64,000 bases of DNA from Planctomycetota bacterium (GTDB lineage: Bacteria; Planctomycetota; Planctomycetia; Pirellulales; Pirellulaceae): the NCBI GenBank assembly GCA_026692865.1, contig JAPLNI010000029.1, positions 62,001-126,000 of the forward strand, given 5' to 3'. The notes under the pieces were generated by a model. It ran no database searches, was not told the origin of the DNA, and saw nothing but the letters and a program-made list of their open reading frames with translations. This document shows positions 1 to 64,000 of the stretch, in pieces (the first letter of the stretch is position 1; every line of letters starts with the position of its first letter). The position numbers and the translations under genes are program-made.

Positions 1-358
1 TGAGCTGAGAAGGCGGAAGATGGTTGAAGACAGCTCCCATGCGGCCTTCGAGATGAAGGCCGTTGTAGAACAACGCGTTTGCTTGTCGCACAAGGACCAC
101 ATCATCACGCGTCGGTTTGAAAAGATGCGGATCAACACCCGCACCCATCAACGTGACGCTGTGAACATCCTCACCACCAACCGTTTCGACCAAGTTGCCG
201 ATCATGCCGGTTGTCGAAACGCACAAGCGTCGACCATCGGCGGCACCCAAATCGTTTCTTACTGCAGTCAGCGAATTGTCCGTCAGCACTTCGGGTGTGC
301 AACCAGCGAAGGAAGCAAACACCAATATCAGCAACGAACTTTTAACCCACTTGCTCAC
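1..358 (-). CDS. Metal ABC transporter substrate-binding lipoprotein, TroA/ZnuA-like (partial, 3' end outside window)
   Basis: The first 119 residues are visible. A short hydrophobic signal (residues 8-19) ends in the lipobox FAGC with the acylated Cys at 20, so the mature protein should be membrane-anchored. The motifs GVDPHLFKPT (His78) and NGLHLEGRM (His102) are typical of the SBP_bac_9 family that binds Zn2+ or Mn2+ for an ABC importer; both His are expected metal ligands. The start is GTG, and it overlaps the stop of the upstream oxidoreductase gene by four bases (GTGA), which suggests translational coupling. The ATPase and permease would be expected further left, outside the window. Which metal is carried cannot be told from this fragment. 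Confidence 0.85.
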   Translation of the reverse strand, partial: MSKWVKSSLLILVFASFAGCTPEVLTDNSLTAVRNDLGAADGRRLCVSTTGMIGNLVETVGGEDVHSVTLMGAGVDPHLFKPTRDDVVLVRQANALFYNGLHLEGRMGAVFNHLPPSQL

Positions 359-1470
359 GACGTGACGATCGTCTTTCCGTCACGAATCGATTCATAAATC
401 GCTTCGATTACCTTAAGATCCTTCAACCCTTCTTCGCCGGAAACTCGTGACTTCTTGTTTTCTAACACACAGTTTGCGAAATCTTGTAGCTCCAGTTGGA
501 ACGCATCGACTTGATCAAACTTGATCGGGCCCTTCGAGCTTTCGCCTTGAGTACCTGTGTAGCTGTAGGCCGGATCGAGTTGCATGAAACCATTATCAGC
601 GTAGGCTCTGAATCGATTCATACCGCTAAAATTGTAACTTGTGGCGCACTGAGCCATCACCCCCGAGGGGAACTTCATTGTCCAAGTAATCGACTCGTCG
701 ACTTGAGCAAATTTCGTGGCATCAGTCTTCGTCTCTTGAGCCGTAATCGAGATAGGCTCTTCACCGGTCAAGTAGCGGCAAGCTTGCAAAGCGTAAATTC
801 CAACGTCCATCAATGCACCGCCACCAGCAAGTTGTTTATCAAGCCGCCACTGCTTGGGATCACCGATCTGAAATCCAAAGCCAGCATCGATCAGACGCAT
901 AGTTCCCAATTCTTTGCTTCTTGCCATCTCGATGCATTTTTGATGATGCGGATCGAATTGACAACGATATCCAATTCCTAGCTGTCGGTCTGCGGCCTTG
1001 CACGCGTCTATCATGCGTTGACATTCGGCGACCGAGTTTGCCATCGGCTTTTCACAGAAGACATGCTTGCCAGCCTTTGCTGCACGAACTGTGTATTCCT
1101 CGTGCATGCTGTTTGGAAGCACAACGTAAACAATATCGATAGCGTCGTCTCCAGCAATCTTGTCGAAGGATTCGTAGTTATAGGTGTGAGCGCGATCAAT
1201 GTTGTACTTCGAAGCCCAAGCTTGTTCTTTCTCTGGCGTACCAGTAACTATCGCAGCCAAGTGGCAGTTACCGGTCTTTTGAAGTGCAGGGGCAATTTGC
1301 TTGGTGCTCAGACTGCCTAGTCCGACTAGCGCAACGCCCAGGCTCTTCTTTTGATCGCCTCGTGCATTTTCCGACGAATAAAAACCGCCGGTTGCTACGC
1401 CTGTTGCAAGTCCTGCCGAAACTGTTTTCACAAACGTTCTTCGAGAAGGTTGGAATGCTGCTGTCATCAA
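355..1470 (-). CDS. Secreted Gfo/Idh/MocA oxidoreductase, glucose-fructose oxidoreductase-like
   Basis: 371 residues. The N-terminus has a twin-arginine signal (SRRTFVK, Arg10-Arg11, then a hydrophobic Ala/Gly-rich stretch), so the protein is probably exported folded with its cofactor. A Rossmann motif VALVGLGSLS lies at 46-55 and the family signature CEKPMANS at 139-146; later GGGALMDVGIYALQ and LTGEEP resemble the periplasmic glucose-fructose oxidoreductase group, which uses tightly bound NADP. Substrate is inferred only as a sugar or sugar derivative. It overlaps the metal-binding lipoprotein gene by four bases and lies 26 bases after the hydrolase gene, so the three may be co-transcribed. 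Confidence 0.85.
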   Translation of the reverse strand: MMTAAFQPSRRTFVKTVSAGLATGVATGGFYSSENARGDQKKSLGVALVGLGSLSTKQIAPALQKTGNCHLAAIVTGTPEKEQAWASKYNIDRAHTYNYESFDKIAGDDAIDIVYVVLPNSMHEEYTVRAAKAGKHVFCEKPMANSVAECQRMIDACKAADRQLGIGYRCQFDPHHQKCIEMARSKELGTMRLIDAGFGFQIGDPKQWRLDKQLAGGGALMDVGIYALQACRYLTGEEPISITAQETKTDATKFAQVDESITWTMKFPSGVMAQCATSYNFSGMNRFRAYADNGFMQLDPAYSYTGTQGESSKGPIKFDQVDAFQLELQDFANCVLENKKSRVSGEEGLKDLKVIEAIYESIRDGKTIVTS

Positions 1471-1496
1471 TTAATCCTTGCTAACGAGAGGGGATA

Positions 1497-2339
1497 CTAC
1501 TTTAAGTCTTCTTGCGGATTTGCCGAGTAATCAGCGTCCGCCATCTTTTGATCAAAAAGCCAACTGAAAAATTCGGGGTTCTTATAAGTTTCAGTCCAAC
1601 TGTCATGCTTGACGCCTTCATACTCAGTATAACGCGGCGATGCACCGAAAGCCTTTAAGGCGTCGATCATTTCTCGGGATCGTCCAACGGGAACAGCCGG
1701 ATCATCCGAGCCATGGAAACACCATAGGGGGAGCTTCGCAAATCGACTCACAAACTTCGGATCACCACCACCACAAATCGGGGCAGCCGCCGCAAAGACG
1801 TTTTCATAACGCGAAATTGCATCCCACGTTCCGTAACCACCCATCGAAAGGCCGGTAATATAAACGCGAGAAGCATCGACATTGGAATTCGCACACATTG
1901 TATCGACAAGATTTTTAAGCAATCCCATCGATTGACTTGGCGTTTCGGGCATCTTGCTCGTTGGTTGTGACCAATCTACCTCGACCCACTTCATGCCTTT
2001 CGGACATTGTGGAGCCAACACGTAGGCCGGATACTTTTTGCGATTTTCTTCCTTGGCAAACTCTTTTGCACCGTGCTTCAATTGCGAGGTGTTATCGCTC
2101 CCGCGCTCGCCCGCTCCGTGAAGGAAGACGACTAACGGGTATCGCTTCTCGGAATCAAAGTCGATGGGCTTCATTAAACGGTAATTCAAAACCACGCCGC
2201 TGGAGTCACTGAATTGACGTGGCTCAAAAACTTTCAGTACTGGATCGTCTGCTGCAACAGCCGGCGGTGTCTCTTGTGCGGCAATCGGATTCACGGAAGT
2301 CACGATGACGAGCAAAAAAACAGGGAGGAACTTGAGCAT
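1497..2339 (-). CDS. Secreted alpha/beta hydrolase (predicted peptidase/esterase, COG4099-like)
   Basis: 280 residues with a Sec-type signal peptide (about 1-21, cleavage after IAAQ). The oxyanion-hole motif LHGAGERG is at 73-80, the nucleophile elbow GLSMGGYG gives Ser165, and Asp212 (HGSDDPAVP) and His245 (GVKHDSW) complete a catalytic triad. This arrangement is that of polyhydroxybutyrate-depolymerase-like and predicted-peptidase hydrolases. The substrate is not evident; an ester of a polysaccharide or a short peptide are both possible. The protein should act in the periplasm. It is the first gene of the short minus-strand cluster that continues with the GFOR-like oxidoreductase. Confidence 0.8.
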   Translation of the reverse strand: MLKFLPVFLLVIVTSVNPIAAQETPPAVAADDPVLKVFEPRQFSDSSGVVLNYRLMKPIDFDSEKRYPLVVFLHGAGERGSDNTSQLKHGAKEFAKEENRKKYPAYVLAPQCPKGMKWVEVDWSQPTSKMPETPSQSMGLLKNLVDTMCANSNVDASRVYITGLSMGGYGTWDAISRYENVFAAAAPICGGGDPKFVSRFAKLPLWCFHGSDDPAVPVGRSREMIDALKAFGASPRYTEYEGVKHDSWTETYKNPEFFSWLFDQKMADADYSANPQEDLK

Positions 2340-2528
2340 GGAGGGATTCCTTTGGCAAAGTTAGTGTACATGCATTATAGCAACTTTGGACTACTACGAC
2401 TTGTCGCAGCTTTAAGACTTATCTGAGGTTTCTCTAGTCAAATCATCTGGGTAAACCGAGCGTCGTACAAATGATCCGCATCGCTCTCCCGAAAGCTGTA
2501 GCAAGCTCCAGCATTCCAAAGACTAATC

Positions 2529-3620
2529 CTATCGAAACCGCCACCAACTGTTTCGGTCCAATTTCAATTCATCTGCGGTCGCTTGGATCGCTGTGGCAAA
2601 ACGTTTCGCATCTACAGGATAACCAGCGGTCGCAGCGAGCCGGGGAAGATGCGACTGCCAGAAACGATTCAATCGCGCCATCAAATCTTCGCGAAACCAT
2701 TTGGCTGCCATGGAGGACAATCCGATCGGTACTAATCGGTCCCCCTTTGCGAGGAAACTCCAGTGCATCGGAATTTCTTGCAAGCCATCGGTGTCAATCA
2801 ACGGCGACCGATACATTGCCAAGTAGTCCGATCGATCCGTACCCTCCTGAATGGCAGTGAAAGAATGATTTTTCAGAACATCTTCCAGAACACTTTGGTA
2901 TCGATTTCGCCCGCCGTGTTTGTCGCAATAAAATTGAATCTCAAAAGTTCTGTCGTCCTTTGGTAAGGACGCCATCACCTTTGGCAGTATCCGCTCCAAA
3001 AGTTCATTCGCTAGCCCGATTGATGCAATGCTGAGCAGTGTTGATTTGTTGTCATGAACTTCAGTTCGCAAATTGAATTCGGGTTCGTCGATGATGTCCG
3101 TCGCAAGCCCAAGAAATTGAATTCCCATCGATTCAATCTTCTGATCACACTCGGCGATAAAGGAGTCGCAATTCCAGAACTCGCGTAGCTTTTCTGCGGA
3201 CGTAACCGCACTAGGTGATTCTGGGGAAATCAATTCCGCGTCATACCAGGGTATTGCGTTCAAACGAGATGCACTCGACGGCGCAATCTTGTGAATCAAT
3301 TCATCGAACTTCATCTGATGTTGATTACAGAAGCGAAGCCAATAGCGGACTCCGATCTCAACCGAGACGACGCCGTCGTAACCTTGGTGGATGACCTTGG
3401 AGTCACCAAGTGGGATATGAGGCCTGAGCGACCGAAAGGGCCTTGCGAGAAACTCCGGCAGCAAGCATTCGTGCAAGACTTCCGCGTACGGAGTTTCAGG
3501 GTTCGCTCTGTCCGGGGGAGCTTTTGAGGAATCCAACCACCAAGCCGTCGCGGCAATCACGAGAGGCCCTAAGTTGGGTCCGTAACCCGCTTCGTCAATC
3601 CCTATTACCAATGTCGGCAT
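2529..3620 (-). CDS. Enlarged ribonuclease HII-like protein
   Basis: 363 residues, against about 200 for ordinary RNase HII. The N-terminus IGIDEAGYGPNLGPLVI (6-22) reproduces the RNase HII active-site segment GIDEAGRGP with Asp9 and Glu10; GDSKVI (72-77) matches its DSK motif, CDKHGGR supplies an acidic residue at 233, and the C-terminal segment SSMAAKWFREDLM...AGYP (302-335) resembles the family's SI(V/I)AK...RD...GYP stretch. Between these lie roughly 150 extra residues. The family normally nicks RNA in RNA/DNA hybrids; whether this one does is unknown. The Arg of GIDEAGRGP, used for junction recognition, is replaced by Tyr. The start ATG is six bases after the stop of the haem protein gene in the same direction. 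Confidence 0.75.
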   Translation of the reverse strand: MPTLVIGIDEAGYGPNLGPLVIAATAWWLDSSKAPPDRANPETPYAEVLHECLLPEFLARPFRSLRPHIPLGDSKVIHQGYDGVVSVEIGVRYWLRFCNQHQMKFDELIHKIAPSSASRLNAIPWYDAELISPESPSAVTSAEKLREFWNCDSFIAECDQKIESMGIQFLGLATDIIDEPEFNLRTEVHDNKSTLLSIASIGLANELLERILPKVMASLPKDDRTFEIQFYCDKHGGRNRYQSVLEDVLKNHSFTAIQEGTDRSDYLAMYRSPLIDTDGLQEIPMHWSFLAKGDRLVPIGLSSMAAKWFREDLMARLNRFWQSHLPRLAATAGYPVDAKRFATAIQATADELKLDRNSWWRFR

Positions 3621-3626
3621 GTGTAG

Positions 3627-6600
3627 CTATTTATTCTTATGAAGTGCATCCGGTGTACCTGAAATGGTCGTGTTCTGAGCCGCATCATGCGGTCCTTCCA
3701 GCGAGAGTAACGCAAACAGGTCCGCCATTTCCTGTCGTGTCATCTGCTCTTCGATTCCCTCAGGCATCAATGATTTTTCGTTCTGTTTTATTTCGTCGAT
3801 ATCTTCGATCGATATCGTTTCCAGCTTGTTCCCTTGGAGCTTCAATACCACCCGTTGATCAGTTTTTTCCATTAAAAGCCCCGTCAGTACCAACCCATCG
3901 GTCGTTAAAACGGTCATGCTTTTGTAGGCTTCGCCGATCACCAAGCTTGGGTCAAACACGCTCACGACCAACTGCTCAAATGATCCCCGACCGTTGGAAG
4001 TGATATTCGGTCCGACTTCGTAGCCGCGACCGTGCATGACGTGACATTGCCCACAAATTCGATCGTACACAACTAACCCTTTTTTCGCATCACCCCTTGC
4101 GTCCCACTTCAAGAAGTTACCGTACTCGCGAACCACCTTTTGGCGTTGTCCAGAGCCTTTGGTATTGACGGTTCCCCAGATTTTCCTGACGGCGTCGGTA
4201 ACCGCCGGCAGGGTATTCCCGGCAAGCGAGCGCACCTGGTTGGGCCCTACGAGTTCCTTTCGAAATCGCCCTGCAATAATTTCGTTCAACAGCGGCAGTG
4301 CGGTCGCCCCGCGTTGGCTCATCCGCTCGGCGATGGTTGCTTGAATGCCAGGATCTAGCTTGGGCAACCTTTCGATCAGCAGAACGGTGTCTTGATCACT
4401 CGCTTTGGAAATCCCAAGGTCTAAGATGGTGTCGCGTAAACTTATGTCAACGGCATTCTTTTTCTCGAGCTGATTTAGCAAAAGTAACAGGCTTTTCGAA
4501 ACCGTATCAGGTGACTTTTGAGCGACCGTCTTCAAAAGAGACTTACGCATTTCAGCCGGTTTCGTCGGATCGAGAATGATCGCTTCGGCTCGAGCGATCG
4601 CTTCCGAATCACCGATCGCCATTTTCAGTTGCTGGATGCTTCGTCCCCATTTGGAAGAATCTTGTGCTGCTCCAGCAATCGAAGTACGGAACCCCGTGGC
4701 AACTTTCATTTGGCTGTCGTCGCTGAAATTTTTTCCTTGAAACCAGTTGTTGATGATAGTTGAAAAGAAGTCTCCGCGAAGTTCGTTGTTTTGTGCTTTG
4801 GCGATAATGGATTCGATGGTTGCTGCTGCTTCATCGGGCGAATTTTCGCGGACTAACGCAGCTAATCGAAGGACAGCCTTTATCGACTTTTGGTCCTCTG
4901 CTGATTCTATGGTCGGCTTTACCGATGACAGCCAGACACCTGCAATGCGAGGTGCTAGAGAAAGCAACAACGCATCCTTAGCGACACTAGTACGCTCGAA
5001 TGCAGTCAGGACTTGCGATTGATCCTCTCGTAAACGCGGATACCAATTTTGCCAAACAACTCTCGAAAGAATTGCATCCTCGACACTATGGTCGAGAATG
5101 CTGATCAAGGTTGAAGTGACGCGTGATGGATCGATCTTCGCTGCTGCGATTGCGACTTCGATACGAACACGCGGATCAGAATCAGATGCTAACGCAATCG
5201 CTGCGTTGGTCGTTTGGTCATTAACTTTATTTTCGGGGAGCACTGCAAGAGTTTGTTGCATCCGACCGATCGTTCGAACTCCCCAAGCGCGAAGGAGTGG
5301 GTCTTTACTAGTTAACCAACTAATGAGAGTCGACTCTGCAACGGGTCCGCTGCCAGAGAGCGACCACGCAGCGTGCATACGAAACTTACTGGGTATCGAC
5401 ATGTCCATTGACATTGAGGCAAGCTTTTCAGCAAACGATTTATCTGTCGTTGCAACGTTCCTTTCAGCAATCTCAAGCTGAGCTCGTTGCCGATGATAGA
5501 TGTTTGGCGATCGAAGCTCTTGCAAAAGCAAATCGTTGGACAGCTTCGATATGTCAACGATGGGCGGTTTCGGTTTGTCGCCATATGTCACGCGATAGAG
5601 TCTTCCGAGCCCACGGTCAACACCTTTGGGGTCCGCGTTTGCATCTTGATAACAGTGGTATCGATCGTACCAATCCAACACATACAAACATCCATCGGGC
5701 CCCATCTTTTCGCAAACAGGCATAAACCAAACATCGTCCGCAGTCATAAAGTCAGGCTCGGGAAACCCTTCGTAAGTCGCACCTCTTCGCTCGACACGGT
5801 CGGAATTGATGCACGTACCGTGAATGTTGCCCAAGTACAATTTGTCATTAAATGAGCTTGGATAAACAGGTGAGTCGACATACTCGATCCCACAATAAGC
5901 AGCCATCTGGTGCTTATGCTTTACAATCGATTCGGCTTTCCAAGTGTGATTCGGGTAAGGCCCACCTTGACGATGGTAGTATCCGGTTTCGCTCAAATGC
6001 CAAAGATGGTCAATCACGCATGCGCTAACAAACGCGCTTCCTTCACTATCGAAAGCGATCCCCCAAGGGTTACTGGTGCCTTCGCAGAACAGATCAAACT
6101 TACGTGTCTTTGGATCGACTCGCCACATAGCACATGTGAAGTCCCAGACCTTGCCGTCTTGGATAATTCGTGATGGATTAAAGACTCCGTTGAGTCCATA
6201 CAAACACCCATCAGGTCCCCAGGTTAAGCCGCTGGGTACCTCATGAACATCGTCTCGTCCAAAACCGGTAACGATGACGGATTGCTTATCAGAAACATCG
6301 TCGCTGTTAGTATCTTCAATAAACAAGAGGTCCGGTGCGTTCACAACCCAAACGCCACCATGCCCAACAGCAATCCCCGAAGGAATATTCAAACCCTCTG
6401 CGAATACGGTCACCTTATCTATGCGACCATCGTTATCGGTGTCTTCTAAAATCTTGATTCGATCACGTCCCGGTCCAGATTCGCGACGCGGATACTCGAA
6501 GCTTTCCGTCACATAAATTCGACCACGGTCATCAAAAGCCATTGCGACCGGATTCATGATGTCTGGCTCGGCTGCAACCAGTTCGACACGAAAACCATCT

Positions 6601-6767
6601 GGGACCGTAAACTTTTTGAGTGCTTCCTCTGGGGATAATGCAGGTCCAGGCACTTTGGCTTGCCGTCGCGGTACAAAATCCTCGGACAAATTGACCTGAG
6701 CGAATTGTGAGAAAGCGACAATTGCAAGTCCGAAAAGAAACACAGATTTTATGAGCGATATCCGCAT
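3627..6767 (-). CDS. PVC-type haem-binding membrane-bound dehydrogenase-like protein
   Basis: 1046 residues. A signal segment (about 7-24) is followed by an NHL/sorbosone-dehydrogenase-like beta-propeller (about 40-400, with repeated GxxWGPDGCLYGLN-type blades), a long alpha-helical HEAT-like middle part (about 430-870) and a C-terminal c-type cytochrome domain with CGQCH at 905-909; Met in KSLMPEG near 1000 is the likely axial ligand. This order is that of the planctomycete families TIGR02604 and TIGR02603. It should act in the periplasm as a haem-linked oxidoreductase on an unknown, perhaps carbohydrate, substrate. The gene stands upstream of the RNase HII-like gene with a six-base gap. Confidence 0.85.
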   Translation of the reverse strand: MRISLIKSVFLFGLAIVAFSQFAQVNLSEDFVPRRQAKVPGPALSPEEALKKFTVPDGFRVELVAAEPDIMNPVAMAFDDRGRIYVTESFEYPRRESGPGRDRIKILEDTDNDGRIDKVTVFAEGLNIPSGIAVGHGGVWVVNAPDLLFIEDTNSDDVSDKQSVIVTGFGRDDVHEVPSGLTWGPDGCLYGLNGVFNPSRIIQDGKVWDFTCAMWRVDPKTRKFDLFCEGTSNPWGIAFDSEGSAFVSACVIDHLWHLSETGYYHRQGGPYPNHTWKAESIVKHKHQMAAYCGIEYVDSPVYPSSFNDKLYLGNIHGTCINSDRVERRGATYEGFPEPDFMTADDVWFMPVCEKMGPDGCLYVLDWYDRYHCYQDANADPKGVDRGLGRLYRVTYGDKPKPPIVDISKLSNDLLLQELRSPNIYHRQRAQLEIAERNVATTDKSFAEKLASMSMDMSIPSKFRMHAAWSLSGSGPVAESTLISWLTSKDPLLRAWGVRTIGRMQQTLAVLPENKVNDQTTNAAIALASDSDPRVRIEVAIAAAKIDPSRVTSTLISILDHSVEDAILSRVVWQNWYPRLREDQSQVLTAFERTSVAKDALLLSLAPRIAGVWLSSVKPTIESAEDQKSIKAVLRLAALVRENSPDEAAATIESIIAKAQNNELRGDFFSTIINNWFQGKNFSDDSQMKVATGFRTSIAGAAQDSSKWGRSIQQLKMAIGDSEAIARAEAIILDPTKPAEMRKSLLKTVAQKSPDTVSKSLLLLLNQLEKKNAVDISLRDTILDLGISKASDQDTVLLIERLPKLDPGIQATIAERMSQRGATALPLLNEIIAGRFRKELVGPNQVRSLAGNTLPAVTDAVRKIWGTVNTKGSGQRQKVVREYGNFLKWDARGDAKKGLVVYDRICGQCHVMHGRGYEVGPNITSNGRGSFEQLVVSVFDPSLVIGEAYKSMTVLTTDGLVLTGLLMEKTDQRVVLKLQGNKLETISIEDIDEIKQNEKSLMPEGIEEQMTRQEMADLFALLSLEGPHDAAQNTTISGTPDALHKNK

Positions 6768-6785
6768 AATATTGAAAAAAAGAGA

Positions 6786-6823
6786 AGCAAGTCAGGTGGG
6801 AGCAAGTCAGGTGGGAGCAAGTC
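6786..6823. repeat. Tandem 15-bp repeat upstream of the PVC haem protein gene
   Basis: The unit agcaagtcaggtggg occurs twice perfectly and is followed by an eight-base partial third copy. It lies 19-56 bases upstream of the haem protein start codon, in the divergent region shared with the tRNA-modification genes, so it would fall in the leader or promoter of the minus-strand gene. Its function is unknown; replication slippage is the simple origin. Confidence 0.8.
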
Positions 6824-7047
6824 GACCAATCGTTTCGGACGAAAACGATCCAAAAGTCAGAACGCTTGACTACATTATGACCAGATCCCATCAAAAGTAA
6901 ACTTAGGCTCGGTTGCTACGCTCTACGGCAGACTTGAGTAAGAAACGATACCAGCGAGAGTTCCAGGCGCCATGGATTGCACTTCAGTGGACAGTGGTTT
7001 TTACAAACCATACCGGTCCGAGTTGGCTTCGAGTAAATTAGCTCGTC

Positions 7048-8160
7048 ATGAGATATGTTGAAACAGCTGTTATAGGGCAAGGACTTGCGGGTACTGCAAT
7101 CGCGTGGCACCTTGCGAATCGAGGTCGCGAATTTGTTTTGATCGACGAAGGAGGCTTTGGCAGTTCGTCCCAGATTGCGGCTGGTTTGGTCACTCCGATT
7201 ACCGGTGCGCGACATGTTGAAAGCTGGGCTTGGGAGAAGGCTTTTCCATTGGCATCGCAATTCTATATGAATTGCGAACAAGTTACTCAAAGTCGATTTT
7301 GGAAAGTCGAATCTGCGATCCGCTTGTTCGTTTCTAAAGAGGAACGTGAACGCTTTGACAATCGATATCAATCCGATATGTCAGGCAGTTATTCTAATTC
7401 TTTGATTGGCTCAAAGGCCCGCTTTGAAACTGAAGTTGAACAATCAAAATGGCGTTCAGCGGTCCAAGCAAACTATGGCGGATTCGTCATGCCACAGGCA
7501 GCGAGATTGTTGACAGCAGATTTCTTGAAAGCCTCACGTGATCATTTTGATTCGACAAATCGTATTTGCGCTGCTTCCATTAATACATCGACTGATATCG
7601 CAATTGAAAGAGACGTCGTCACATTGAAATCCGTAGATATTCAATGTAAACAGATTGTCGTTTGCGAAGGGCATTCGGCATTGCAAAACCCGATGTTTCA
7701 ACCGATTGAACTTGTACCAGCACAGGGTGATATTCTTACCGTTCGGATTCCTGATTTGAAACTTGATCGCGTGCTCCATGCGGGTTGTTGGATTGCACCG
7801 GTGATGATCGATGGCAGTTATGACGAAAGTCTTTATCATGTCGGATCGACTTATCGTTGGGCACCATTGAATGGAGTCCCTAACGAAGAGAGTCTATCCA
7901 TTCTTTCGGACAAACTAAGATCGTTTATAAAACTTCCGTTCGAAGTCATTGATCACCGCGCGGCAATTCGACCTGCGGGCTTTGACCATAAACCTTTGCT
8001 TGGCAATCATCCGAATTACTCGAATTTGTGGATTCTTAATGGGCTTGGAGCCAAGGGAGTTTTGCTTGCTCCTTGGTGTGCAGAGATGTTGATCAACGCC
8101 ATGCTGTTGCATCAACCGATTGATATTGAACTTGCATGGAATCGGAAGCGAAAGAAGTAA
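7048..8160 (+). CDS. FAD-dependent oxidoreductase, MnmC C-terminal-domain-like (MnmL-type)
   Basis: 370 residues of the DAO superfamily. The dinucleotide-binding motif VIGQGLAGTAIAWHL starts at residue 8, and SSQIAAGLVTP follows at about 46. The C-terminal half reads like the oxidase domain of MnmC: VPAQGDILTV, HAGCWIAPV, HVGSTYRW, AAIRPAGFDHKPLLGN and NGLGAKGVLLAPWCAEML. In that family the enzyme removes the carboxymethyl group from cmnm5U34 of tRNA to give nm5U34. The next gene, starting two bases after this stop, is an MnmM-like methyltransferase that would carry out the following step, which supports the assignment. A glycine-oxidase-like role is the alternative. A cytoplasmic protein is expected, as no signal is present. 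Confidence 0.75.
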   Translation: MRYVETAVIGQGLAGTAIAWHLANRGREFVLIDEGGFGSSSQIAAGLVTPITGARHVESWAWEKAFPLASQFYMNCEQVTQSRFWKVESAIRLFVSKEERERFDNRYQSDMSGSYSNSLIGSKARFETEVEQSKWRSAVQANYGGFVMPQAARLLTADFLKASRDHFDSTNRICAASINTSTDIAIERDVVTLKSVDIQCKQIVVCEGHSALQNPMFQPIELVPAQGDILTVRIPDLKLDRVLHAGCWIAPVMIDGSYDESLYHVGSTYRWAPLNGVPNEESLSILSDKLRSFIKLPFEVIDHRAAIRPAGFDHKPLLGNHPNYSNLWILNGLGAKGVLLAPWCAEMLINAMLLHQPIDIELAWNRKRKK

Positions 8161-8162
8161 GT

Positions 8163-8729
8163 ATGAGACTAACACAGTTAGCGCAGGATTTAGTTCGTGC
8201 AAGACTCGGTTCACGTATGATCGCGGTCGATGCAACAGCCGGTAACGGACACGACACTTTGTTTCTGGCTCAGTCCGTTGGTCCGACAGGGATCGTTTAT
8301 GCAATCGACATTCAGTCTGCCTCAATTTCGGCCACGCGACAACGCATTGTTGACGCAGGTGTTGATAAATCGGTCGTTTTGATTCAAGCCTCACACGATA
8401 ATTGGGCAGCAATTCTTTCGGTCGAGCACTACCAAAAAGTTGACGCAGTCATGATGAATTTGGGCTATTTACCAGGCGGAGATCAAGCGATTAAAACCAA
8501 ACCCGAATCGACGACCAAGGCTATTCGAGAAGCATTCGATTGGTTGAAGCCCGATGGTATCTTGACTGTTCTCGCTTACATCGGGCACCCAGGAGGCATG
8601 GAAGAATGTGCAGTGGTTCGATCGACTTTCTTAGAGCACCTGAGTAGTCCCGATCAGCTTCACGAACAGCCTTCGCGAACGGGAACGAATGGTCCGATTC
8701 TCTTCTGGTGCTGTTGCAAGTCTGCCTAG
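8163..8729 (+). CDS. mnmM: tRNA 5-aminomethyluridine methyltransferase, MnmM (YtqB)-like
   Basis: 188 residues. I chose the ATG at 8163 because the protein then begins MRLTQLAQDL like known YtqB proteins and gaaagaag lies just upstream as a ribosome binding site; an earlier in-frame ATG at 8136 would overlap the previous gene. The SAM-binding motif VDATAGNGHDTLFLA is at 22-36, the family signature MNLGYLPGGDQAIKT at 98-112 and GHPGGMEE at 141-148. MnmM of Bacillus methylates nm5U34 to mnm5U34 in tRNAs. Together with the preceding oxidoreductase it would supply both activities that gammaproteobacteria fuse in MnmC. Confidence 0.82.
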   Translation: MRLTQLAQDLVRARLGSRMIAVDATAGNGHDTLFLAQSVGPTGIVYAIDIQSASISATRQRIVDAGVDKSVVLIQASHDNWAAILSVEHYQKVDAVMMNLGYLPGGDQAIKTKPESTTKAIREAFDWLKPDGILTVLAYIGHPGGMEECAVVRSTFLEHLSSPDQLHEQPSRTGTNGPILFWCCCKSA

Positions 8730-9032
8730 AGATATTCTTCTTAGTGATTTTTCGAGCACAACTAATTCTCCAACGAAAAAAGGCTTCCTGCCGATTCGAG
8801 AATCAACGGGAAGCCTTTAATGATCGTTATATTCAGTTCTTTTGCAGTGATGCACCGCTCAACCACTGTTGAGTATCGACAGAGAAGTCAAAGCCCCCAT
8901 GGCAAGCAGGAGCAATAACAACCATCGAGAGTTGAACTTTGATAATCTGTTTGAAGCATGACTAGCGAAGTTCCGGATTCGCGACCACGATTACTGTGGT
9001 CACGATTTGTTAATTCTCTAAGCTTGAAACAG
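8730..9032. other. Convergent intergenic region with long flagellin 3' UTR
   Basis: No reading frame of note. It holds the terminator at 8779-8818 and a weaker inverted repeat, gaccac...gtggtc, near 8980-9000 without a T run. The distance from the flagellin stop to the terminator gives a 3' UTR of about 210 bases. Confidence 0.5.
8779..8818 (-). terminator. Rho-independent terminator of the flagellin transcript
   Basis: A perfect 10-bp inverted repeat (aaaggcttcc at 8779-8788, ggaagccttt at 8809-8818) with a 20-base loop is followed on the minus strand by a run of T (8776-8781 read as T). It lies about 215 bases after the flagellin stop and 50 bases after the convergent methyltransferase stop, so it may also help end the plus-strand transcript, although the T run on that side is short. 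Confidence 0.7.
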
Positions 9033-11120
9033 TTATCGTAGAAGCGACAGAACTGACTGCGAGCTCTGATTAGCGATACCGAGCACACTAGTACCGGATT
9101 GGACCAGAATCTGTGCACGAGTCAGGTTAGCAGATTCCTTCGCGAAGTCAGCATCACGAATCGTGCTTTGTGCTTCGGTCAAGTTCCCCAAAGTATCGTT
9201 CAAGGATACGCTATTGCTTTCCAGAGCCGATCTTTGGAATGCACCCAACCGACCGCGTAGGCTGGTCACTTTTTCAAGTGCTAGGTCGACAACCTTGGCT
9301 GCACCCGACGGGTCGTTCTTGAGGGATTTCGAGTTACCGCTTCCGAGTTCGAACAATCGACCTGCGTCTCCGCCTAAACGGGCAGTATTGATGCTGCCTA
9401 GGCCGAGGCGAGCCTGTTGGTTGCTAGTTACAGCCGATCCAAGTTGGAACAGAGCACCACCACCGGTGATGTCAAACTTGAAGCTCTGTGAGCTTCCTGC
9501 CTCAACAGTTAAGGAAAGAGCGAGCGAGCTTGTGTTAATCGACAAGGAATTCCCGTTGGCGTTAACGTTGATACCGTTAATAGTTGCAGCGATGTCCGTG
9601 CCTGTTGCCCGCGTTGAGCTCAACTTGCTCTTGAACCGACCGTTGAGACCTTCGCTGATCACGTCTGCACTGACCTTTCCGTCTTTGCCGTAAGCGGTTG
9701 ACTTCAAGGTTAATGTTGTTCCAAGGCTGCTTGCGGATACCCCAGTCGAATCTTTCAAGAGGCTGATGGCTGCAGCAAGCTGATCGATCGTAGCTCCACT
9801 TTTGAATGTGAAGGCTTGCGAACCATCTTTTCCGCCAATTTCAACAACCAGGTCATCCTTCAATGCGCCACCACCGGAAACTCCGGTCGTGGAGGTTGCT
9901 GTGACGTCGACGGTGCTCGGACGAACGTTGAGATCTCCATTACCGGCTCCAGAGGCTACCGAGTTAAAATCGGTCAGATTGTTTACGGCAGTATTGATGT
10001 TTGCCAGAGTCGTCGCATTCGTGTTGTTGACAGTGATCAAAATCTCTTTTTTCTCACGATCGTAAGTGGCCGTCGGACTTCCGGCAGCAACGTCAGCACT
10101 CGTCGCAACCTTGACCGAAACGCCGTTAAAATCGGGGCCCGCAATATCAGCGGTGATGGTGAGAGAATCCGCCGACGTGATGTCAGTTACCGCAACATCA
10201 TTCGCTTCTTGTCCGTCGATGACTCCGGCGGTAAAGGTAGAGGTGAAACCCTGCAACGCAGAAGTACCAGCAATCAAAGTGTTAATTGCGCCGCTAACGT
10301 TCGCCGCAGTCGTTGCTGCAGCACTGTTTATGCGTACGTTGATGGTTTTGTTCGAAGCGTTGTAGGTTGCGACTTCCGAACCGACCGCAGTAGCATCCGC
10401 AGTAAACGTTATGCTAAATCCATCGAACGCAGCGCTGTTACTGTTTGCGGAGAGTTTCACTTCTGCCGTTGAGCTGTTGGCGAAACCGGTGAGCACAGCT
10501 TCTGAACCAAAACGCAATTCCGTGGATGCAGCTGCTGATGCAGTGAAGGCATCAGGCCCAACAGTGATGCTGGCCTGTGTAGCCGCAGCGCTAATATTTA
10601 CATTGACACCAACCGCTCCCGTAGCCCCAAGATTCGCCGAGTCGACTCGCAAATCTTTAACCGTCGATACTCCACCGACGTTTGTTTGGAAGTCGAGCGA
10701 ACCATCGAGTAGACGACGACCTTGGAAGGTGGTTGTTTGCGAAATTCGATTAATGGCTTCGAGCGAGCTATCAACTTGCAGTTGATTAGCAGCGATTTCA
10801 CTTTCACTCAAACCGCCACTGTTCGCCGCTTCCGTAACCAGTCCTCGAATATCATTTAGAAGGCTACTTACCTGGCCGAGCGCCGAGTCAGCGGTCGAAA
10901 TGATTTGGCCAGCTCGCTGTGTATTCGTTAATGCTTTGTTGATGCTGGTGATATCGCTTCGAAGCGACTCACTAGCGATCAAACCTGCAGGATCGTCCTT
11001 CCCGCTATTGATGCGTAGACCGGTGCTCAGACGTGTGAGCGAAGTTTGAAGGTCATTGTTCGTTCGTTGAAGACGAGTTTGAGCGGTCAACGAAGTTACG
11101 TTTGTGTTAATTCTTGTCAT
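9033..11120 (-). CDS. fliC: Flagellin
   Basis: 695 residues, long for a flagellin. The N-terminal D0/D1 region (1-145, with LSTGLRINSGKDDPAGLIAS at 31-50) and C-terminal D0/D1 region (about 600-695, ending QSVLSLLR) are classic; they build the filament core. The middle, exposed part holds a duplicated module: residues 219-282 and 318-382 share the pattern FDGFSITF/FNGVSVKV...ATY...I.V.(IN/NN)...ATT.ANV/I..A(I/V)N. Upstream, gggag at 11130-11134 (minus strand) is a plausible ribosome binding site. No export chaperone or other flagellar gene is next to it. A planctomycete with swarmer cells is implied. No convincing sigma-28 promoter was found. Confidence 0.93.
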   Translation of the reverse strand: MTRINTNVTSLTAQTRLQRTNNDLQTSLTRLSTGLRINSGKDDPAGLIASESLRSDITSINKALTNTQRAGQIISTADSALGQVSSLLNDIRGLVTEAANSGGLSESEIAANQLQVDSSLEAINRISQTTTFQGRRLLDGSLDFQTNVGGVSTVKDLRVDSANLGATGAVGVNVNISAAATQASITVGPDAFTASAAASTELRFGSEAVLTGFANSSTAEVKLSANSNSAAFDGFSITFTADATAVGSEVATYNASNKTINVRINSAAATTAANVSGAINTLIAGTSALQGFTSTFTAGVIDGQEANDVAVTDITSADSLTITADIAGPDFNGVSVKVATSADVAAGSPTATYDREKKEILITVNNTNATTLANINTAVNNLTDFNSVASGAGNGDLNVRPSTVDVTATSTTGVSGGGALKDDLVVEIGGKDGSQAFTFKSGATIDQLAAAISLLKDSTGVSASSLGTTLTLKSTAYGKDGKVSADVISEGLNGRFKSKLSSTRATGTDIAATINGINVNANGNSLSINTSSLALSLTVEAGSSQSFKFDITGGGALFQLGSAVTSNQQARLGLGSINTARLGGDAGRLFELGSGNSKSLKNDPSGAAKVVDLALEKVTSLRGRLGAFQRSALESNSVSLNDTLGNLTEAQSTIRDADFAKESANLTRAQILVQSGTSVLGIANQSSQSVLSLLR

Positions 11121-11956
11121 GTTAAAAAACTCCCAACAGATTGAGGTTCGAAGTAGGTGCGAAATCAGAGAGAGGTAACTATGGAGCGTTAACTAAATAG
11201 CTCCTATCGCGCATTTGCGAGTTGAAACTATCTCTTTCTGGCCTCGAACATTCGAAGCATTGCACTGTCATCCGATGCAAGGTGAACTGCCTACTCGCAA
11301 TCAACTCTCTTGGAAGGCAATCGCCGACGCAATCGAGTGTTTTCGCTTTGTAGTAAAACTTGTAAGACCAACCGCCACAGCCGGTCACGAGTCCAACGAA
11401 CACCAAAAGTTGATCAGACCCCTGGAATCTTTTTATGGACTGTCAAGCATATCATCGGGAAACTTGTAGCGAGGGCGTAAACAAGATGAATTTCTTGAGG
11501 AAAGTTTCTGCAAGTATAGCTCTACAGGTGTCTTGATGGGCTTAATCGCTGTAACCGGAACTTTTTTGCGAGTCGTCGCAGAGTGACATCGGAAATCAGC
11601 AGATGAATTTGCTAGCGATGCAACGGCGAGTTAATCGCAACCTGCGAAAAGAAAAACGAACATTGCCGCAACGCAATCCGCTTTGGATCTCTAAAACTTA
11701 GATGCTTTAGCGTTTCGGTGACACGAATGAAGCCATAAATTACGAAAGAAATCGTAACTGGAAGGTCAAAAGCACTCCTATGCCCTAACCGATTAGTGTG
11801 TCATTTTTTATGAACCCGTAGGCAGTAGCCTCGGGGCCATCTGGTAAACGGTGATTCAATTAAAATCCGAGACTGACTCAGGCTGGCTCAATTCTGGATC
11901 CCCAGGTTTGGTGGGTCAAGACTAGAATTCAGATTCAAATTTCAATTTGGATGCAT
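11121..11956. other. Long intergenic region upstream of flagellin and downstream of the aminotransferase gene
   Basis: 836 bases without a convincing gene; the small frames on both strands have no family resemblance or ribosome binding site. The left part should hold the flagellin promoter and an approximately 50-100-base leader. At 11816-11835 there is a half-palindrome of the repeat family found complete at 26644-26730. Nothing else could be recognised. Confidence 0.4.
11816..11835 (+). repeat. REP-like palindrome family, half copy
   Basis: The 20-mer ccgtaggcagtagcctcggg matches the left arm of the palindrome at 26644-26730 in 18 of 20 positions. No second arm is nearby, so this is a half or decayed element. 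Confidence 0.6.
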
Positions 11957-13084
11957 TTAACTTGGACGCGTTGCGATTCTTCGAAGTATCTCAATGCCGC
12001 GGTCGAGCGTTTCTTCGCTGGCGGCGAAGGAAATTCGAAAGTGCGTGTCGCGTTTTGAAAAGATATTTCCAGGAATGATCAACAACTCATTCTGGATCGC
12101 ATAATGAACAAACTCAGTCGCCGTTCCCCATGGAGCTTTTGCAAAAAGATAAAAAGCGCCACCCGGTTTCGTGAACTCGTAATAGTCCTTCAATCCGTCT
12201 ACGATCTTGTCACGCTTGGCAGTGTAATCGCGGCGGTGCTGCGACATGTCGTAGTCCATCGCGGCAATCGCTCCCCATTGAGCAGGTTGCGGTGCACATA
12301 CGAACGAGAACTGCTGGACCTTCAACATCGTTTGGATGATCGCAGCCGGACCGTGAACATATCCGACTCGCCAACCGGTCATGGCGTGTGTCTTGGAAAA
12401 TCCATCGATGACTAACGTTTGGTCATTGAACTCGGCAGGTGAACGCATCGGTCCATCGAACGTAAAGAGGCTGTAGAGTTCGTCCGAGAGTAACGCGACT
12501 CCCTTTTCACGGCATAGTTCTGCTAAGGCCTTCATCTCCTCAGGACTTGCCATCACACCCGTCGGGTTGGCTGGGGAGTTGAACAGGACGAGCTTGGTCT
12601 TCGAAGTAATCGCGGCACGCACCTTCTCTACATCGATTCGAAAGTCTGGATACGTATCAATCAACACCGGAACACCACCGACCAACTCCACTAACGGTGG
12701 ATACATCACGAAGTAAGGGTCAAACAAAATCACCTCGTCACCCGGATCAATGAGTGAGAGCATCGTGAGCACCAAGCCACCACTGGTTCCCGACGAGATG
12801 AATACTTGGCGATCCGAATGGCCGTACTGTTTGTCGATCGATGTTTGAAGCGACTTGAGAAGAGGCGCGATTCCTTGCGTCGGTGAATAAGCATTCTTGC
12901 CGTTTTGAATCGCCTGGATACACGCCTCTTTAATTGGATCCGGGACATCAAAATCGGGCTGACCGATCGAAAGGTTCACTGGGTTTTTAAGCGAACTGGC
13001 CAGATCGAAAACTTTACGAATCCCACTCGAGTCAAAGCGATGCGTACGTTTTGCAATCCAAGAGGGAACAGGCGATGAAGACAT
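11957..13084 (-). CDS. Class I/II pyridoxal-phosphate aminotransferase
   Basis: 375 residues with the fold-type I signatures: IGQPDFDVPDP (40-50), the YSPTQGI substrate segment (66-72), SGTSGGL (98-104) for phosphate binding, NSPANPTG (169-176), Asp201 (SDELYS) contacting the pyridine nitrogen, Lys231 in GFSKTHAMTGWR forming the Schiff base, and FRISFA near 360 for the carboxylate-binding Arg. The sequence fits the AspC-like Igamma subgroup, which acts on aspartate, alanine or aromatic amino acids; the exact substrate cannot be fixed. Cytoplasmic. Monocistronic, with the divergent metallopeptidase gene 190 bases upstream. Confidence 0.85.
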   Translation of the reverse strand: MSSSPVPSWIAKRTHRFDSSGIRKVFDLASSLKNPVNLSIGQPDFDVPDPIKEACIQAIQNGKNAYSPTQGIAPLLKSLQTSIDKQYGHSDRQVFISSGTSGGLVLTMLSLIDPGDEVILFDPYFVMYPPLVELVGGVPVLIDTYPDFRIDVEKVRAAITSKTKLVLFNSPANPTGVMASPEEMKALAELCREKGVALLSDELYSLFTFDGPMRSPAEFNDQTLVIDGFSKTHAMTGWRVGYVHGPAAIIQTMLKVQQFSFVCAPQPAQWGAIAAMDYDMSQHRRDYTAKRDKIVDGLKDYYEFTKPGGAFYLFAKAPWGTATEFVHYAIQNELLIIPGNIFSKRDTHFRISFAASEETLDRGIEILRRIATRPS

Positions 13085-13276
13085 AAATCAAAGCATTCGT
13101 CAGTGAGGCTCACAAAAAGGATTGTGAACCAATGAAAACAAAATTTCGGATCCGTATGCCACTTAGATACTGGTCGGCATTTCGTGTAAGATCAATCATG
13201 TTATCTGCCAGCAATCAGGCGCGAAGTCGAGTTCCCCGTTTGCGCTGAAAAAACCGTAATCTATCAAAGCAAAACC

Positions 13277-14626
13277 ATGCGAATTCAAGATGCTTCGGCA
13301 TTTTTTTCAACCGCGCTGGCGTACCTGTCGCTGCTCTGGGGCGTTGCAGCAGGTCCGCAATCTTTTGTAGCCGCACAAGCTCCGGTGGCGATTGTCGAGC
13401 GATTGGATAACGGACTCTCTCAAATCACCTCGCAGCATCTCAAACTGGTGACCGATCTTCCGGTTACCCCCGAGATAACGGACTTGTGCAAAATGTTTGA
13501 TCAAGCCATGGCACAATGGGGCAAGGAATTTCAAGTTCCGCGCAGCCAATGGATCGACGGGCAAGCCACCGCTTGTCTGATCGTCGATCGAAAAAGATTT
13601 ACAGACCTCCAATACATCACACCCGAAGTTCCCACCTTTCGCGAAGGCTATCAACTTCAAGACCGGCTTTTTATGCTCGAGCAACCCTCGGCGTATTATC
13701 GCCGACACCTTCTGCTCCATGAAGGTACGCATTGGTTCCTCTGGCGATTCTTGGGTGGAAATGGTCCGCCATGGTTCAGCGAAGGAATGTGCGAAATGAT
13801 GGCGACTCACCAATGGTCAGAACAAAGCGGCTCGCTGCGTATGAATTGGATTCCGACAGACCGCGAAAGTGCTCCACTGTGGGGAAGATTCAAAATGATT
13901 CGAGATGCAATGGCCTCAGATACCGCTCCCTCGCTGGATCGAATCCTTCAATACAGCGACACAGCGCACCGAACGGACGAACCGTATGCATGGAGCTGGG
14001 CTGCGATGATCTTCTTTTCCAAGAACTCCCGTTACCGAAATGCCTTGTATGAGAATTTTTTACCAAACCTGCGAAGTCATGTCGGATCGGAACACAAGTT
14101 GACTCAGGATTTCAAAGATCGGCTTCAAAAGCAATGGCCAAGTATTCAGGCCGAGTGGACCGCATTCGTCAATGACTTGGACTACGGATTCTCCCCCAAG
14201 CATTCGCTGCCTGAGATTGATCTTAATGTACTAAAGCCGACTTCTATTCCCAATCATGTAACCATTGAATCCGAGCGCGGATGGCAGAGCACTGGGATTC
14301 GGCTCAACCAAGGAGATCGTGTTTCGATCACGGCTAGCGGAAGCGTTGTCATTCGCGAAGCATCACCGAATCCGTGGGAAAGCGAACCTCAAGGAATCTC
14401 GCTTCAGTATCACCAAGGATTCCCGTTAGGAAAGTTGATCGCTATCGTCGTACCAATCGATGCACCAGAAAATGAATCGAGCACAACAGCACGCTTGACT
14501 CCTTTCGCAATCGGAAAAAAGCACGCCTGGACCTCTAATCTATCCGGCGTATTGCTTTTAAAAGTCAACGAACCAAGCGCACAACTATTTGATAACGCAC
14601 AAGCGTTTGAAGTCAATAGCAACTAG
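13277..14626 (+). CDS. Secreted gluzincin-type zinc metallopeptidase-like protein (DUF1570-like)
   Basis: 449 residues, with an N-terminal signal segment (about 10-33). HEGTH at 148-152 is a HExxH zinc motif, and PPWFSEGMCEMMA at 164-176 supplies the downstream Glu expected in gluzincins. The C-terminal part from about 335 (GDRVSITASGSVVIRE...LGKLIAIVV) resembles a galactose-binding or LecA-like beta-sandwich. It is probably a periplasmic or surface peptidase with a substrate- or wall-binding module. The stop codon TAG lies inside the target site of the IS element that follows; the gene is nevertheless complete. Confidence 0.65.
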   Translation: MRIQDASAFFSTALAYLSLLWGVAAGPQSFVAAQAPVAIVERLDNGLSQITSQHLKLVTDLPVTPEITDLCKMFDQAMAQWGKEFQVPRSQWIDGQATACLIVDRKRFTDLQYITPEVPTFREGYQLQDRLFMLEQPSAYYRRHLLLHEGTHWFLWRFLGGNGPPWFSEGMCEMMATHQWSEQSGSLRMNWIPTDRESAPLWGRFKMIRDAMASDTAPSLDRILQYSDTAHRTDEPYAWSWAAMIFFSKNSRYRNALYENFLPNLRSHVGSEHKLTQDFKDRLQKQWPSIQAEWTAFVNDLDYGFSPKHSLPEIDLNVLKPTSIPNHVTIESERGWQSTGIRLNQGDRVSITASGSVVIREASPNPWESEPQGISLQYHQGFPLGKLIAIVVPIDAPENESSTTARLTPFAIGKKHAWTSNLSGVLLLKVNEPSAQLFDNAQAFEVNSN

Positions 14627-15813
14627 TTGAGGGTGTCCGGGAATTCAAAGTGCATCGAGAATCGGTTTGATTTGTCCGCTTGGCTTTTTTTGTTTGCAGT
14701 TCAAGCTAACTAATACTTGGTACGCAAAAATACACGAAAGAACCTGCGTGCGATTGTTTTCAATCCCTCGGTGCCACACTCGTTCGTTCAATTCAAACGC
14801 TGATTTAAACCATTCGTTGAACGGCTCAATGCATTGAGACCTAGGTCGAAAATGCTTTTGCGAGAGTTTGCTTTTGAAGGCCATCCTTCTTTGTGCTCGT
14901 CGCAATCGAGTAGCATATTTGCGTTTTGATTCAAATTCACCTTTGGGAGCAACTAACTTCCCTTTCTGTCCGCGACTATTTTGTGGACAGAGAAACCACT
15001 TTCCGGTTTTCCTTTCACCTTTCAGTTCAATTTGGTCTGCGAATTCGTTGTTGTCATATCCCGCATCTGCCAGTACATAACGCGTGCATTGAGGGATCCT
15101 GCGTATCTTTTGACCAAAGCTGCGGTGTTCGCTCATGCTTGCAACATCGGCTGAAGCCACCAATGGAAAAACAACCCCGTTTTTGCCGCAAGATACGACG
15201 ACCTCAAACGAATAGCCCTGAACCCAACCATGATGGCTACTGAATCCCCATTGGCTGTCTTGATCGACACCCCGCAACTTTTTTGGAATACGGTTCTTCA
15301 ATCGATCACCTTTCCACCATTTCGGTCCCTTCGCAACCATCAGGCTTTTGTCTATTGCAGTGATTGAGGCATCTGCCCATCCGGAATGAACCGCTTTTTG
15401 TCCCATCAAAAGGATTGATTCATCCATTATCGAGTGAGCTTTCTTGAAGCGATCAAAATATGTTGAGCGACTTGGTAAACGATGACCATCTAAATGACGT
15501 TCGAAATGTCTTCTGTTACTGGAAATCCATCGAAACTGCGCACTTTTGGTTTTCTTTTTCTTCAAAGTCGCAGACAGAATCAGCAGTGCGAGTACCCAGT
15601 CTGGAATCTCGGGCTTCCGTCCTGGTCCAACTATTGGATGTTTGCGCTCGGACTTTAATAAAATGGGTTTTGCAATTGCAATCAATCTTTCAAGGCACGC
15701 ACCTTCCGTGGTACAAAACATTTGCAGGTTCTCCTGTAGTGGTGGATCGTGAACAACCCATATCTACGGTTTGGACCTGCTTTTTTTGTATCCCAATTTC
15801 CGGACACCCTCAA
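14627..15813 (-). mobile_element. Complete insertion sequence, IS5-like, 1187 bp
   Basis: The ends are inverted repeats: ttgagggtgtccgg at 14627-14640 and its complement at 15800-15813, extending with one mismatch to about 19 bases. They enclose one transposase gene on the minus strand. The element is flanked by aactagtt on both sides if the terminal tt/aa are shared; read as a target duplication it is CTAG (14623-14626 and 15814-15817), the YTAR-type target known for part of the IS5 family. It looks intact and recent. Because the 8-mer is a palindrome, the exact boundary (4-bp or 8-bp duplication) cannot be fixed from this copy alone. Confidence 0.9.
14645..15721 (-). CDS. DDE transposase of the IS element
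   Basis: 358 residues filling almost the whole element. Features of IS4/IS5-type transposases are visible: an N-terminal helix-rich DNA-binding part, then the first Asp in ITAIDKSLM (about 143), the second Asp in YVLADAGYDNNEF (about 223), and Glu in CIEPFNEWFKSAFEL (about 306). The DAGYD segment is a hallmark of the IS5 group. The frame is uninterrupted, so the protein may be active. The start ATG sits 92 bases inside the right end. Confidence 0.88.
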   Translation of the reverse strand: MFCTTEGACLERLIAIAKPILLKSERKHPIVGPGRKPEIPDWVLALLILSATLKKKKTKSAQFRWISSNRRHFERHLDGHRLPSRSTYFDRFKKAHSIMDESILLMGQKAVHSGWADASITAIDKSLMVAKGPKWWKGDRLKNRIPKKLRGVDQDSQWGFSSHHGWVQGYSFEVVVSCGKNGVVFPLVASADVASMSEHRSFGQKIRRIPQCTRYVLADAGYDNNEFADQIELKGERKTGKWFLCPQNSRGQKGKLVAPKGEFESKRKYATRLRRAQRRMAFKSKLSQKHFRPRSQCIEPFNEWFKSAFELNERVWHRGIENNRTQVLSCIFAYQVLVSLNCKQKKPSGQIKPILDAL

Positions 15814-16893
15814 CTAGTTACGAGCCACTAATTTTAAAGCTGTTATTGGGATGTAGTACTTCAAGTAGCGTTTGTGGTTGCTATACATTTCACCCTGAGG
15901 GGATTCGACCAAGACGGTCGCGCGACGGGTGATGCGATTGACAACACCTTGGACGGGATGTCCTTCGTGCATAAAGTAGACTCGGCTGCCGACACGAATA
16001 TCGAATAGCTTGGCTGCTCGTTCACGTTGCGTTACGAGTTCGTGTCGGTGCTCGGTATGCCCGAAGAGACGATTAGCGATTGCTTGGAAGCGTCCTGCAG
16101 CGCAATCACTATCGATCCAGACCAACATCTCTGCCAAGTGGATTGCTTCGTGTTCAACGATCCGCTGCATGGCTTCCAATCTGTGATGGCAAGGTCTGCC
16201 ACAGACCTTGATCGGACGCGAATCTTCTTGAAAGGTCTGAAACAATAGTGACGAGGAGAGCGTGATCTCGTAGTGAATCTCGGCTGCTCTTCGGATGGTC
16301 GCGCGGCGAACGGTGCGTGTCGTTTTTCCGCCAGCCCGCGTCATCCGACTGCTCCATCGAAACGCCATACCGTAATGCTTGGCCAGAGCGATACAGGAGG
16401 AATCAAAGTAGATCGAATCGTAGAGTTCGGACATCAATCGCAAATCGGCAACGCTGGTCGCAGAAAAATTCTCATCCGCCATGGCTCGCGAATGTTGCAG
16501 CACGGTCGTTTGGATCAGTCGACTGCGAGCACTGTAGACCTCGGGGGCGATTTGCTGATGCCGAAGAATTTCCTCTAGCCGATCCTTCATGATGGCGATG
16601 CTGGGAGCGATCTTTGGCTTGTTCTTCTGCGTGCTTTTCGGAGTGGATTTCTGAGTTGATTTTATAGAAGAGACTCGCGGGTTCGCTTTGTCAGCGGTAC
16701 CTGTGGTAGCTCGTTTCGATGCATCGGCAGATGTTCGTGATGTGGTGCTGCCCTGCAAGCTTCCAAAAATGCCTGGCAGCCATCCCGATTTGGTTGCCGC
16801 GTTTTGTGTGCTTTCTTTTGTGTTTTTTGCATTGCTTTTTGCATTGCTTTTTTTGGGGGCCATGCCGTGCAACCTTAGGAATCTATCTTCCAT
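15814..16893 (-). CDS. SprT-like zinc metalloprotein with Lys/Ser-rich N-terminus
   Basis: 359 residues. Residues 11-97 are a low-complexity Lys/Ser/Thr/Asn-rich tail with repeated KSNAK and KSTQK units, probably disordered. Residues about 100-290 hold a SprT-like domain with HEAIH at 248-252 and a third zinc ligand candidate His279 in FGHTEH. The last 60 residues (VGSRVYFMHEGHPVQGVVNRI) look like a small KOW/SH3-type barrel. A second possible start, MAPKK, is at residue 11. SprT-domain proteins elsewhere handle DNA-protein crosslinks, but many bacterial members are uncharacterised, so the role is open. Its TAG stop lies in the CTAG duplicated by the IS element. Confidence 0.65.
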   Translation of the reverse strand: MEDRFLRLHGMAPKKSNAKSNAKNTKESTQNAATKSGWLPGIFGSLQGSTTSRTSADASKRATTGTADKANPRVSSIKSTQKSTPKSTQKNKPKIAPSIAIMKDRLEEILRHQQIAPEVYSARSRLIQTTVLQHSRAMADENFSATSVADLRLMSELYDSIYFDSSCIALAKHYGMAFRWSSRMTRAGGKTTRTVRRATIRRAAEIHYEITLSSSLLFQTFQEDSRPIKVCGRPCHHRLEAMQRIVEHEAIHLAEMLVWIDSDCAAGRFQAIANRLFGHTEHRHELVTQRERAAKLFDIRVGSRVYFMHEGHPVQGVVNRITRRATVLVESPQGEMYSNHKRYLKYYIPITALKLVARN

Positions 16894-16941
16894 GAAGTAC
16901 GATTTGCCAATAGGTTAAGCGATGGTTTTACCTGCGTCGAG

Positions 16942-17970
16942 TTGATATACTGCCGTCATGTAAGATTTGTGAACCTCGAAGGAAAGTGTATCCAGGTCCA
17001 AACAAGGATGTTGCCTCTGTGGCTTAAAGAACGGCTGACTCACGCAGTTGATTACTCAGCCTATTTGCTCGTTCGAATGATTGTCGCGACGATCCAAGCA
17101 ACAACTCCAGAGCGTTGCGATCGCTGGTCCAAAATGCTAGCAAACGTTCTTGATCGCGTTGCTGGATCGCGTCAGCGGCTAATTCATCAGAACTTGGCAA
17201 GAGTCTTTCCGAGTTGGAAGCAACGACGCTCGAATGCGGTCGCACTCGCAATGTGGCATCACCTACTGTTGATGGTTTGCGAGATTGCTCATGCACCGCG
17301 GAAGATTCATCGAACGAATTGGTATGATTATTACCACATTGAAGATCGTCGTATGATTTTGAAGTTCATCTTCGACGTCCGTCCAAAAATTTTCGTTACA
17401 GGGCACTTTGGCAATTTTGAACTCGCTGGCTATTTGACGGGGCTGTTTGGATTCCCATCGACAACGATCGCAAGGCCGCTGGACAATCGCTATCTGCATG
17501 ACTTTGTGATGCGATTCCGATCGATGGGTGGGCAGCACTTTATCGCAAAAGATGGCTCAGCTCATTTGATTCAAGCCTTGTTGGAATCGGGAGGCACGCT
17601 TAGTTTGCTTGCCGACCAAGACGCGGGAACGAAGGGCTGCTGGGTCAACTTCTTGGGCTCACCCGCTTCGTGCCATAAAGCGTTAGCGGTTTTCACGCTT
17701 AGCAATCAGGCCCCGATGTTGGTTTGTTTCAATCGTCGCACGCGCAATGCCTTCCACTTCGAAGTTGTCGTCACAGGAATCGCTGATCCATTGAAGCCTG
17801 CACCGTATCTCGAAAGCGTCCAATCCCTCACGCAGTGGTACAATGATCGACTCGAACAAGGCATCCGAGAAACTCCCGAGCAGTACTGGTGGGTGCATAA
17901 CCGATGGCGCGATCCACCGGCAAGACTTCGCCGCCAATCCGAATCCCAGCAGCTCAAGCACACCGCATAA
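16942..17970 (+). CDS. Lysophospholipid/lipid A acyltransferase, LpxL/HtrB family
   Basis: Up to 342 residues. The catalytic HX4E motif of the family is HFGNFE at 155-160; LADQDAG (about 215) and the C-terminal EQYWWVHNRWR (about 312) are also family hallmarks. These enzymes transfer a secondary acyl chain to lipid A at the inner membrane; the hydrophobic helix near 40-52 fits a membrane anchor. Several starts are possible: ATG at 16942 or, more typically for the family, ATG at 17008 giving MLPLWLKERL. The gene supports a Gram-negative type outer membrane with LPS in this planctomycete. It converges on the S9 peptidase gene. Confidence 0.85.
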   Translation: MIYCRHVRFVNLEGKCIQVQTRMLPLWLKERLTHAVDYSAYLLVRMIVATIQATTPERCDRWSKMLANVLDRVAGSRQRLIHQNLARVFPSWKQRRSNAVALAMWHHLLLMVCEIAHAPRKIHRTNWYDYYHIEDRRMILKFIFDVRPKIFVTGHFGNFELAGYLTGLFGFPSTTIARPLDNRYLHDFVMRFRSMGGQHFIAKDGSAHLIQALLESGGTLSLLADQDAGTKGCWVNFLGSPASCHKALAVFTLSNQAPMLVCFNRRTRNAFHFEVVVTGIADPLKPAPYLESVQSLTQWYNDRLEQGIRETPEQYWWVHNRWRDPPARLRRQSESQQLKHTA

Positions 17971-18033
17971 GAATTGTTTAGCTGCTTCTTATTTATTAAG
18001 CGAGTTTACTTGTATCAACACTGTGGCTTAGCC

Positions 18034-20571
18034 TCAGTCCACTTGCATCAAGTGCTTCTGGAAAAACTCTAATCGTCTACGTTGGCCGTACTTGCCGCCG
18101 TCGCTGTGTCCCATGCCTGGAATGACGAGCATTTCAAAATCTTTGTCGGCTTTTACAAGTGCGTCGACCAATCGCAGCGTCGACTCAGGAGGCACATTCG
18201 AATCGAGTTCACCAACTATCAACATCAAATGACCTTGAAGCAGATAAGCGTTGTCAATGTTCGAGCATTCGGAATAGTGTTTCAAAACCGGATAGCCCAT
18301 CCACTGCTCATTCCACGAGGCTTTGTCCATACGGTTGTCATGACAGCCGCAGGAAGCAACAGCGGCTTTATAGAAATCGCCATGGTATAGAAGAGCGCCT
18401 GCTGCATTCTGTCCCCCAGCCGATGTTCCATAGATTCCAACTCGAGTCGAGTCTAAAGCTGGGTACTTTTTCGCCGCGTCTTGAATCCATCGGATTCGAT
18501 CGGGGAATCCCGCGTCTTTGAGATTCTTCCAGCACACATCATGAAATGCTTTGGAGCGTTGAGCTGTGCCCATACCGTCGATTTTGACAACGACAAATCC
18601 GCGATCCGTCAATTCAGAATACCAACGTGACGAGCGGAAGCGTTTTGGAACATGCGCATCGTGCGGTCCTGCGTAGATGTCCTCGATAATCGGATAGCGC
18701 TTGGTCGGATCAAAATCCTTGGGACGGCAAATGATTCCCCATATATCAGTCTTGTCGTCGCGGCCCTTGGTTGAAAAAACTTCAGGCGCGGTCCACCCTG
18801 ATTCTTTCAATTCGCTGATGTCCGCGGTCTCGAGTTGACACATTAGTTGACCATCTACTTCGCGGCGAAGTTCATGAACGGGAGCTAAATCCACTCTTGA
18901 GAACGCATCGATATAAAAGTGTCGATCCGGTGAATAAGTAATTGAGTGCGTTCCGTTACCTGCCGTTAAAAAAGTCAGCCCCGTTCCATCAAAATTGATT
19001 CGGCAGAAATGCAATAAGTATGGGTCTTGATCAGGATAGATACCACTTGCTTGAAACCAAATCTGACGGTTCGATTCATCAATACGATCAATACTACGAA
19101 CGATCCAACTTCCGGAAGTAATAGACGTTTGTTGACCGGTTTTTGCCTGAACAAGATAGAGATGTCGCCATCCATTTTGCTCAGAGAGATAAATGAGCTC
19201 ATCAGATTTATCGAGCCACGAAACGATCGGTAAATCTTTTTGTGAATTGTGAGCAGTCCAGATAAACGTTTCGGATTGCTCGTCAATAATGTTACGAGAG
19301 ACGCCCGTTCGAGCGTCTACTTCGACGAGACGAAATCGTTGATGACCTCGATCTACCTTTTCATAGGTAAAGCTTTTGCTGTCCTTACTCCAACGAACTC
19401 CAGGTTGACCAAAGTCGATCAGATCGACATCGATTTTTACTTGTTTGCGTGTCTCAGTTGAGATGAGAGTTGGTTGATAAGAAGTAAATCGATCGCCCGG
19501 TAGTGGATACGCTCGAGAGGTCAACTTTGCTAATCGATCATCGCTGGGAGACGATTCGATCAGGTGCACCTGAGTGTTTTCACCTGGCTTGATTTTAAAG
19601 ACGACGAGTGATTTTGAATCGGGCGACCATTCCAGTGAACCGTAGGGCTCGTCCACGGTTCCATCGCTCGTGACGCAGATCTCCTTTGCCTTGTCATCAA
19701 GGTCGATGAGACGGATGTTTCCATCGCGAACGGCATACTTCCACTTACCATCGGGAGACAGTTCGCCAGGGTGTGTCGGGCGTCGTGACTTTCGTGATTG
19801 AACTTTCTTAGTCGACTTCTTAAGAGCCGCATCTACCAACGCAACCGATTCACCTTCGCCCGCAACAAAGTAGGCGAGTGTTTTTTCGTCTAGAGTTGCA
19901 GCTTCCCAAATATGGCCAGCAAAGGTGTGTTGATCGCGACTTCTTCCTGCATCCATACGCCCATAGCTTCGTCGTTTGCCATCCTGAATCCAGAACCATT
20001 GAATGGCTTCATCGCGCGTGTTTTTCAAGCGGATCACAGTCTCTTCACCAGACAACTCGGGTGCATCGTGGTGGTTCTCAATCGTTTCAGCCGGGGCGAT
20101 ACCTTCGATTGGCGACTCTTGCGAGGACTGTTGTAGCAGCTCGTAGGTTTCGGAATCGCATTCCCATCGGCTGCCGTAAGCAACGAACGAGAATCGCTGA
20201 TTGTCGAATCGAAGGCGTTGAATTGGAAGGCTTTCCGCGGAGGCGTCCGCAACGCCGACAGATCGTAATGATTCTGCTAATCGAGCGTGATCAAAAGCAG
20301 GCGACCTCGTCCCTTTCTCTGCATCGACAAAAATGTATTCGGATCGATTGCCTCGCAGGTCATTGCGATACCAAAAGGTGTTGTTTCCCTCCGTCCAATT
20401 TGGGCGAATTTGATTCTTGTGTACCTCTTGTGAATGCGACGCCGCAGAGACCTTGAAGCAAAACAGGATGGCAATCGATAGTGTGCAAAGAAGTTTCAGC
20501 ATAAATGTCGCACTCGAATAGCGATGTCTTGTTTGCATTCTGGGATTATACCAAGGACATCCCGCACGCAC
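18034..20571 (-). CDS. Secreted prolyl oligopeptidase-family (S9, DPP IV-like) peptidase
   Basis: 845 residues from the first ATG; the better start is probably M24 (MLKLLCTL, 20502), where a signal peptide of about 20 residues begins. An N-terminal beta-propeller (about 80-590, DPP IV type) precedes the hydrolase domain. The catalytic triad is Ser717 (GIYGTSAGGQ), Asp790 (GELDSNVPP) and His822 (PGMGHSDGG). Such enzymes cleave after proline in peptides in the periplasm. No operon partner; bioB lies upstream in the same direction, 68 bases away. Confidence 0.88.
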   Translation of the reverse strand: MRAGCPWYNPRMQTRHRYSSATFMLKLLCTLSIAILFCFKVSAASHSQEVHKNQIRPNWTEGNNTFWYRNDLRGNRSEYIFVDAEKGTRSPAFDHARLAESLRSVGVADASAESLPIQRLRFDNQRFSFVAYGSRWECDSETYELLQQSSQESPIEGIAPAETIENHHDAPELSGEETVIRLKNTRDEAIQWFWIQDGKRRSYGRMDAGRSRDQHTFAGHIWEAATLDEKTLAYFVAGEGESVALVDAALKKSTKKVQSRKSRRPTHPGELSPDGKWKYAVRDGNIRLIDLDDKAKEICVTSDGTVDEPYGSLEWSPDSKSLVVFKIKPGENTQVHLIESSPSDDRLAKLTSRAYPLPGDRFTSYQPTLISTETRKQVKIDVDLIDFGQPGVRWSKDSKSFTYEKVDRGHQRFRLVEVDARTGVSRNIIDEQSETFIWTAHNSQKDLPIVSWLDKSDELIYLSEQNGWRHLYLVQAKTGQQTSITSGSWIVRSIDRIDESNRQIWFQASGIYPDQDPYLLHFCRINFDGTGLTFLTAGNGTHSITYSPDRHFYIDAFSRVDLAPVHELRREVDGQLMCQLETADISELKESGWTAPEVFSTKGRDDKTDIWGIICRPKDFDPTKRYPIIEDIYAGPHDAHVPKRFRSSRWYSELTDRGFVVVKIDGMGTAQRSKAFHDVCWKNLKDAGFPDRIRWIQDAAKKYPALDSTRVGIYGTSAGGQNAAGALLYHGDFYKAAVASCGCHDNRMDKASWNEQWMGYPVLKHYSECSNIDNAYLLQGHLMLIVGELDSNVPPESTLRLVDALVKADKDFEMLVIPGMGHSDGGKYGQRRRLEFFQKHLMQVD

Positions 20572-20639
20572 TCAAATTCCGGATTTGCGGGCGGATCGTT
20601 AGCGAATCAATCCTTGAATCTGACGTTACCAAACCGCTG

Positions 20640-21683
20640 TTAGGAGGCCGTAGGAAGGAATTCTGGCTGGCCGGTGATTTCAAAGCCGAGGTCGGAGATC
20701 ATATTGTAGTCTTCCGAAGGGGCTTGGCCTTCGGTTGTAAGATAATCGCCAACGAAAATACTGTTGGCGATCATTAAGCCGAGTGGTTGAAGCGATCGTA
20801 AGTGCCGCTCGCGACCGCCTGCAATTCGAAGTTCGCTTGTTGGGTTCACGAATCGCATCAAGGCCAATGCTCGAATGCAATCGCGGGGATTCAAGTACTC
20901 TTTTTGCTCAAGCGGCGTTCCATCAATCGCGTGCAAGAAGTTCAGCGGGATCGACTCGACCGACAACTCACGCAGCTCCATCGCCATCTTGACGATGTCT
21001 TCATGTTTTTCTCCCATGCCGATAATGCCGCCACTGCACAGTTCCATACCGGCAGCGCGTACATTCTTCAGGGTGTCGACACGATCTTGGAAAGTGTGAG
21101 TCGAGCAAATCTTCTCGTAGTGTTCGGGACTGGTATTGAGGTTGTGATTGACTTTATCAACACCCGCGTCCTTGAGGCGTTTAGCTTGGTCGGGAGTTAG
21201 CAGACCTAAGCAAGCGCAAATATTGAGGCCGTACTTCTCTTTGATCTCCGGCACGATCGTCTCGACAGCCTTCATCTCGCGTTCGTTGGGAGCGCGACCG
21301 CTGATGACCATGCAGTAGGTTTTCGATTTGCGTTCGGCTGCAACGCGAGCTCCATCCATCAGCTTTTCGCGATTAAGAATGTTATATTTGGGGATCGGAG
21401 CTGAGGAGATCTTTGACTGGCTACAGTAATTGCAATCCTCCGGGCACAGTCCACTTTTTGCATTCATCAAAAAGTAAAGCTGGACGGTCTTTGAAAAATA
21501 CTCGAAGCGAATTCGATACGCTGCAGAGACCAGCGACATCAGTTGATTATCGTCGCTTGCAAGTATTTCTAGGGCTTCGTCGAACGAGATCTGGTAACCA
21601 TCGATTACCCTGGAGGCCAAATTATTCCAGTGATTGCTTTCGGAGATAGTACTGATATCGTTAGCGGCGCTTATAATGCTCAT
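20640..21683 (-). CDS. bioB: Biotin synthase
   Basis: 347 residues. The radical-SAM cluster motif is CPEDCNYC (Cys80, Cys84, Cys87). Cys124 (KTYCMVISG), Cys156 (NICACLG) and Cys in AGMELCSGGIIGMGE (about 218), with Arg in SELRIAGGRE (about 290), are the expected ligands of the second, [2Fe-2S] cluster. The enzyme inserts sulfur into dethiobiotin in the last step of biotin synthesis. No other bio gene is adjacent, and no BirA operator could be recognised in the 50 bases upstream. The plus-strand PSP1-like gene is divergent. Confidence 0.95.
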   Translation of the reverse strand: MSIISAANDISTISESNHWNNLASRVIDGYQISFDEALEILASDDNQLMSLVSAAYRIRFEYFSKTVQLYFLMNAKSGLCPEDCNYCSQSKISSAPIPKYNILNREKLMDGARVAAERKSKTYCMVISGRAPNEREMKAVETIVPEIKEKYGLNICACLGLLTPDQAKRLKDAGVDKVNHNLNTSPEHYEKICSTHTFQDRVDTLKNVRAAGMELCSGGIIGMGEKHEDIVKMAMELRELSVESIPLNFLHAIDGTPLEQKEYLNPRDCIRALALMRFVNPTSELRIAGGRERHLRSLQPLGLMIANSIFVGDYLTTEGQAPSEDYNMISDLGFEITGQPEFLPTAS

Positions 21684-21774
21684 CGAGATTCCCTGTTAAG
21701 ATAGTTGGACCGGGCCCTAATTTACACCAAATTGCTTGGCTTTTGAACGGCAATCCAGAATACGTTTTATAACT

Positions 21775-22461
21775 ATGAGTTCAACGACTACTATTTCAGC
21801 TTCCGACGATTCGTCCATGTATTCCGCTGTCAATTCCGCTGTTAATCCCGACGGATCGTACGTCTTCTATTGCCGTGTTGGAAAGCACGGACAAATCGGT
21901 CGATTCCGAGATATCCAACAAAAAATCAGGGTGCGCGGTGAGCAAGTGCTCGTTCGAACCCGACGTGGCGTCGAACCGGCAACGATTTTGTCGGCGGTAA
22001 GTGCGGACCACTTCGCTGGTACGCAAGTCTCCCATACATCCGATCCCGCACCCCATCTCAGCGTTTCCAGCGATGAAGTGGATGGCAAAATCCTTCGGAA
22101 GCAAACTCCTGAGGATCAATTATTGCTGAAGCACTTACTGACCTCCGCTTCATCTGCGGCGGCCAGTTGTCAGCGGTTGCTGGATGTTCAACAAACGGGC
22201 GATTGCTTGCTGGATGTCGAGCCGATGATGGACGGAAAAACTCTTTACTTTCACTTCGTTGGTGTGCCCGAAGATGCGGTAACGTTGCACCTTCAAGAGC
22301 TTGCCGAAATTTTCCAACGCGATGTTCAAGCAAGCCAGTTCGCAAAGCTTTTGGAACACGGTTGCGGCCCAGGTTGTGGTACAGAGGAAAAAGGAGGCTG
22401 CGGTGAAGGTGGTTCTTGCACCGTATGTGTCATCGCAAAAGCGTGCACTTCAAAAGCCTAA
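21775..22461 (+). CDS. PSP1-domain-like protein with a C-terminal cysteine cluster
   Basis: 228 residues from the ATG at 21775 (an in-frame ATG lies 39 bases earlier). The central part, CRVGKHGQIGRFRD (about 38-51) and VRGEQVLVRTRRGVEPATIL (about 56-75), resembles the PSP1 C-terminal conserved domain, followed by DGKTLYFHFVG and a helical ELAEIFQRDVQASQF stretch that also fits. The tail has eight Cys among the last 36 residues (CGPGC, CGEGGSCTVCVIAKAC), which suggests metal binding; PSP1 proteins of Firmicutes (YaaT, RicT) form a complex carrying Fe-S clusters. The partners RicA and RicF were not seen here, so the function is inferred only loosely. Confidence 0.65.
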   Translation: MSSTTTISASDDSSMYSAVNSAVNPDGSYVFYCRVGKHGQIGRFRDIQQKIRVRGEQVLVRTRRGVEPATILSAVSADHFAGTQVSHTSDPAPHLSVSSDEVDGKILRKQTPEDQLLLKHLLTSASSAAASCQRLLDVQQTGDCLLDVEPMMDGKTLYFHFVGVPEDAVTLHLQELAEIFQRDVQASQFAKLLEHGCGPGCGTEEKGGCGEGGSCTVCVIAKACTSKA

Positions 22462-22484
22462 ACATGCAAACAGAGTCTACGTAG

Positions 22485-22506
22485 GCAAGTCTCTCCCGAG
22501 ACTTGC
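22485..22506. repeat. Hairpin gcaagtctc/gagacttgc (copy 1 of a dispersed pair)
   Basis: A perfect 9-bp stem with loop tccc, 24 bases after the PSP1-like stop codon. A close relative lies at 34172-34192. No T run follows, so it is not a standard terminator, though it could slow transcription or protect the mRNA end. Confidence 0.65.
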
Positions 22507-22581
22507 GTGTACCACTCCAAGTCCAACAACTTAAACGTATCAAAGACGATCCAACAGTGATGCTCACTGCACTTCGGTTGT

Positions 22582-22600
22582 CCTAAGCCGTAGGCATTAG
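22582..22600 (+). repeat. REP-like palindrome family, half copy
   Basis: cctaagccgtaggcattag matches the left arm of the palindrome at 26644-26730 in 16 of 19 positions when aligned from the base before that arm. No second arm is nearby. Confidence 0.5.
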
Positions 22601-22677
22601 TTTTGAAGTTGCGATTTTGGATTTTTGTTATCTTGAAAAGCCAATCAAAACCAAGTAGCTCGTACTTAGCCGAAGGC

Positions 22678-22736
22678 GGTACTCGTACTCGCGCGCGAAA
22701 CATCGCCAACGAGCACCATTTCATTGAGTACGAGTA
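22678..22736. repeat. Dispersed gagtacgagta element, copy 1
   Basis: ggtactcgtactcgcg at the left and gagcaccatttcattgag plus tacgagta at the right form an imperfect inverted arrangement. A 22-base block (22715-22736) is identical on the opposite strand to 62601-62622. A degenerate third copy lies at 53435-53470. Confidence 0.7.
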
Positions 22737-22778
22737 TGAATTAATGCAAAACTTTGCATTCTCTGGGAAAGGTCTTAC

Positions 22779-24293
22779 TTAGCTCAACATTTCTTTTACA
22801 ACATGAGCTGGTTCCACGCCTGTTAGTTTTGCATCGAGTCCTTGGAACTTCGCTGCGAATCGTTCGTGGTCGATTCCCATAAGATGAAGAAGAGTTGCGT
22901 GAAAATCTCGAACGTGAACGGGACGATCAACAATGTTGTAACCGTAAGGACAAGTTTCACCGAGGATCGTTCCGCCTCGGACACCGCCTCCAGCCATCCA
23001 CATTGTAAAACATCGCGGATGGTGGTCGCGACCGTAGTTTGTTGCAGTCAGTTTACCTTGCGAGTAATTCGTGCGACCGAATTCGCCACCCCAAACAACT
23101 AGCGTATCTTCGAGTAAACCTCGCTGCTCTAAATCTTGCAACAGTGCAGCCGAAGGTTGATCGGTTTCTTTGCACTGAGTCTTCATGCCACCTGGTATGC
23201 CACCATGATGATCCCACCCTTGATGATACAACTGCACAAACTTAACTCCCTTTTCGGCTAGTCGCCTCGCAAGCAAGCAGTTGGAAGCGAAGGTGCCTGG
23301 GGTTTTAACATCAGGGCCGTACATTTCCAAGGTTGCTTCGGTCTCTTGCGACAGGTCAGTTACCTCGGGGACGCTCGCTTGCATTCGGAAGGCCATTTCG
23401 TATTGCGAGATTCGGCTTTGGAGTTCGACATCATGATTTTCGGATTGCTCGATCTCGTGCAATTGCTGAAGACGGCTGAGCATTTGACGCCGACTGGCGA
23501 CGTCGATTCCTGGCGGATTATTCAAATAAAGCACGGGCTCTTTACCCGATCGAAATTGAACACCTTGATATCGTGCGGGTAAAAAGCCAGCTCCCCAAAG
23601 TCGAGCATAAAGCGGTTGGTCTTTTTTGTCTTTCGTGATTAGAACCACAAACGAAGGAAGATTTTCGTTGTCGCTACCAAGTCCATAATTGAGCCAAGAC
23701 CCGATACTCGGACGACCAGAGACTTGGTTTCCGGTTTGAAAAAAAGTGATTGCAGGATCATGGTTGATCGCTTCGGTGTACATGGATCGAATGATCGAAA
23801 GCTTGTCTACATGTTTCGCGGTGTACGGCAGTCGATCGCTTACCCAAGCTCCACACTCGCCATGCTGAGCAAAAGGGAAGATCGAACCAGCGAGCGGTAG
23901 TATCGCTTGGTTACCAGACATGCCTGTTAATCGTTGGCCATTTCGAACTGAGTCCGGAAGAGGCTTTCCCTGCTGCTCGTTGAGTAGTGGCTTGTAGTCC
24001 CATGTTTCAAGTTGCGAAGGACCACCGCTCTGAAACAAATAGATCACTCGCTTTGCAGTGGGCTTATGATGCGTTGGATTCAGTGCGCCGCGCGATGGGA
24101 CACCCGCTTGGCTAACAAATTGCGATTCGTTCGCATGCGACTGCGAAACGAAGTTGCATGAAACCATATTTCGAGATAGCAAATCGGCTAAAGCAATACC
24201 GCCAAAACCCATTCCGCTTTGAAAGAGCCAATGTCGCCGATCGGTGGTTGGTTGTCGCATCGAGGTTGAACTGTCGTTTGTGATGTTGTTCAT
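22779..24293 (-). CDS. DUF1501 family secreted protein
   Basis: 504 residues. The N-terminus (DRRHWLFQSGMGFGGIALADLL, around 18-39) is the usual start of DUF1501 proteins and contains an RR-type Tat-like signal. The body has alkaline-phosphatase-superfamily-like features (FQSGGPSQLETWDYKP; DTLVVWGGEFGRT; HHPRCFTMWMAGGGVRGG), as noted for this sulfatase-like family. Function is unknown; such proteins are almost always encoded next to a DUF1549/DUF1553 protein, as here with a five-base gap, and the pair is probably co-translated and exported together. Confidence 0.85.
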   Translation of the reverse strand: MNNITNDSSTSMRQPTTDRRHWLFQSGMGFGGIALADLLSRNMVSCNFVSQSHANESQFVSQAGVPSRGALNPTHHKPTAKRVIYLFQSGGPSQLETWDYKPLLNEQQGKPLPDSVRNGQRLTGMSGNQAILPLAGSIFPFAQHGECGAWVSDRLPYTAKHVDKLSIIRSMYTEAINHDPAITFFQTGNQVSGRPSIGSWLNYGLGSDNENLPSFVVLITKDKKDQPLYARLWGAGFLPARYQGVQFRSGKEPVLYLNNPPGIDVASRRQMLSRLQQLHEIEQSENHDVELQSRISQYEMAFRMQASVPEVTDLSQETEATLEMYGPDVKTPGTFASNCLLARRLAEKGVKFVQLYHQGWDHHGGIPGGMKTQCKETDQPSAALLQDLEQRGLLEDTLVVWGGEFGRTNYSQGKLTATNYGRDHHPRCFTMWMAGGGVRGGTILGETCPYGYNIVDRPVHVRDFHATLLHLMGIDHERFAAKFQGLDAKLTGVEPAHVVKEMLS

Positions 24294-24298
24294 GATGC

Positions 24299-27200
24299 CT
24301 ATCGCTTGGTAATGGTTTCGTCGAAAGAAATGATCGCTTCTACAACGACACTGGTTGCGGCTAGATCCTGCAAATCGATCGATTCGGGGACTGGTTTCTC
24401 GCCAACTTCGACGAATGACTTTGCGGCATCCGAGTTTGCTGCAAAGTAAACAAGTTGTTCATCATACAGTTTGCGAAGAACTTCTAACTCTTGATCGCTT
24501 GGGAGTCGACTTGTGAGTCTTCGGAACGACTCGCGCCATCGCTGATCACGATCTGCTGGATGGCTTGCGATAAGGTTTTGAGCAAGGAATCTTGCTGCTT
24601 CGATATACTGGGGATCATTTAAAAGGATGAGCGCTTGCAGGGGCGTAGAGGTAAGCTCGCGTTTAGCTGTACAAGTTTCGCGGCTAGTTGCATCGAAGGT
24701 TAGCATGCTCGGAGGAGGAGCTGTTCTACGCCAAAACGTGTAGAGGCTTCGTCGATAGAGTCCGTCACCTTTGGCTTGATTGTACTTTTTATTCGTCCCA
24801 GCTTCTTCCCATAATCCAGCAGGTTGATACGGCATGACACTTGGTCCACCAATCGTGCGAACCAACAAATTGCTCGCAAGTAAAACGCTATCGCGAACTT
24901 GCTCAGCCGATAAGCGATGGCGTGGACCGCGGGCAAGTTGTTTATTGTCTGGGTCGCTTTCGAGAAGACTCAAATCGCGTGGGACTGACGACTGTCGATA
25001 GACCGACGAGAGGACAATTTCGCGACAAAGTTGCTTCGTATCCCATTCTTGATCCATAAACCGCCGCGCGAGCCAATCAAGCAATTCCGGATGTGTTGGC
25101 GGTTGACCTTGGTTACCGAAATCATCCAGGCTTGCCACAAGTCCACGACCGAAGAAGAGGTGCCAAAATCGATTGACCGTTACCCTGCTTACTAATGGAT
25201 TTTGATCGTCGATCATCCACCTTGCCAGATCGAGTCTGTCTTGTGCGGCATCAGGATTCTGGTCGGGCGTGTGCTTGAGCTTGGGAAGAAACGAAGGGGT
25301 ATCTGCTTGGACCAAATCGCCAGGCGATTCATACGCTCCTCGCAAAAGCAAATGCGTCGAACGAGGAACGATTGCATTCTTCATCGTCATAATTTGACGA
25401 ACTTTGGATGCGATTTCGTTTTCTTGTTGATAGGCTTCAAGGAGAGCTTTGCTTGCAGCGACCGTTTCGGGATTCACGTTTGTGATGAAGTGATCTAGTT
25501 TCATCTCGTCAGTCACATTGAACTCGGAGTTATTACTGGCGACTAGTGCGGCTTCCCATGACGATAGCCTTCGATGAAATACTTGTAGTTGATCTAGGCA
25601 ACCATTGCGAAAGCCAACATCGCGAAAACGAGCTCCTAGAGCCAGCGGTGCAGCGTTCGGACTGGAGTCATGCCAATCAGAGCGATGAAGAATATCGCGA
25701 GTCAGTTGATCACGAGCCACATCAAGATTGACGGCAGAACCATTGACGTACATCGTTACACCCGATGCCAAACTACTTCCATCGTAAGCGATTGTCAGAT
25801 GAGTCCACGAGTCCGGTGCGAGTGCCTCCGAGGCCATGACACGGATTGCGTTTCCTGGCCAAAAATGAATCAGCGAGAACTCGGGGCGTCCATTTCGCAA
25901 AACCAATTGTAGACCACGAAAAGCCGAGTCTTCCGCGGCCACTGACTGATGCAATACAGTTTGATACGGTGCGACCGTTCCGCCCGCTTCAATCGGTCCT
26001 GGCTTGATCCACAGTGAAAACGATACCGGGGAGTTACGACCGTACTGAAGGGCTTTCTCGCACACAAAAGCATCGTCACCGTTGAATTGCATGGCCTTCC
26101 CAACGACTCCTTCGATATCCCCATCCAGTGGAAAATCTAAATCAGCGACCGGTGTTGACGGTGGAGTGATTGCGTTTGAAGCTAAGTCTGAAGTTGACGC
26201 TACGAATCGACTGCGTGCTGCATCGGTTGCCTGCTGCAGATCGCTTCGTAATTTCTTGATATTCGACAAGCTATCCTGATGCTGTTGTTTTTGATCACCG
26301 TCATAAAGCAAAAGGGTTGGTGTGGGTGATGTCTTGGTGAAGTGAGAGTAGAGCCCGTGCTCGTCGATATTCGCAAAGTAAGCGGCAAGCTGATAAAAGT
26401 CCTTTTGCAGAATCGGATCATATTTATGATCGTGACATCGAGCACATTCAAAAGTCATCCCCAGGAAAGCGGTCGCGTTGGTCGCGGTTCGATCGGCGAT
26501 GTAGACTTGGCGGAACTCTTCTTCGATACTACCACCTTCGTTGGTTTGACGATGTAACCGATTAAAGGTAGTCGCCAGTTGTTGATCCAACGCGGTTTGG
26601 TCTGAGGAAGACTCGGAAAGGGCCGATGAACTTGAGGTTGTTCCTGAGCCGTAGGCGCTAGCCTCGGGTTTCGTTCTATCTGATGGGGAGTCGCTTGGTG
26701 CGTCACCCGTGGCTAGCGCCATCGGCTCAGTGTTGATTTGGCTAGAGCTGGGGAGCAGATCACCGGCGGTTTGCCAAAGAATAAACTTATCGTAAGGGAG
26801 ATTTTGATTGAACGCGCGAATCACCCAATCACGCCATGGCCAAACGTCCATATCAACGTCCGATTGGTAACCGAACGTATCAGCGTATCTTGCAACGTCC
26901 AGCCACATGTTCGCCATGCGTTCACCGTATGCGTCACTGCCGAGCAGACGATCTACGACACGCTCATAAGCATCCGACGAAGTATCGCTCAGAAATTGAT
27001 CCAACTCCGTTAGCGTCGGCGGTAATCCAGTAAGGTCAAGGCTTACTCGTCGAAGCCAACGTTCACGAGACGCTTCGACTGCGGGCTCGATGCGAAGGCT
27101 TTTCAATTGCTGATAGACAAATCGATCTATGTCAGAGCGTATCCAATGCGAGTAGCTTTCGCTGTCGCTTTTGATCTCCATCTTAATTTTTGAATCAGGA

Positions 27201-27625
27201 ACGAGTGTTGGAACGGGAACGAGTTTGGGTACAGGAAGAAATGCCCAGTGCGACTGATAGGCGGCTCCTTCATCGATCCATTTTTTCAGTATCGCGATCT
27301 CCTCTGGTTTCAATGTTTTGCCAGCCTTCGGTGGAGGCATCACTGAATCCGGATCTGTCGATAGAATGCGCTCGATCATCGCACTCTTGGAAGCATGGCC
27401 CGGGTAGAAGGCATCGGACTCCAATGCCGCGTCTCGATCATCTAGTCGCAGGTCCGCTTGTCGACCATGTTTGTCTGGTCCATGGCACCCAAAGCAGTAG
27501 TTGGAGAGGATAGGCCGCACATCACGGTTGAATGAAACTTCAGAAGTTTCTGAAGCGGCTGCATTTGACGTAGAAGCGATAACAATTAGCAACGCAAAAA
27601 CTTGTGAGGTTGTTGCTTTCATCAA
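24299..27625 (-). CDS. Planctomycete cytochrome C / DUF1549 / LamG / DUF1553 protein with an in-frame palindrome insert
   Basis: 1108 residues. Signal peptide (about 1-24); a PSCyt1-type haem motif CFGCH at 44-48; DUF1549 (about 165-440) with HRQTNEGGSIEEEFR and ECARCHDHKYDP, the latter a second CxxCH; a concanavalin/LamG-like domain (about 510-690) with FNGDDAFV and WTHLTIAYDG; and DUF1553 (about 790-1070, NRFWHLFFGRGLV, DFGNQGQPPTHPELLDWLA). A periplasmic haem protein of unknown reaction, perhaps in polysaccharide breakdown. Between QTAGDLLPSS and LATTFNRLHRQ, where relatives have a short linker, this protein has about 50 Ser/Ala-rich residues; a palindromic repeat (26644-26730) encodes most of them. 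Confidence 0.85.
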   Translation of the reverse strand: MMKATTSQVFALLIVIASTSNAAASETSEVSFNRDVRPILSNYCFGCHGPDKHGRQADLRLDDRDAALESDAFYPGHASKSAMIERILSTDPDSVMPPPKAGKTLKPEEIAILKKWIDEGAAYQSHWAFLPVPKLVPVPTLVPDSKIKMEIKSDSESYSHWIRSDIDRFVYQQLKSLRIEPAVEASRERWLRRVSLDLTGLPPTLTELDQFLSDTSSDAYERVVDRLLGSDAYGERMANMWLDVARYADTFGYQSDVDMDVWPWRDWVIRAFNQNLPYDKFILWQTAGDLLPSSSQINTEPMALATGDAPSDSPSDRTKPEASAYGSGTTSSSSALSESSSDQTALDQQLATTFNRLHRQTNEGGSIEEEFRQVYIADRTATNATAFLGMTFECARCHDHKYDPILQKDFYQLAAYFANIDEHGLYSHFTKTSPTPTLLLYDGDQKQQHQDSLSNIKKLRSDLQQATDAARSRFVASTSDLASNAITPPSTPVADLDFPLDGDIEGVVGKAMQFNGDDAFVCEKALQYGRNSPVSFSLWIKPGPIEAGGTVAPYQTVLHQSVAAEDSAFRGLQLVLRNGRPEFSLIHFWPGNAIRVMASEALAPDSWTHLTIAYDGSSLASGVTMYVNGSAVNLDVARDQLTRDILHRSDWHDSSPNAAPLALGARFRDVGFRNGCLDQLQVFHRRLSSWEAALVASNNSEFNVTDEMKLDHFITNVNPETVAASKALLEAYQQENEIASKVRQIMTMKNAIVPRSTHLLLRGAYESPGDLVQADTPSFLPKLKHTPDQNPDAAQDRLDLARWMIDDQNPLVSRVTVNRFWHLFFGRGLVASLDDFGNQGQPPTHPELLDWLARRFMDQEWDTKQLCREIVLSSVYRQSSVPRDLSLLESDPDNKQLARGPRHRLSAEQVRDSVLLASNLLVRTIGGPSVMPYQPAGLWEEAGTNKKYNQAKGDGLYRRSLYTFWRRTAPPPSMLTFDATSRETCTAKRELTSTPLQALILLNDPQYIEAARFLAQNLIASHPADRDQRWRESFRRLTSRLPSDQELEVLRKLYDEQLVYFAANSDAAKSFVEVGEKPVPESIDLQDLAATSVVVEAIISFDETITKR
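26644..26730. repeat. REP-like palindrome inside the DUF1549 gene
   Basis: Two 26-base arms (26644-26669 and 26705-26730) pair in 23 of 26 positions around the core ggcgctagcc, with a 35-base loop. On the minus strand both arms are read in frame, giving TEPMALATG and KPEASAYGSG near residues 298-329. Half copies of the same element lie in intergenic DNA at 11816-11835 and 22582-22600. Confidence 0.85.
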
Positions 27626-27879
27626 ATTTCTTTCGAACGAGATTGCATGTTGCCAGAGATGGCGGTGGGTAGGTGTTCAGGACAGGCTCCCTACATCATT
27701 CTATGATACCCCAGAGAGGCTAGCATGCAAACAAACAGTTGACGCGATGCCAAGCTATATCGGAATTCCCTGAAGAATCAGGATCCCACTGTCGGCTCAG
27801 GCATTGCCTTGTGAGTCGACGAACCTAAATAAACAGGCTTTGAAAGACAAGCCTTTACAACAGGCCAGCAATAAAAAAA

Positions 27880-27938
27880 GCTCCCGGAAGTGAACGAGTC
27901 CCAGGGGGGCGAAGGACTACGAGGTACGTTCCGGGAGC
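27880..27938 (-). terminator. Rho-independent terminator, minus strand
   Basis: A perfect 10-bp stem (gctcccggaa at 27880-27889, ttccgggagc at 27929-27938) with a 39-base loop; read on the minus strand it is followed by seven T (27873-27879). It lies upstream of the DUF1549 gene and would isolate it from transcription from the right. Confidence 0.7.
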
Positions 27939-28040
27939 GATGTTTGGGGCTGATCTTCTTGAAAGAAAATCAACCAATGTTTTATATTTACCGAGTCACA
28001 AAAGTGAGCAGAACTAGCTAATGTCTCATGACATAAAAAA

Positions 28041-28074
28041 CGGGTGTGTGAACTTCCGTGCTAACATCCACCCG
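28041..28074 (-). terminator. Rho-independent terminator, minus strand (aconitase region)
   Basis: Stem cgggtg (28041-28046) with cacccg (28069-28074), 22-base loop, then six T on the minus strand (28035-28040). It lies about 600 bases after the aconitase stop, so the aconitase transcript would have a long tail or carry another small gene. Confidence 0.6.
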
Positions 28075-28404
28075 CGTCGCCGATTTCAAACCTTTTAATG
28101 ACCGCAGACAATCCGTGTCTTGTAATCATCGATTTAAACTCGTCGTGTTCCGATACCTTATCAACTTGGATTCGTTCTTGCAAACTCAGTTTTCAATTCG
28201 CGTGAACATCTTGTTCATGCGTTTCGTTGCCTGATGTCGACAAACATAGATGGCACGTAGAGTTTACGTCAATACGAGTTCTTGAAACCAAATTTAATTT
28301 TTCTTCATATGTTTCATGTCAGTCAATTTCATCTTAAATCATCGAATATTATTGATGCATTTGATGAGTATTTGAATCACCGATGAAGCTGCGTTGCGAT
28401 CAAT

Positions 28405-28629
28405 TTAAATCCACTTGATTTGTTCGCCGATGGCTGTTGCGATTGAACTAGTTTGCATCCAATCGTACTTTAAAAGCATCACGATGCGAGTCACAGGGCT
28501 GAGAAGTTGATTTGCACGGAAACGTACCGGGCGATTGCGCCGTGACGCTACTATTTCGCAAAAGAGAGTTCCATCGGCATAGCGACGTCGGATCAGTTTT
28601 TTATCCAGGCAGCGCAAGCCGCAGTACAA
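28405..28629 (-). CDS. Possible small protein downstream of aconitase
   Basis: An open frame ends at 28405 and continues upstream into the aconitase gene in another phase. If it starts at the TTG at 28629 it gives 74 residues, with basic segments KKLIRRRYADGTLFCE and RNRPVRFRANQLLSP. It has protein-like composition but no ATG start outside aconitase, no clear ribosome binding site and no family I recognise. It may be spurious. Confidence 0.2.
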   Translation of the reverse strand: MYCGLRCLDKKLIRRRYADGTLFCEIVASRRNRPVRFRANQLLSPVTRIVMLLKYDWMQTSSIATAIGEQIKWI

Positions 28630-28675
28630 GCCTCTGTTGAGACTTGCATACTCGATGAAATGCCAGCATTGATTG

Positions 28676-31399
28676 CTAGCTTTCGCTTGCGAGTTTACGA
28701 AGGACTGTTGGAAGAATACCACCGTTGCGATAGTAGTCGATTTCGACAGGTGTATCGATGCGTACCATGGCTTGGAAAGTTTTCTTTGTTCCATCGGGCG
28801 CGGTTGCGACAACTGCGATCGTGCTGCGAGGCTTCAGCGAATCATCGAGTGCCGTGAAGTCGAAAATCTCTTCACCAGTCAGCCCGAGGGTCTGAGCTGT
28901 TTCGCCCGCTGCAAACTGAAGCGGCAGAACACCCATGCCTACGAGGTTGCTTCGGTGGATTCGCTCATAAGATACGGCGATTACGACCTTGATACCAAGC
29001 AGTAGAGTTCCTTTCGCTGCCCAGTCTCGGCTGCTTCCTGTGCCGTACTCTGCACCGGCAAGAATCACAAGCGGTGTCTTCTTCGATTTGTAGCTCATCG
29101 CTGCATCGTAGATCGACATGACTTCGCCTTCGGGTAGAAGCTTTGTTACACCCCCTTCGATTCCTGGAGTCATTTGATTGCGAATGCGGATGTTAGCAAA
29201 AGTTCCACGTACCATCACGCGATCATTACCACGTCGCGCACCGTAGCTATTGAAGTCACGTACGCCAACATTTTTCTCTTGCAAGAAACGACCTGCAGGA
29301 CCGTCCTTGGTGATCGCTCCAGCAGGCGAGATGTGATCGGTTGTGACCGAATCTCCCAGTACAGCCAAGACTCGAGCGCCCGTGATCGGTTTAATAGAAC
29401 CGACATCCAGGGTGATGCCTTCCAAGAATGGCGGTCGCTGGATGTAGGTGCTTGCGTCGTCCCATTGATAGAGCTCGCCAGGAGTGATTGGAATGCTGTT
29501 CCAAGCTTCATTATCGGTGAACGCTGTTTTGTATTGCGTAATGAACATCTCAGGAAGAACCGCCGCGTTGATGGCAGCTTGGACTTCCTCTTGTGTTGGC
29601 CATATCTCCTTGAAGAAAACGGGCTTCCCGTCTGGATCAATCCCGATTGGTTCCTTTTCGAAGTCGATGTCCATCGTGCCTGCGATTGCGTAGGCGACGC
29701 ACAGAGCAGGACTGGCGAGATAGTTGGCTCGCGTGTGAGGATTCACTCGGCCTTCGAAGTTTCGATTACCACTGAGCACTGCTGCGGCGACGAGATTGCC
29801 CGCGGTGATCGCTGAAGAAACTTCTTCTGGAAGCGGCCCCGAGTTACCGATGCACGTTGTGCAACCATAGCCAACGACATGGAAACCAAGTTTGGCAAGC
29901 GGCTCCAAGACGCCAGCTTTAGTCAAGTAATCGGTGACGACGCGTGATCCAGGTGCGAGCGATGTCTTCACGAAAGATTTGACTGTCAATCCGCGAGCGA
30001 CGGCTTTCTGCGCCAATAAACCTGCACCAAGCATTACCGATGGGTTGCTTGTGTTTGTGCAGGAGGTGATCGCTGCAATAACGACTGCACCGTGACCGAT
30101 GTCGGTCGTGTGACCATTGTTTTGCACGGTGGCGGTCGCAGGAAGTTGTTCGGCAGTGAGTCCGAATCCACGCGTTGCAATTGGCGCGGACAACGCTTGA
30201 GCAAACGAGGTCTTAACGGTCTTCAACGGGACTCGGTCTTGAGGTCGCTTGGGTCCTGCAAGAGAAGGCTCGATCGTCGACAAGTCCAGCTTCAAAACCT
30301 TGGTGTATTCAATCGAAGAAGGAGCATCGGTTCGGAAGAGCCCTTGTTCTTTCATGTAGCGGTCGACCAGTTGAACTGTCTCTTCACTGCGACCGGTTTT
30401 TCGCATGTAGTAAAGCGTTTCGTTGTCGACAGGGAAGAAGCCCATCGTAGCGCCGTACTCGGGAGCCATGTTCGCGATGGTCGCACGGTCAGCGAGCGAC
30501 ATACCGGAAACACCCGAGCCATAGAACTCGACGAATTTATTCACAACCCCTTCTTTTCGAAGGATCTCAGTGACTCGTAGCACCATGTCGGTGGCTGTTG
30601 AACCCGGCGGCAGCACGCCATTGAGATCGAAACCAACAACTTCAGGCATCAACATATAGAGCGGTTGACCGAGCATATTTGCTTCGGCTTCAATTCCTCC
30701 TACACCCCAACCTAGAACGCCAAGGCCATTGATCATGGTTGTGTGGCTATCGGTACCGACCAAAGAATCGGGATAGGCAACAACGCCTTTGAAATCCTTC
30801 CCTTTGAAAACAACATTCGCGAGGAACTCAAGATTGACTTGGTGAACAATGCCCGTGTTTGGAGGAACCACGCGGAAGTTATCAAGTGCTTGTTGTCCCC
30901 AACGAAGAAATTCGTAGCGTTCTTTGTTTCGTTGGAACTCGATGTCGACGTTTCGAGCAAGCGAATCCGCTTGTCCGAAGAAGTCGACTTGAACCGAGTG
31001 ATCAATAACAAGGTCGACGGGAATGAGTGGGTTGATCTTTTTCGGGTCACCACCCAAAGCGCGCATCCCATCGCGCATCGCAGCCAAATCCACCACGCAC
31101 GGAACGCCCGTAAAGTCTTGGAGAACAACACGAGCTGGCTTGAACGGGATTTCCAGTTCGTCTGGCTTGGCTGCCTTCCATTTGGCAAGGTTGGTTACGT
31201 CTTCTTGGGTGACTTCATAGCCATCGCAAGAGCGTAGAACGGCTTCCAGCAGAACGCGAATCGAGTAGGGAAGCTTCGAAACCGCAGCAATCCCCTGGTC
31301 TTCAAGGCGGCTCAATCGATAAATCCCGACGTCGCCCGACGCCAAGGAAAGGGTATCACGGGCTCCGAAGGGATCGGTCAAGCGAGTAGCATTCGACAT
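28676..31399 (-). CDS. acnA: Aconitate hydratase A
   Basis: 907 residues, the normal length of the AcnA/IRP1 type. [4Fe-4S] ligands are in [10 protein letters not shown] (Cys near 442) and [12 protein letters not shown] (two Cys near 508-511). [21 protein letters not shown] (about 212-232) and the swivel-domain segment [13 protein letters not shown] (about 780) are family signatures. It converts citrate to isocitrate in the cytoplasm (TCA cycle). It is monocistronic; the Cys-rich protein gene is divergent, 280 bases away. No iron-responsive hairpin was recognised. Confidence 0.96.
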
Positions 31400-31678
31400 A
31401 GATGTTTTCTATTTATCAAAAGAGAGCGTCGGGAAAACGATCGCTTATTCAAGCGATTTTCGTAAGCATAGAGGATCGGACAAAATTGTAACTACGGCTT
31501 GGGGCTTTGTCATGCAGATGAATGATTCCATGCGGAAAGCGTCTCAAAATAGGCAATTCACACAAGAAATCCGAGTCGGGCAAGTAGTGCCTGATAATCC
31601 GAAAGCTCTGAGGATTCCCAGGATAGCGGTTCGATAAAAACTTACGTCGGATATCGAACTCGAAAGGATCGCCACAAA

Positions 31679-32602
31679 ATGAGAACTTCCATGAGCACTC
31701 GCTTAAAATCCATTCGCATTGATTCCAGGGCATTTTGGGTTTCCGCCTCGGCCATCGCTGCCACCGCAGTTTTCCTCGGGGCGAATTCAACAACCTGTTT
31801 CGCTCAGCAAATCTCGACGTGCGGTTGTGAAGTCGTCGAACCCTCCTGCGGAGCACCCGCTTGCGATGTGCCGTGTGCTGCCAAATGCGATGCTGCCAGT
31901 AGCGATGCCACGGGGTGCGATGGCTGCGGAAAGCAGGCCTACTCCGCTCGGCGTTACAGTCTTCCCGGGATTGGCGAAGGCTTGCTAGCAGGACTCGACA
32001 AGATGACGGACCGATTCGAACACGGAATGGGCAAACTGATAAGCCCGCGCTGCCGACCAAAATCCACTTGCGATTTATGCAGCGGTTCTCTTGGTTGTCA
32101 ATGCCAATCGGAAGGCCTTGATATCCATTCTCATTCACCCGCTTCCGCCTCATCTGCTGCTTCATCTTCAGTTGATGAGCCTCAAAAGATGGCTACGAGT
32201 GATTCAAAGCCAGCAAGCGATTCGCTTGAAAGTTCCGATGGCGAGCCAGTTGTGCCGCCCAGTCCTGTCGAGATGAACTCGGCAGATAGCAACGCGACCG
32301 AAACCGAATCCGGAAACGACATACCAGTCAAAGCTCCGTTGGCTCCAGCAACGACACCCAAGTCGGAGGCTCAAGGCAACCCCTTCATCGATGAAGCACG
32401 AACTCGCCCAAGAAACCTACCGGAAATTCACGTTGCAAAAGTCCAAACGAGCATTCGCGGATCAACTCGTCGACGTTACTCGCCCCAAAGCCAACCAAGC
32501 GTCATCGAAGCGGTTGCCCCGGAACAGAGATCGCTGCCCGATGTTGTTACTGCCGGAGCTTTACAACAGAATCGCACATCAGCAAACGTGTACGCTCGGT
32601 AA
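31679..32602 (+). CDS. Secreted cysteine-rich protein of unknown function
   Basis: 307 residues, with a signal peptide (about 15-42, ending TTCFAQQ). Thirteen Cys follow in two clusters: eight at about 47-83 (CGCEVVEPSCGAPACDVPC, GCDGC) and five at about 124-142 (CRPKSTCDLC, GCQCQ). The clusters bracket a helical stretch GIGEGLLAGLDKMTDRFEHGMGKLI. From about 150 the protein is Ser/Pro/Ala/Glu-rich and probably disordered. Cysteine-rich secreted proteins are common in planctomycete cell envelopes, so a disulfide-linked surface role is plausible but not shown. No relative with known function was recognised. Start chosen at ATG 31679; ATG 31691 is an alternative. Confidence 0.6.
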   Translation: MRTSMSTRLKSIRIDSRAFWVSASAIAATAVFLGANSTTCFAQQISTCGCEVVEPSCGAPACDVPCAAKCDAASSDATGCDGCGKQAYSARRYSLPGIGEGLLAGLDKMTDRFEHGMGKLISPRCRPKSTCDLCSGSLGCQCQSEGLDIHSHSPASASSAASSSVDEPQKMATSDSKPASDSLESSDGEPVVPPSPVEMNSADSNATETESGNDIPVKAPLAPATTPKSEAQGNPFIDEARTRPRNLPEIHVAKVQTSIRGSTRRRYSPQSQPSVIEAVAPEQRSLPDVVTAGALQQNRTSANVYAR

Positions 32603-32779
32603 TTGCAGAGGAACAACACGGTCTTCGAGGATGAATTTTGGATTCAATTTTGACAAGAGTCCTCTTTGAAATAAACAGCCTTACAATAAAGACTTTCCTG
32701 CGAAATCAGCTTATACTCGGACTGCGTCTTAGAGACTCACTTACGAACTGATATTCGCATTCTTGGAGGAAACGTCATT

Positions 32780-34099
32780 GTGTCTGTTGAAAAATTCCCA
32801 ACTGAAAAACTCTCGACCCAAAAATCATCTTTTGATCGTAGAACGTTTACATCGGTAGTTGCTTCTGCTGGGGCTGTAGCAACGGCAAACGCTCTTTCTG
32901 CAAAGAGCTACGGGCGAGTCATCGGAGCAAACGATCGAATCGGTGTTGCGATTGTTGGGGCAGGCGTAATTGGTACGGCTCACTTGAACGTTATCAAGAA
33001 ATTGAAGGAGCCAAACAATCTACTTGCAGTCGGAGTTGCTGATTGCTGGATGACGCGAGCCGAGCAAGGTAAGACGCTCGTCGAGGCAACGCATGCCGTC
33101 GCTGACTACCGCAAGTTGCTCGACATGAAGGAAGTCGATTACGTCACCGTTGCCACTCCAGAACATTCGCACCACCTCATCACGATGGAAGCAATGGACG
33201 CAGGCAAAGCTGTCTACTGTGAAAAGCCGCTAACGCATCGAATCCCCCAAGCGCAAGCCGTAATGAAGAAGCAAAAAGAGACAGGTATGGCTTTACAAGT
33301 CGGTGTTCAGGGGCTTTCCGACGATTCGTTTATCACCGCTCGCAAAGTCATTCGCGAAGGTATTCTTGGGCAAGTAGTTCACGCACAAATTGAATATGTG
33401 CGACGATACGATGCGAAGAAAGGTCCTTGGCGAGTCCCCGAACAGGTTGCCGAGCATACAGCAAAGCCTGCCGACTTAAATTGGGATGCATGGCTCGCAG
33501 GTGCTCCGAAGATCGATTGGAATCCAAATCACTATTTCGAATGGCGATGCTATTCAAACTATTCGGGCGGAATTTGCACAGACTTGTTCATTCACCGAAT
33601 TACTCGAATCATGCAAGCTTGCGATTTGCTCTACCCGCGTCGCGTTGTCGGCATGGGCGGGATTTGGCAGTGGCCAGACGGACGCGATCTCCCTGATAAC
33701 GTCGAAATGATCTGCGAGTATCCTCGCGGGATGACTGTTTACGTTCTTGGAACGATGAGTAATCGTGTTGGGATCGATCACTTGATTCGTGGATACCGAG
33801 CGACTCTGTTCTTCACCAAGACCGGTTGGGAAGTCAAAGACAAGGACGGCAAGATACTCGCCGAACACAAGAAGACTGGCGGTGAGGATCAACACCTTCA
33901 CCATACGAATCTGCATGATCACATGCGAAGCGGCGTTCCCTTGAACTGCCCAATCGAACTCGGAATGGCGGGCGTTGTCGCAGTGAATATGGCTAACGAA
34001 AGCTGGAAGAGCAGTCGAATGATGGCCTGGGATCCCGTCAACGAAAAAATGGTTCCTGGCGATACGATCGAACTCAATCGAACTCCAGATCCAAGCTAA
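32780..34099 (+). CDS. Secreted Gfo/Idh/MocA oxidoreductase
   Basis: 439 residues, GTG start with ggagga ten bases upstream (32766-32771). FDRRTFTS with a following Ala-rich segment is a Tat signal (Arg20-Arg21). IGVAIVGAGVIGTAHL (about 54-69) is the NAD(P)-binding motif and VYCEKPLTH (about 148-156) the family motif. C-terminal WEVKDKDGKILAEHKKTGG and HHTNLHDHMRSGVP resemble the planctomycete paralogues that are often linked to sugar catabolism. The substrate is unknown. Its nearest analogue here is the GFOR-like protein at 355-1470, but the two share only the fold-level motifs. Confidence 0.82.
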   Translation: MSVEKFPTEKLSTQKSSFDRRTFTSVVASAGAVATANALSAKSYGRVIGANDRIGVAIVGAGVIGTAHLNVIKKLKEPNNLLAVGVADCWMTRAEQGKTLVEATHAVADYRKLLDMKEVDYVTVATPEHSHHLITMEAMDAGKAVYCEKPLTHRIPQAQAVMKKQKETGMALQVGVQGLSDDSFITARKVIREGILGQVVHAQIEYVRRYDAKKGPWRVPEQVAEHTAKPADLNWDAWLAGAPKIDWNPNHYFEWRCYSNYSGGICTDLFIHRITRIMQACDLLYPRRVVGMGGIWQWPDGRDLPDNVEMICEYPRGMTVYVLGTMSNRVGIDHLIRGYRATLFFTKTGWEVKDKDGKILAEHKKTGGEDQHLHHTNLHDHMRSGVPLNCPIELGMAGVVAVNMANESWKSSRMMAWDPVNEKMVPGDTIELNRTPDPS

Positions 34100-34171
34100 C
34101 ATTGCTTCTAAAAATAAGACTGACTCAGCCAAGTCGTTTTTTGCCTTGAACGAGTCGCTTTGAATTTACAC

Positions 34172-34192
34172 GCAAGTCTCTGCGGGACTTGC
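34172..34192. repeat. Hairpin gcaagtc/gacttgc (copy 2 of a dispersed pair)
   Basis: gcaagtctc (34172-34180) pairs with gggacttgc (34184-34192) with one G-T pair and loop tgc. It resembles the hairpin at 22485-22506 and, like that one, lies shortly downstream of a gene end. Confidence 0.6.
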
Positions 34193-34593
34193 AAGGGCTT
34201 GCAACTATCTCGCACCGAGGAAGTCAGGTTGCTAAAACAGTGATCGATCCTTCAAAGAACGATTTTCTACTCCGAGCAGCCCAAATCATCGATCAAACAT
34301 TGTCGACCACGAAGCCGCAAGAGCGTCCGACAACCTTTTCGCAAGCCGCCGATAATCAATCCAAGTTAGGAAACAAAGACCGAGCGGTTGATTTCAGTCG
34401 ATAAGCCAAATCAATCGCTCCAGCAAAAACGGTTCTTAGATTTCAACTCTTTGGATGCCTTATCGGCCTACGAAGACTGGAAGAAGCAAAACGGGAGCTC
34501 AACAAACTCCAAAGCAAAGATTCAGGAAACGCACTAATACTACGAGTCCGCAATCAGATATGTGAACTCGAATACCCAAGAATTGACAAGTAA
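34189..34593 (+). pseudogene. Remnant of a TPR-protein gene with an in-frame stop
   Basis: The frame reads QAADNQSKLGNKDRAVDFSR, then TAA at 34402-34404, then AKSIAPAKTVLRFQLFGC and, later, LRRLEEAKRELNKLQSKD and LILRVRNQICELEY before a final TAA at 34591. Without the first stop the segment would match the TPR pattern (N..KLG....AV......A..I.P) well, and TAA could come from a Lys codon AAA by one change. The upstream part of the gene is missing. It sits tail to tail with an intact TPR gene; the ends are 50 bases apart. Confidence 0.55.
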
Positions 34594-34640
34594 TCGATCG
34601 AAGCTCGCGAGCATCTTCTATTCCGATGCTCGCGTGATGA

Positions 34641-36488
34641 TCATTGTCGTGTCTTCTTCACCAGCGACTCAGCTTTCTCGCGATGAAGGCTGGCAAGTGG
34701 GTCATCGCCAAGCTTTTGGTAAATGTCAGCTAGCTTCAAGTGAACGCCCGTGTTGGGGAGGTTTTGCTGCATCGCTTTCTCGAGTTGCGTCGCGGCTTCG
34801 CGATACCTGCCTTGCTTCATCCAAATCGTGCCAAGAGTATCGTGAAAGGTCGGGTTGTTTGGCATTGCTGCTAAGGCTCGCTCCGCAAGTTGCTCGGCAT
34901 CTTTTAAGTTTGGCGGCTCCCGGTTAGCCATGATCCAAGCCAGGTTATTGCAAACAGCGGGCATATTCGGGTTCAGAGAAAAGGATTGCTCCAGATGCAG
35001 CCTCGCATCTTCTAGTTTCCCCTCGGCAATCAGTATACTGCTTAACGCAAAGTGTGCCATGTCGAGAGCTTGTCCTTCAACAATCGACTTTTTTAGCATT
35101 AGCTTGACTTCCTCGGACTCCTCTGTGCCTGTGTTTTGAGACACGAACACAATTAGCCTGTCGTAAATATCAACATAGTTTTTATCGATATTCAAGCCCT
35201 TTCGAAGTATGTCTAATCGATCCTTTACATTCGATGCGGTTGGTTTTACCCGATCATACAACATGATATAAAAGTTTGCGGCACTTCGAACTGTCGCTTG
35301 GTCGGGGTTGAGTTTCATGGCGTTAATCACTTCTAGTTCGGCTTCAGCAATCCGCTTTTGTTTAACGAGTGCTAATGCAAGTAGTAGTCGTACTTGGTTG
35401 TCAGTTGGCGTGACCGCCAAACGTTCAGCTAGTGAGTCAACAGCTTTTCTTAACGTTCTTTCCACTGCCGCTTGGTTGCCTGCTTTCTCATAGATTTCGG
35501 CAAGAGGCAACAACATTTTCGGATCCGCATCCGTTGAAAGCGCTAGATACTCAGCGGCTCTATCTGGTTGACCAATCAACATGTAGTAGCGGGCCCACGA
35601 TTTCCCAAGCTGGGAGCTTTTCGAATCCCCAGCGCATTCGAGATGCCATTTCAATTTATCTAGAATTTCCAAATCGGGATTAGGACCGATACTGTTTTCG
35701 ATCAACTGCACGCAGATCTTGTGCGCGGGACCGTAGCCGGGGCGATCATTGGGGGCGAGGTCGCTGAGGATTGTTTGGGATCTACTGACTTCTCCAGCGC
35801 TTGCTAAGGCGATTGCTTGGTTGAGTAACAGCGCAGGTGACGGCTGAGCAGACTCGGCGATAACACGCCCACCGAGCAAACTCGCAAGTTTGAAGTCCTT
35901 GTTCGCCATGGCTTCCATCATCCGTGTTTGGTAACGAGTCTCAAACCAATGTTGACTGTTGATTGAGCTGAGCAAAACAGCGCAGATAGCTATCCCCGCA
36001 AATAGAGCTGGTAGTCCCCAAAGTGCTTGTCGACGACGATCTTCCGCGAGTTCCCAAAATCCATGGAAAGGAAATAGCAGGATCGCGACAGGAATGGTGA
36101 CCAGTACCAAATAGAGGAACTGGAGCGGCGCTATAAGAATGCGTTTCCACAAAGCTTGACTGGGCCCATCCAAATGATCTTCGTCTTCGCTAACAAAGAA
36201 TCGAATCGGTGCTAGAAGGATGCGTTTCCACATTGCTTCAGGCGTTTCGTCCGATTCTTCATGATAGGAATCATCTCGACAGAACAATCGAAGCGGTGTT
36301 GAAACGATCCGTGACCATAGCCCCTGTGGCATCTCATCCACGTAATCGCTACTTAATTGGTTACTATCGAGTTGCCATTCATCAGCATTTTCGTAACTAG
36401 TAGATGTGTTCCAACGAAACACCTTTGAAACAGTGGTGCGAATGCCGGAGAACAGCGATACAAAAAAACGTATAATCGTTTCGAACAA
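34641..36488 (-). CDS. Membrane-anchored TPR protein with three N-terminal W-K-R-I repeats
   Basis: 615 residues. Three similar segments occur before the membrane helices: PQGLWSRIVSTPLRLFC (54-70), PEAMWKRILLAPIRFFV (83-99) and PSQALWKRILIAPLQFLY (109-126), separated by acidic linkers. One or two transmembrane helices follow (about 123-143 and 158-175). The rest (about 190-610) is a series of TPR units, ending in LADIYQKLGDDPLASLHREKAE. TPRs bind other proteins. Three bases separate it from the exosortase start upstream in the same direction, so the two are surely one operon, and the TPR part may recruit substrates or partners of the exosortase. The orientation of the TPR part is not certain. 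Confidence 0.75.
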   Translation of the reverse strand: MFETIIRFFVSLFSGIRTTVSKVFRWNTSTSYENADEWQLDSNQLSSDYVDEMPQGLWSRIVSTPLRLFCRDDSYHEESDETPEAMWKRILLAPIRFFVSEDEDHLDGPSQALWKRILIAPLQFLYLVLVTIPVAILLFPFHGFWELAEDRRRQALWGLPALFAGIAICAVLLSSINSQHWFETRYQTRMMEAMANKDFKLASLLGGRVIAESAQPSPALLLNQAIALASAGEVSRSQTILSDLAPNDRPGYGPAHKICVQLIENSIGPNPDLEILDKLKWHLECAGDSKSSQLGKSWARYYMLIGQPDRAAEYLALSTDADPKMLLPLAEIYEKAGNQAAVERTLRKAVDSLAERLAVTPTDNQVRLLLALALVKQKRIAEAELEVINAMKLNPDQATVRSAANFYIMLYDRVKPTASNVKDRLDILRKGLNIDKNYVDIYDRLIVFVSQNTGTEESEEVKLMLKKSIVEGQALDMAHFALSSILIAEGKLEDARLHLEQSFSLNPNMPAVCNNLAWIMANREPPNLKDAEQLAERALAAMPNNPTFHDTLGTIWMKQGRYREAATQLEKAMQQNLPNTGVHLKLADIYQKLGDDPLASLHREKAESLVKKTRQ

Positions 36489-36491
36489 GAG

Positions 36492-38138
36492 CTAAGTCCC
36501 TCCTTGGAAGCGAGGTGATTTACGCAGTATGTCTCGAGCAGCGAAGAAAAGGTTTTTCAGCTCAACCAAATCTTCTTGCTTAGCTTCTGCCGAAGGCATG
36601 TATACCACTTGGATAGTTGAAACGGGTTGTGTGAATGTCGCAAATCGTTCTCGAGTGGCTGTCGGAATCATTAAAGCGAATTGGATCGAGTTGAGTAGTA
36701 AATCAATCCCGTATTCTACTGCACCGTCCCCCAAGGTTACAGGTGGAAAAACATCAGCACCGTGCCGGTCGACGGCGGAAAAAAAGATGTAGCCTTTCTC
36801 CCCGGTCTTTTTTGTACACTCCAAACTTGAGAACTCGTTCGTCTCTGTGGGTTGTCCGGCGATGCGTTCGTCGGGAGGAGTGTAGTAACGTTCCTTGTTG
36901 GCACTCCACCCCAGCGCGTTATAGCAAAGCCACAGATCGTGATAATCGGTGAAAGTACCGTCTAAAGATATCAGTGCCGATCGCGATCCCTTTCTTACTC
37001 GCCATACGTAGGACTCAGCTCCCTGAAGGTTTTCATCCGAGCGGATGATGTGTTCAAATTTCTCTACTTGCCAACCTCCTAACTCAGTTGGTAGGTACTC
37101 CTGAAGCGGCGCGGGCATCGGACCAGCAATAACATTTCCTTCAGCCTCTCGGACTTGCAGTCGGAAGGCGAAAAATGCCAAGAGGCCAAATACTATGGAC
37201 CAAGCGATCGCGTTCCTTTGAGAACCAAACCATTGAATGAGCGATAGCTGCTTTACTACCTTTTTAAATTGTTGAACGGAACTCGTTATGATTGAATCCT
37301 CTTCCGTGGATTCGCTTCCATCGGCACGCAATGGAAAAATGGCGTTGATCAACGAATCCGTACTGAGCACCATGCAAAAAATCATTACGAACGCCACCAT
37401 GCCAGCGACCTCATGAGCAGAGCCTGTCGCTATGGAAAACTCCGTTTTGTCTTCGATAATAATGACGAGCGCGATACGAATGGCGTTGAAGACGATGACC
37501 CAAAAGATTGTTTGCAAAATATTCACTGCGTGACGCAACCAGTGATAGCGATAAACTATGCCAACGAAGATAATCGCAACGATACTTGAAAATAGAGAAC
37601 GAATCCCGCTACACGCGTCCTCAGCTAAAAAACTTTGCTCCGCCAAAACCAACACGACACCCTGCTTGTAATGAAGGATATCCGCCGAATCCAACATATA
37701 GCTTGCAAGCGTACTAGCAACTTGTTGAAGCAAGATCGTAAGAGGCTGCTCCATGAATCGAGGCAGAGGGCGAATCACAAGCAAGAACAATAGAATCGGA
37801 AGGGATTGCTTCACGCCCCCCCAACCTAAACTGCAATAAACAAGGACCATGCAGAAGAACAAGTAACTTAGCCACGCCACAAAACTGCTGTGAATTGCTA
37901 ACGAGAAAAACAAAAAAATACAACTTGCTGCTAACGCGACGGATGCGTGGGTGCTTATAGGCGATGATGCACTGTCGACAATTTTTTTGCCACGCAAATA
38001 AATCAAATTGCCAGCTGCGATCAATGCCACCGGAAAAAACTGAAAATGTTCAGTGTTCCACATGATCTGAAAATGCTCGAAAACCAACATTGCATGAGCG
38101 AGCGTGCCGACTGCAAATAAAAGCCAAATCATATTCAT
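36492..38138 (-). CDS. xrtU: Exosortase fused to an EpsI-like domain (XrtU-type)
   Basis: 548 residues. About eight transmembrane helices fill residues 1-270. The catalytic triad of exosortases is visible: Cys176 in EDACSGIRSL, Arg221 in FNAIRIAL and His242 in GSAHEVAGM. The part after about 315 (PLQEYLPTELGGWQVEK; SYVWRVRKGS; DLWLCYNALGW) resembles EpsI, which in several planctomycetes is fused to the enzyme of the U group. Exosortases cleave and probably re-attach C-terminal sorting signals of exported proteins at the membrane. No substrate with an evident sorting tail is present in this window. The TPR gene is downstream in the operon. Confidence 0.82.
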   Translation of the reverse strand: MNMIWLLFAVGTLAHAMLVFEHFQIMWNTEHFQFFPVALIAAGNLIYLRGKKIVDSASSPISTHASVALAASCIFLFFSLAIHSSFVAWLSYLFFCMVLVYCSLGWGGVKQSLPILLFLLVIRPLPRFMEQPLTILLQQVASTLASYMLDSADILHYKQGVVLVLAEQSFLAEDACSGIRSLFSSIVAIIFVGIVYRYHWLRHAVNILQTIFWVIVFNAIRIALVIIIEDKTEFSIATGSAHEVAGMVAFVMIFCMVLSTDSLINAIFPLRADGSESTEEDSIITSSVQQFKKVVKQLSLIQWFGSQRNAIAWSIVFGLLAFFAFRLQVREAEGNVIAGPMPAPLQEYLPTELGGWQVEKFEHIIRSDENLQGAESYVWRVRKGSRSALISLDGTFTDYHDLWLCYNALGWSANKERYYTPPDERIAGQPTETNEFSSLECTKKTGEKGYIFFSAVDRHGADVFPPVTLGDGAVEYGIDLLLNSIQFALMIPTATRERFATFTQPVSTIQVVYMPSAEAKQEDLVELKNLFFAARDILRKSPRFQGGT

Positions 38139-38513
38139 AAAAAGGATTTTCTAAGCGGCCGAATCAACAACACCGTGATTATGATTGCGAGAGTTCTAAT
38201 AGATCCGAATAAGCCCTAAAACATTGAGTCAATATAGTTGCTCACTGGTATTTTGATCAACCAAAAACAGATGAAGTTCCCCGTTCAACATTAAAAATAG
38301 TGCGTATTGGGAGGATTGGCCCAAACATCAATGGGCAGGATTAAGGACTTTTTCATCAATTTGCTCGTAACCGGTTATACTAGATGTCAGTGTCCGATAA
38401 ATTTCCACTTCGCAGCAATCCTCAGGGACTCCTTCCTGTGGGGCTGCGAATTGCAAAAGTCTCGCCGTTTGACAACACGACATCGATTACAGCAATGCAG
38501 GTTGGTTTTGAAT
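38139..38513. other. Divergent promoter region of the exosortase and TPR genes
   Basis: 375 bases. Open frames running through it in phase with the plus-strand TPR gene lack a signal peptide or family features and are not believed. I see no recognisable operator or repeat in it. Confidence 0.35.
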
Positions 38514-39989
38514 ATGCAATGGAAGACACTTTTACTTCTCACCGGTTTCTTTGTGCTTGCGACCGGACGCACGACCCTCGCAGACGTTTCAATCGTTACA
38601 AACGATTCCAAGGGGCAGGCCTCCGCGGATATCAATGAACGATTGAATAGGTTGACTGGCCAGAATCAGACATTGTTTAATGCACGTGAAGCATTCAACT
38701 CCAAGAAGTTGCAGGAATGCGAAAAATTGATCGAGAAGGCGAAGCTATCGGTACTAGATCTACCTGCCGCGGACCTGGTTATAGCCCGCTGGATGGTAGA
38801 CAGTAACCAGCTTGGAGCGGCAATTGCTCGAATTGAGAACTACATCGTCAAGAAGCCAGACGACGCGGAAGCTTATCTGTTCCTTGCCGAAGTTGCTTTC
38901 CGTTCTGGTAGATGGACTGACGCTTGGGCGATGTTGCAGATGGTTGAACCGCTCATCAGTCGTTCAGTTTCGTTGACTCCAAAAACACCTGAAGAAGACA
39001 GAGCGAATTTCCTTTATCTTGATTTGTTGAGGCTTCAGGGGGAAGTCGCTGCTAGCAGACAGGACTTGGCAACCTCCAAAGCCATCTTTCAGCGAATGTC
39101 GGAGTTGCAGCCTAACGCAGGCTACCCCAAGTGGGCTTTGGGACGACTGTCGCTAATCCAAGGTGATACTCCAGCCGCACTCAAACAGTTCACCACAGCG
39201 AGAAAGCTCGATGCTAAATTACCTCAACCAGAACTCACTATTGCTATCGCCTTAGGGGCCTCGGTTGCAACGATTGCCGAGTCGGAGAAATGGTTTCGCA
39301 ACGGCCTTAAGGCAGATACAGCGACAGCAGTGAACTGGGTTGAGTATTCCAAATGGCTTATTCTCCAAGATCGCCCTCAAGAGGTAATCGAGATTTCAGA
39401 CAAGTTGAAGCCCGAATGGACGACTGTTCGAGACGAAAAAGTTCTTCTAGGTTTAGCGCATCGTTACTTGGAGAATTGGAACAAGGCCGAAGCGATTTTT
39501 AAGGATCTTCATCAGCAAAATGCTGACGACATTGAATCGGGCAATCATTTGGCGTTAGTCCTTGTCGAGCAATTAGATGAGGGCAAACGAGCTCGTGCTA
39601 AACAAATCAGCGATGGTAATCTTGGTCGTGCTCCGAATGTAGAAACGATTGTCGCAACTGCCGCGTGGATTGAATTCAAGCTTGGATCGATCGATGTAGC
39701 CGACAAAATGCTCGGGCAACTTGCGGCCTCAACCGTCATCACCCCGCAAACGGCCTATTACGTTTCGCAAGTGCTTGACGCTCGCAACAAAAGGGAGGAG
39801 GCGGCAACTGTTTTAAAGTCTGCTTTGAATGCACCAGGATTCTGGCCACAACGCCGCGCAGCCATAACTAAGATCAATGGTTCAAAGGTAGAAGTGAGCC
39901 CCAATGCTGCAAACCCCAATGCTGCAAACCCCAATGCTGCAAACCCCAGTGATGCAGTTACAAGTCCTCCTGCAGATTCGCAGAAGTAG
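38514..39989 (+). CDS. Secreted TPR protein
   Basis: 491 residues from the ATG at 38514, chosen because it is followed by a clear signal peptide (MQWKTLLLLTGFFVLATG, cleavage near TTLA/DV); the frame is open further upstream without such a feature. About eight TPR-like units (about 45-450) contain motifs such as PDDAEAYLFLAEVAFRSG and PNAGYPKWALGRLSLIQGD. The C-terminus has an Asn-Pro-Asn-Ala-Ala repeat (tandem 15-bp repeat at 39899-39956) and a Pro/Ser-rich end. It is divergent from the exosortase operon and could be its periplasmic partner, which is an inference from position only. Confidence 0.7.
   Translation: MQWKTLLLLTGFFVLATGRTTLADVSIVTNDSKGQASADINERLNRLTGQNQTLFNAREAFNSKKLQECEKLIEKAKLSVLDLPAADLVIARWMVDSNQLGAAIARIENYIVKKPDDAEAYLFLAEVAFRSGRWTDAWAMLQMVEPLISRSVSLTPKTPEEDRANFLYLDLLRLQGEVAASRQDLATSKAIFQRMSELQPNAGYPKWALGRLSLIQGDTPAALKQFTTARKLDAKLPQPELTIAIALGASVATIAESEKWFRNGLKADTATAVNWVEYSKWLILQDRPQEVIEISDKLKPEWTTVRDEKVLLGLAHRYLENWNKAEAIFKDLHQQNADDIESGNHLALVLVEQLDEGKRARAKQISDGNLGRAPNVETIVATAAWIEFKLGSIDVADKMLGQLAASTVITPQTAYYVSQVLDARNKREEAATVLKSALNAPGFWPQRRAAITKINGSKVEVSPNAANPNAANPNAANPSDAVTSPPADSQK
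39899..39956 (+). repeat. Tandem 15-bp repeat at the 3' end of the TPR gene
   Basis: ccccaatgctgcaaa is present three times in perfect form plus a diverged partial copy, coding for Asn-Pro-Asn-Ala-Ala units. Copy number is expected to vary between strains because it is in frame and multiple-of-three. Confidence 0.9.
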
Positions 39990-39997
39990 TCTCCAGT

Positions 39998-40031
39998 AAA
40001 ACTATCGAAGTTTTCAGATTCCGGTAGTTTT
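39998..40031 (+). terminator. Likely terminator after the secreted TPR gene
   Basis: aaaactatcg (39998-40007) pairs with cggtagtttt (40022-40031), nine Watson-Crick pairs and one G-T pair, with a 14-base loop. It begins nine bases after the stop codon. The T run is only four bases plus tt further on, so efficiency is uncertain. Confidence 0.55.
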
Positions 40032-40173
40032 AATTGCTAAAGTCATTTAGCGTCAAAAATCGCTCGCTTTCAGTTGCTGATAATCAGACGTTCTGCCTGC
40101 ACTTCCCCGACGTCACGGCAACTGGAATTTTGGCGAAGCAGGTTTCGAGCGTCTCGCGACAAGACTATCAACG

Positions 40174-40785
40174 CTAAGTCGGTTCGAGTGTGACTGAAGT
40201 ACTTGAGATTCTTGCGGAGAGCTTTTTAGGTGCAAGGTCTTTTGATGATGCGGAGGTTGTTGCGGCTTGGGTGTTCCAATCACGGGCCCATTCGGGGTGC
40301 AGTTTGGTCCATTGCTTAATCGAAGTGGCCAGCGGTTCGTCGCCAGTGACTTGAACTTCGTCACCCGATAGCGATTCAATGGTGACGGTCTCTTCGGAAT
40401 CGTCACTCAGATTAGCGATCAGGTTTTGAATCGCTTGGAGAAGGTCCGCAAGAGTGGTTGGCTTGTTGGGTGCTGATGGCTTAGCAACGGTGGAAAGCGA
40501 CGAATTGGAGGCGGCAACGCGACCTGCATCTTCACCCGTAGCCGAAACATCGTTCAAAGCAACATCCGCTTCTTCGGGCGAATCGTCAAGGACTGATACG
40601 AAGTCTCGCCCCACATCGGCAATGCCGCTCGCCATTCGGCTTACTAGGCGTGCAGCCGGGCCGGCAACGAGGGCGGTTGTAGAGAGCGAAATCATGGAAC
40701 TCGCCGAATTGGATACACGTGTAAAGCCATCGCTGATTTTTGACGGCCACTTCGCTAAGACGATAAAACTATGAACGACCTTCAC
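40174..40785 (-). CDS. Hypothetical protein with a hydrophobic N-terminal segment
   Basis: 203 residues. Residues about 30-50 (MISLSTTALVAGPAARLVSRM) are mildly hydrophobic; the rest is Ser/Asp/Glu-rich with an alpha-helical stretch TLADLLQAIQNLIANLSDDSEE (about 110-131) and SLSGDEVQVTGDEPLATSIKQW. I recognise no family. It follows the ABC ATPase gene in the same direction after a 208-base gap. Composition and codon use resemble its neighbours, which supports a real gene. Confidence 0.45.
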   Translation of the reverse strand: MKVVHSFIVLAKWPSKISDGFTRVSNSASSMISLSTTALVAGPAARLVSRMASGIADVGRDFVSVLDDSPEEADVALNDVSATGEDAGRVAASNSSLSTVAKPSAPNKPTTLADLLQAIQNLIANLSDDSEETVTIESLSGDEVQVTGDEPLATSIKQWTKLHPEWARDWNTQAATTSASSKDLAPKKLSARISSTSVTLEPT

Positions 40786-40993
40786 CAGCGGAAGTTACTC
40801 CCACCTGGGAACCTACTCAATGATATCTTCGGCAGTTTGTAGTGATAAAATTGAGTTGAACGATTCGGTTCTCCTCAGAAAGCGAAACTCGCGCGACTTC
40901 GCTTACGCTAGCTTTACGTGAAATTACTTGTTTACGACTTTGGGTATTGAGAACAATACAAATCCGAATTAATTTGAATTAATCGTAAGCAGC

Positions 40994-41932
40994 TTATATT
41001 TTCGCTCCTGCACCTTTTGTAAGGGCCATAAATGCGGATTCGAGGTTGATTTCTTCTTCGGCAAAGTGGCGAATTGCTATCCCCGACTGAATTAGCCGAG
41101 TTGCAATTTCCGACGCGTCAGTGAGTCCTGGTTTGAGTGTTACCTTCAGTTTCGGCTTAAGCGAGGAAACGGATTCGATCTCTGGTTGAGTTGCAAGCAT
41201 CGTGGAGACGCGATCGAAGTCTTCGGGGTTGGCTGGTTCGATGAGAATCACCAATTGCGGTCGGACCTTGTGAATGACGTCCATCACGTTCGCGTTTTCT
41301 TTGAGCACTCCTGAATCGATTATTCCGACTTTATTGCAAACGTCGGCAAGCTCAGGAAGAATGTGGCTGCTGACGATGATGGTCTTGCCCATACCACCCA
41401 GACGACGCATCAAGCTACGCATTTCGATCCGTGCACGTGGGTCCAAACCGCTTAAGGGTTCATCCAGCAGGAGTACTTGCGGATCATGAAGCAGTACACG
41501 CGCTAGGCCCAATCTCTGCGTTTGGCCTCGTGAAAGCGTATTAGCATATGCATCGCGTTTGAAATCCAGATCGACAACATCCAGCATTTCATCACAACGT
41601 TGACGTCGCTTGGGGCCCGAGATTTTGTATGCTGCTGCGAAGAACTCGAGATACTCAATCACTGTCATGTCGTCGTAGACACCAAAGAAGTCAGGCATGT
41701 AACCGACAAGCCGACGGATGTCTTTGGCATGCGTGTAAATGGAATGTCCACATACGTAAGCTTCCCCCTCAGTCGGCTCCAGAAGCGTGGCGATGATTCG
41801 CATCGTTGTTGTTTTTCCAGCACCATTGGGGCCGATAAACCCGAACAAATCGCCCGCCTGCAAGTCCAGATCGATATCCCGGATGGCATACATGTCATCA
41901 TATTTCTTAGTCAGACCCGACGTCTTTATCAC
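40994..41932 (-). CDS. ABC transporter ATP-binding protein
   Basis: 312 residues. Walker A GPNGAGKTT at 34-42, ABC signature LSRGQTQRLG (about 133-142), Walker B VLLLDEPLSGLDP (about 153-165) and the H-loop SSH (about 190). A C-terminal extension of about 90 residues (QLVILIEPANPEDFDRV...) resembles the regulatory tail of CcmA/NatA/NosF-type exporters. The matching permease is not in the window, unless it is encoded beyond the downstream hypothetical gene, which has no transmembrane array. Substrate unknown. It differs from the GldA-like ATPase at 53702. Confidence 0.8.
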   Translation of the reverse strand: MIKTSGLTKKYDDMYAIRDIDLDLQAGDLFGFIGPNGAGKTTTMRIIATLLEPTEGEAYVCGHSIYTHAKDIRRLVGYMPDFFGVYDDMTVIEYLEFFAAAYKISGPKRRQRCDEMLDVVDLDFKRDAYANTLSRGQTQRLGLARVLLHDPQVLLLDEPLSGLDPRARIEMRSLMRRLGGMGKTIIVSSHILPELADVCNKVGIIDSGVLKENANVMDVIHKVRPQLVILIEPANPEDFDRVSTMLATQPEIESVSSLKPKLKVTLKPGLTDASEIATRLIQSGIAIRHFAEEEINLESAFMALTKGAGAKI

Positions 41933-42024
41933 TCGCGATATCCCTAAATGAAGGTTTTTCAGTCATATTGTCTTCTCAGTCCAACGAAACCCGTTGACGA
42001 ATTAAGCGTTGGGGCGTAAACCGG

Positions 42025-43056
42025 TTGTCCAGTATGATAACACTAACTTGGAAAACCAGTGTCCTCGCCAGCGCGATTCACGCTGCTCGCGAAATAATCA
42101 AATCGACTGTCGCCCCTGAGGGGAAAACTGCGGCGAATTCAGCATCAACGACCATCAGTCAAGAGCTACCGAACACGGCCGCATCCCAGCAAAATCTCCG
42201 TAACCCTTTGGCTTTGCTTCCAACGCATGATCTAGAAAGTCGCACGCTCTTCATCGAGTCGGCGGCGGCTCTAACCGCGAATTTTTACGCGGAAAGCAGT
42301 TCTCAGCCCCGCAACTCGCAGTTTCGCAATTCAGCCCCAGCTTCAGACGTCGATTTCTGTTGGCTTGAACTTCTTGAACAAGCATGCTCGGGACTTCCTC
42401 ATCACAAGCTGGATACGAGTCTCGATTGTAACGCAGATTTGCTCGGAGATCTGGAGTCAAGCTACCGGAGGATGTATCCGAAAATTGACGAGCAACTGAT
42501 GCTCCGTGCGAGACCAATCCAAGAGAGTTGGACGGGCTTTGGGCGGGGACTGATGGCGCATATGAAGCGATTGACGCGACCGGACTGGATCGTGCGCGAA
42601 GCAACGGTCATTCTCGTGCAGCCAATTCTCGGTGGTGACGGTATCGCGTTTCCCAAGTCGAAGATGTTTCTTTTGGAGGCGATTCTCACGAACGCGTCAC
42701 CAGAGATTCCCGAAGTACTGCGTGTTGCTTGGCTGGCAAGTCAAATGAGTGCAGACAAACTTGCTGAAGCCACAGACTCCAAGTCACTTCAGCAATCGCG
42801 ATCGCTTGCCATCGCGATGATGATGTCGACTCTCGCCGCTGGCGAGGTGATGGAGTTGTCCCGATGCGATGAAGCGACCGCGGCGAAAGCATTACAACTT
42901 TGGAGGATCGATGTCACGGAATCTAGTCATGATGCTGACTATGAATCGATAGCCAAGACAGCCATCACTTGGTGGGAAACCTATCTGCAAACGCGTCCGG
43001 AAATCGGAGTCAGTTTAATTGCGCTGAACAAAATGCTTCAGCCGCACGATGCCTGA
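42025..43056 (+). CDS. Hypothetical protein
   Basis: 343 residues, 334 or more if it starts at the second in-frame ATG (42034). Soluble and mostly helical, without a signal peptide. Distinct segments are VDFCWLELLEQACSGLPHH, SYRRMYPKIDEQLMLRAR, MFLLEAILTNASPEIPEVLR and ITWWETYLQTRPEIGVSLI. I do not recognise the family. It is divergent from the ABC ATPase and converges on nadD, with only 27 bases between the stops. The even codon use and length make it a real gene. Confidence 0.5.
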   Translation: MSSMITLTWKTSVLASAIHAAREIIKSTVAPEGKTAANSASTTISQELPNTAASQQNLRNPLALLPTHDLESRTLFIESAAALTANFYAESSSQPRNSQFRNSAPASDVDFCWLELLEQACSGLPHHKLDTSLDCNADLLGDLESSYRRMYPKIDEQLMLRARPIQESWTGFGRGLMAHMKRLTRPDWIVREATVILVQPILGGDGIAFPKSKMFLLEAILTNASPEIPEVLRVAWLASQMSADKLAEATDSKSLQQSRSLAIAMMMSTLAAGEVMELSRCDEATAAKALQLWRIDVTESSHDADYESIAKTAITWWETYLQTRPEIGVSLIALNKMLQPHDA

Positions 43057-43083
43057 CCGGTCCCGTTGACGTCTATCGAGGGC

Positions 43084-43725
43084 TCACCGATAGAGCTGTT
43101 TCGATTCTATGTAGGCACTCACTGCCGGCGGGACTAGGTAGCGAATTGTTTTGCCGGACGCGATCCGATTTCGAATATCTCGGCTACTGATTTCCATTTG
43201 CGCCATATGAATCTGGTTGTTCTTGATTTTCGCGATTGCGTTCATGTCGCAGTAGGGTTCAAGAACGCTCCAATCCAGTTCAGGACTACCGCCTCGCGCA
43301 ACGACTGCCATTGAAGCCAATCGAAGGATTTCATCGGGTGACTTCCATCGCGAGAAGTCCGCAAGCGAGTCGCCGCCAATCAAGAAAAACCATTCGACGT
43401 CTTGTGATGAGGATGACTCCGGTGCATCGCCTTGTTTTCGTTTCTCTGAGGTAATCTCCTTGAGCGTATCAACCGTGTAGCTAATGCCGCCGCGGTGGAT
43501 CTCTCGCTCGTCCACATCGAATTGAGGATGCCCGCCGATCGCAAGTCGGATCATGTCAATACGAGCCTTCGCATCTGTCGGCCGAAACCCTTGCTTGAGG
43601 GGCGACTGGGCAGCAGGAAGAAATAAAACTCGATCCAACCGCAGTTGCTCACGGGCCGTCTCTGCAATCATCAGATGCCCGACATGGATCGGATCAAAGG
43701 AACCACCATAAATCCCAATTCGCAT
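43084..43725 (-). CDS. nadD: Nicotinate-nucleotide adenylyltransferase
   Basis: 213 residues. The nucleotidyltransferase motif GGSFDPIHVGH is at 7-17, and SSRDIRNRIASG (about 178-189) matches the ISSTxIR motif of the C-terminal part. FLPAAQSPLKQ (about 36-46) and GGISYTVDTL (about 84-93) bind the nicotinate mononucleotide. The enzyme makes deamido-NAD from NaMN and ATP in NAD synthesis. Monocistronic in this window; the start is eight bases from the end of an otherwise empty region to the right. Confidence 0.93.
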   Translation of the reverse strand: MRIGIYGGSFDPIHVGHLMIAETAREQLRLDRVLFLPAAQSPLKQGFRPTDAKARIDMIRLAIGGHPQFDVDEREIHRGGISYTVDTLKEITSEKRKQGDAPESSSSQDVEWFFLIGGDSLADFSRWKSPDEILRLASMAVVARGGSPELDWSVLEPYCDMNAIAKIKNNQIHMAQMEISSRDIRNRIASGKTIRYLVPPAVSAYIESKQLYR

Positions 43726-44266
43726 CGATACTTATTCGCTTTCGCTTATCGTTGTTTTGTCTGCAAAAATCGCTGAGAATAACCTATCATGGTTTTCATT
43801 CTAGTGCCTCGCTTAGATGATAAGCGAGGACTTCTAATCGTAGCAGATGTCGTAAGACATCTGCTATGTGTCCAAACTCCCTCTTTAAATTGTGCCCATG
43901 CAACGGTTTCGCCTGACGCACGCTCAAACGACGAATCGGGCTCGCCCCGTTCCGTTGCAAAGGTTTGGCGTGCTAGCTCGCGATGAAGCCCGCCAAACGT
44001 TTGCAGTCTATCGGGCCCGAGGCCCTCGACCGCTTTCGTGCGCGCGTGGATGCCCAGCGTTTCTAGAGCACACCAAACCTATTGCGAAACGTGGGCACAA
44101 GGCCCAGTTTCGCTCCCTTCGCGTACACATGCGACGTTCATCACTGCGCAGTCCATCACAGGTGCATCCAAACAGACTTGCCCTGATTGAACAGAAAGCT
44201 TGCAAAAGCTAAGCTTGACTCGCGAAGTAATTGCGTTTTCGCGGTTTGCTCTCTTTGGAAGTCGAG
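43726..44266. other. Intergenic region with multiple nested inverted repeats
   Basis: Upstream of both nadD (minus) and the RND operon (plus). It holds two tandem hairpins and the structured block described as a candidate RNA. A frame of 106 codons on the plus strand (43892-44212) overlaps the structured part, but is judged to be chance. Confidence 0.5.
43807..44100. ncRNA. Candidate structured RNA or cruciform element
   Basis: Hairpin 1: cctcgctta/taagcgagg (43807-43829), loop gatga. Hairpin 2: an 11-bp perfect stem (43841-43851 with 43856-43866) and a gtaa loop, a GNRA-type tetraloop. Then a domain closed by ttgtgccca/tgggcacaa (43890-43898 with 44092-44100) and gtttcgc/gcgaaac (43906-43912 with 44084-44090). 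Inside are gcaacgg/ccgttgc (43900-43906 with 43952-43958, which competes partly with the closing stem) and a 15-bp stem with one mismatch (43956-43970 with 43991-44005). The strand is undetermined and no known RNA family was recognised; RNase P, tmRNA and SRP signatures are absent. Confidence 0.35.
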
Positions 44267-45382
44267 ATGAAATATTTATTCAAACGAAATTCACTCCAAT
44301 GGATACTGACGTTTGCAGTTTTATTGACGAGCGGAGTTTTGTTGACGAGCACTGGGTGTCGCGAAAAAAGTGCTCTCGATGTTGATCGCTCTTTGCCTGT
44401 CCGTGCTACCACGGTGACTGTTGGGCCACATATTCGAAGAGCGTCACTGACTGGCGAGTTTCGAGCTCGTTATCAAAGCGATCTTGCGTTTCGTTTGGGT
44501 GGTCGTATTGCTTCCAGGAATGTTGACGTTGGTGATCATGTCGCTGCTGGAGATGTGCTCGCTGTTTTAGATACGCAAGAACAAAAGGCGGATATCGAAG
44601 CTGCTAAAGCAACTTTGCGATCGGCTGAAGCAACTCTGAAGCAGGCTTCCTCCAACGTAAGCCGTATTGAACGATTGGTCACGACCCAGGCGGCATCTCA
44701 ACAAGAGTTTGATGACGCCCAAGCGGCATTCCTGACAGCTCAGGGATCGGTTGATATTGGAAAATCGAACATACTCACCGCCGAAGGGCGGTTGGCGTAT
44801 ACCGAAATCAGAGCCGACGCGCCTGGGATCATCATCGCACGACTTGCCGAAGCGGGTCAGGTTGTGAATGCTGCACAGGCTGTATTTACGCTTGCTTATG
44901 ACGGTGAGCGCGAAGCGGTTTTTGATGTGTTTCAAACTCACGTTGCGGAGAAGCCAGTCGATGGACAGATCGAGATTATACTTGTTTCAAATCCCTCTAT
45001 TCAAACACTTGGTTCTGTTCGCGAGATTGCACCAGCGATTGATGAAACCAATGGAACGGTTCGCGTTAAAGTTGGTATTAGTTCGCCTCCTCCACAAATG
45101 TCGCTCGGCTCGCCAGTGATCGGCGTTGCGAGATTCCCGTCTCGCGATTTGGTTGAGCTTCCCTGGACTGCGATGTCGCGACAGGGAGATGAGCCTGCGG
45201 TTTGGGTGATAGATCCCGTTACAAGTACTGCGTCTTCGCGAGTCGTCATGGTAGAGAGATTTATTTCTGGGAAAATCTTGATCGGTGGTGGGCTTTCAAC
45301 CGGTGATGTTGTCGTGACGAACGGTGCCCAGCTTATTCGCCCCGGGCAACGCGTCACTGCCATTATGGGAGAAGTCGAATGA
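44267..45382 (+). CDS. RND efflux periplasmic adaptor lipoprotein (first)
   Basis: 371 residues from the ATG at 44267, preferred over an earlier in-frame ATG because it gives a lipoprotein signal (FAVLLTSGVLLTSTGC; Cys31). The barrel-sandwich hybrid domain shows as FRLGGRIASRNVDVGDHVAAGDVLAVLD (about 75-102, split by the hairpin) and the returning DAPGIIIARLAEAGQVV (about 185-201), with a helical hairpin between (KQASSNVSRIERLVTTQAASQQEFDDAQ). A beta-barrel and membrane-proximal domain follow. It links the inner-membrane pump to an outer-membrane channel. The stop overlaps the next start by four bases (ATGA). Confidence 0.85.
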   Translation: MKYLFKRNSLQWILTFAVLLTSGVLLTSTGCREKSALDVDRSLPVRATTVTVGPHIRRASLTGEFRARYQSDLAFRLGGRIASRNVDVGDHVAAGDVLAVLDTQEQKADIEAAKATLRSAEATLKQASSNVSRIERLVTTQAASQQEFDDAQAAFLTAQGSVDIGKSNILTAEGRLAYTEIRADAPGIIIARLAEAGQVVNAAQAVFTLAYDGEREAVFDVFQTHVAEKPVDGQIEIILVSNPSIQTLGSVREIAPAIDETNGTVRVKVGISSPPPQMSLGSPVIGVARFPSRDLVELPWTAMSRQGDEPAVWVIDPVTSTASSRVVMVERFISGKILIGGGLSTGDVVVTNGAQLIRPGQRVTAIMGEVE

Positions 45383-46527
45383 TTAGTGGTTATCGAGCTT
45401 CGGATTGGCTGCGAGTGAGTGAATCGAAAAATGCATATTGGAAGTTTATACCAATAGTATTTCTGCTTCTTGCTGTAGATGGCTGTCACAAGTCAGAGTC
45501 GCATAGTCAGAAGCCCGAACGACACCACTCGGACGCGATACGACCTGTGTTGTCGATGGTGGCTGCACCTCAAAGCGGCCCTGCGGATGGTTATGCCGGA
45601 GTCATTGAACCGCGGTACCATACCGACTTGGGGTTTCGTGTGCTCGGAAGAATCGTTGCTCGCGACGTGAACGTCGGTGATATGGTCAAGTCAGGTCAGC
45701 GACTTGCCGCACTCGATCCGGAGCTTTTGGAAGTTGCCGTGCGATCGCAAGAAGCAACTCTTTCAAACGTGAAAGCGCAACTGGTAAACTCCGAGTCGAA
45801 CTTGAAGCGTCAAACAATTCTTTTAGCGAAAAACATTACCCCACAAGCCGAATTTGACGCGGCTGTACAAGCGAACGAAACCGCAGCATCGGCGGTGAGC
45901 CAGGCTGAAGCGAATCTTGATAAGGCTCGTGAGCAACTTGGTTACGCGAACCTCATCGCGGACATGGACGGAGTAGTTGTTAGCATAGATGCAGAAGCCG
46001 GGCAAACGGTCGCAGCAGGACAATCAGTCGTCTCTATCGCAAGCCCTGATTCTCGAGAAGCGGTCGTCGATATGGGCGAGGATATCACGGCAACACTAAC
46101 GACGGGTTCAGAGTTTAGGATCATTCTCCAAATCAGCCCGGACTTTGAAACAATTGGACGAGTTCGTGAAATCGCTCCGCAAGCAGACGCATCAACGCGA
46201 ACGCGGAGAGTACGGATCACCCTAGATAACCCTGCTGAAGCTTTTCCTTTAGGGTCGAACATTACGGCCATTCCCAAGCAAGCGATTCCTACCAATATCC
46301 GATTGCCGCACTCGGCAATACTCAATCGCGATAGTGAAAGCTTCGTATGGATCGTGGACCCGGAAAACAAAAAAGTAAATCGTGTTCCGGTCAAGATTGC
46401 GAGCCAAGATGAATTGGGCGTCGAGATCGCACAAGGAATCGAAGCCGGATCGCGCGTGGTGACGGCTGGTGTGAATAGTTTGACTGATGGCCAGCCGATT
46501 CGTTGGAACCCAGGAGATATGCAGTGA
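45379..46527 (+). CDS. RND efflux periplasmic adaptor lipoprotein (second)
   Basis: 382 residues. A hydrophobic segment FIPIVFLLLAVDGC gives a lipobox with Cys near 36. The same adaptor layout is seen: LGFRVLGRIVARDVNVGDMVKSGQRLAALD (about 84-112), a coiled-coil hairpin (NSESNLKRQTILLAKNITPQAEFDAA) and MDGVVVSIDAEAGQTVAAGQSV (about 195-216). It resembles the first adaptor in design but shares limited sequence, so it is a diverged paralogue. Overlaps by four bases with both neighbours (ATGA and GTGA). Confidence 0.85.
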   Translation: MISGYRASDWLRVSESKNAYWKFIPIVFLLLAVDGCHKSESHSQKPERHHSDAIRPVLSMVAAPQSGPADGYAGVIEPRYHTDLGFRVLGRIVARDVNVGDMVKSGQRLAALDPELLEVAVRSQEATLSNVKAQLVNSESNLKRQTILLAKNITPQAEFDAAVQANETAASAVSQAEANLDKAREQLGYANLIADMDGVVVSIDAEAGQTVAAGQSVVSIASPDSREAVVDMGEDITATLTTGSEFRIILQISPDFETIGRVREIAPQADASTRTRRVRITLDNPAEAFPLGSNITAIPKQAIPTNIRLPHSAILNRDSESFVWIVDPENKKVNRVPVKIASQDELGVEIAQGIEAGSRVVTAGVNSLTDGQPIRWNPGDMQ

Positions 46528-49500
46528 AGGAATTCAATCTTTCGGACTGGGCTCTGAAGCATCGCTCGCTCGTTTGGTACTTCATGCTGGTCTCGTCGGT
46601 ACTAGGTGCTTACTCCTATTTCAATTTGGGTCGCGAAGAGGATCCCGATTTTACAATCAAGACGATGATTATCCAGGCTTATTGGCCTGGCGCGACTGTC
46701 GAAGATACGATCAGCCAAGTCACCGATCGGATCGAAAAGAAAGTCGAGGAGATCCCGCAGTTTGATTATGCGCGCAGTCTCACACGCCCCGGTGAAACAA
46801 CCATCTTCATCAACCTTAAAGACACAACCAAAGCCAGTGAAGTCCCAAATGCTTGGCTTCGAGTTCGTAATCTCGTCAGTGACATTCGCGGACAATTTCC
46901 CTCGGGTGTGATTGGTCCGATCTTTAACGATAGCTTCGGTGATGTTTTCGGAAATGTTTACGCGTTCACCGCAGATGGAATGAGTCAACGACAACTGCGA
47001 GATTATGTTGAAGCTGCGAGAGCGAGAATACTCACCGTTACTAACGTTGGGAAAGTCGAACTGATCGGCGCTCAAGATGAAGTGGTTTATCTTGAGTTTT
47101 CCACACGTCAGCTTGCTGCGTTGGGGCTTTCGCAACAGCTCGTCGTCGATGCGATTCGAGCACAGAACGCAATTGCTCCTTCGGGGACCGTGGAAGCTCA
47201 AGGCGAACGCGTCAGTATTCGCGTGAGCGGTCAGTTTACTTCTGAAGAGAGCATTCGGTCCATCAATTTACGTGTGAATGATCGCTTCTTTCGCTTGCGA
47301 GACGTTGCGACGATCCGTCGGACTTATGTCGATCCTCCGCGATCGTTGTTTCGATTCCAAGGCGAACCCGCGATCGGGCTTGCGATTGGGATGAAGCCAA
47401 AGGCGAACCTACTCGATTTTGGAGCGGCCGTCGATAAGGCGATGGCGAAGATCGAAGCGGACTTACCGATCGGTGTTGGAATTCATTTGGTATCGGATCA
47501 GCCGATGATTGTCGAAGAAGCTGTCGGTGGCTTCACCAAGGCGCTCTTCGAAGCGGTTGTGATCGTGCTGGCCGTTAGCTTCGTAAGCTTGGGAGTTCGC
47601 GCTGGCTTGGTCGTGTCGCTTACGATTCCGTTGGTTTTGGCAATCACCTTTGTTGCGATGCAGTATTTGCAGATTTCGCTTCAACGTATTTCTTTGGGAG
47701 CTTTGATTATCGCACTTGGGCTACTAGTGGATGATGCAATGATCGCCGTGGAGATGATGGTTGCAAGATTAGAAGTCGGCGACACGCTCGAGAAAGCAGC
47801 AACTTATGTTTATACGTCGACCGCATTTCCAATGCTGACCGGGACCTTGGTAACGATCGCTGGATTCATGCCAGTGGGACTTAACGGTAGCGCGGCGGGC
47901 GAGTTTACTTTTACCCTGTTCGTTGTGATCGGTGTTTCGTTGATTGTCTCATGGGTAGTTGCGGTTGTTTTTGCGCCTCTCTTGGGGGTAACGCTGCTTC
48001 CGAAGACGATGCGTCATTCACACGGCACCAAGGGATGGTTTGCGAAGGGATTTGAAATTATCTTATTGGCCTCGATGAGATGGAGGTGGGTAACAATCTT
48101 GTTCACCGTCCTGCTGTTTGCCGCCTCGATCTATGGCATGGGACATGTCCAACAGCAATTCTTTCCAAGCTCAGATCGAAATGAGATCATCGTCGATTGG
48201 ACTGTGCGGCAAAACTCATCGATTCTTCGTACACGCGATGAAATGGATCGCTTTGAGAAGATCGCTCTAGTTGGTGATTCCGATATAGAGCGATGGTCGT
48301 CTTATGTCGGACAAGGTGCTGTGCGGTTTTTGCTTTCGTTCGATGTCCAGCCGCCATCGCCAAACTTTGGTCAGATTGTGATCGTGACCAAGAGCATCGA
48401 AGCACGAGAACGTGTTCGAGCCAAGCTAATCGATATTGTTGAGAAAGAATTTGTTGGCACTGACGCATATGTGCATCTCTTGGATATAGGCCCACCAGTT
48501 GGACGACCCGTGCAATATCGTATCAATGGTCCCGATATTCAGGTTGTTCGGACGCTTGCGAAAGATCTAGCCTCGAAAGTGGGAACCAACAACAACATCG
48601 AAAGCATTATTTTTGATTGGAACGAACCGGGACGAGTCGTCAAAGTTGATATTCTCCAAGATCGCGCGGCTCAATTGGGAATCACTTCCGAAGTTATCGC
48701 GGGGACACTCAACGGGATCGTCGGCGGTTCTAGCTTTACCGAAATCCGAGATAACATTTACTTAGTCAATGTGGTTGGGCGTGCTTTGGATAGCGAGCGA
48801 ACAGCGATTGAAACACTTCAAAATTTGCAACTCGCTACTAAGAACGGCAAATCGGTACCGCTGGCTGCGATTGCCACGATTCGGTACGAATTGGAGCAAC
48901 CAGCGGTGTGGCGTCGCGGCCGAATCCCAACGATCACGATCAAGGGGAGCATTCCAAGTACAATCCAACCTGCAACGGTCGTCAAGCAACTCAAGCCGGA
49001 TGTCGATTCCTTTATTGCAACACTGCCCGCTGGATATAGCATCGTCACAGGCGGTGCGGTTGAAGAGAGTGCGAAAGGCCAAGGTCCGATCTTGACCGTC
49101 GTGCCGCTGATGATGTTCACGATGGCAACGATTTTGATGATCCAACTGCAAAGCTTTCAACGCTTGTTCCTGGTTGTCGCGGTGGCACCATTGGGACTGA
49201 TCGGGGTTGTTGCCGCATTGCTACCGACTGGCGCTCCAATGGGGTTCGTGGCTATCTTGGGTATCTTGGCGTTGATAGGAATTCTGATTCGAAACTCAGT
49301 CATCCTGATTGTTCAAATCGAGACACTTCGGGAGGAAGGGCTTCCTGCCTGGAACGCGGTCTTGGATGCTACCGAACACCGAATGCGACCGATTATGTTG
49401 ACCGCTGCGGCCGCAAGTTTAGCACTCATACCGATCGCCTCGGAAGTGTTTTGGGGACCGATGGCCTACGCAATGATGGGCGGCATCATCGTCGGAACAG

Positions 49501-49574
49501 TTCTCACACTCCTGTTTCTACCAGCTCTATATGTGGCCTGGTTTAGAATACCCGAGACAAAGAAAGCGGCGTAA
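46524..49574 (+). CDS. RND efflux pump inner-membrane protein, HAE1 family
   Basis: 1016 residues from the GTG at 46524, chosen because it overlaps the previous stop as GTGA and has aggag seven bases upstream; a TTG 21 bases earlier is possible. Twelve transmembrane helices are expected: one near the N-terminus, groups at about 345-500 and 525-545, and groups at about 860-1000. The proton-relay acid pair Asp403-Asp404 is in LLVDDAMIAVEMM. Two large periplasmic loops form the pore and docking domains. It exports drugs or other hydrophobic compounds with proton exchange. No outer-membrane TolC partner is in the window. Confidence 0.9.
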   Translation: MKEFNLSDWALKHRSLVWYFMLVSSVLGAYSYFNLGREEDPDFTIKTMIIQAYWPGATVEDTISQVTDRIEKKVEEIPQFDYARSLTRPGETTIFINLKDTTKASEVPNAWLRVRNLVSDIRGQFPSGVIGPIFNDSFGDVFGNVYAFTADGMSQRQLRDYVEAARARILTVTNVGKVELIGAQDEVVYLEFSTRQLAALGLSQQLVVDAIRAQNAIAPSGTVEAQGERVSIRVSGQFTSEESIRSINLRVNDRFFRLRDVATIRRTYVDPPRSLFRFQGEPAIGLAIGMKPKANLLDFGAAVDKAMAKIEADLPIGVGIHLVSDQPMIVEEAVGGFTKALFEAVVIVLAVSFVSLGVRAGLVVSLTIPLVLAITFVAMQYLQISLQRISLGALIIALGLLVDDAMIAVEMMVARLEVGDTLEKAATYVYTSTAFPMLTGTLVTIAGFMPVGLNGSAAGEFTFTLFVVIGVSLIVSWVVAVVFAPLLGVTLLPKTMRHSHGTKGWFAKGFEIILLASMRWRWVTILFTVLLFAASIYGMGHVQQQFFPSSDRNEIIVDWTVRQNSSILRTRDEMDRFEKIALVGDSDIERWSSYVGQGAVRFLLSFDVQPPSPNFGQIVIVTKSIEARERVRAKLIDIVEKEFVGTDAYVHLLDIGPPVGRPVQYRINGPDIQVVRTLAKDLASKVGTNNNIESIIFDWNEPGRVVKVDILQDRAAQLGITSEVIAGTLNGIVGGSSFTEIRDNIYLVNVVGRALDSERTAIETLQNLQLATKNGKSVPLAAIATIRYELEQPAVWRRGRIPTITIKGSIPSTIQPATVVKQLKPDVDSFIATLPAGYSIVTGGAVEESAKGQGPILTVVPLMMFTMATILMIQLQSFQRLFLVVAVAPLGLIGVVAALLPTGAPMGFVAILGILALIGILIRNSVILIVQIETLREEGLPAWNAVLDATEHRMRPIMLTAAAASLALIPIASEVFWGPMAYAMMGGIIVGTVLTLLFLPALYVAWFRIPETKKAA

Positions 49575-49622
49575 AACAAAGAGTTGCTACAGCGTAGTTC
49601 GAGCGTGATGTCCTAGTACGAA

Positions 49623-50846
49623 TTACTCCGATTTCGCAATTTTCCAGAGCTTTGTATTGCTGCGCACTAGAAGTGAATCATCCGAAACCGCTGGTGAGCC
49701 GAGCACCATTTCACCGAGTTCATTCGTAGCGACGATCTCTGCAGATTTTTCGCCGATGGCCACGACGAAGCAGCGCCCCGTATCGGTAAAGACATAGAGG
49801 TTGTCTTTGCACACAACGGGTGTCGACCAAATAGAACCGGAATCGGGCAAACGCGTCTTGTATCGAATGCTTCCATCTTGAGCGTCCGCGACCGTCAGCA
49901 CGCCCCCCTTGAGCGCAACAACTGTTGCACCGAAGACAATTGGCGACGAGTTACCGGGTTCTAGTTTGTTGCTTTGCCAAAGTTTATCGAGCATGTTCGT
50001 CGTAGTGTTCCATTGATACGCTGTCATGCCGTCGGCGGCAATGTAAAGTTGATCGTCGACAGCGAGGGCTGAAGAAATGGTGGATGCTCCCTTGTCGAGC
50101 GTCGCAAGCTTTGCGCCGCTACGAGCATTGACGACGGTAACATCGACGCCCGAAGTGAGAACAACCATATTATTGGAACCTTCACGAAACCAAGGTACAG
50201 GCGAGGACCAGTTCGCTTGATGCGGTCGTTCAATCTTCCAAAGCAAATCGCCGCTTTTTGTATCGAGACCTGCAGCGAACGATTCGCCTTGGCATTCGAC
50301 TTGTACCACCAATGTGTCTTCAATTACGAGTGGCGAGCTACTCATCCCGGTGTCGTTTCCAGACTTAGGAAACTCGCTGCCAAGCGATCGGTACCAGACG
50401 ACTTCCCCTTTCAGATTGAGAGCGACCAAATCGTTCGAGCTATAAAAAGCAAATATCAGTTGACCATCACTGGCAGGGGTTGGTGCTGCGTTCGCGCTGT
50501 AGGGATGACAGAACGGGCGACCGCGAGCGACTAAGTTTTGTTCCCAAAGTGTTTCACCGGTCTTGGCAGAAACGCTGGTTATGAAAATCCTTCGCTGGTC
50601 CATGCCACTGCTGCTGGTGGCGATGACTTGTCCATCAACCGCAATCGCTCCACCGGCACTTCGTCCTGGTAGATCAACTCGCCAAGAAACATTTTTGCCG
50701 CTTGCTGCGTCAAACTGGATTGGCGGCGAAGCTTGGGGTTGGTGCGAGGATGCTGCTGGACCGCGAAATTGCAACCACTGCGATGTTTCGGAACTTGCAT
50801 ATTGCAAGGGGATCACGCTTAACAGTAAACCGAGTCCATAACGCAT
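49623..50846 (-). CDS. Secreted PQQ-like beta-propeller repeat protein
   Basis: 407 residues with a signal peptide (about 1-19, then SSETSQWLQFRG). Tandem PQQ-type blades appear, e.g. SAKTGETLWEQNL, NLKGEVVWYRSLG, DTKSGDLLWKIERP and DAQDGSIRYKTRLP. The family includes quinoprotein dehydrogenases and BamB, but the residues that bind PQQ cannot be verified, so a structural scaffold or assembly role is equally likely. It is the last gene of a minus-strand group with the next two genes, spaced by about 65-75 bases. Confidence 0.75.
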   Translation of the reverse strand: MRYGLGLLLSVIPLQYASSETSQWLQFRGPAASSHQPQASPPIQFDAASGKNVSWRVDLPGRSAGGAIAVDGQVIATSSSGMDQRRIFITSVSAKTGETLWEQNLVARGRPFCHPYSANAAPTPASDGQLIFAFYSSNDLVALNLKGEVVWYRSLGSEFPKSGNDTGMSSSPLVIEDTLVVQVECQGESFAAGLDTKSGDLLWKIERPHQANWSSPVPWFREGSNNMVVLTSGVDVTVVNARSGAKLATLDKGASTISSALAVDDQLYIAADGMTAYQWNTTTNMLDKLWQSNKLEPGNSSPIVFGATVVALKGGVLTVADAQDGSIRYKTRLPDSGSIWSTPVVCKDNLYVFTDTGRCFVVAIGEKSAEIVATNELGEMVLGSPAVSDDSLLVRSNTKLWKIAKSE

Positions 50847-50912
50847 GGTAAAGTTTCCTAATGGCTGGTCTGGAGTAAAGTGTTCGCTGAGTTGAAAAAG
50901 CTTAATGGAATC

Positions 50913-52061
50913 CTACTTTGGCAACACGGCTGTTCCGTCGGCTTCACAGATTCGGATTTGAAACTTCCAATCTTGCGCCCATCCTTGGGTTTGTTCGTTC
51001 TGGCAAAGTTTTAATACGAGTCTATTGGTTCCTGGCTTGGCTTTTGCGATCGCAATGTATTGGTCAATTTCCATGCTTGCATGGTACACCTCGTTGCTTG
51101 TAACCAACTCACCGTTCCACCAAACCTTGTTGGCATTGATAGTACCCAGTCGAAGTTCGATATCTTTTGCAGTCTCGAACTCGAAGGTCTGAAAAGCGTA
51201 AACGATTGCGCCTTTCTCCTTGTCGTACAGTTCGGCAAGATTCACAACGCCTTCTTGATTGTCGGTCGTGTGTTGTATCCATCGTGTTGGACCATTCTTG
51301 CCGGCGTACTCAGCGGACAGGTCTGATTTGTTGGCAATAAGATCGCTTTCGACTGGATAGACCGTGTCAAAGTGCGCCTCGCCGATGTTATCGAAAGGAC
51401 CAATCAGATTCCAGCGGTTCACGAATCCAAAGTGTTTGATCATGTCGACGGGTTGTCCGAGGTCGCTAAGTTTTTTAGCGATCGCGATCACTTGAGTTGG
51501 TTGACGAGCGGAATTAAAAAGCGAAGTAAGCTCCGTTGTCTTGACTGCTTTGTCAGAGATGTTTTCAGCTCGAGTTAACGCCAATTCAATGGCAGCGAAT
51601 CGCAATTCGAGGCTTGGGTCCTCGGTCATGGAAGCGAGCTTGCTGCTGCGTTTCGTGACGTCGTTTGCTGTAAGCCACTGAAGCACCATGTATCGTGCTT
51701 CTCCATCGTTGTTCGTGTTTTGTAAGAATTCATCGAGTTGGCTATTGAGCGCTGCCCCCGACTTACGATAGAGCGAGTTGGCCACCATCGCTAAATAGTT
51801 GCGACCAACAGGCGTGGCATCTTTCATCGCCGCGAGGACAGGAATCAAGTCTGCTCCAGATGCTTGTTGAAGCGACGCAACCGCTGGGACCGCTTGGCGG
51901 TTTCCGTCATCGCTTGGCGCGATCGTTCGAAGCCTAGCGATTGCTTGTGAGAAGTCGTTTGCATGGACTAGTCTAGCATGGCTACAAGTCCAGGAAATTG
52001 CAGCGGCGATATGTGCGACGAGTAAAAGTCTTGTACATTTGGAATTCTGCACACGAATCAT
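50913..52061 (-). CDS. Secreted protein with HEAT-like and jelly-roll-like domains
   Basis: 382 residues. Signal sequence (about 10-35), then a helical HEAT-like section (about 40-210, TNNDGEARYMVLQWLTAND, SLELRFAAIELALTRAENI) and a C-terminal beta-rich domain (about 218-382) starting NRWNLIGPFDN and containing IELRLGTINANKVWWNGELV and NRLVLKLCQNEQTQGWAQDW. The second part resembles the galactose-binding-like domains of planctomycete secreted enzymes. No catalytic residues were recognised. Periplasmic or surface, perhaps carbohydrate binding. Confidence 0.55.
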   Translation of the reverse strand: MIRVQNSKCTRLLLVAHIAAAISWTCSHARLVHANDFSQAIARLRTIAPSDDGNRQAVPAVASLQQASGADLIPVLAAMKDATPVGRNYLAMVANSLYRKSGAALNSQLDEFLQNTNNDGEARYMVLQWLTANDVTKRSSKLASMTEDPSLELRFAAIELALTRAENISDKAVKTTELTSLFNSARQPTQVIAIAKKLSDLGQPVDMIKHFGFVNRWNLIGPFDNIGEAHFDTVYPVESDLIANKSDLSAEYAGKNGPTRWIQHTTDNQEGVVNLAELYDKEKGAIVYAFQTFEFETAKDIELRLGTINANKVWWNGELVTSNEVYHASMEIDQYIAIAKAKPGTNRLVLKLCQNEQTQGWAQDWKFQIRICEADGTAVLPK

Positions 52062-52135
52062 GGTTGGTTCCTAATGTTGTTTACCTGACAAAAGTTCAAC
52101 TTGCCGCAATGAGACTTGGGTTCGTTGGAATCGAG

Positions 52136-52612
52136 TTAGCCTTTTTTCATCGCGGTTGGTGCCGGTTCCGCTTTCCAAAGTCGGTACTTCACTTCGACCC
52201 CTTCAGGAACGTAAACAACCACTGGTAGCTTGCTGTTGTACCGAAGTAGCTTTGGCTCGCCGCCTGTGGAAATGAAACGCTTGACTTTCGGTTCGCTAGG
52301 ATCGACGCCCATCAAGGTCCCTGCCATGGGGCCAAGGTCTTTCAATACATATCGCGTGAAACCCCAGCCTTCGATGTTAACAGATTCGACCGAGCCACCG
52401 AAAAAGAATCGATTGCGATTGTCGGTTTCAACCGTTTTACCAACGATTAATTCGACTTTGAAAGCATCTTCATCTTCTTGCGTTGGAAGGTTCAAGACAA
52501 ATCGAACCATGCCAGGTTCGGCTGGTGGGAAAGCCTTCATATTGTCTTGCGCATGGGTTTCCATGACCATTGCCGAACAAAACAATGCGATTGCGAGAAG
52601 AAACCTTTTCAT
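52136..52612 (-). CDS. eco: Ecotin-family serine protease inhibitor
   Basis: 158 residues, the family's normal length. After a signal peptide (about 1-21) come KAFPPAEPGMVRFVLNLP (26-43), EDAFKVELIVGKTVETD (48-64), IEGWGFTRYVLKDLGP (80-95) and LRYNSKLPVVVYVPEGVEVK (123-142), all close to E. coli ecotin. By alignment the reactive-site P1 residue is Leu100 with Met101 as P1'. The two Cys that form the reactive-loop disulfide in E. coli are not conserved here (Asn65 and Val103 at those places). Ecotin inhibits trypsin-like serine proteases in the periplasm, protecting the cell from predators or hosts. The gene is minus strand, upstream of the HEAT-like gene. Confidence 0.88.
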   Translation of the reverse strand: MKRFLLAIALFCSAMVMETHAQDNMKAFPPAEPGMVRFVLNLPTQEDEDAFKVELIVGKTVETDNRNRFFFGGSVESVNIEGWGFTRYVLKDLGPMAGTLMGVDPSEPKVKRFISTGGEPKLLRYNSKLPVVVYVPEGVEVKYRLWKAEPAPTAMKKG

Positions 52613-52927
52613 GCTTTCCAGTCCTTATAATACTGATAGTAGATTTAGAGAGTAGACGTTGAATTATTGTCTGAATCGTAGCACGATTGGCGGCGCTTGT
52701 GTAATTGCCGAAATTCGACTTCGTAGCGTCGTCTGTACGCACGCGGGAGTATCGTCGGTTTCGTTTTTCGGAATTTTCGCCAGTTATTTCGGGAAACTTA
52801 TCGAGTTCATTATCGTAGCGGGGGCAAAGTACGCTTGCTCAATCACCTTGGGAAAGCTACGGTCTAAGCCGAATCGCGGTTTTCCCTAAGAAATTTTCGT
52901 ACGCAACTTTGGAATTTCCTATCCACA
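52613..52927. other. Divergent promoter region between ecotin and the GroES-like gene
   Basis: 315 bases. ttataat-like sequences near 52625-52632 could be a -10 element, but a fitting -35 was not evident. No CIRCE inverted repeat (ttagcactc...gagtgctaa), often found before groES, was seen. Confidence 0.35.
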
Positions 52928-53248
52928 ATGTCGAAGAAGACTGTTCCCTTTGATTATGTCGAGCCACTTGGGGCTCGTGTTCTAGTCCGCAAGGACGAGC
53001 CTAAGCGCGAAACCAAGGGAGGGATCGCGCTTCCCGAGACAGCAGAAATCCCGACCATTACGGGGCGAATTGTTACGATTAGTCGACAAGTGGAGCTAGA
53101 TGAAGATTTCCCTATCAAGCAGTACGACAAGGTTCTCTTCCACCCCAAAAACGCCATCCCTGTCGATTTTGAAGCAGACAACCAGTTGTTCGTAGTCCCC
53201 GTCGAGGACATCGTGGCGGTCTTTCGAAGAAAATCGGCTGACGAATAG
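52928..53248 (+). CDS. GroES-family co-chaperonin, solo
   Basis: 106 residues, close to the family's 95-105. VEPLGARVLVRKDEPKRETKGGIALP (about 11-36) holds the mobile-loop region that contacts GroEL, with GGIALP at its end; GRIVTIS, YDKVLFHPKNAIPVDFE and VPVEDIVAVF follow. The mobile loop KRETKGGIALP fits the family. No groL gene is next to it and no CIRCE element precedes it, so it is a solo paralogue rather than the main groES operon. Planctomycetes often have several GroES/GroEL copies. Confidence 0.8.
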   Translation: MSKKTVPFDYVEPLGARVLVRKDEPKRETKGGIALPETAEIPTITGRIVTISRQVELDEDFPIKQYDKVLFHPKNAIPVDFEADNQLFVVPVEDIVAVFRRKSADE

Positions 53249-53384
53249 ATATATCGCTTGGTCGGTTTTGAGTATCCCGAGAATTCGTGCCCCTGCTCCT
53301 ACCCGTGCACGTGCTCGATTCGACTGCAACTCAACATTCGAGAACAAGCACGAGAAAAAATGGGGAAACAGTGAGGTTCGAAGG

Positions 53385-53415
53385 TGGATGCTCTCTTCTG
53401 AAAACCAACTTGCAG
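53385..53415 (+). repeat. Imperfect direct repeat, copy A
   Basis: tggatgctctcttctg followed by aaaaccaacttgcag; matched by copy B at 53504-53535 with several substitutions and small indels. Confidence 0.45.
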
Positions 53416-53434
53416 TTCGACTGCACCCCATCAA

Positions 53435-53470
53435 TACGAGTACGAGTACCGGCTTACGCCTGAGTACGAG
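53435..53470. repeat. Dispersed gagtacgagta element, copy 3 (degenerate)
   Basis: tacgagtacgagtacc, a ten-base spacer, then tgagtacgag. The layout (gagtacgagtacc, short spacer, tgagtacgag) is the same as in the complement of the copy at 62601-62633, with a different spacer. Confidence 0.55.
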
Positions 53471-53503
53471 CAAGGAAATGCCAAAAATTCAGAAGTTTTA
53501 AAC

Positions 53504-53535
53504 TGGACGCTCTCTTTAGCGAACCGGCTTGCCGG
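53504..53535 (+). repeat. Imperfect direct repeat, copy B
   Basis: tggacgctctctttag followed by cgaaccggcttgccgg; the partner of copy A at 53385-53415. It ends in a small palindrome (ccggcttgccgg). Confidence 0.45.
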
Positions 53536-53701
53536 CCGGTACGTAGCAGGGAAAATGAGAGGACGATCTGAACCCAGCTTGCCTGACCGGCGTTGTTGAT
53601 GCGTCCAGAGCGGGTATACTTCTTGCCATCCCACCGGTTGTGCTAGACTCACCGCCAATGTTTTTCAGCAAATTTCTTCAGAACGCGATGAATCCAACTC
53701 T

Positions 53702-54445
53702 ATGAGCAAGTCATCTGAAACCAAACGCACGATGATCGAGGCCGATGGGCTTTCGAAGTTTTATGGACCTTTCGCAGCCGCCCGCGATGTTCGATTCAAA
53801 GTCAACGAAGGGGAGCTGGTCGCTTTCCTTGGGCCAAACGGTGCTGGTAAAAGCACGACGATGAAGATGCTGACGGGATACTTAGCTCCCAGCGAGGGGA
53901 CTGCCAGGATCGCAGGCTTTAACATGCATAGCGATCGGATTGCCGGTTCAAATCGGCTAGGGTATTTGCCAGAAAACGGGCCCTTATATCCCGATATGAC
54001 TCCCCACAGTATGCTCAGCTTTTTCGCGGACGCCCGCGGGATGACCTCGGCGAGAAAATCCGAACGAGTTGAAGCGGTGATCGAGTTATGCGACCTCAAA
54101 TCGGTGGTTCACAAGGCGATCAGCAAGCTCTCCAAAGGGTTTCGACAACGGGTTGGGATGGCTCAAGCACTTCTACACGAGCCGGACGTTCTCATCCTGG
54201 ACGAACCAACCGCAGGTCTCGATCCCAACCAGATTCGTGAAGTGCGAAAGACGATGCACAAGCTTCAAGAGACGAAGACAATTTTGCTTTCGACACACAT
54301 TCTTCAAGAAGTCGAGGCGATGGCTTCGCGAGTCATCATGATCAACGAAGGCCGTGTTGTTTTCCAAGGTTCCGTAGCCGACCTTCGCGCCATCAAGGGT
54401 GACTTGGCTGACGCGTTTCACAAACTGACAAGTAGCGTGGCTTAG
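53702..54445 (+). CDS. ABC transporter ATP-binding protein, GldA-like
   Basis: 247 residues. Walker A GPNGAGKST at 44-52, signature LSKGFRQRVG (about 140-149), Walker B VLILDEPTAGLDP (about 160-172) and H-loop STH (about 198). No C-terminal extension. It is followed after 46 bases by a permease-auxiliary fusion and then by a DUF4340 protein, a gene order shared with the Bacteroidetes Gld ABC system and with planctomycete homologues. The substrate is unknown. Confidence 0.85.
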   Translation: MSKSSETKRTMIEADGLSKFYGPFAAARDVRFKVNEGELVAFLGPNGAGKSTTMKMLTGYLAPSEGTARIAGFNMHSDRIAGSNRLGYLPENGPLYPDMTPHSMLSFFADARGMTSARKSERVEAVIELCDLKSVVHKAISKLSKGFRQRVGMAQALLHEPDVLILDEPTAGLDPNQIREVRKTMHKLQETKTILLSTHILQEVEAMASRVIMINEGRVVFQGSVADLRAIKGDLADAFHKLTSSVA

Positions 54446-54491
54446 ACCAAGGCCTCTTCATCTCAAGACACTCTCTACAGACAACCTAAAC

Positions 54492-57380
54492 ATGCCTAAC
54501 TTTCTCGATCTGATAACGCTTCCAATATACAACGCACTTTTCTTGCTAATTCTTGGGTCGCTTGCGCTGTTTCTCAAGCGACGTAAGCAAGCAGCTTATG
54601 CGGTTCTAAAACGAAACTTTTTGGGCTACTTCTCGAATCCAACTGGTTACGTTTTCTTGTGCTTGTTCGTTTTGCTCACAAGCATGGCCGCGTTTTGGCC
54701 AAACGAATTTTTTAACGCGAACCTCGGTACTCTCGACCAATTGAATAACTGGTTTGTCTACATCATGTTATTCTTTATCCCCGCGATCACGATGAGCATT
54801 TGGGCAGAAGAGCGTCGCCAAGGTACAGACGAATTGCTGCTGACACTGCCTGCCGATGATTTTGATATTGTCTTCGGCAAGTATCTTGCGGCGGTGGCTA
54901 TCTTCACAACGTCGCTGCTATTCTCGCAGGTTTCGACATTTCTGGTCCTCGCGTTTTTAACGATGGGTGAAGTCGATACCGGTTTGTTTTTCACAAACTA
55001 TCTTGGATTTTGGTTCATCGGAATCGCCATGATCGCACTCGGAATGGTGGCTTCATTCCTAACAAACAATTTAACCGTCGGATTTATCTTGGGGGCTTTG
55101 TTCAATGCGCCGCTCGCCTTCGCAAGCAAGGCCGATGTGATTGCTCCTTCGCGAGAAACAGCTCGGCTGATCAAGAGCTTCAGTCTTACCGAACAGTTCG
55201 ATAGCTTCGGCCGCGGTGTGCTGAGTCTTGCGTCGATGTCGTTCTTTACCTTGGTCGCTGTTTTCGGAGTTTATCTCTGTATGGTCTTGGTTGGTCGCCG
55301 TCACTGGAGCGGTGGAAAAGAAGGCAACCAAATGTTTTTGCATTACTTAACTCGCGTTGTCAGCCTTGGTGCGATCGTGCTTGGGGGAAGCATGTTCTTC
55401 CGCAATAACGATTGGCTTCGAGCCGATGCAAGCCAAGGGCAAGTCAGCTCGCTCTCGCCGACTACGGTTCAAATGATCCGCAGCCTAAGCCCAGAACGAC
55501 CGATCGTCGTCGATGCATTTATTTCGGCGGAAGTCCCAGAAAACTACGCGAAGACAAAGGTCAACCTAACGTCGATCCTTCGCGAGTTCGAATCGGTTGC
55601 CAAGCGAAACAAGGTGCCGCTGACTGTCCGAATCAACGACAACATTGAAAGCAACTCGGACGACGAAGACCTAGCAAAAGATCAATACGGAATCGTCCCT
55701 CAAACTGTTCGGTTTCGCGAGCGTGGTGCTATCTCAGATCAACCGATCTTAATGGGGGCTGCTTTCAAAAGCGGTTTGGAAAAAGTCGTGGTTCCATTCT
55801 TCGAGCCAGGTGTTCCGGTTGAATATGAACTGATTCGTTCGCTCAACACGGTCTCTAGACCCGCTCGTAAGAAGCTTGGGATTTTGAAGACAAGTGCGAA
55901 CATGATGGGCGGAATGAGCGGCATGCAACAAGCACCGCAACAGCCGATCGTTACAGAGCTTCAAAAGCAATACGACGTTGTTGAAATTGATGCGACTAAA
56001 CCGATCGATGCGAGTTTGTATACGGTTCTGCTGGCTGTCCAACCATCATCGCTTGGACCAGAAGAGATGATCAACTTCACCGAGGCTGTTCGCAACGGTT
56101 TGCCAACTGCGATATTTGAAGACCCAATGCCTCTTGCTTTCGATATGCCTGGGACCGGCGAACCTAAACAACAAGGTGGCCCGATGGCCATGTTTGGCGG
56201 CGGTGGACAACAACCCAAGGGAGACATTCGCCCGCTTTGGAAGCTGCTCGGCATTGATGTGCCCGGTGCTCCTTCGCAGACTGGCGGCATCAATCCAGAT
56301 ATTTGTTGGCAACAGTACAATCCATATCCGGTCCTCGGAAGTATGGCCCAGTTCTCGAACAAGTGGATCTTCGTAAGTAATTCAGCACCCGGTGCAGAGA
56401 ACGCTCTAAGCGACCAAAGTGAAATCACCAAAGGTCTTCAAGAAATTATGCTGCTTTATGGCGGCGTGATAGTACCAAGTAAGTTATCTGACACCGATGT
56501 TACTCCAATTCTGTCGACTGGAATTGTCGCCGGTACGGTTCCATTCCGCGACGTGCAAGGTGCGATGGATGGAATGTCCCAAAGACTTTCCGAAGGCAAG
56601 CCAACCGGTATTCAGGTGCTTGCTGCTTATGTGGAAGGTAAGTCGACGACAACTACGGAACCTGCAGCGAAAGAAGCGACATCGAAAGAAGCCGCAGAGC
56701 CGGCTCCGGCAAAGAAGGATTCGCTGGTCAAGTGCGTATATGTTGGAGATGCAGACTGTGCATCACAAGTATTCTTCGATATTCGAAATCGTCCTGATAG
56801 CTTTGAAGAGATCGACTTCCGATTGCAAAACGTGACCTTCGTCTTGAATGTGATCGATGTCCTCGCTGGAGAAGTCGATTATCCCAAAGTGCGTCGACAC
56901 GTCCCGGACTACCGCACGCTGAAGCTCGTTGAGCTAGAAGCGGATAAGTATCGTGGACAAGCTGCCGAACAACGCGAAGTCTTCCGGAACGAGTTTACTC
57001 AACAGCAACAAGAGGCTGAATCGGAAAGCGAAAAGTCTGAAGCGGAACTTAAGCAAAAGGTTGAAAAGCTTCAAAAGGAAGGCGCAATCGATACCTCAAA
57101 GCGTGCTGAGTTAATCGCAGCACTCCAACTCTTCCAACTTCGACAACAGCAACAGTCGCGCCAATTGGAAGCCAAGCTAAAGCAGTTGCAACGCGAACGC
57201 GATAAGGGAATCCAAATCGCTCAATCCAAGGCTGACAAAGAGATCTTGAAGATCCAAAACAACTACAAAATGTGGGCCGTTTTCCTTCCGCCAATTCCGC
57301 CTTTGTTAGTCGGTATTGCAGTCTTCGTTTCACGTCGACTGCGAGAACGCGAAGGCATCACCAAGTCACGTCTAAAGTAA
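54492..57380 (+). CDS. ABC permease fused to a GldG-like periplasmic domain (GldF-GldG fusion)
   Basis: 962 residues. Residues about 10-310 contain the ABC-2-type permease with six to eight transmembrane helices (e.g. LFLLILGSLALFLKR, VGFILGALFNAPLAF). After a further helix near 290, the sequence TVQMIRSLSPERPIVVDAFIS (about 330-350) begins a long extracytoplasmic GldG/IFT52-like domain (to about 800), with LKTSANMMGGMSG and DAGAENAL-like loops. A coiled coil (about 820-920, rich in Gln/Glu/Lys) leads to a final helix (927-947, MWAVFLPPIPPLLVGIAVFV). In most relatives GldF and GldG are separate. It exports or assembles an unknown surface component. Confidence 0.85.
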   Translation: MPNFLDLITLPIYNALFLLILGSLALFLKRRKQAAYAVLKRNFLGYFSNPTGYVFLCLFVLLTSMAAFWPNEFFNANLGTLDQLNNWFVYIMLFFIPAITMSIWAEERRQGTDELLLTLPADDFDIVFGKYLAAVAIFTTSLLFSQVSTFLVLAFLTMGEVDTGLFFTNYLGFWFIGIAMIALGMVASFLTNNLTVGFILGALFNAPLAFASKADVIAPSRETARLIKSFSLTEQFDSFGRGVLSLASMSFFTLVAVFGVYLCMVLVGRRHWSGGKEGNQMFLHYLTRVVSLGAIVLGGSMFFRNNDWLRADASQGQVSSLSPTTVQMIRSLSPERPIVVDAFISAEVPENYAKTKVNLTSILREFESVAKRNKVPLTVRINDNIESNSDDEDLAKDQYGIVPQTVRFRERGAISDQPILMGAAFKSGLEKVVVPFFEPGVPVEYELIRSLNTVSRPARKKLGILKTSANMMGGMSGMQQAPQQPIVTELQKQYDVVEIDATKPIDASLYTVLLAVQPSSLGPEEMINFTEAVRNGLPTAIFEDPMPLAFDMPGTGEPKQQGGPMAMFGGGGQQPKGDIRPLWKLLGIDVPGAPSQTGGINPDICWQQYNPYPVLGSMAQFSNKWIFVSNSAPGAENALSDQSEITKGLQEIMLLYGGVIVPSKLSDTDVTPILSTGIVAGTVPFRDVQGAMDGMSQRLSEGKPTGIQVLAAYVEGKSTTTTEPAAKEATSKEAAEPAPAKKDSLVKCVYVGDADCASQVFFDIRNRPDSFEEIDFRLQNVTFVLNVIDVLAGEVDYPKVRRHVPDYRTLKLVELEADKYRGQAAEQREVFRNEFTQQQQEAESESEKSEAELKQKVEKLQKEGAIDTSKRAELIAALQLFQLRQQQQSRQLEAKLKQLQRERDKGIQIAQSKADKEILKIQNNYKMWAVFLPPIPPLLVGIAVFVSRRLREREGITKSRLK

Positions 57381-57447
57381 CTGCCCACTGCCCCCTGCCA
57401 ACTGTAAACTGCAAACTTTTTCTCCCTTCAACTTTAAGAATCCAATC

Positions 57448-59538
57448 GTGAACGAGAACGCAAAAACTATCACTTTCGCCGTAGTTGCTGCCGTGCTGGG
57501 TTTAGGTGCTTATGCATCGCTTCCTAAGGTCGGAGTGAGTGAAAAGGACGTGGTCAATTCAGTCGTTGGTAAGCCTCTCTTCGAGAAGTTTACTGATCCG
57601 ACTGTCGCTTCTACTCTAAAGATCGTGAAGTATGATCCGAACCAGGTTCGGATCGCTCCGTTCGAGTTGACACGCGACAAAAAGAGTGGCGCATGGATTA
57701 TCCCATCGCACAGTTCGTACCCAGCTGACGCGGCCTCGCAAGTCAGCAAAGTTGCTAATGCGTTCATAGGATTAAAAATCTTGAGCGTCGAGTCAACGAA
57801 GGCCGACGATCAAAAACTTTATGGAGTTATCGAACCCGATGCCACAAAAATGGATGCCGGCGAAACGGCCTTCGGAACACTCGTTCGGATGCAAGATGAC
57901 AAGGGTGAACCGTTGGTTGATTTGATCGTCGGGAAAACAGTTCGTGATGATGAAAACAAACGCTATGTTCGCAAGAGTGGCTCCGATGCCGTTTACGTGG
58001 CGACGTTTGATCCGGCACCGCTTACAACTGACTTCTCTGCTTGGATCGAAGGTGATCTGCTAAAGCTGAGTGCGAACGATGTCGAAACGCTAACGATTCG
58101 CGATTACAACATCATCCCAACTCAACGAGGCGGTGGACAACTTGATCGTGATTTTGATGCAACTGTTTCCTATTCGACAAAGGACAACAAATGGATCGCA
58201 GATGCCATCACGGTTTACACCGAGGCTGGTGACGTCCCAAGGACCCTTACAGCCGACGAACAAATCAACACGGCGAAACTGAATGAAATCAAGAATGCAC
58301 TCGATAGCTTGAAGATTGTTGATGTCGTTCGCAAGCCACAGGGGCTTGCCGCCAATCTCAAGGCGGACAAACAACTGCTAGATGATAACGAGAAAATTTT
58401 ATCGCTCTACAACATGGGCTTTGTGCCCGTTCAAACCGAATCGGGCGGGCTCGATTTACTTTCGTCCAGTGGTGAACTTGCGGTAACGCTCAAGGATGGT
58501 GTGCAGTACTTGCTACGCTTTGGAAAGGCTGCCGAGAACGTCGATATGGGCACCGATGGCAAAGTGGCAGATACGACTGTTGCTTTGAATCGCTCCCTCT
58601 TCGTCACTGCAAGGCTTGACGAAAGCAGATACCCTGAACCTGTTTTGAAAACGCTTCCGACGACGATCGCGGAGCTAGACGCTATCGAAGCGTCTGCCAA
58701 GGCAACCGAATCGCCTGCGACAAGCGATGTGCCTGAAATGAAAGACGTCGAGTTTGCTCCTGCGATACCAGACGCTGCAAAACCAACCGATACATCCAAG
58801 CCAGAAGCAGCAAAACCAGAGGCTGCAAAGTCAGATGCAACGATGCCGACAGATGCTATCAAGACTGAGACAACTGAGATTCCAAAAGTCGAACCACCTA
58901 CGCTCGAGACACCAACCGACTCGCCTGCTTCGCCTCCACCAGCAGAGAAATCTCCCGCTGGCGGTCAGTCGAATTCCAACGTCACTCTTCCCAAGGGGCG
59001 TTTCGTTGCCTTGCAAGAAGAAGCCACCAAAACGCCCGAGGTTGCTGAAGCTGCAAAAGAGGCAGCCAAGGAAATGGCGAAAGCAGCACCCGCTGAACCT
59101 GCTGCCACAGCACAGCCATCGGAGACGGCTCCACAAACTGTACCGGAAGTAAAAGCCGACTTAAAAGCAGAAGCCCAAACGGAAGTCAAGCCAGAGATGA
59201 AAGCCGATCCTGCTCAGGCACCTGCTGCGACTGCCGCAGAAACTGAACAAGAAGCCAAAGAGCGATTGGAAGCAGCACGCGAAAAAATCAACAAGGAGAA
59301 TCAGCGTTTGATCGACGAGCGCGCGGACAAAATCGAGGCTGGCAAAAAGAAAGCAGCAGAACTGAACGCAAGATTCGCCGAGTGGTACTACGAAATTAGT
59401 GATGCCGATTACAAGCGATTGCGAATCAAACTGGACGAGTTGATCGAAAAGAAGGGGAACCCAAGCAGCCCAGCCGATAACGCCGGAGCGGCCCCAGGCT
59501 TCGGCGGCGGTCTACCATTCAACTTCCCAGGTAACTAG
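57448..59538 (+). CDS. DUF4340 domain-containing membrane-anchored protein
   Basis: 696 residues, GTG start. An N-terminal anchor (ITFAVVAAVLGLGAYASLP, about 8-26) precedes DUF4340 (about 60-420), with repeated beta-rich blocks such as APFELTRDKKSGAWIIPSH and LVDLIVGKTVRDDENKRYVRK. The last 270 residues are Ala/Glu/Pro/Lys-rich, with KPEAAKPEAAKSDA-type repeats and a coiled coil (EQEAKERLEAAREKINKENQ), ending in GFGGGLPFNFPGN. It is the third gene of the Gld-type operon, 67 bases after the fusion gene. Function unknown; probably an extracytoplasmic partner of the ABC export system. Confidence 0.8.
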   Translation: MNENAKTITFAVVAAVLGLGAYASLPKVGVSEKDVVNSVVGKPLFEKFTDPTVASTLKIVKYDPNQVRIAPFELTRDKKSGAWIIPSHSSYPADAASQVSKVANAFIGLKILSVESTKADDQKLYGVIEPDATKMDAGETAFGTLVRMQDDKGEPLVDLIVGKTVRDDENKRYVRKSGSDAVYVATFDPAPLTTDFSAWIEGDLLKLSANDVETLTIRDYNIIPTQRGGGQLDRDFDATVSYSTKDNKWIADAITVYTEAGDVPRTLTADEQINTAKLNEIKNALDSLKIVDVVRKPQGLAANLKADKQLLDDNEKILSLYNMGFVPVQTESGGLDLLSSSGELAVTLKDGVQYLLRFGKAAENVDMGTDGKVADTTVALNRSLFVTARLDESRYPEPVLKTLPTTIAELDAIEASAKATESPATSDVPEMKDVEFAPAIPDAAKPTDTSKPEAAKPEAAKSDATMPTDAIKTETTEIPKVEPPTLETPTDSPASPPPAEKSPAGGQSNSNVTLPKGRFVALQEEATKTPEVAEAAKEAAKEMAKAAPAEPAATAQPSETAPQTVPEVKADLKAEAQTEVKPEMKADPAQAPAATAAETEQEAKERLEAAREKINKENQRLIDERADKIEAGKKKAAELNARFAEWYYEISDADYKRLRIKLDELIEKKGNPSSPADNAGAAPGFGGGLPFNFPGN

Positions 59539-59553
59539 GACTCTTGCGCAACT

Positions 59554-59569
59554 TTAAGGGGTCAGGTTT
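59554..59569 (+). repeat. Direct repeat ttaaggggtcaggttt, left copy
   Basis: Identical 16-mer at 60194-60209. Motifs of the form aaggggtcaggt often accompany REP-associated tyrosine transposases and their REP sequences; no such transposase is in the window. Confidence 0.8.
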
Positions 59570-60114
59570 GAATGGCACTGTCGCGATTCGGCGAACGGGG
59601 TCACGCACTAATCAGCGGGATCACAAACCGGATCGATCGGATTTGATTGCTACATGTCAACTGATTGCACTTCGACCAACTGGGAAGAAATCCAGAATTA
59701 TTTCGCGAATGAGCGCGGATAAATGCGGACAAGACTTGGTTACAGACTTGTCCTCGATCCCCGGTCACATTCGCGTAGATCCGCGTGATTCGCGGGTGTT
59801 CCGATGACCAGTAATGAAAATCGTATTTGGGACACGGAAGGCACGGATTTTAATGTGATTGTCTGTGACCTCTGAGCAGCACAAACCGATCCCATGCCCC
59901 GTTTCAAAAGTCTTCTCCGTGTCATCCGAGTCCTCCGTGTCCAATACCAATCAAACAAATGAGAAATCTGCAAACAGGGAAACTCATAAACCGGATCGAT
60001 CGGATTTGTGCAAATCCCTGTTTGTTCAGGAAATTCAGCTTTGATAGTTGATGATAGAAACTCCGTTAGGCTATGACGTCAAGTTTGATGGAAACTTAAC
60101 TATTGCGCTAATCA

Positions 60115-60157
60115 GCTGGGGACAGCTGATCTACATTGTAGAACTGCTGTCCCCAGC
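60115..60157. repeat. Hairpin gctggggacagc in repeat region
   Basis: Perfect 12-bp stem (60115-60126 with 60146-60157) and a 19-base loop. It may be a REP-type element; there is no T run after it. Confidence 0.65.
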
Positions 60158-60193
60158 AGTTTCCCGATGCGTTTACGCCGAGCCCGGGTAACC

Positions 60194-60209
60194 TTAAGGG
60201 GTCAGGTTT
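60194..60209 (+). repeat. Direct repeat ttaaggggtcaggttt, right copy
   Basis: Identical to 59554-59569; its last eight bases overlap the 3' end of the SDR gene (stop at 60202-60204), so the repeat forms part of the gene's end. Confidence 0.8.
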
Positions 60210-61083
60210 CTATATAGCTTCCATGTGCTATGGCATCGGCGATCCCTCCGGCGTAAATGCTTCTTCCGCCGTCGACCGGAAGGCAAACGCCTGTTAGGAA
60301 TTCATGCTCGGCAAGGAACAGGGCTGCTCGGGCGACGTGATCAGCGGTCCCTTCACGATGTAAAAGACATTGCTTTAAGATTGCCTCTTGAGTTGCTTCG
60401 GAAACTCCTTCTACGAGTTTTACTGGTCCCGGTAAAACGGAATTGACTCGAACCTTCGGTGATCGTTCGCCAAGTTCGACTGCGAAGGCACGAGTCAAAG
60501 TTGGGATGCTTCCCTTGCTTGCAAAGTACGCTGCGAAATCACGGTAAGGTCTTGCAACAGCCCAGTCGCCGACCAAAACAATCGAACCACCTGTGGCTTG
60601 TTTGGTCATTGCTAATCCCGCATGCTGGGCACATAAAAAAGTACCGAGCGTGTTTGCGGTGAACTGGTCTTGGACCAATTTTGCGGTCGTCGATTCCAAT
60701 GGTTGCGGCTCCCAAACGGCGGCCGTGTGAACTAAAATATCCAAACGACCAAAGCCTTCGCAAATCTGCTCGATCCATTCCTTCACCCGAGTTTCATCTT
60801 CGATCGGTCCGTGGACGAGCATGGTTTCAACTCCCGCAGCGTTCCAAGCCTCGACAAGTTGCTTGCCTTCACTAAGCGATCGATTTGCATGAATGACAAT
60901 TCGATATCCACGCATAGCAAACCGACGAGCCACAGCGCGGCCTACACGGTCTGCAGCACTGCCGGTAATCCAAGCTACAGGATATTCTGTTTCAAAGAGA
61001 ATTTGCAATTGACGGGCAGACTCCGAAGATCGGTAGTCGTTAATCTCTTGAAGCGAATCAAAAATCCAAGGTTGCTTGGACAT
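60202..61083 (-). CDS. SDR family oxidoreductase, pteridine-reductase-like (FolM/PTR1)
   Basis: 293 residues. The cofactor motif is TGSAADRVGRAVA (40-52), and NRS at 67-69 is the site where PTR1-type enzymes contact the NADPH phosphate. The catalytic residues are Tyr186 and Lys190 (AAYFASKG), with Asp173 (VGDWAV) where most SDRs have Ser; Asp thirteen residues before Tyr is the pteridine reductase arrangement. LPVDGGRSI near the C-terminus is usual for SDRs. It would reduce pterins or folate in the cytoplasm. The first 35 residues are an extra N-terminal stretch. Monocistronic; its stop lies in a repeat. Confidence 0.72.
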   Translation of the reverse strand: MSKQPWIFDSLQEINDYRSSESARQLQILFETEYPVAWITGSAADRVGRAVARRFAMRGYRIVIHANRSLSEGKQLVEAWNAAGVETMLVHGPIEDETRVKEWIEQICEGFGRLDILVHTAAVWEPQPLESTTAKLVQDQFTANTLGTFLCAQHAGLAMTKQATGGSIVLVGDWAVARPYRDFAAYFASKGSIPTLTRAFAVELGERSPKVRVNSVLPGPVKLVEGVSEATQEAILKQCLLHREGTADHVARAALFLAEHEFLTGVCLPVDGGRSIYAGGIADAIAHGSYIET

Positions 61084-61318
61084 AAACGGTTGCTACTTTC
61101 TTAATTATCTCAGTGTCTCTCTGAGAATTCTCGGGGCATATGAATCGGGCTATTCTAACGACCGGCGAGCGAGCCAATCGTGCGTCTGAAGTGAACCGCG
61201 ATTCTACTTCGATCTCAACGCCACATGTTTTAAAAGTACGAGGGACCGCGTTGCGCAGAATCAAGCGGTTTGGAAGTCGATGGTAGACTTCGCTGATATC
61301 GTACTTTATTGCCCGACG

Positions 61319-62365
61319 TTATTGCCCGACGTTCTCTACCGTTTGCCCATCATTTCGTGCGGCCAGATTTCGGAAGGTTTGTATTTCGACATTGGTAGAA
61401 ATGAATTGAGTAGAACCGTCCATGAGCACAAAGTAGCAACCGCCAATGTGAGCACTCCAAAAGCCTCCGGGGCTGCCCGTGGGAGCGTTCGGGCCGCCTG
61501 TTCGAACGTGGACGGCAGTCGCAGTGATAGGAGGACGACTGGTCGCTCCGAAAACTTGGTTCCGTTGCGCGGCAATCGCCGGCGAGAATACTGTGCGCGC
61601 GTTGGGGATCACGCCAGCCCAACCAACGGGACAGAACATGCTTGACCGTTCGCCAATTCCGATGGTTGCGGAAGTTCCGTCAGTGATCCCCGAAAAGGTG
61701 ACCGGTTCATTGCGATGAAACATACCGTTGAATGGCTGCTCTTCGTACATCGCGGTATAGCTTGGCGCATCCGCGGGATTTCCGCCGCCCAAGCAACTAA
61801 CGTAACTGATCGCAGCCAAGTCGTTGATTCCAATCGTCTTGGGAAAGGCTTCGACCGGAACAAGCCAAGCATCGCTGGGGCATCGATAGACCGAAATTTT
61901 TGAGCTTCGAGCCGCTCGATTGACCGGGTCGGTGATAGGCCGGCCAAAGTCGATCTTGCGATGGACTTCTGCTTGTTCAATGAATGGCAAAATCATCGCG
62001 TAGGAGCTCCAGCCAGGACCGATCTCAGGCACTCCATCGTTGCCGACTCCTGACCAAACACCGGTAACTTGCGAGATAAACCCAGGCGGAAAAGTCCTGT
62101 AAGTCAGCTCGTAATTGTGGAGTGCGATCCCCATTTGACGAAGGTGGCTCGAACACTGCATGCGACGTGCAGCCTCGCGAGCCTGTTGAATTGCCGGAAG
62201 CAGCAGCCCAGCCAAAATCCCGATAATCGCGATCACTACTAGCAGTTCGACAAGCGTGAACCCATCAAAACGCGGGAGTCGGGCTCTGAAACGGAGAGGA
62301 TTTGCTAGTGAGTTGGTCATTGGGGCCACGTGGAGGCGCGAAGTGCTACTGAGACTCAGTCTCAT
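61319..62365 (-). CDS. DUF1559 protein with a prepilin-like N-terminus
   Basis: 348 residues. GFTLVELLVVIAIIGILAGLLLPAIQQAREAARR (starting at Gly35) is a class III prepilin signal, cleaved after Gly35, with the conserved Glu40 of the mature protein. The DUF1559 domain follows (LRQMGIALHNYELTYRTFPPGF; HIGGCYFVLMDGSTQFIS). This is one of the families greatly expanded in planctomycetes; members are thought to form pseudopilus-like or surface structures through a type II secretion-like route. The 34-residue cytoplasmic leader is Arg/Ser-rich. The next gene is acs, divergent. Confidence 0.85.
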   Translation of the reverse strand: MRLSLSSTSRLHVAPMTNSLANPLRFRARLPRFDGFTLVELLVVIAIIGILAGLLLPAIQQAREAARRMQCSSHLRQMGIALHNYELTYRTFPPGFISQVTGVWSGVGNDGVPEIGPGWSSYAMILPFIEQAEVHRKIDFGRPITDPVNRAARSSKISVYRCPSDAWLVPVEAFPKTIGINDLAAISYVSCLGGGNPADAPSYTAMYEEQPFNGMFHRNEPVTFSGITDGTSATIGIGERSSMFCPVGWAGVIPNARTVFSPAIAAQRNQVFGATSRPPITATAVHVRTGGPNAPTGSPGGFWSAHIGGCYFVLMDGSTQFISTNVEIQTFRNLAARNDGQTVENVGQ

Positions 62366-62835
62366 GATTTTATCGAGGCGATTTGTTTTTACAACCGCTT
62401 ATGCGAAAAATATTTTGAGAGTCATTTTGGGGACTCCAAACCGGAAGGATGCGGTCGTGAATCTCAGATACGAGTTTCATTTGGTTTCGGAAATTTCTAA
62501 AAAGAAGTTCGCGACGGTCGCACCGTCGAATAGATTACGAGCCAATACAAACCTTTTTCGATTCTTCTCCGCGAACGCCACCAGGTTTAACCTTTACTCG
62601 TACTCGTACTCAATGAAATGGTACTCGTACTCCTACTCGGAGAGTGATTTAAATCGAGTACGAATAGACAGGGATCACGAATAAAAACTTCTGTGAGGTG
62701 GTGGTGATTCGTGAGGAGTGTCCCTTATTCGGGCAGCTTTTCTGGCTATACTGCAACGCTATTGATCGTTTCCGGTCCTTTGACGGCCAGCGTCATCGAG
62801 CATCGTTCATCGCTTTTGAATTCTTCGGTAAACAC
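62366..62835. other. Divergent intergenic region between DUF1559 and acs
   Basis: 470 bases holding the gtactcgtactc-type element at 62596-62639 and a related gagtacga fragment near 62658. Promoters for both genes should lie here, but none was recognised with confidence. Confidence 0.45.
62596..62639. repeat. Dispersed gagtacgagta element, copy 2
   Basis: actcgtactcgtactc, then aatgaaatgg, then tactcgtactcctactcg. Its core 62601-62622 is identical to the complement of 22715-22736. Confidence 0.75.
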
Positions 62836-64000
62836 ATGACAGACAACGCCGCATCGAAATCGTCTGGTACACCCAACCAAACCAACGTATCCATTTCGCA
62901 CGTGATGAATGAAACGCGATTGTTTCATCCGACTGACGACTTTCGATCAAAAGCCCATGTCGATTCTATGGATGCGTATGAGAGCCTCTACGCAGAATCG
63001 ATTGCCGACACGGAAGCGTTTTGGGCCCGTCAAGCCAACGAGCATTTGCATTGGTTCAAGCCCTTTACGAAAACGTTGACTTGGGACGAGCCGTTCGCAA
63101 AATGGTTCGAAGACGGGACCACCAACGCTTCTTACAATTGCCTGGACGCTAACATCGAAGCGGGACTTGGTGAGAAAGTCGCCATTCACTTTGAAGGCGA
63201 ACCTGGTGACACGCGGACTCTTACGTATCGCGATTTGCACCGCGAAGTATGTCTCTTTGCTAACGGGCTTAAGAAGCTTGGAATTGTTGCGGGCGATGTT
63301 GTAAGCATCTACATGCCAATGATTCCCGAGTTGCCTATAGCGATGCTGGCTTGTGCACGCATTGGTGCTGTTCACTCGGTTATCTTCGGTGGCTTTAGTG
63401 CAGAAGCGATCGCGGATCGAAATCATGATGCTCAAGCCAAGCTTCAAATCACTACCGATGGTGGCTATCGTCGCGGCAAGGTGCTCAAGCTAAAAGAGAC
63501 CGTCGACGAAGCCTTAGAAAAATGTCCGACCATCAAGCACTGCGTTGTCTTTCGAAGGACGGGCTCGGAAGTGGCGATGAAGCCCGAGCGTGATGTGTGG
63601 TGGCATGATCTCATTGCAGGAGTGAGCGAAGAATGCCCAGCAGCAGAACTCGCAGCCGAAAGCCCGCTGTTTATCCTTTATACAAGCGGCTCGACTGGGA
63701 AGCCAAAGGGCATTCTTCATACTACGGCTGGCTACAACCTTTACGCCAAGCGAACCTTTCAGTGGGTCTTTGACCACAAAGCAGACGACATCTTTTGGTG
63801 TACGGCTGACTGTGGCTGGATTACTGGACACAGCTATGTCGTCTACGGTCCGATGTCGGCGGGTGCTACGCAAATCATTTACGAGGGAGCTCCAAATTGG
63901 CCCGCAGAAAATCGATTCTGGGACATCGTTGAAAAGTACAAAGTCACCGTACTCTACACAGCCCCGACCGCCATTCGAGCCTTCATCAAGTGGGGTGATC
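62836..64000 (+). CDS. acs: Acetyl-CoA synthetase (partial, 3' end outside window)
   Basis: The first 388 residues are present. [20 protein letters not shown] (about 62-81) and [21 protein letters not shown] (about 104-124) are the family's N-terminal domain; [19 protein letters not shown] (about 178-196) is a core signature, [20 protein letters not shown] (about 280) binds ATP/AMP, and [22 protein letters not shown] (about 317-338) is the acetate-binding region. It activates acetate to acetyl-CoA through acetyl-AMP. The ATG at 62836 was chosen as the first that gives a family-like N-terminus. Transcribed rightwards, alone in this window. Confidence 0.95.

Follow-up and report, generated by a model that had tools for sequence, protein, structure and literature searches.

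An in-frame REPIN-like palindrome in a planctomycete DUF1549/DUF1553 gene and the repeat family to which it belongs

The segment that lengthens a DUF1549/DUF1553 protein in the window analyzed here (a 64,000-nucleotide stretch of a Pirellulaceae genome) is very probably a copy of a mobile palindrome present many times in the genome. This REPIN-like pair, best preserved as a 120-126 bp MITE, would have transposed into the gene after the split from a sister species, survived there by virtue of its open frame and been translated as unused residues. According to the mechanism proposed, the palindrome would transpose to many places in the genome, presumably by means of a DDE-type transposase acting in trans. 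Within genes, a copy would survive only in the single stop-free strand and frame of the six, and only where the added nucleotides sum to whole codons. Translation would then extend a tolerant linker by some 40 residues, whose sequence the cell would leave unused. The window copy, a member of subfamily B, would have come by the same route as subfamily A, and its residues would be expected in the mature protein. Protein-coding palindromes have long been regarded as a peculiarity of Rickettsia, and are known mainly from there. In this planctomycete genus they occur at scale, with empty, shared and sister-specific sites, and the open- and closed-frame subfamilies of one genome provide natural controls. 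Two long-standing questions thus become testable, namely how selfish DNA lives in genes and whether the extra peptides ever serve a purpose.

The window copy and the empty sites

The palindrome reported by the initial annotation was recovered in full, with two arms of 26 nt which pair in 23 of 26 positions (88%) around a loop of 35 nt, both translated in frame (Table 1). It lies in the DUF1549 linker of the host protein, between AGDLLP and LATTFNR. The annotation's statement that this linker is normally short was accurate, as 7-8 residues separate AGDLLP from the A-T-F motif in some 20 homologues of the DUF1549 segment, drawn from Planctomycetota, Acidobacteria, Bacteroidetes and other phyla. 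These homologues lack the segment altogether, and none was seen to share it without the palindrome. The linker comprises about 57 residues in the window protein versus about 12 in the ortholog from the same-genus genome G001 (contig JAIYDQ010000422.1, "Planctomycetaceae bacterium isolate H1_MAG_00040"). This ortholog, the one close ortholog compared, is 88-91% identical to the host protein and lacks the palindrome in its entirety. The window insert amounts to a net 135 nt, i.e., 45 codons, or 126 + 9. The window protein itself belongs to a large paralogous family, with 134 matching segments in the whole genome. An AlphaFold2 model of the DUF1549 domain, based on 9 sequences, was too poor to use (mean pLDDT 48); at this low confidence the insert exhibits one short helix at its edge and otherwise no secondary structure.

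Table 1. Features of the window that bear on the palindrome (positions of the whole stretch; arms and outer repeats named in gene orientation)
Feature	Position	Strand	Evidence or remark
Host gene, PSCyt1-DUF1549-LamG-DUF1553, 1108 aa	24299..27625	-	ORF and domain matches
Stretch absent from the G001 ortholog	26615..26750	-	136 nt here versus 1 nt there
Palindrome, a REPIN-like unit of subfamily B (89 bp)	26643..26731	-	nhmmer 78.9 bits, E 6e-22
Sequence of the element on the gene strand, CTGAGCCGATGGCGCTAGCCACGGGT ... ACCCGAGGCTAGCGCCTACGGCTCAGG	26643..26731	-	
Left arm, encoding TEPMALATG	26705..26730	-	Arm pairing and in-frame translation
Right arm, encoding KPEASAYGSG	26644..26669	-	Arm pairing and in-frame translation
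Probable remnant of the left outer inverted repeat, TAGCCAAATCAAC (consensus TGGGCTGATGAAA)	26732..26744	-	7/13 to consensus
Probable remnant of the right outer inverted repeat, AACAACCTCAAGTTCATCGGCCCT (consensus AAAAATGCCCTTTTCATCAGCCCA)	26619..26642	-	15/24 to consensus
Decayed subfamily A copy, intergenic	11815..11877	-	nhmmer E 9e-6

Two further empty sites were found against G001, namely an insert of 129 nt (120 + 9) at C23:68798 and one of 90 nt at C26:46213, whose loop is C-like and which lacks outer repeats. All three lengths (135, 129 and 90 nt) are multiples of three. Some palindrome insertions occur in G001 only, and eight or more are common to both species; activity thus continued after the species split. 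As the initial annotation had proposed, a mobile palindrome appears to have entered this protein-coding gene. The entry very probably postdates the split of the lineage from its sister species, and the window copy indicates that subfamily B has moved since then.

Repeat family, open frame and residence in genes

The core GGCTAGCGCCNNCGGCTC has 442 matches with up to two mismatches in the 5.55-Mb genome, versus 15 for a reversed control, and its exact form has 113 matches versus 0 in the 2.38 Mb (43% of the genome) covered by the detailed census. This copy number rules out a chance palindrome in a low-complexity linker. The arms are therefore far from unique. The "REP-like" palindrome of the initial annotation is, more precisely, a full inverted pair, and not a single REP. 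Simple inverted pairs account for 60 of the 136 core clusters in the census, in which an in-house hexamer-scored ORF finder called 1753 genes (86.5% coding). Profile searches in the same 43% of the genome resolved four subfamilies: A (72 copies, core unit 83 bp), B (20 copies, 89-92 bp, the window copy included), C (30 copies, ~102 bp) and D (38 copies, ~90 bp). The half copies noted earlier in non-coding DNA fared differently. The one at 11816 is the decayed subfamily A copy of Table 1, while at 22582-22600, directly downstream of a DUF1501 gene, only a single decayed arm (CCTAAGCCGTAGGCATTAG) was recognized by eye, unmatched by every subfamily profile. A doubled left arm in frame (EPMALATGxxxEPMALATG) is present in the genic copies C29:143234, C19:40133, C28:98985 and C26:54216.

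The subfamilies differ in their coding potential. The full 120-bp consensus of subfamily A is open in one of six frames (GLMKPEPMALATG...PEASAYGSGKTPFSSA), the open-frame peptide of A and B being EPMALATG...PEASAYGSG, and the consensus sequences of C and D are open in none. Residence in genes, within the 43% of the genome surveyed, was found for 22 of 72 copies of A, 18 of 20 of B, 2 of 30 of C and none of 38 of D, i.e., 40/92 for A and B together and 2/68 for C and D. The genic A and B copies lie on the open-frame strand in 38 of 40 cases (A 22/22, B 16/18), and all 24 genic directional pairs share one open frame, compared to 13 of 27 pairs elsewhere (P 2e-5). Genic core lengths (77, 80, 83, 86 and 92) are nearly all 2 mod 3, the exception being a single pair of 97 bp, for which the ORF (57 aa) is doubtful, whereas intergenic lengths include 84, 94-96, 98, 103 and 113. 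This sorting by frame, strand and length indicates that the fixed frame is a survival filter and not a targeting rule. The many further in-frame cases which the census brought to light are in unrelated hosts, among them an HrpB helicase, a UvrD/PD-(D/E)XK (AddAB-like) nuclease-helicase, an inositol monophosphatase, an AcrB-family RND pump, an FGAR-AT (PurL-like) protein, a carboxyltransferase-domain protein, and DUF1587-1595 and Wzy-ligase proteins.

The genic share of subfamily A (31%) is lower than the 52% expected if all open-frame landings survived, so that some in-frame landings must also have been purged. The share of subfamily B, whose profile, built from seven genic copies, then picked up 13 more, only two of them outside genes, exceeds the ~52% predicted by a random-insertion filter. 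Either B spreads by preference among genes, or its intergenic copies decay past detection. It is conceivable, albeit rather unlikely, that B represents a palindrome lineage resident in coding sequence, which copies itself from gene to gene, holds its loop lengths (35, 38 nt) mostly to increments of three, is nearly absent from intergenic DNA and spreads as an in-frame peptide module, not as non-coding DNA.

The codon positions of the inserted sequence were compared in the four gene-resident copies common to both species. Substitutions at positions 1, 2 and 3 number 22/21/22 within the elements versus 47/46/169 in the flanking codons (P 4e-5). The ORF predicted around one of these copies, C28:209107, is only 56 aa long and a doubtful gene; the pattern is the same in the other three. 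The even distribution together with the open frame implies that the insert is kept open and that its amino-acid sequence is unconstrained. These data support the view of the insert as a predicted translated passenger of ~40 extra residues, tolerated without function, in keeping with the tolerance suggested in the initial annotation. At shared sites the arms have diverged by 10.8% and the loops by 25.6%, a difference inflated by ascertainment, as the copies were located through their arms. Copies located by their outer ends include some with decayed arms. Special retention of the arms by selection was dropped on these two grounds.

Other accounts of the segment have to be weighed against a tolerated insertion. 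A peptide recruited as a tag, linker or binding loop, and kept in genes for that function, would fit the near confinement of subfamily B to genes and the lower divergence of the arms. It is nonetheless quite improbable, because the shared in-gene copies are free of codon-position bias, the arm conservation is inflated, has no third-position preference and extends to copies outside genes, and the host proteins have no common function. A segment ancestral in the gene, which the sister species lost by deletion, is a reading that benefits from the comparison with one close ortholog and from the decayed state of the window copy's target duplication and outer arms, and it is very improbable all the same. 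The linker is short in homologues across phyla, the length difference is exactly the element + 9, and the arms match the repeat consensus, from which it follows that the window sequence derives from the repeat family. The location inside a conserved domain might also recall an intron or intein removed from the product. Yet 126-135 nt is too short for a group I or II intron or an intein, the insert has no stop codons, a spliced intron would not need its reading frame preserved, and Rfam gave no match across the window element (its sole sub-threshold match falls outside the element), which together make such removal extremely improbable.

Outer repeats, target duplication and candidate transposases

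About half of the subfamily A copies are bounded by the outer inverted repeats TGGGCTGATGAAA and TTTTCATCAGSCCA, which are weak in B, C and D. In A, each of the 12 best among 340 boundary-offset combinations gives direct repeats with a spacing of exactly 129 bp (120 + 9), with 128 matches versus 90.5±8.0 when the flanks were swapped (0/20000). The excess holds over 66 A copies (3.50 versus 2.37 of 9; P<2e-4), and clean 9-bp duplications are exemplified by GTCCGAGTC, CCCTGTGTC and CAGGCGGAC. The same comparison detected no target duplication in B, C or D as groups. An A element of 120 bp together with its 9-bp duplication adds 129 nt, hence always whole codons, and the duplication thereby supplies a mechanism of in-frame spread. 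Subfamily A thus combines terminal inverted repeats at fixed boundaries with a duplication of constant length, as in a MITE, and departs from the insertion without target duplication that would be expected of REPIN/RAYT transfer. No target duplication is known from RAYT/IS200-type enzymes. From these sequence features we infer that A is a MITE moved by a DDE-type transposase, and not by RAYT/REPIN transfer only.

At the window site, the probable outer repeats match the consensus to a degree near the subfamily A mean, and the left one is nearest to that of the copy at C26:35528, which has a perfect 9-bp duplication. The duplication of the window copy has decayed (4/9), and its transposition route is consequently deduced from length and flanks. 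An autonomous parent would have TGGGCTGATGAAA...TTTTCATCAGCCCA ends. No parent IS with matching ends was found in the 43% of the genome read, and the whole-genome list of outer ends contains no convincing IS-sized pair, only a loose one (C41:12266-15278) which no DDE_Tnp_1 gene overlaps. The window also harbors an IS-like unit (14626-15822) with inverted ends GAGGGTGTCCGG...CCGGACACCCTC, located between two AACTAGTT copies and enclosing a DDE_Tnp_1 ORF (14645-15427, minus strand); neither end of the unit is related to the palindrome. In G066, a genome from another genus of the family, the same core (77 bp) occurs inside different outer inverted repeats, TAGGCTCTGTCAGAAAA...TTTTCTGACAGAGCCTA (loci L187, L194, L203, L211 and others). 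It is as if the palindromic core rode on different transposases across genera. The peptide-frame ORFs of G066 are mostly only ~35-120 aa long, and its outer repeats, on inspection, interrupt that frame with stops.

The search for RAYT-type transposases, which the initial annotation had recommended, yielded a Y1_Tnp gene (161-170 aa, C24:48051-48533, within locus L033, C24:46707-49964) with subfamily C REPs directly on both sides. A Y1 (HUH) transposase could in principle account for all mobility if it moved the two inverted REPs together in single-stranded form; the outer repeats would then be incidental or a preferred target. The textbook REPIN layout of the core, the flanked Y1_Tnp gene and the 90-nt insertion at C26:46213, with its C-like loop and lack of outer arms, all speak for such a route. 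Set against them are the 9-bp duplication at a fixed distance in A, which is unexpected for IS200-type enzymes, the assignment of the REPs at the RAYT gene to subfamily C and not to A or B, and the failure of RAYT presence to follow core copy number. G066 has 651 core matches and no RAYT among the matches listed, and G001 has 134 core matches and only a 39% RAYT paralogue among those listed. Pure RAYT/REPIN mobility is therefore a possibility of some weight, although not the likely one, and RAYT as the sole mover was rejected on the grounds of copy number and the A target duplication. Since the C26:46213 insert has a C-like loop without outer repeats, a second route, possibly RAYT, may coexist with the DDE-type mobilization proposed for A.

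Relation to known palindromic elements

By its behavior the element is an RPE-like protein-coding palindrome which overlaps with the intragenic GTAG REPs, a class already known, and the planctomycete family looks new, set apart from both by their descriptions. According to a review (PMC10969869), the RPEs of Rickettsia are 100-150 bp palindromes that occupy many unrelated genes in frame, with one preferred frame, and add ~30-50 residues. The likeness to them drawn in the initial annotation was upheld, as the A and B palindromes are also in frame in many unrelated genes, with one preferred frame (38 copies on the same strand and 2 on the opposite one), and as three palindrome sites are empty in the orthologues of G001. 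The planctomycete palindromes differ from RPEs, compared by description, in phylum and in sequence, in a sorting of subfamilies into genic and intergenic by open frame, and probably in the outer inverted repeats and 9-bp duplication of subfamily A. The survey by Di Nocera et al. (2013, PMC3733652) classes RPE-4/-6 as intragenic REPs, reports GTAG REPs in the PVC superphylum, including Planctomycetes, and describes intragenic GTAG REPs, such as those of the verrucomicrobium Opitutus terrae, as REP dimers inside ORFs which encode 20-30 residues. The planctomycete REP pairs resemble the latter in lying inside ORFs and encoding extra residues, and differ by description in that no outer terminal repeats or 9-bp duplication are mentioned for GTAG REPs in the portions of the survey consulted.

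The planctomycete family shares with REPIN/RAYT systems its inverted REPs around a loop of variable length, a copy number in the hundreds and, for subfamily C, a REP-flanked Y1 transposase gene; it differs from them in the target duplication of A and in a copy number that fails to track RAYT presence across the family. The resemblance of A to prokaryotic DDE-mobilized MITEs lies in its short, non-autonomous form, its terminal inverted repeats and its 9-bp duplication. Unlike those MITEs, it has no same-end parent IS among the sequences searched, and a REPIN-like palindrome forms its interior, bounded in another genus by other outer repeats.
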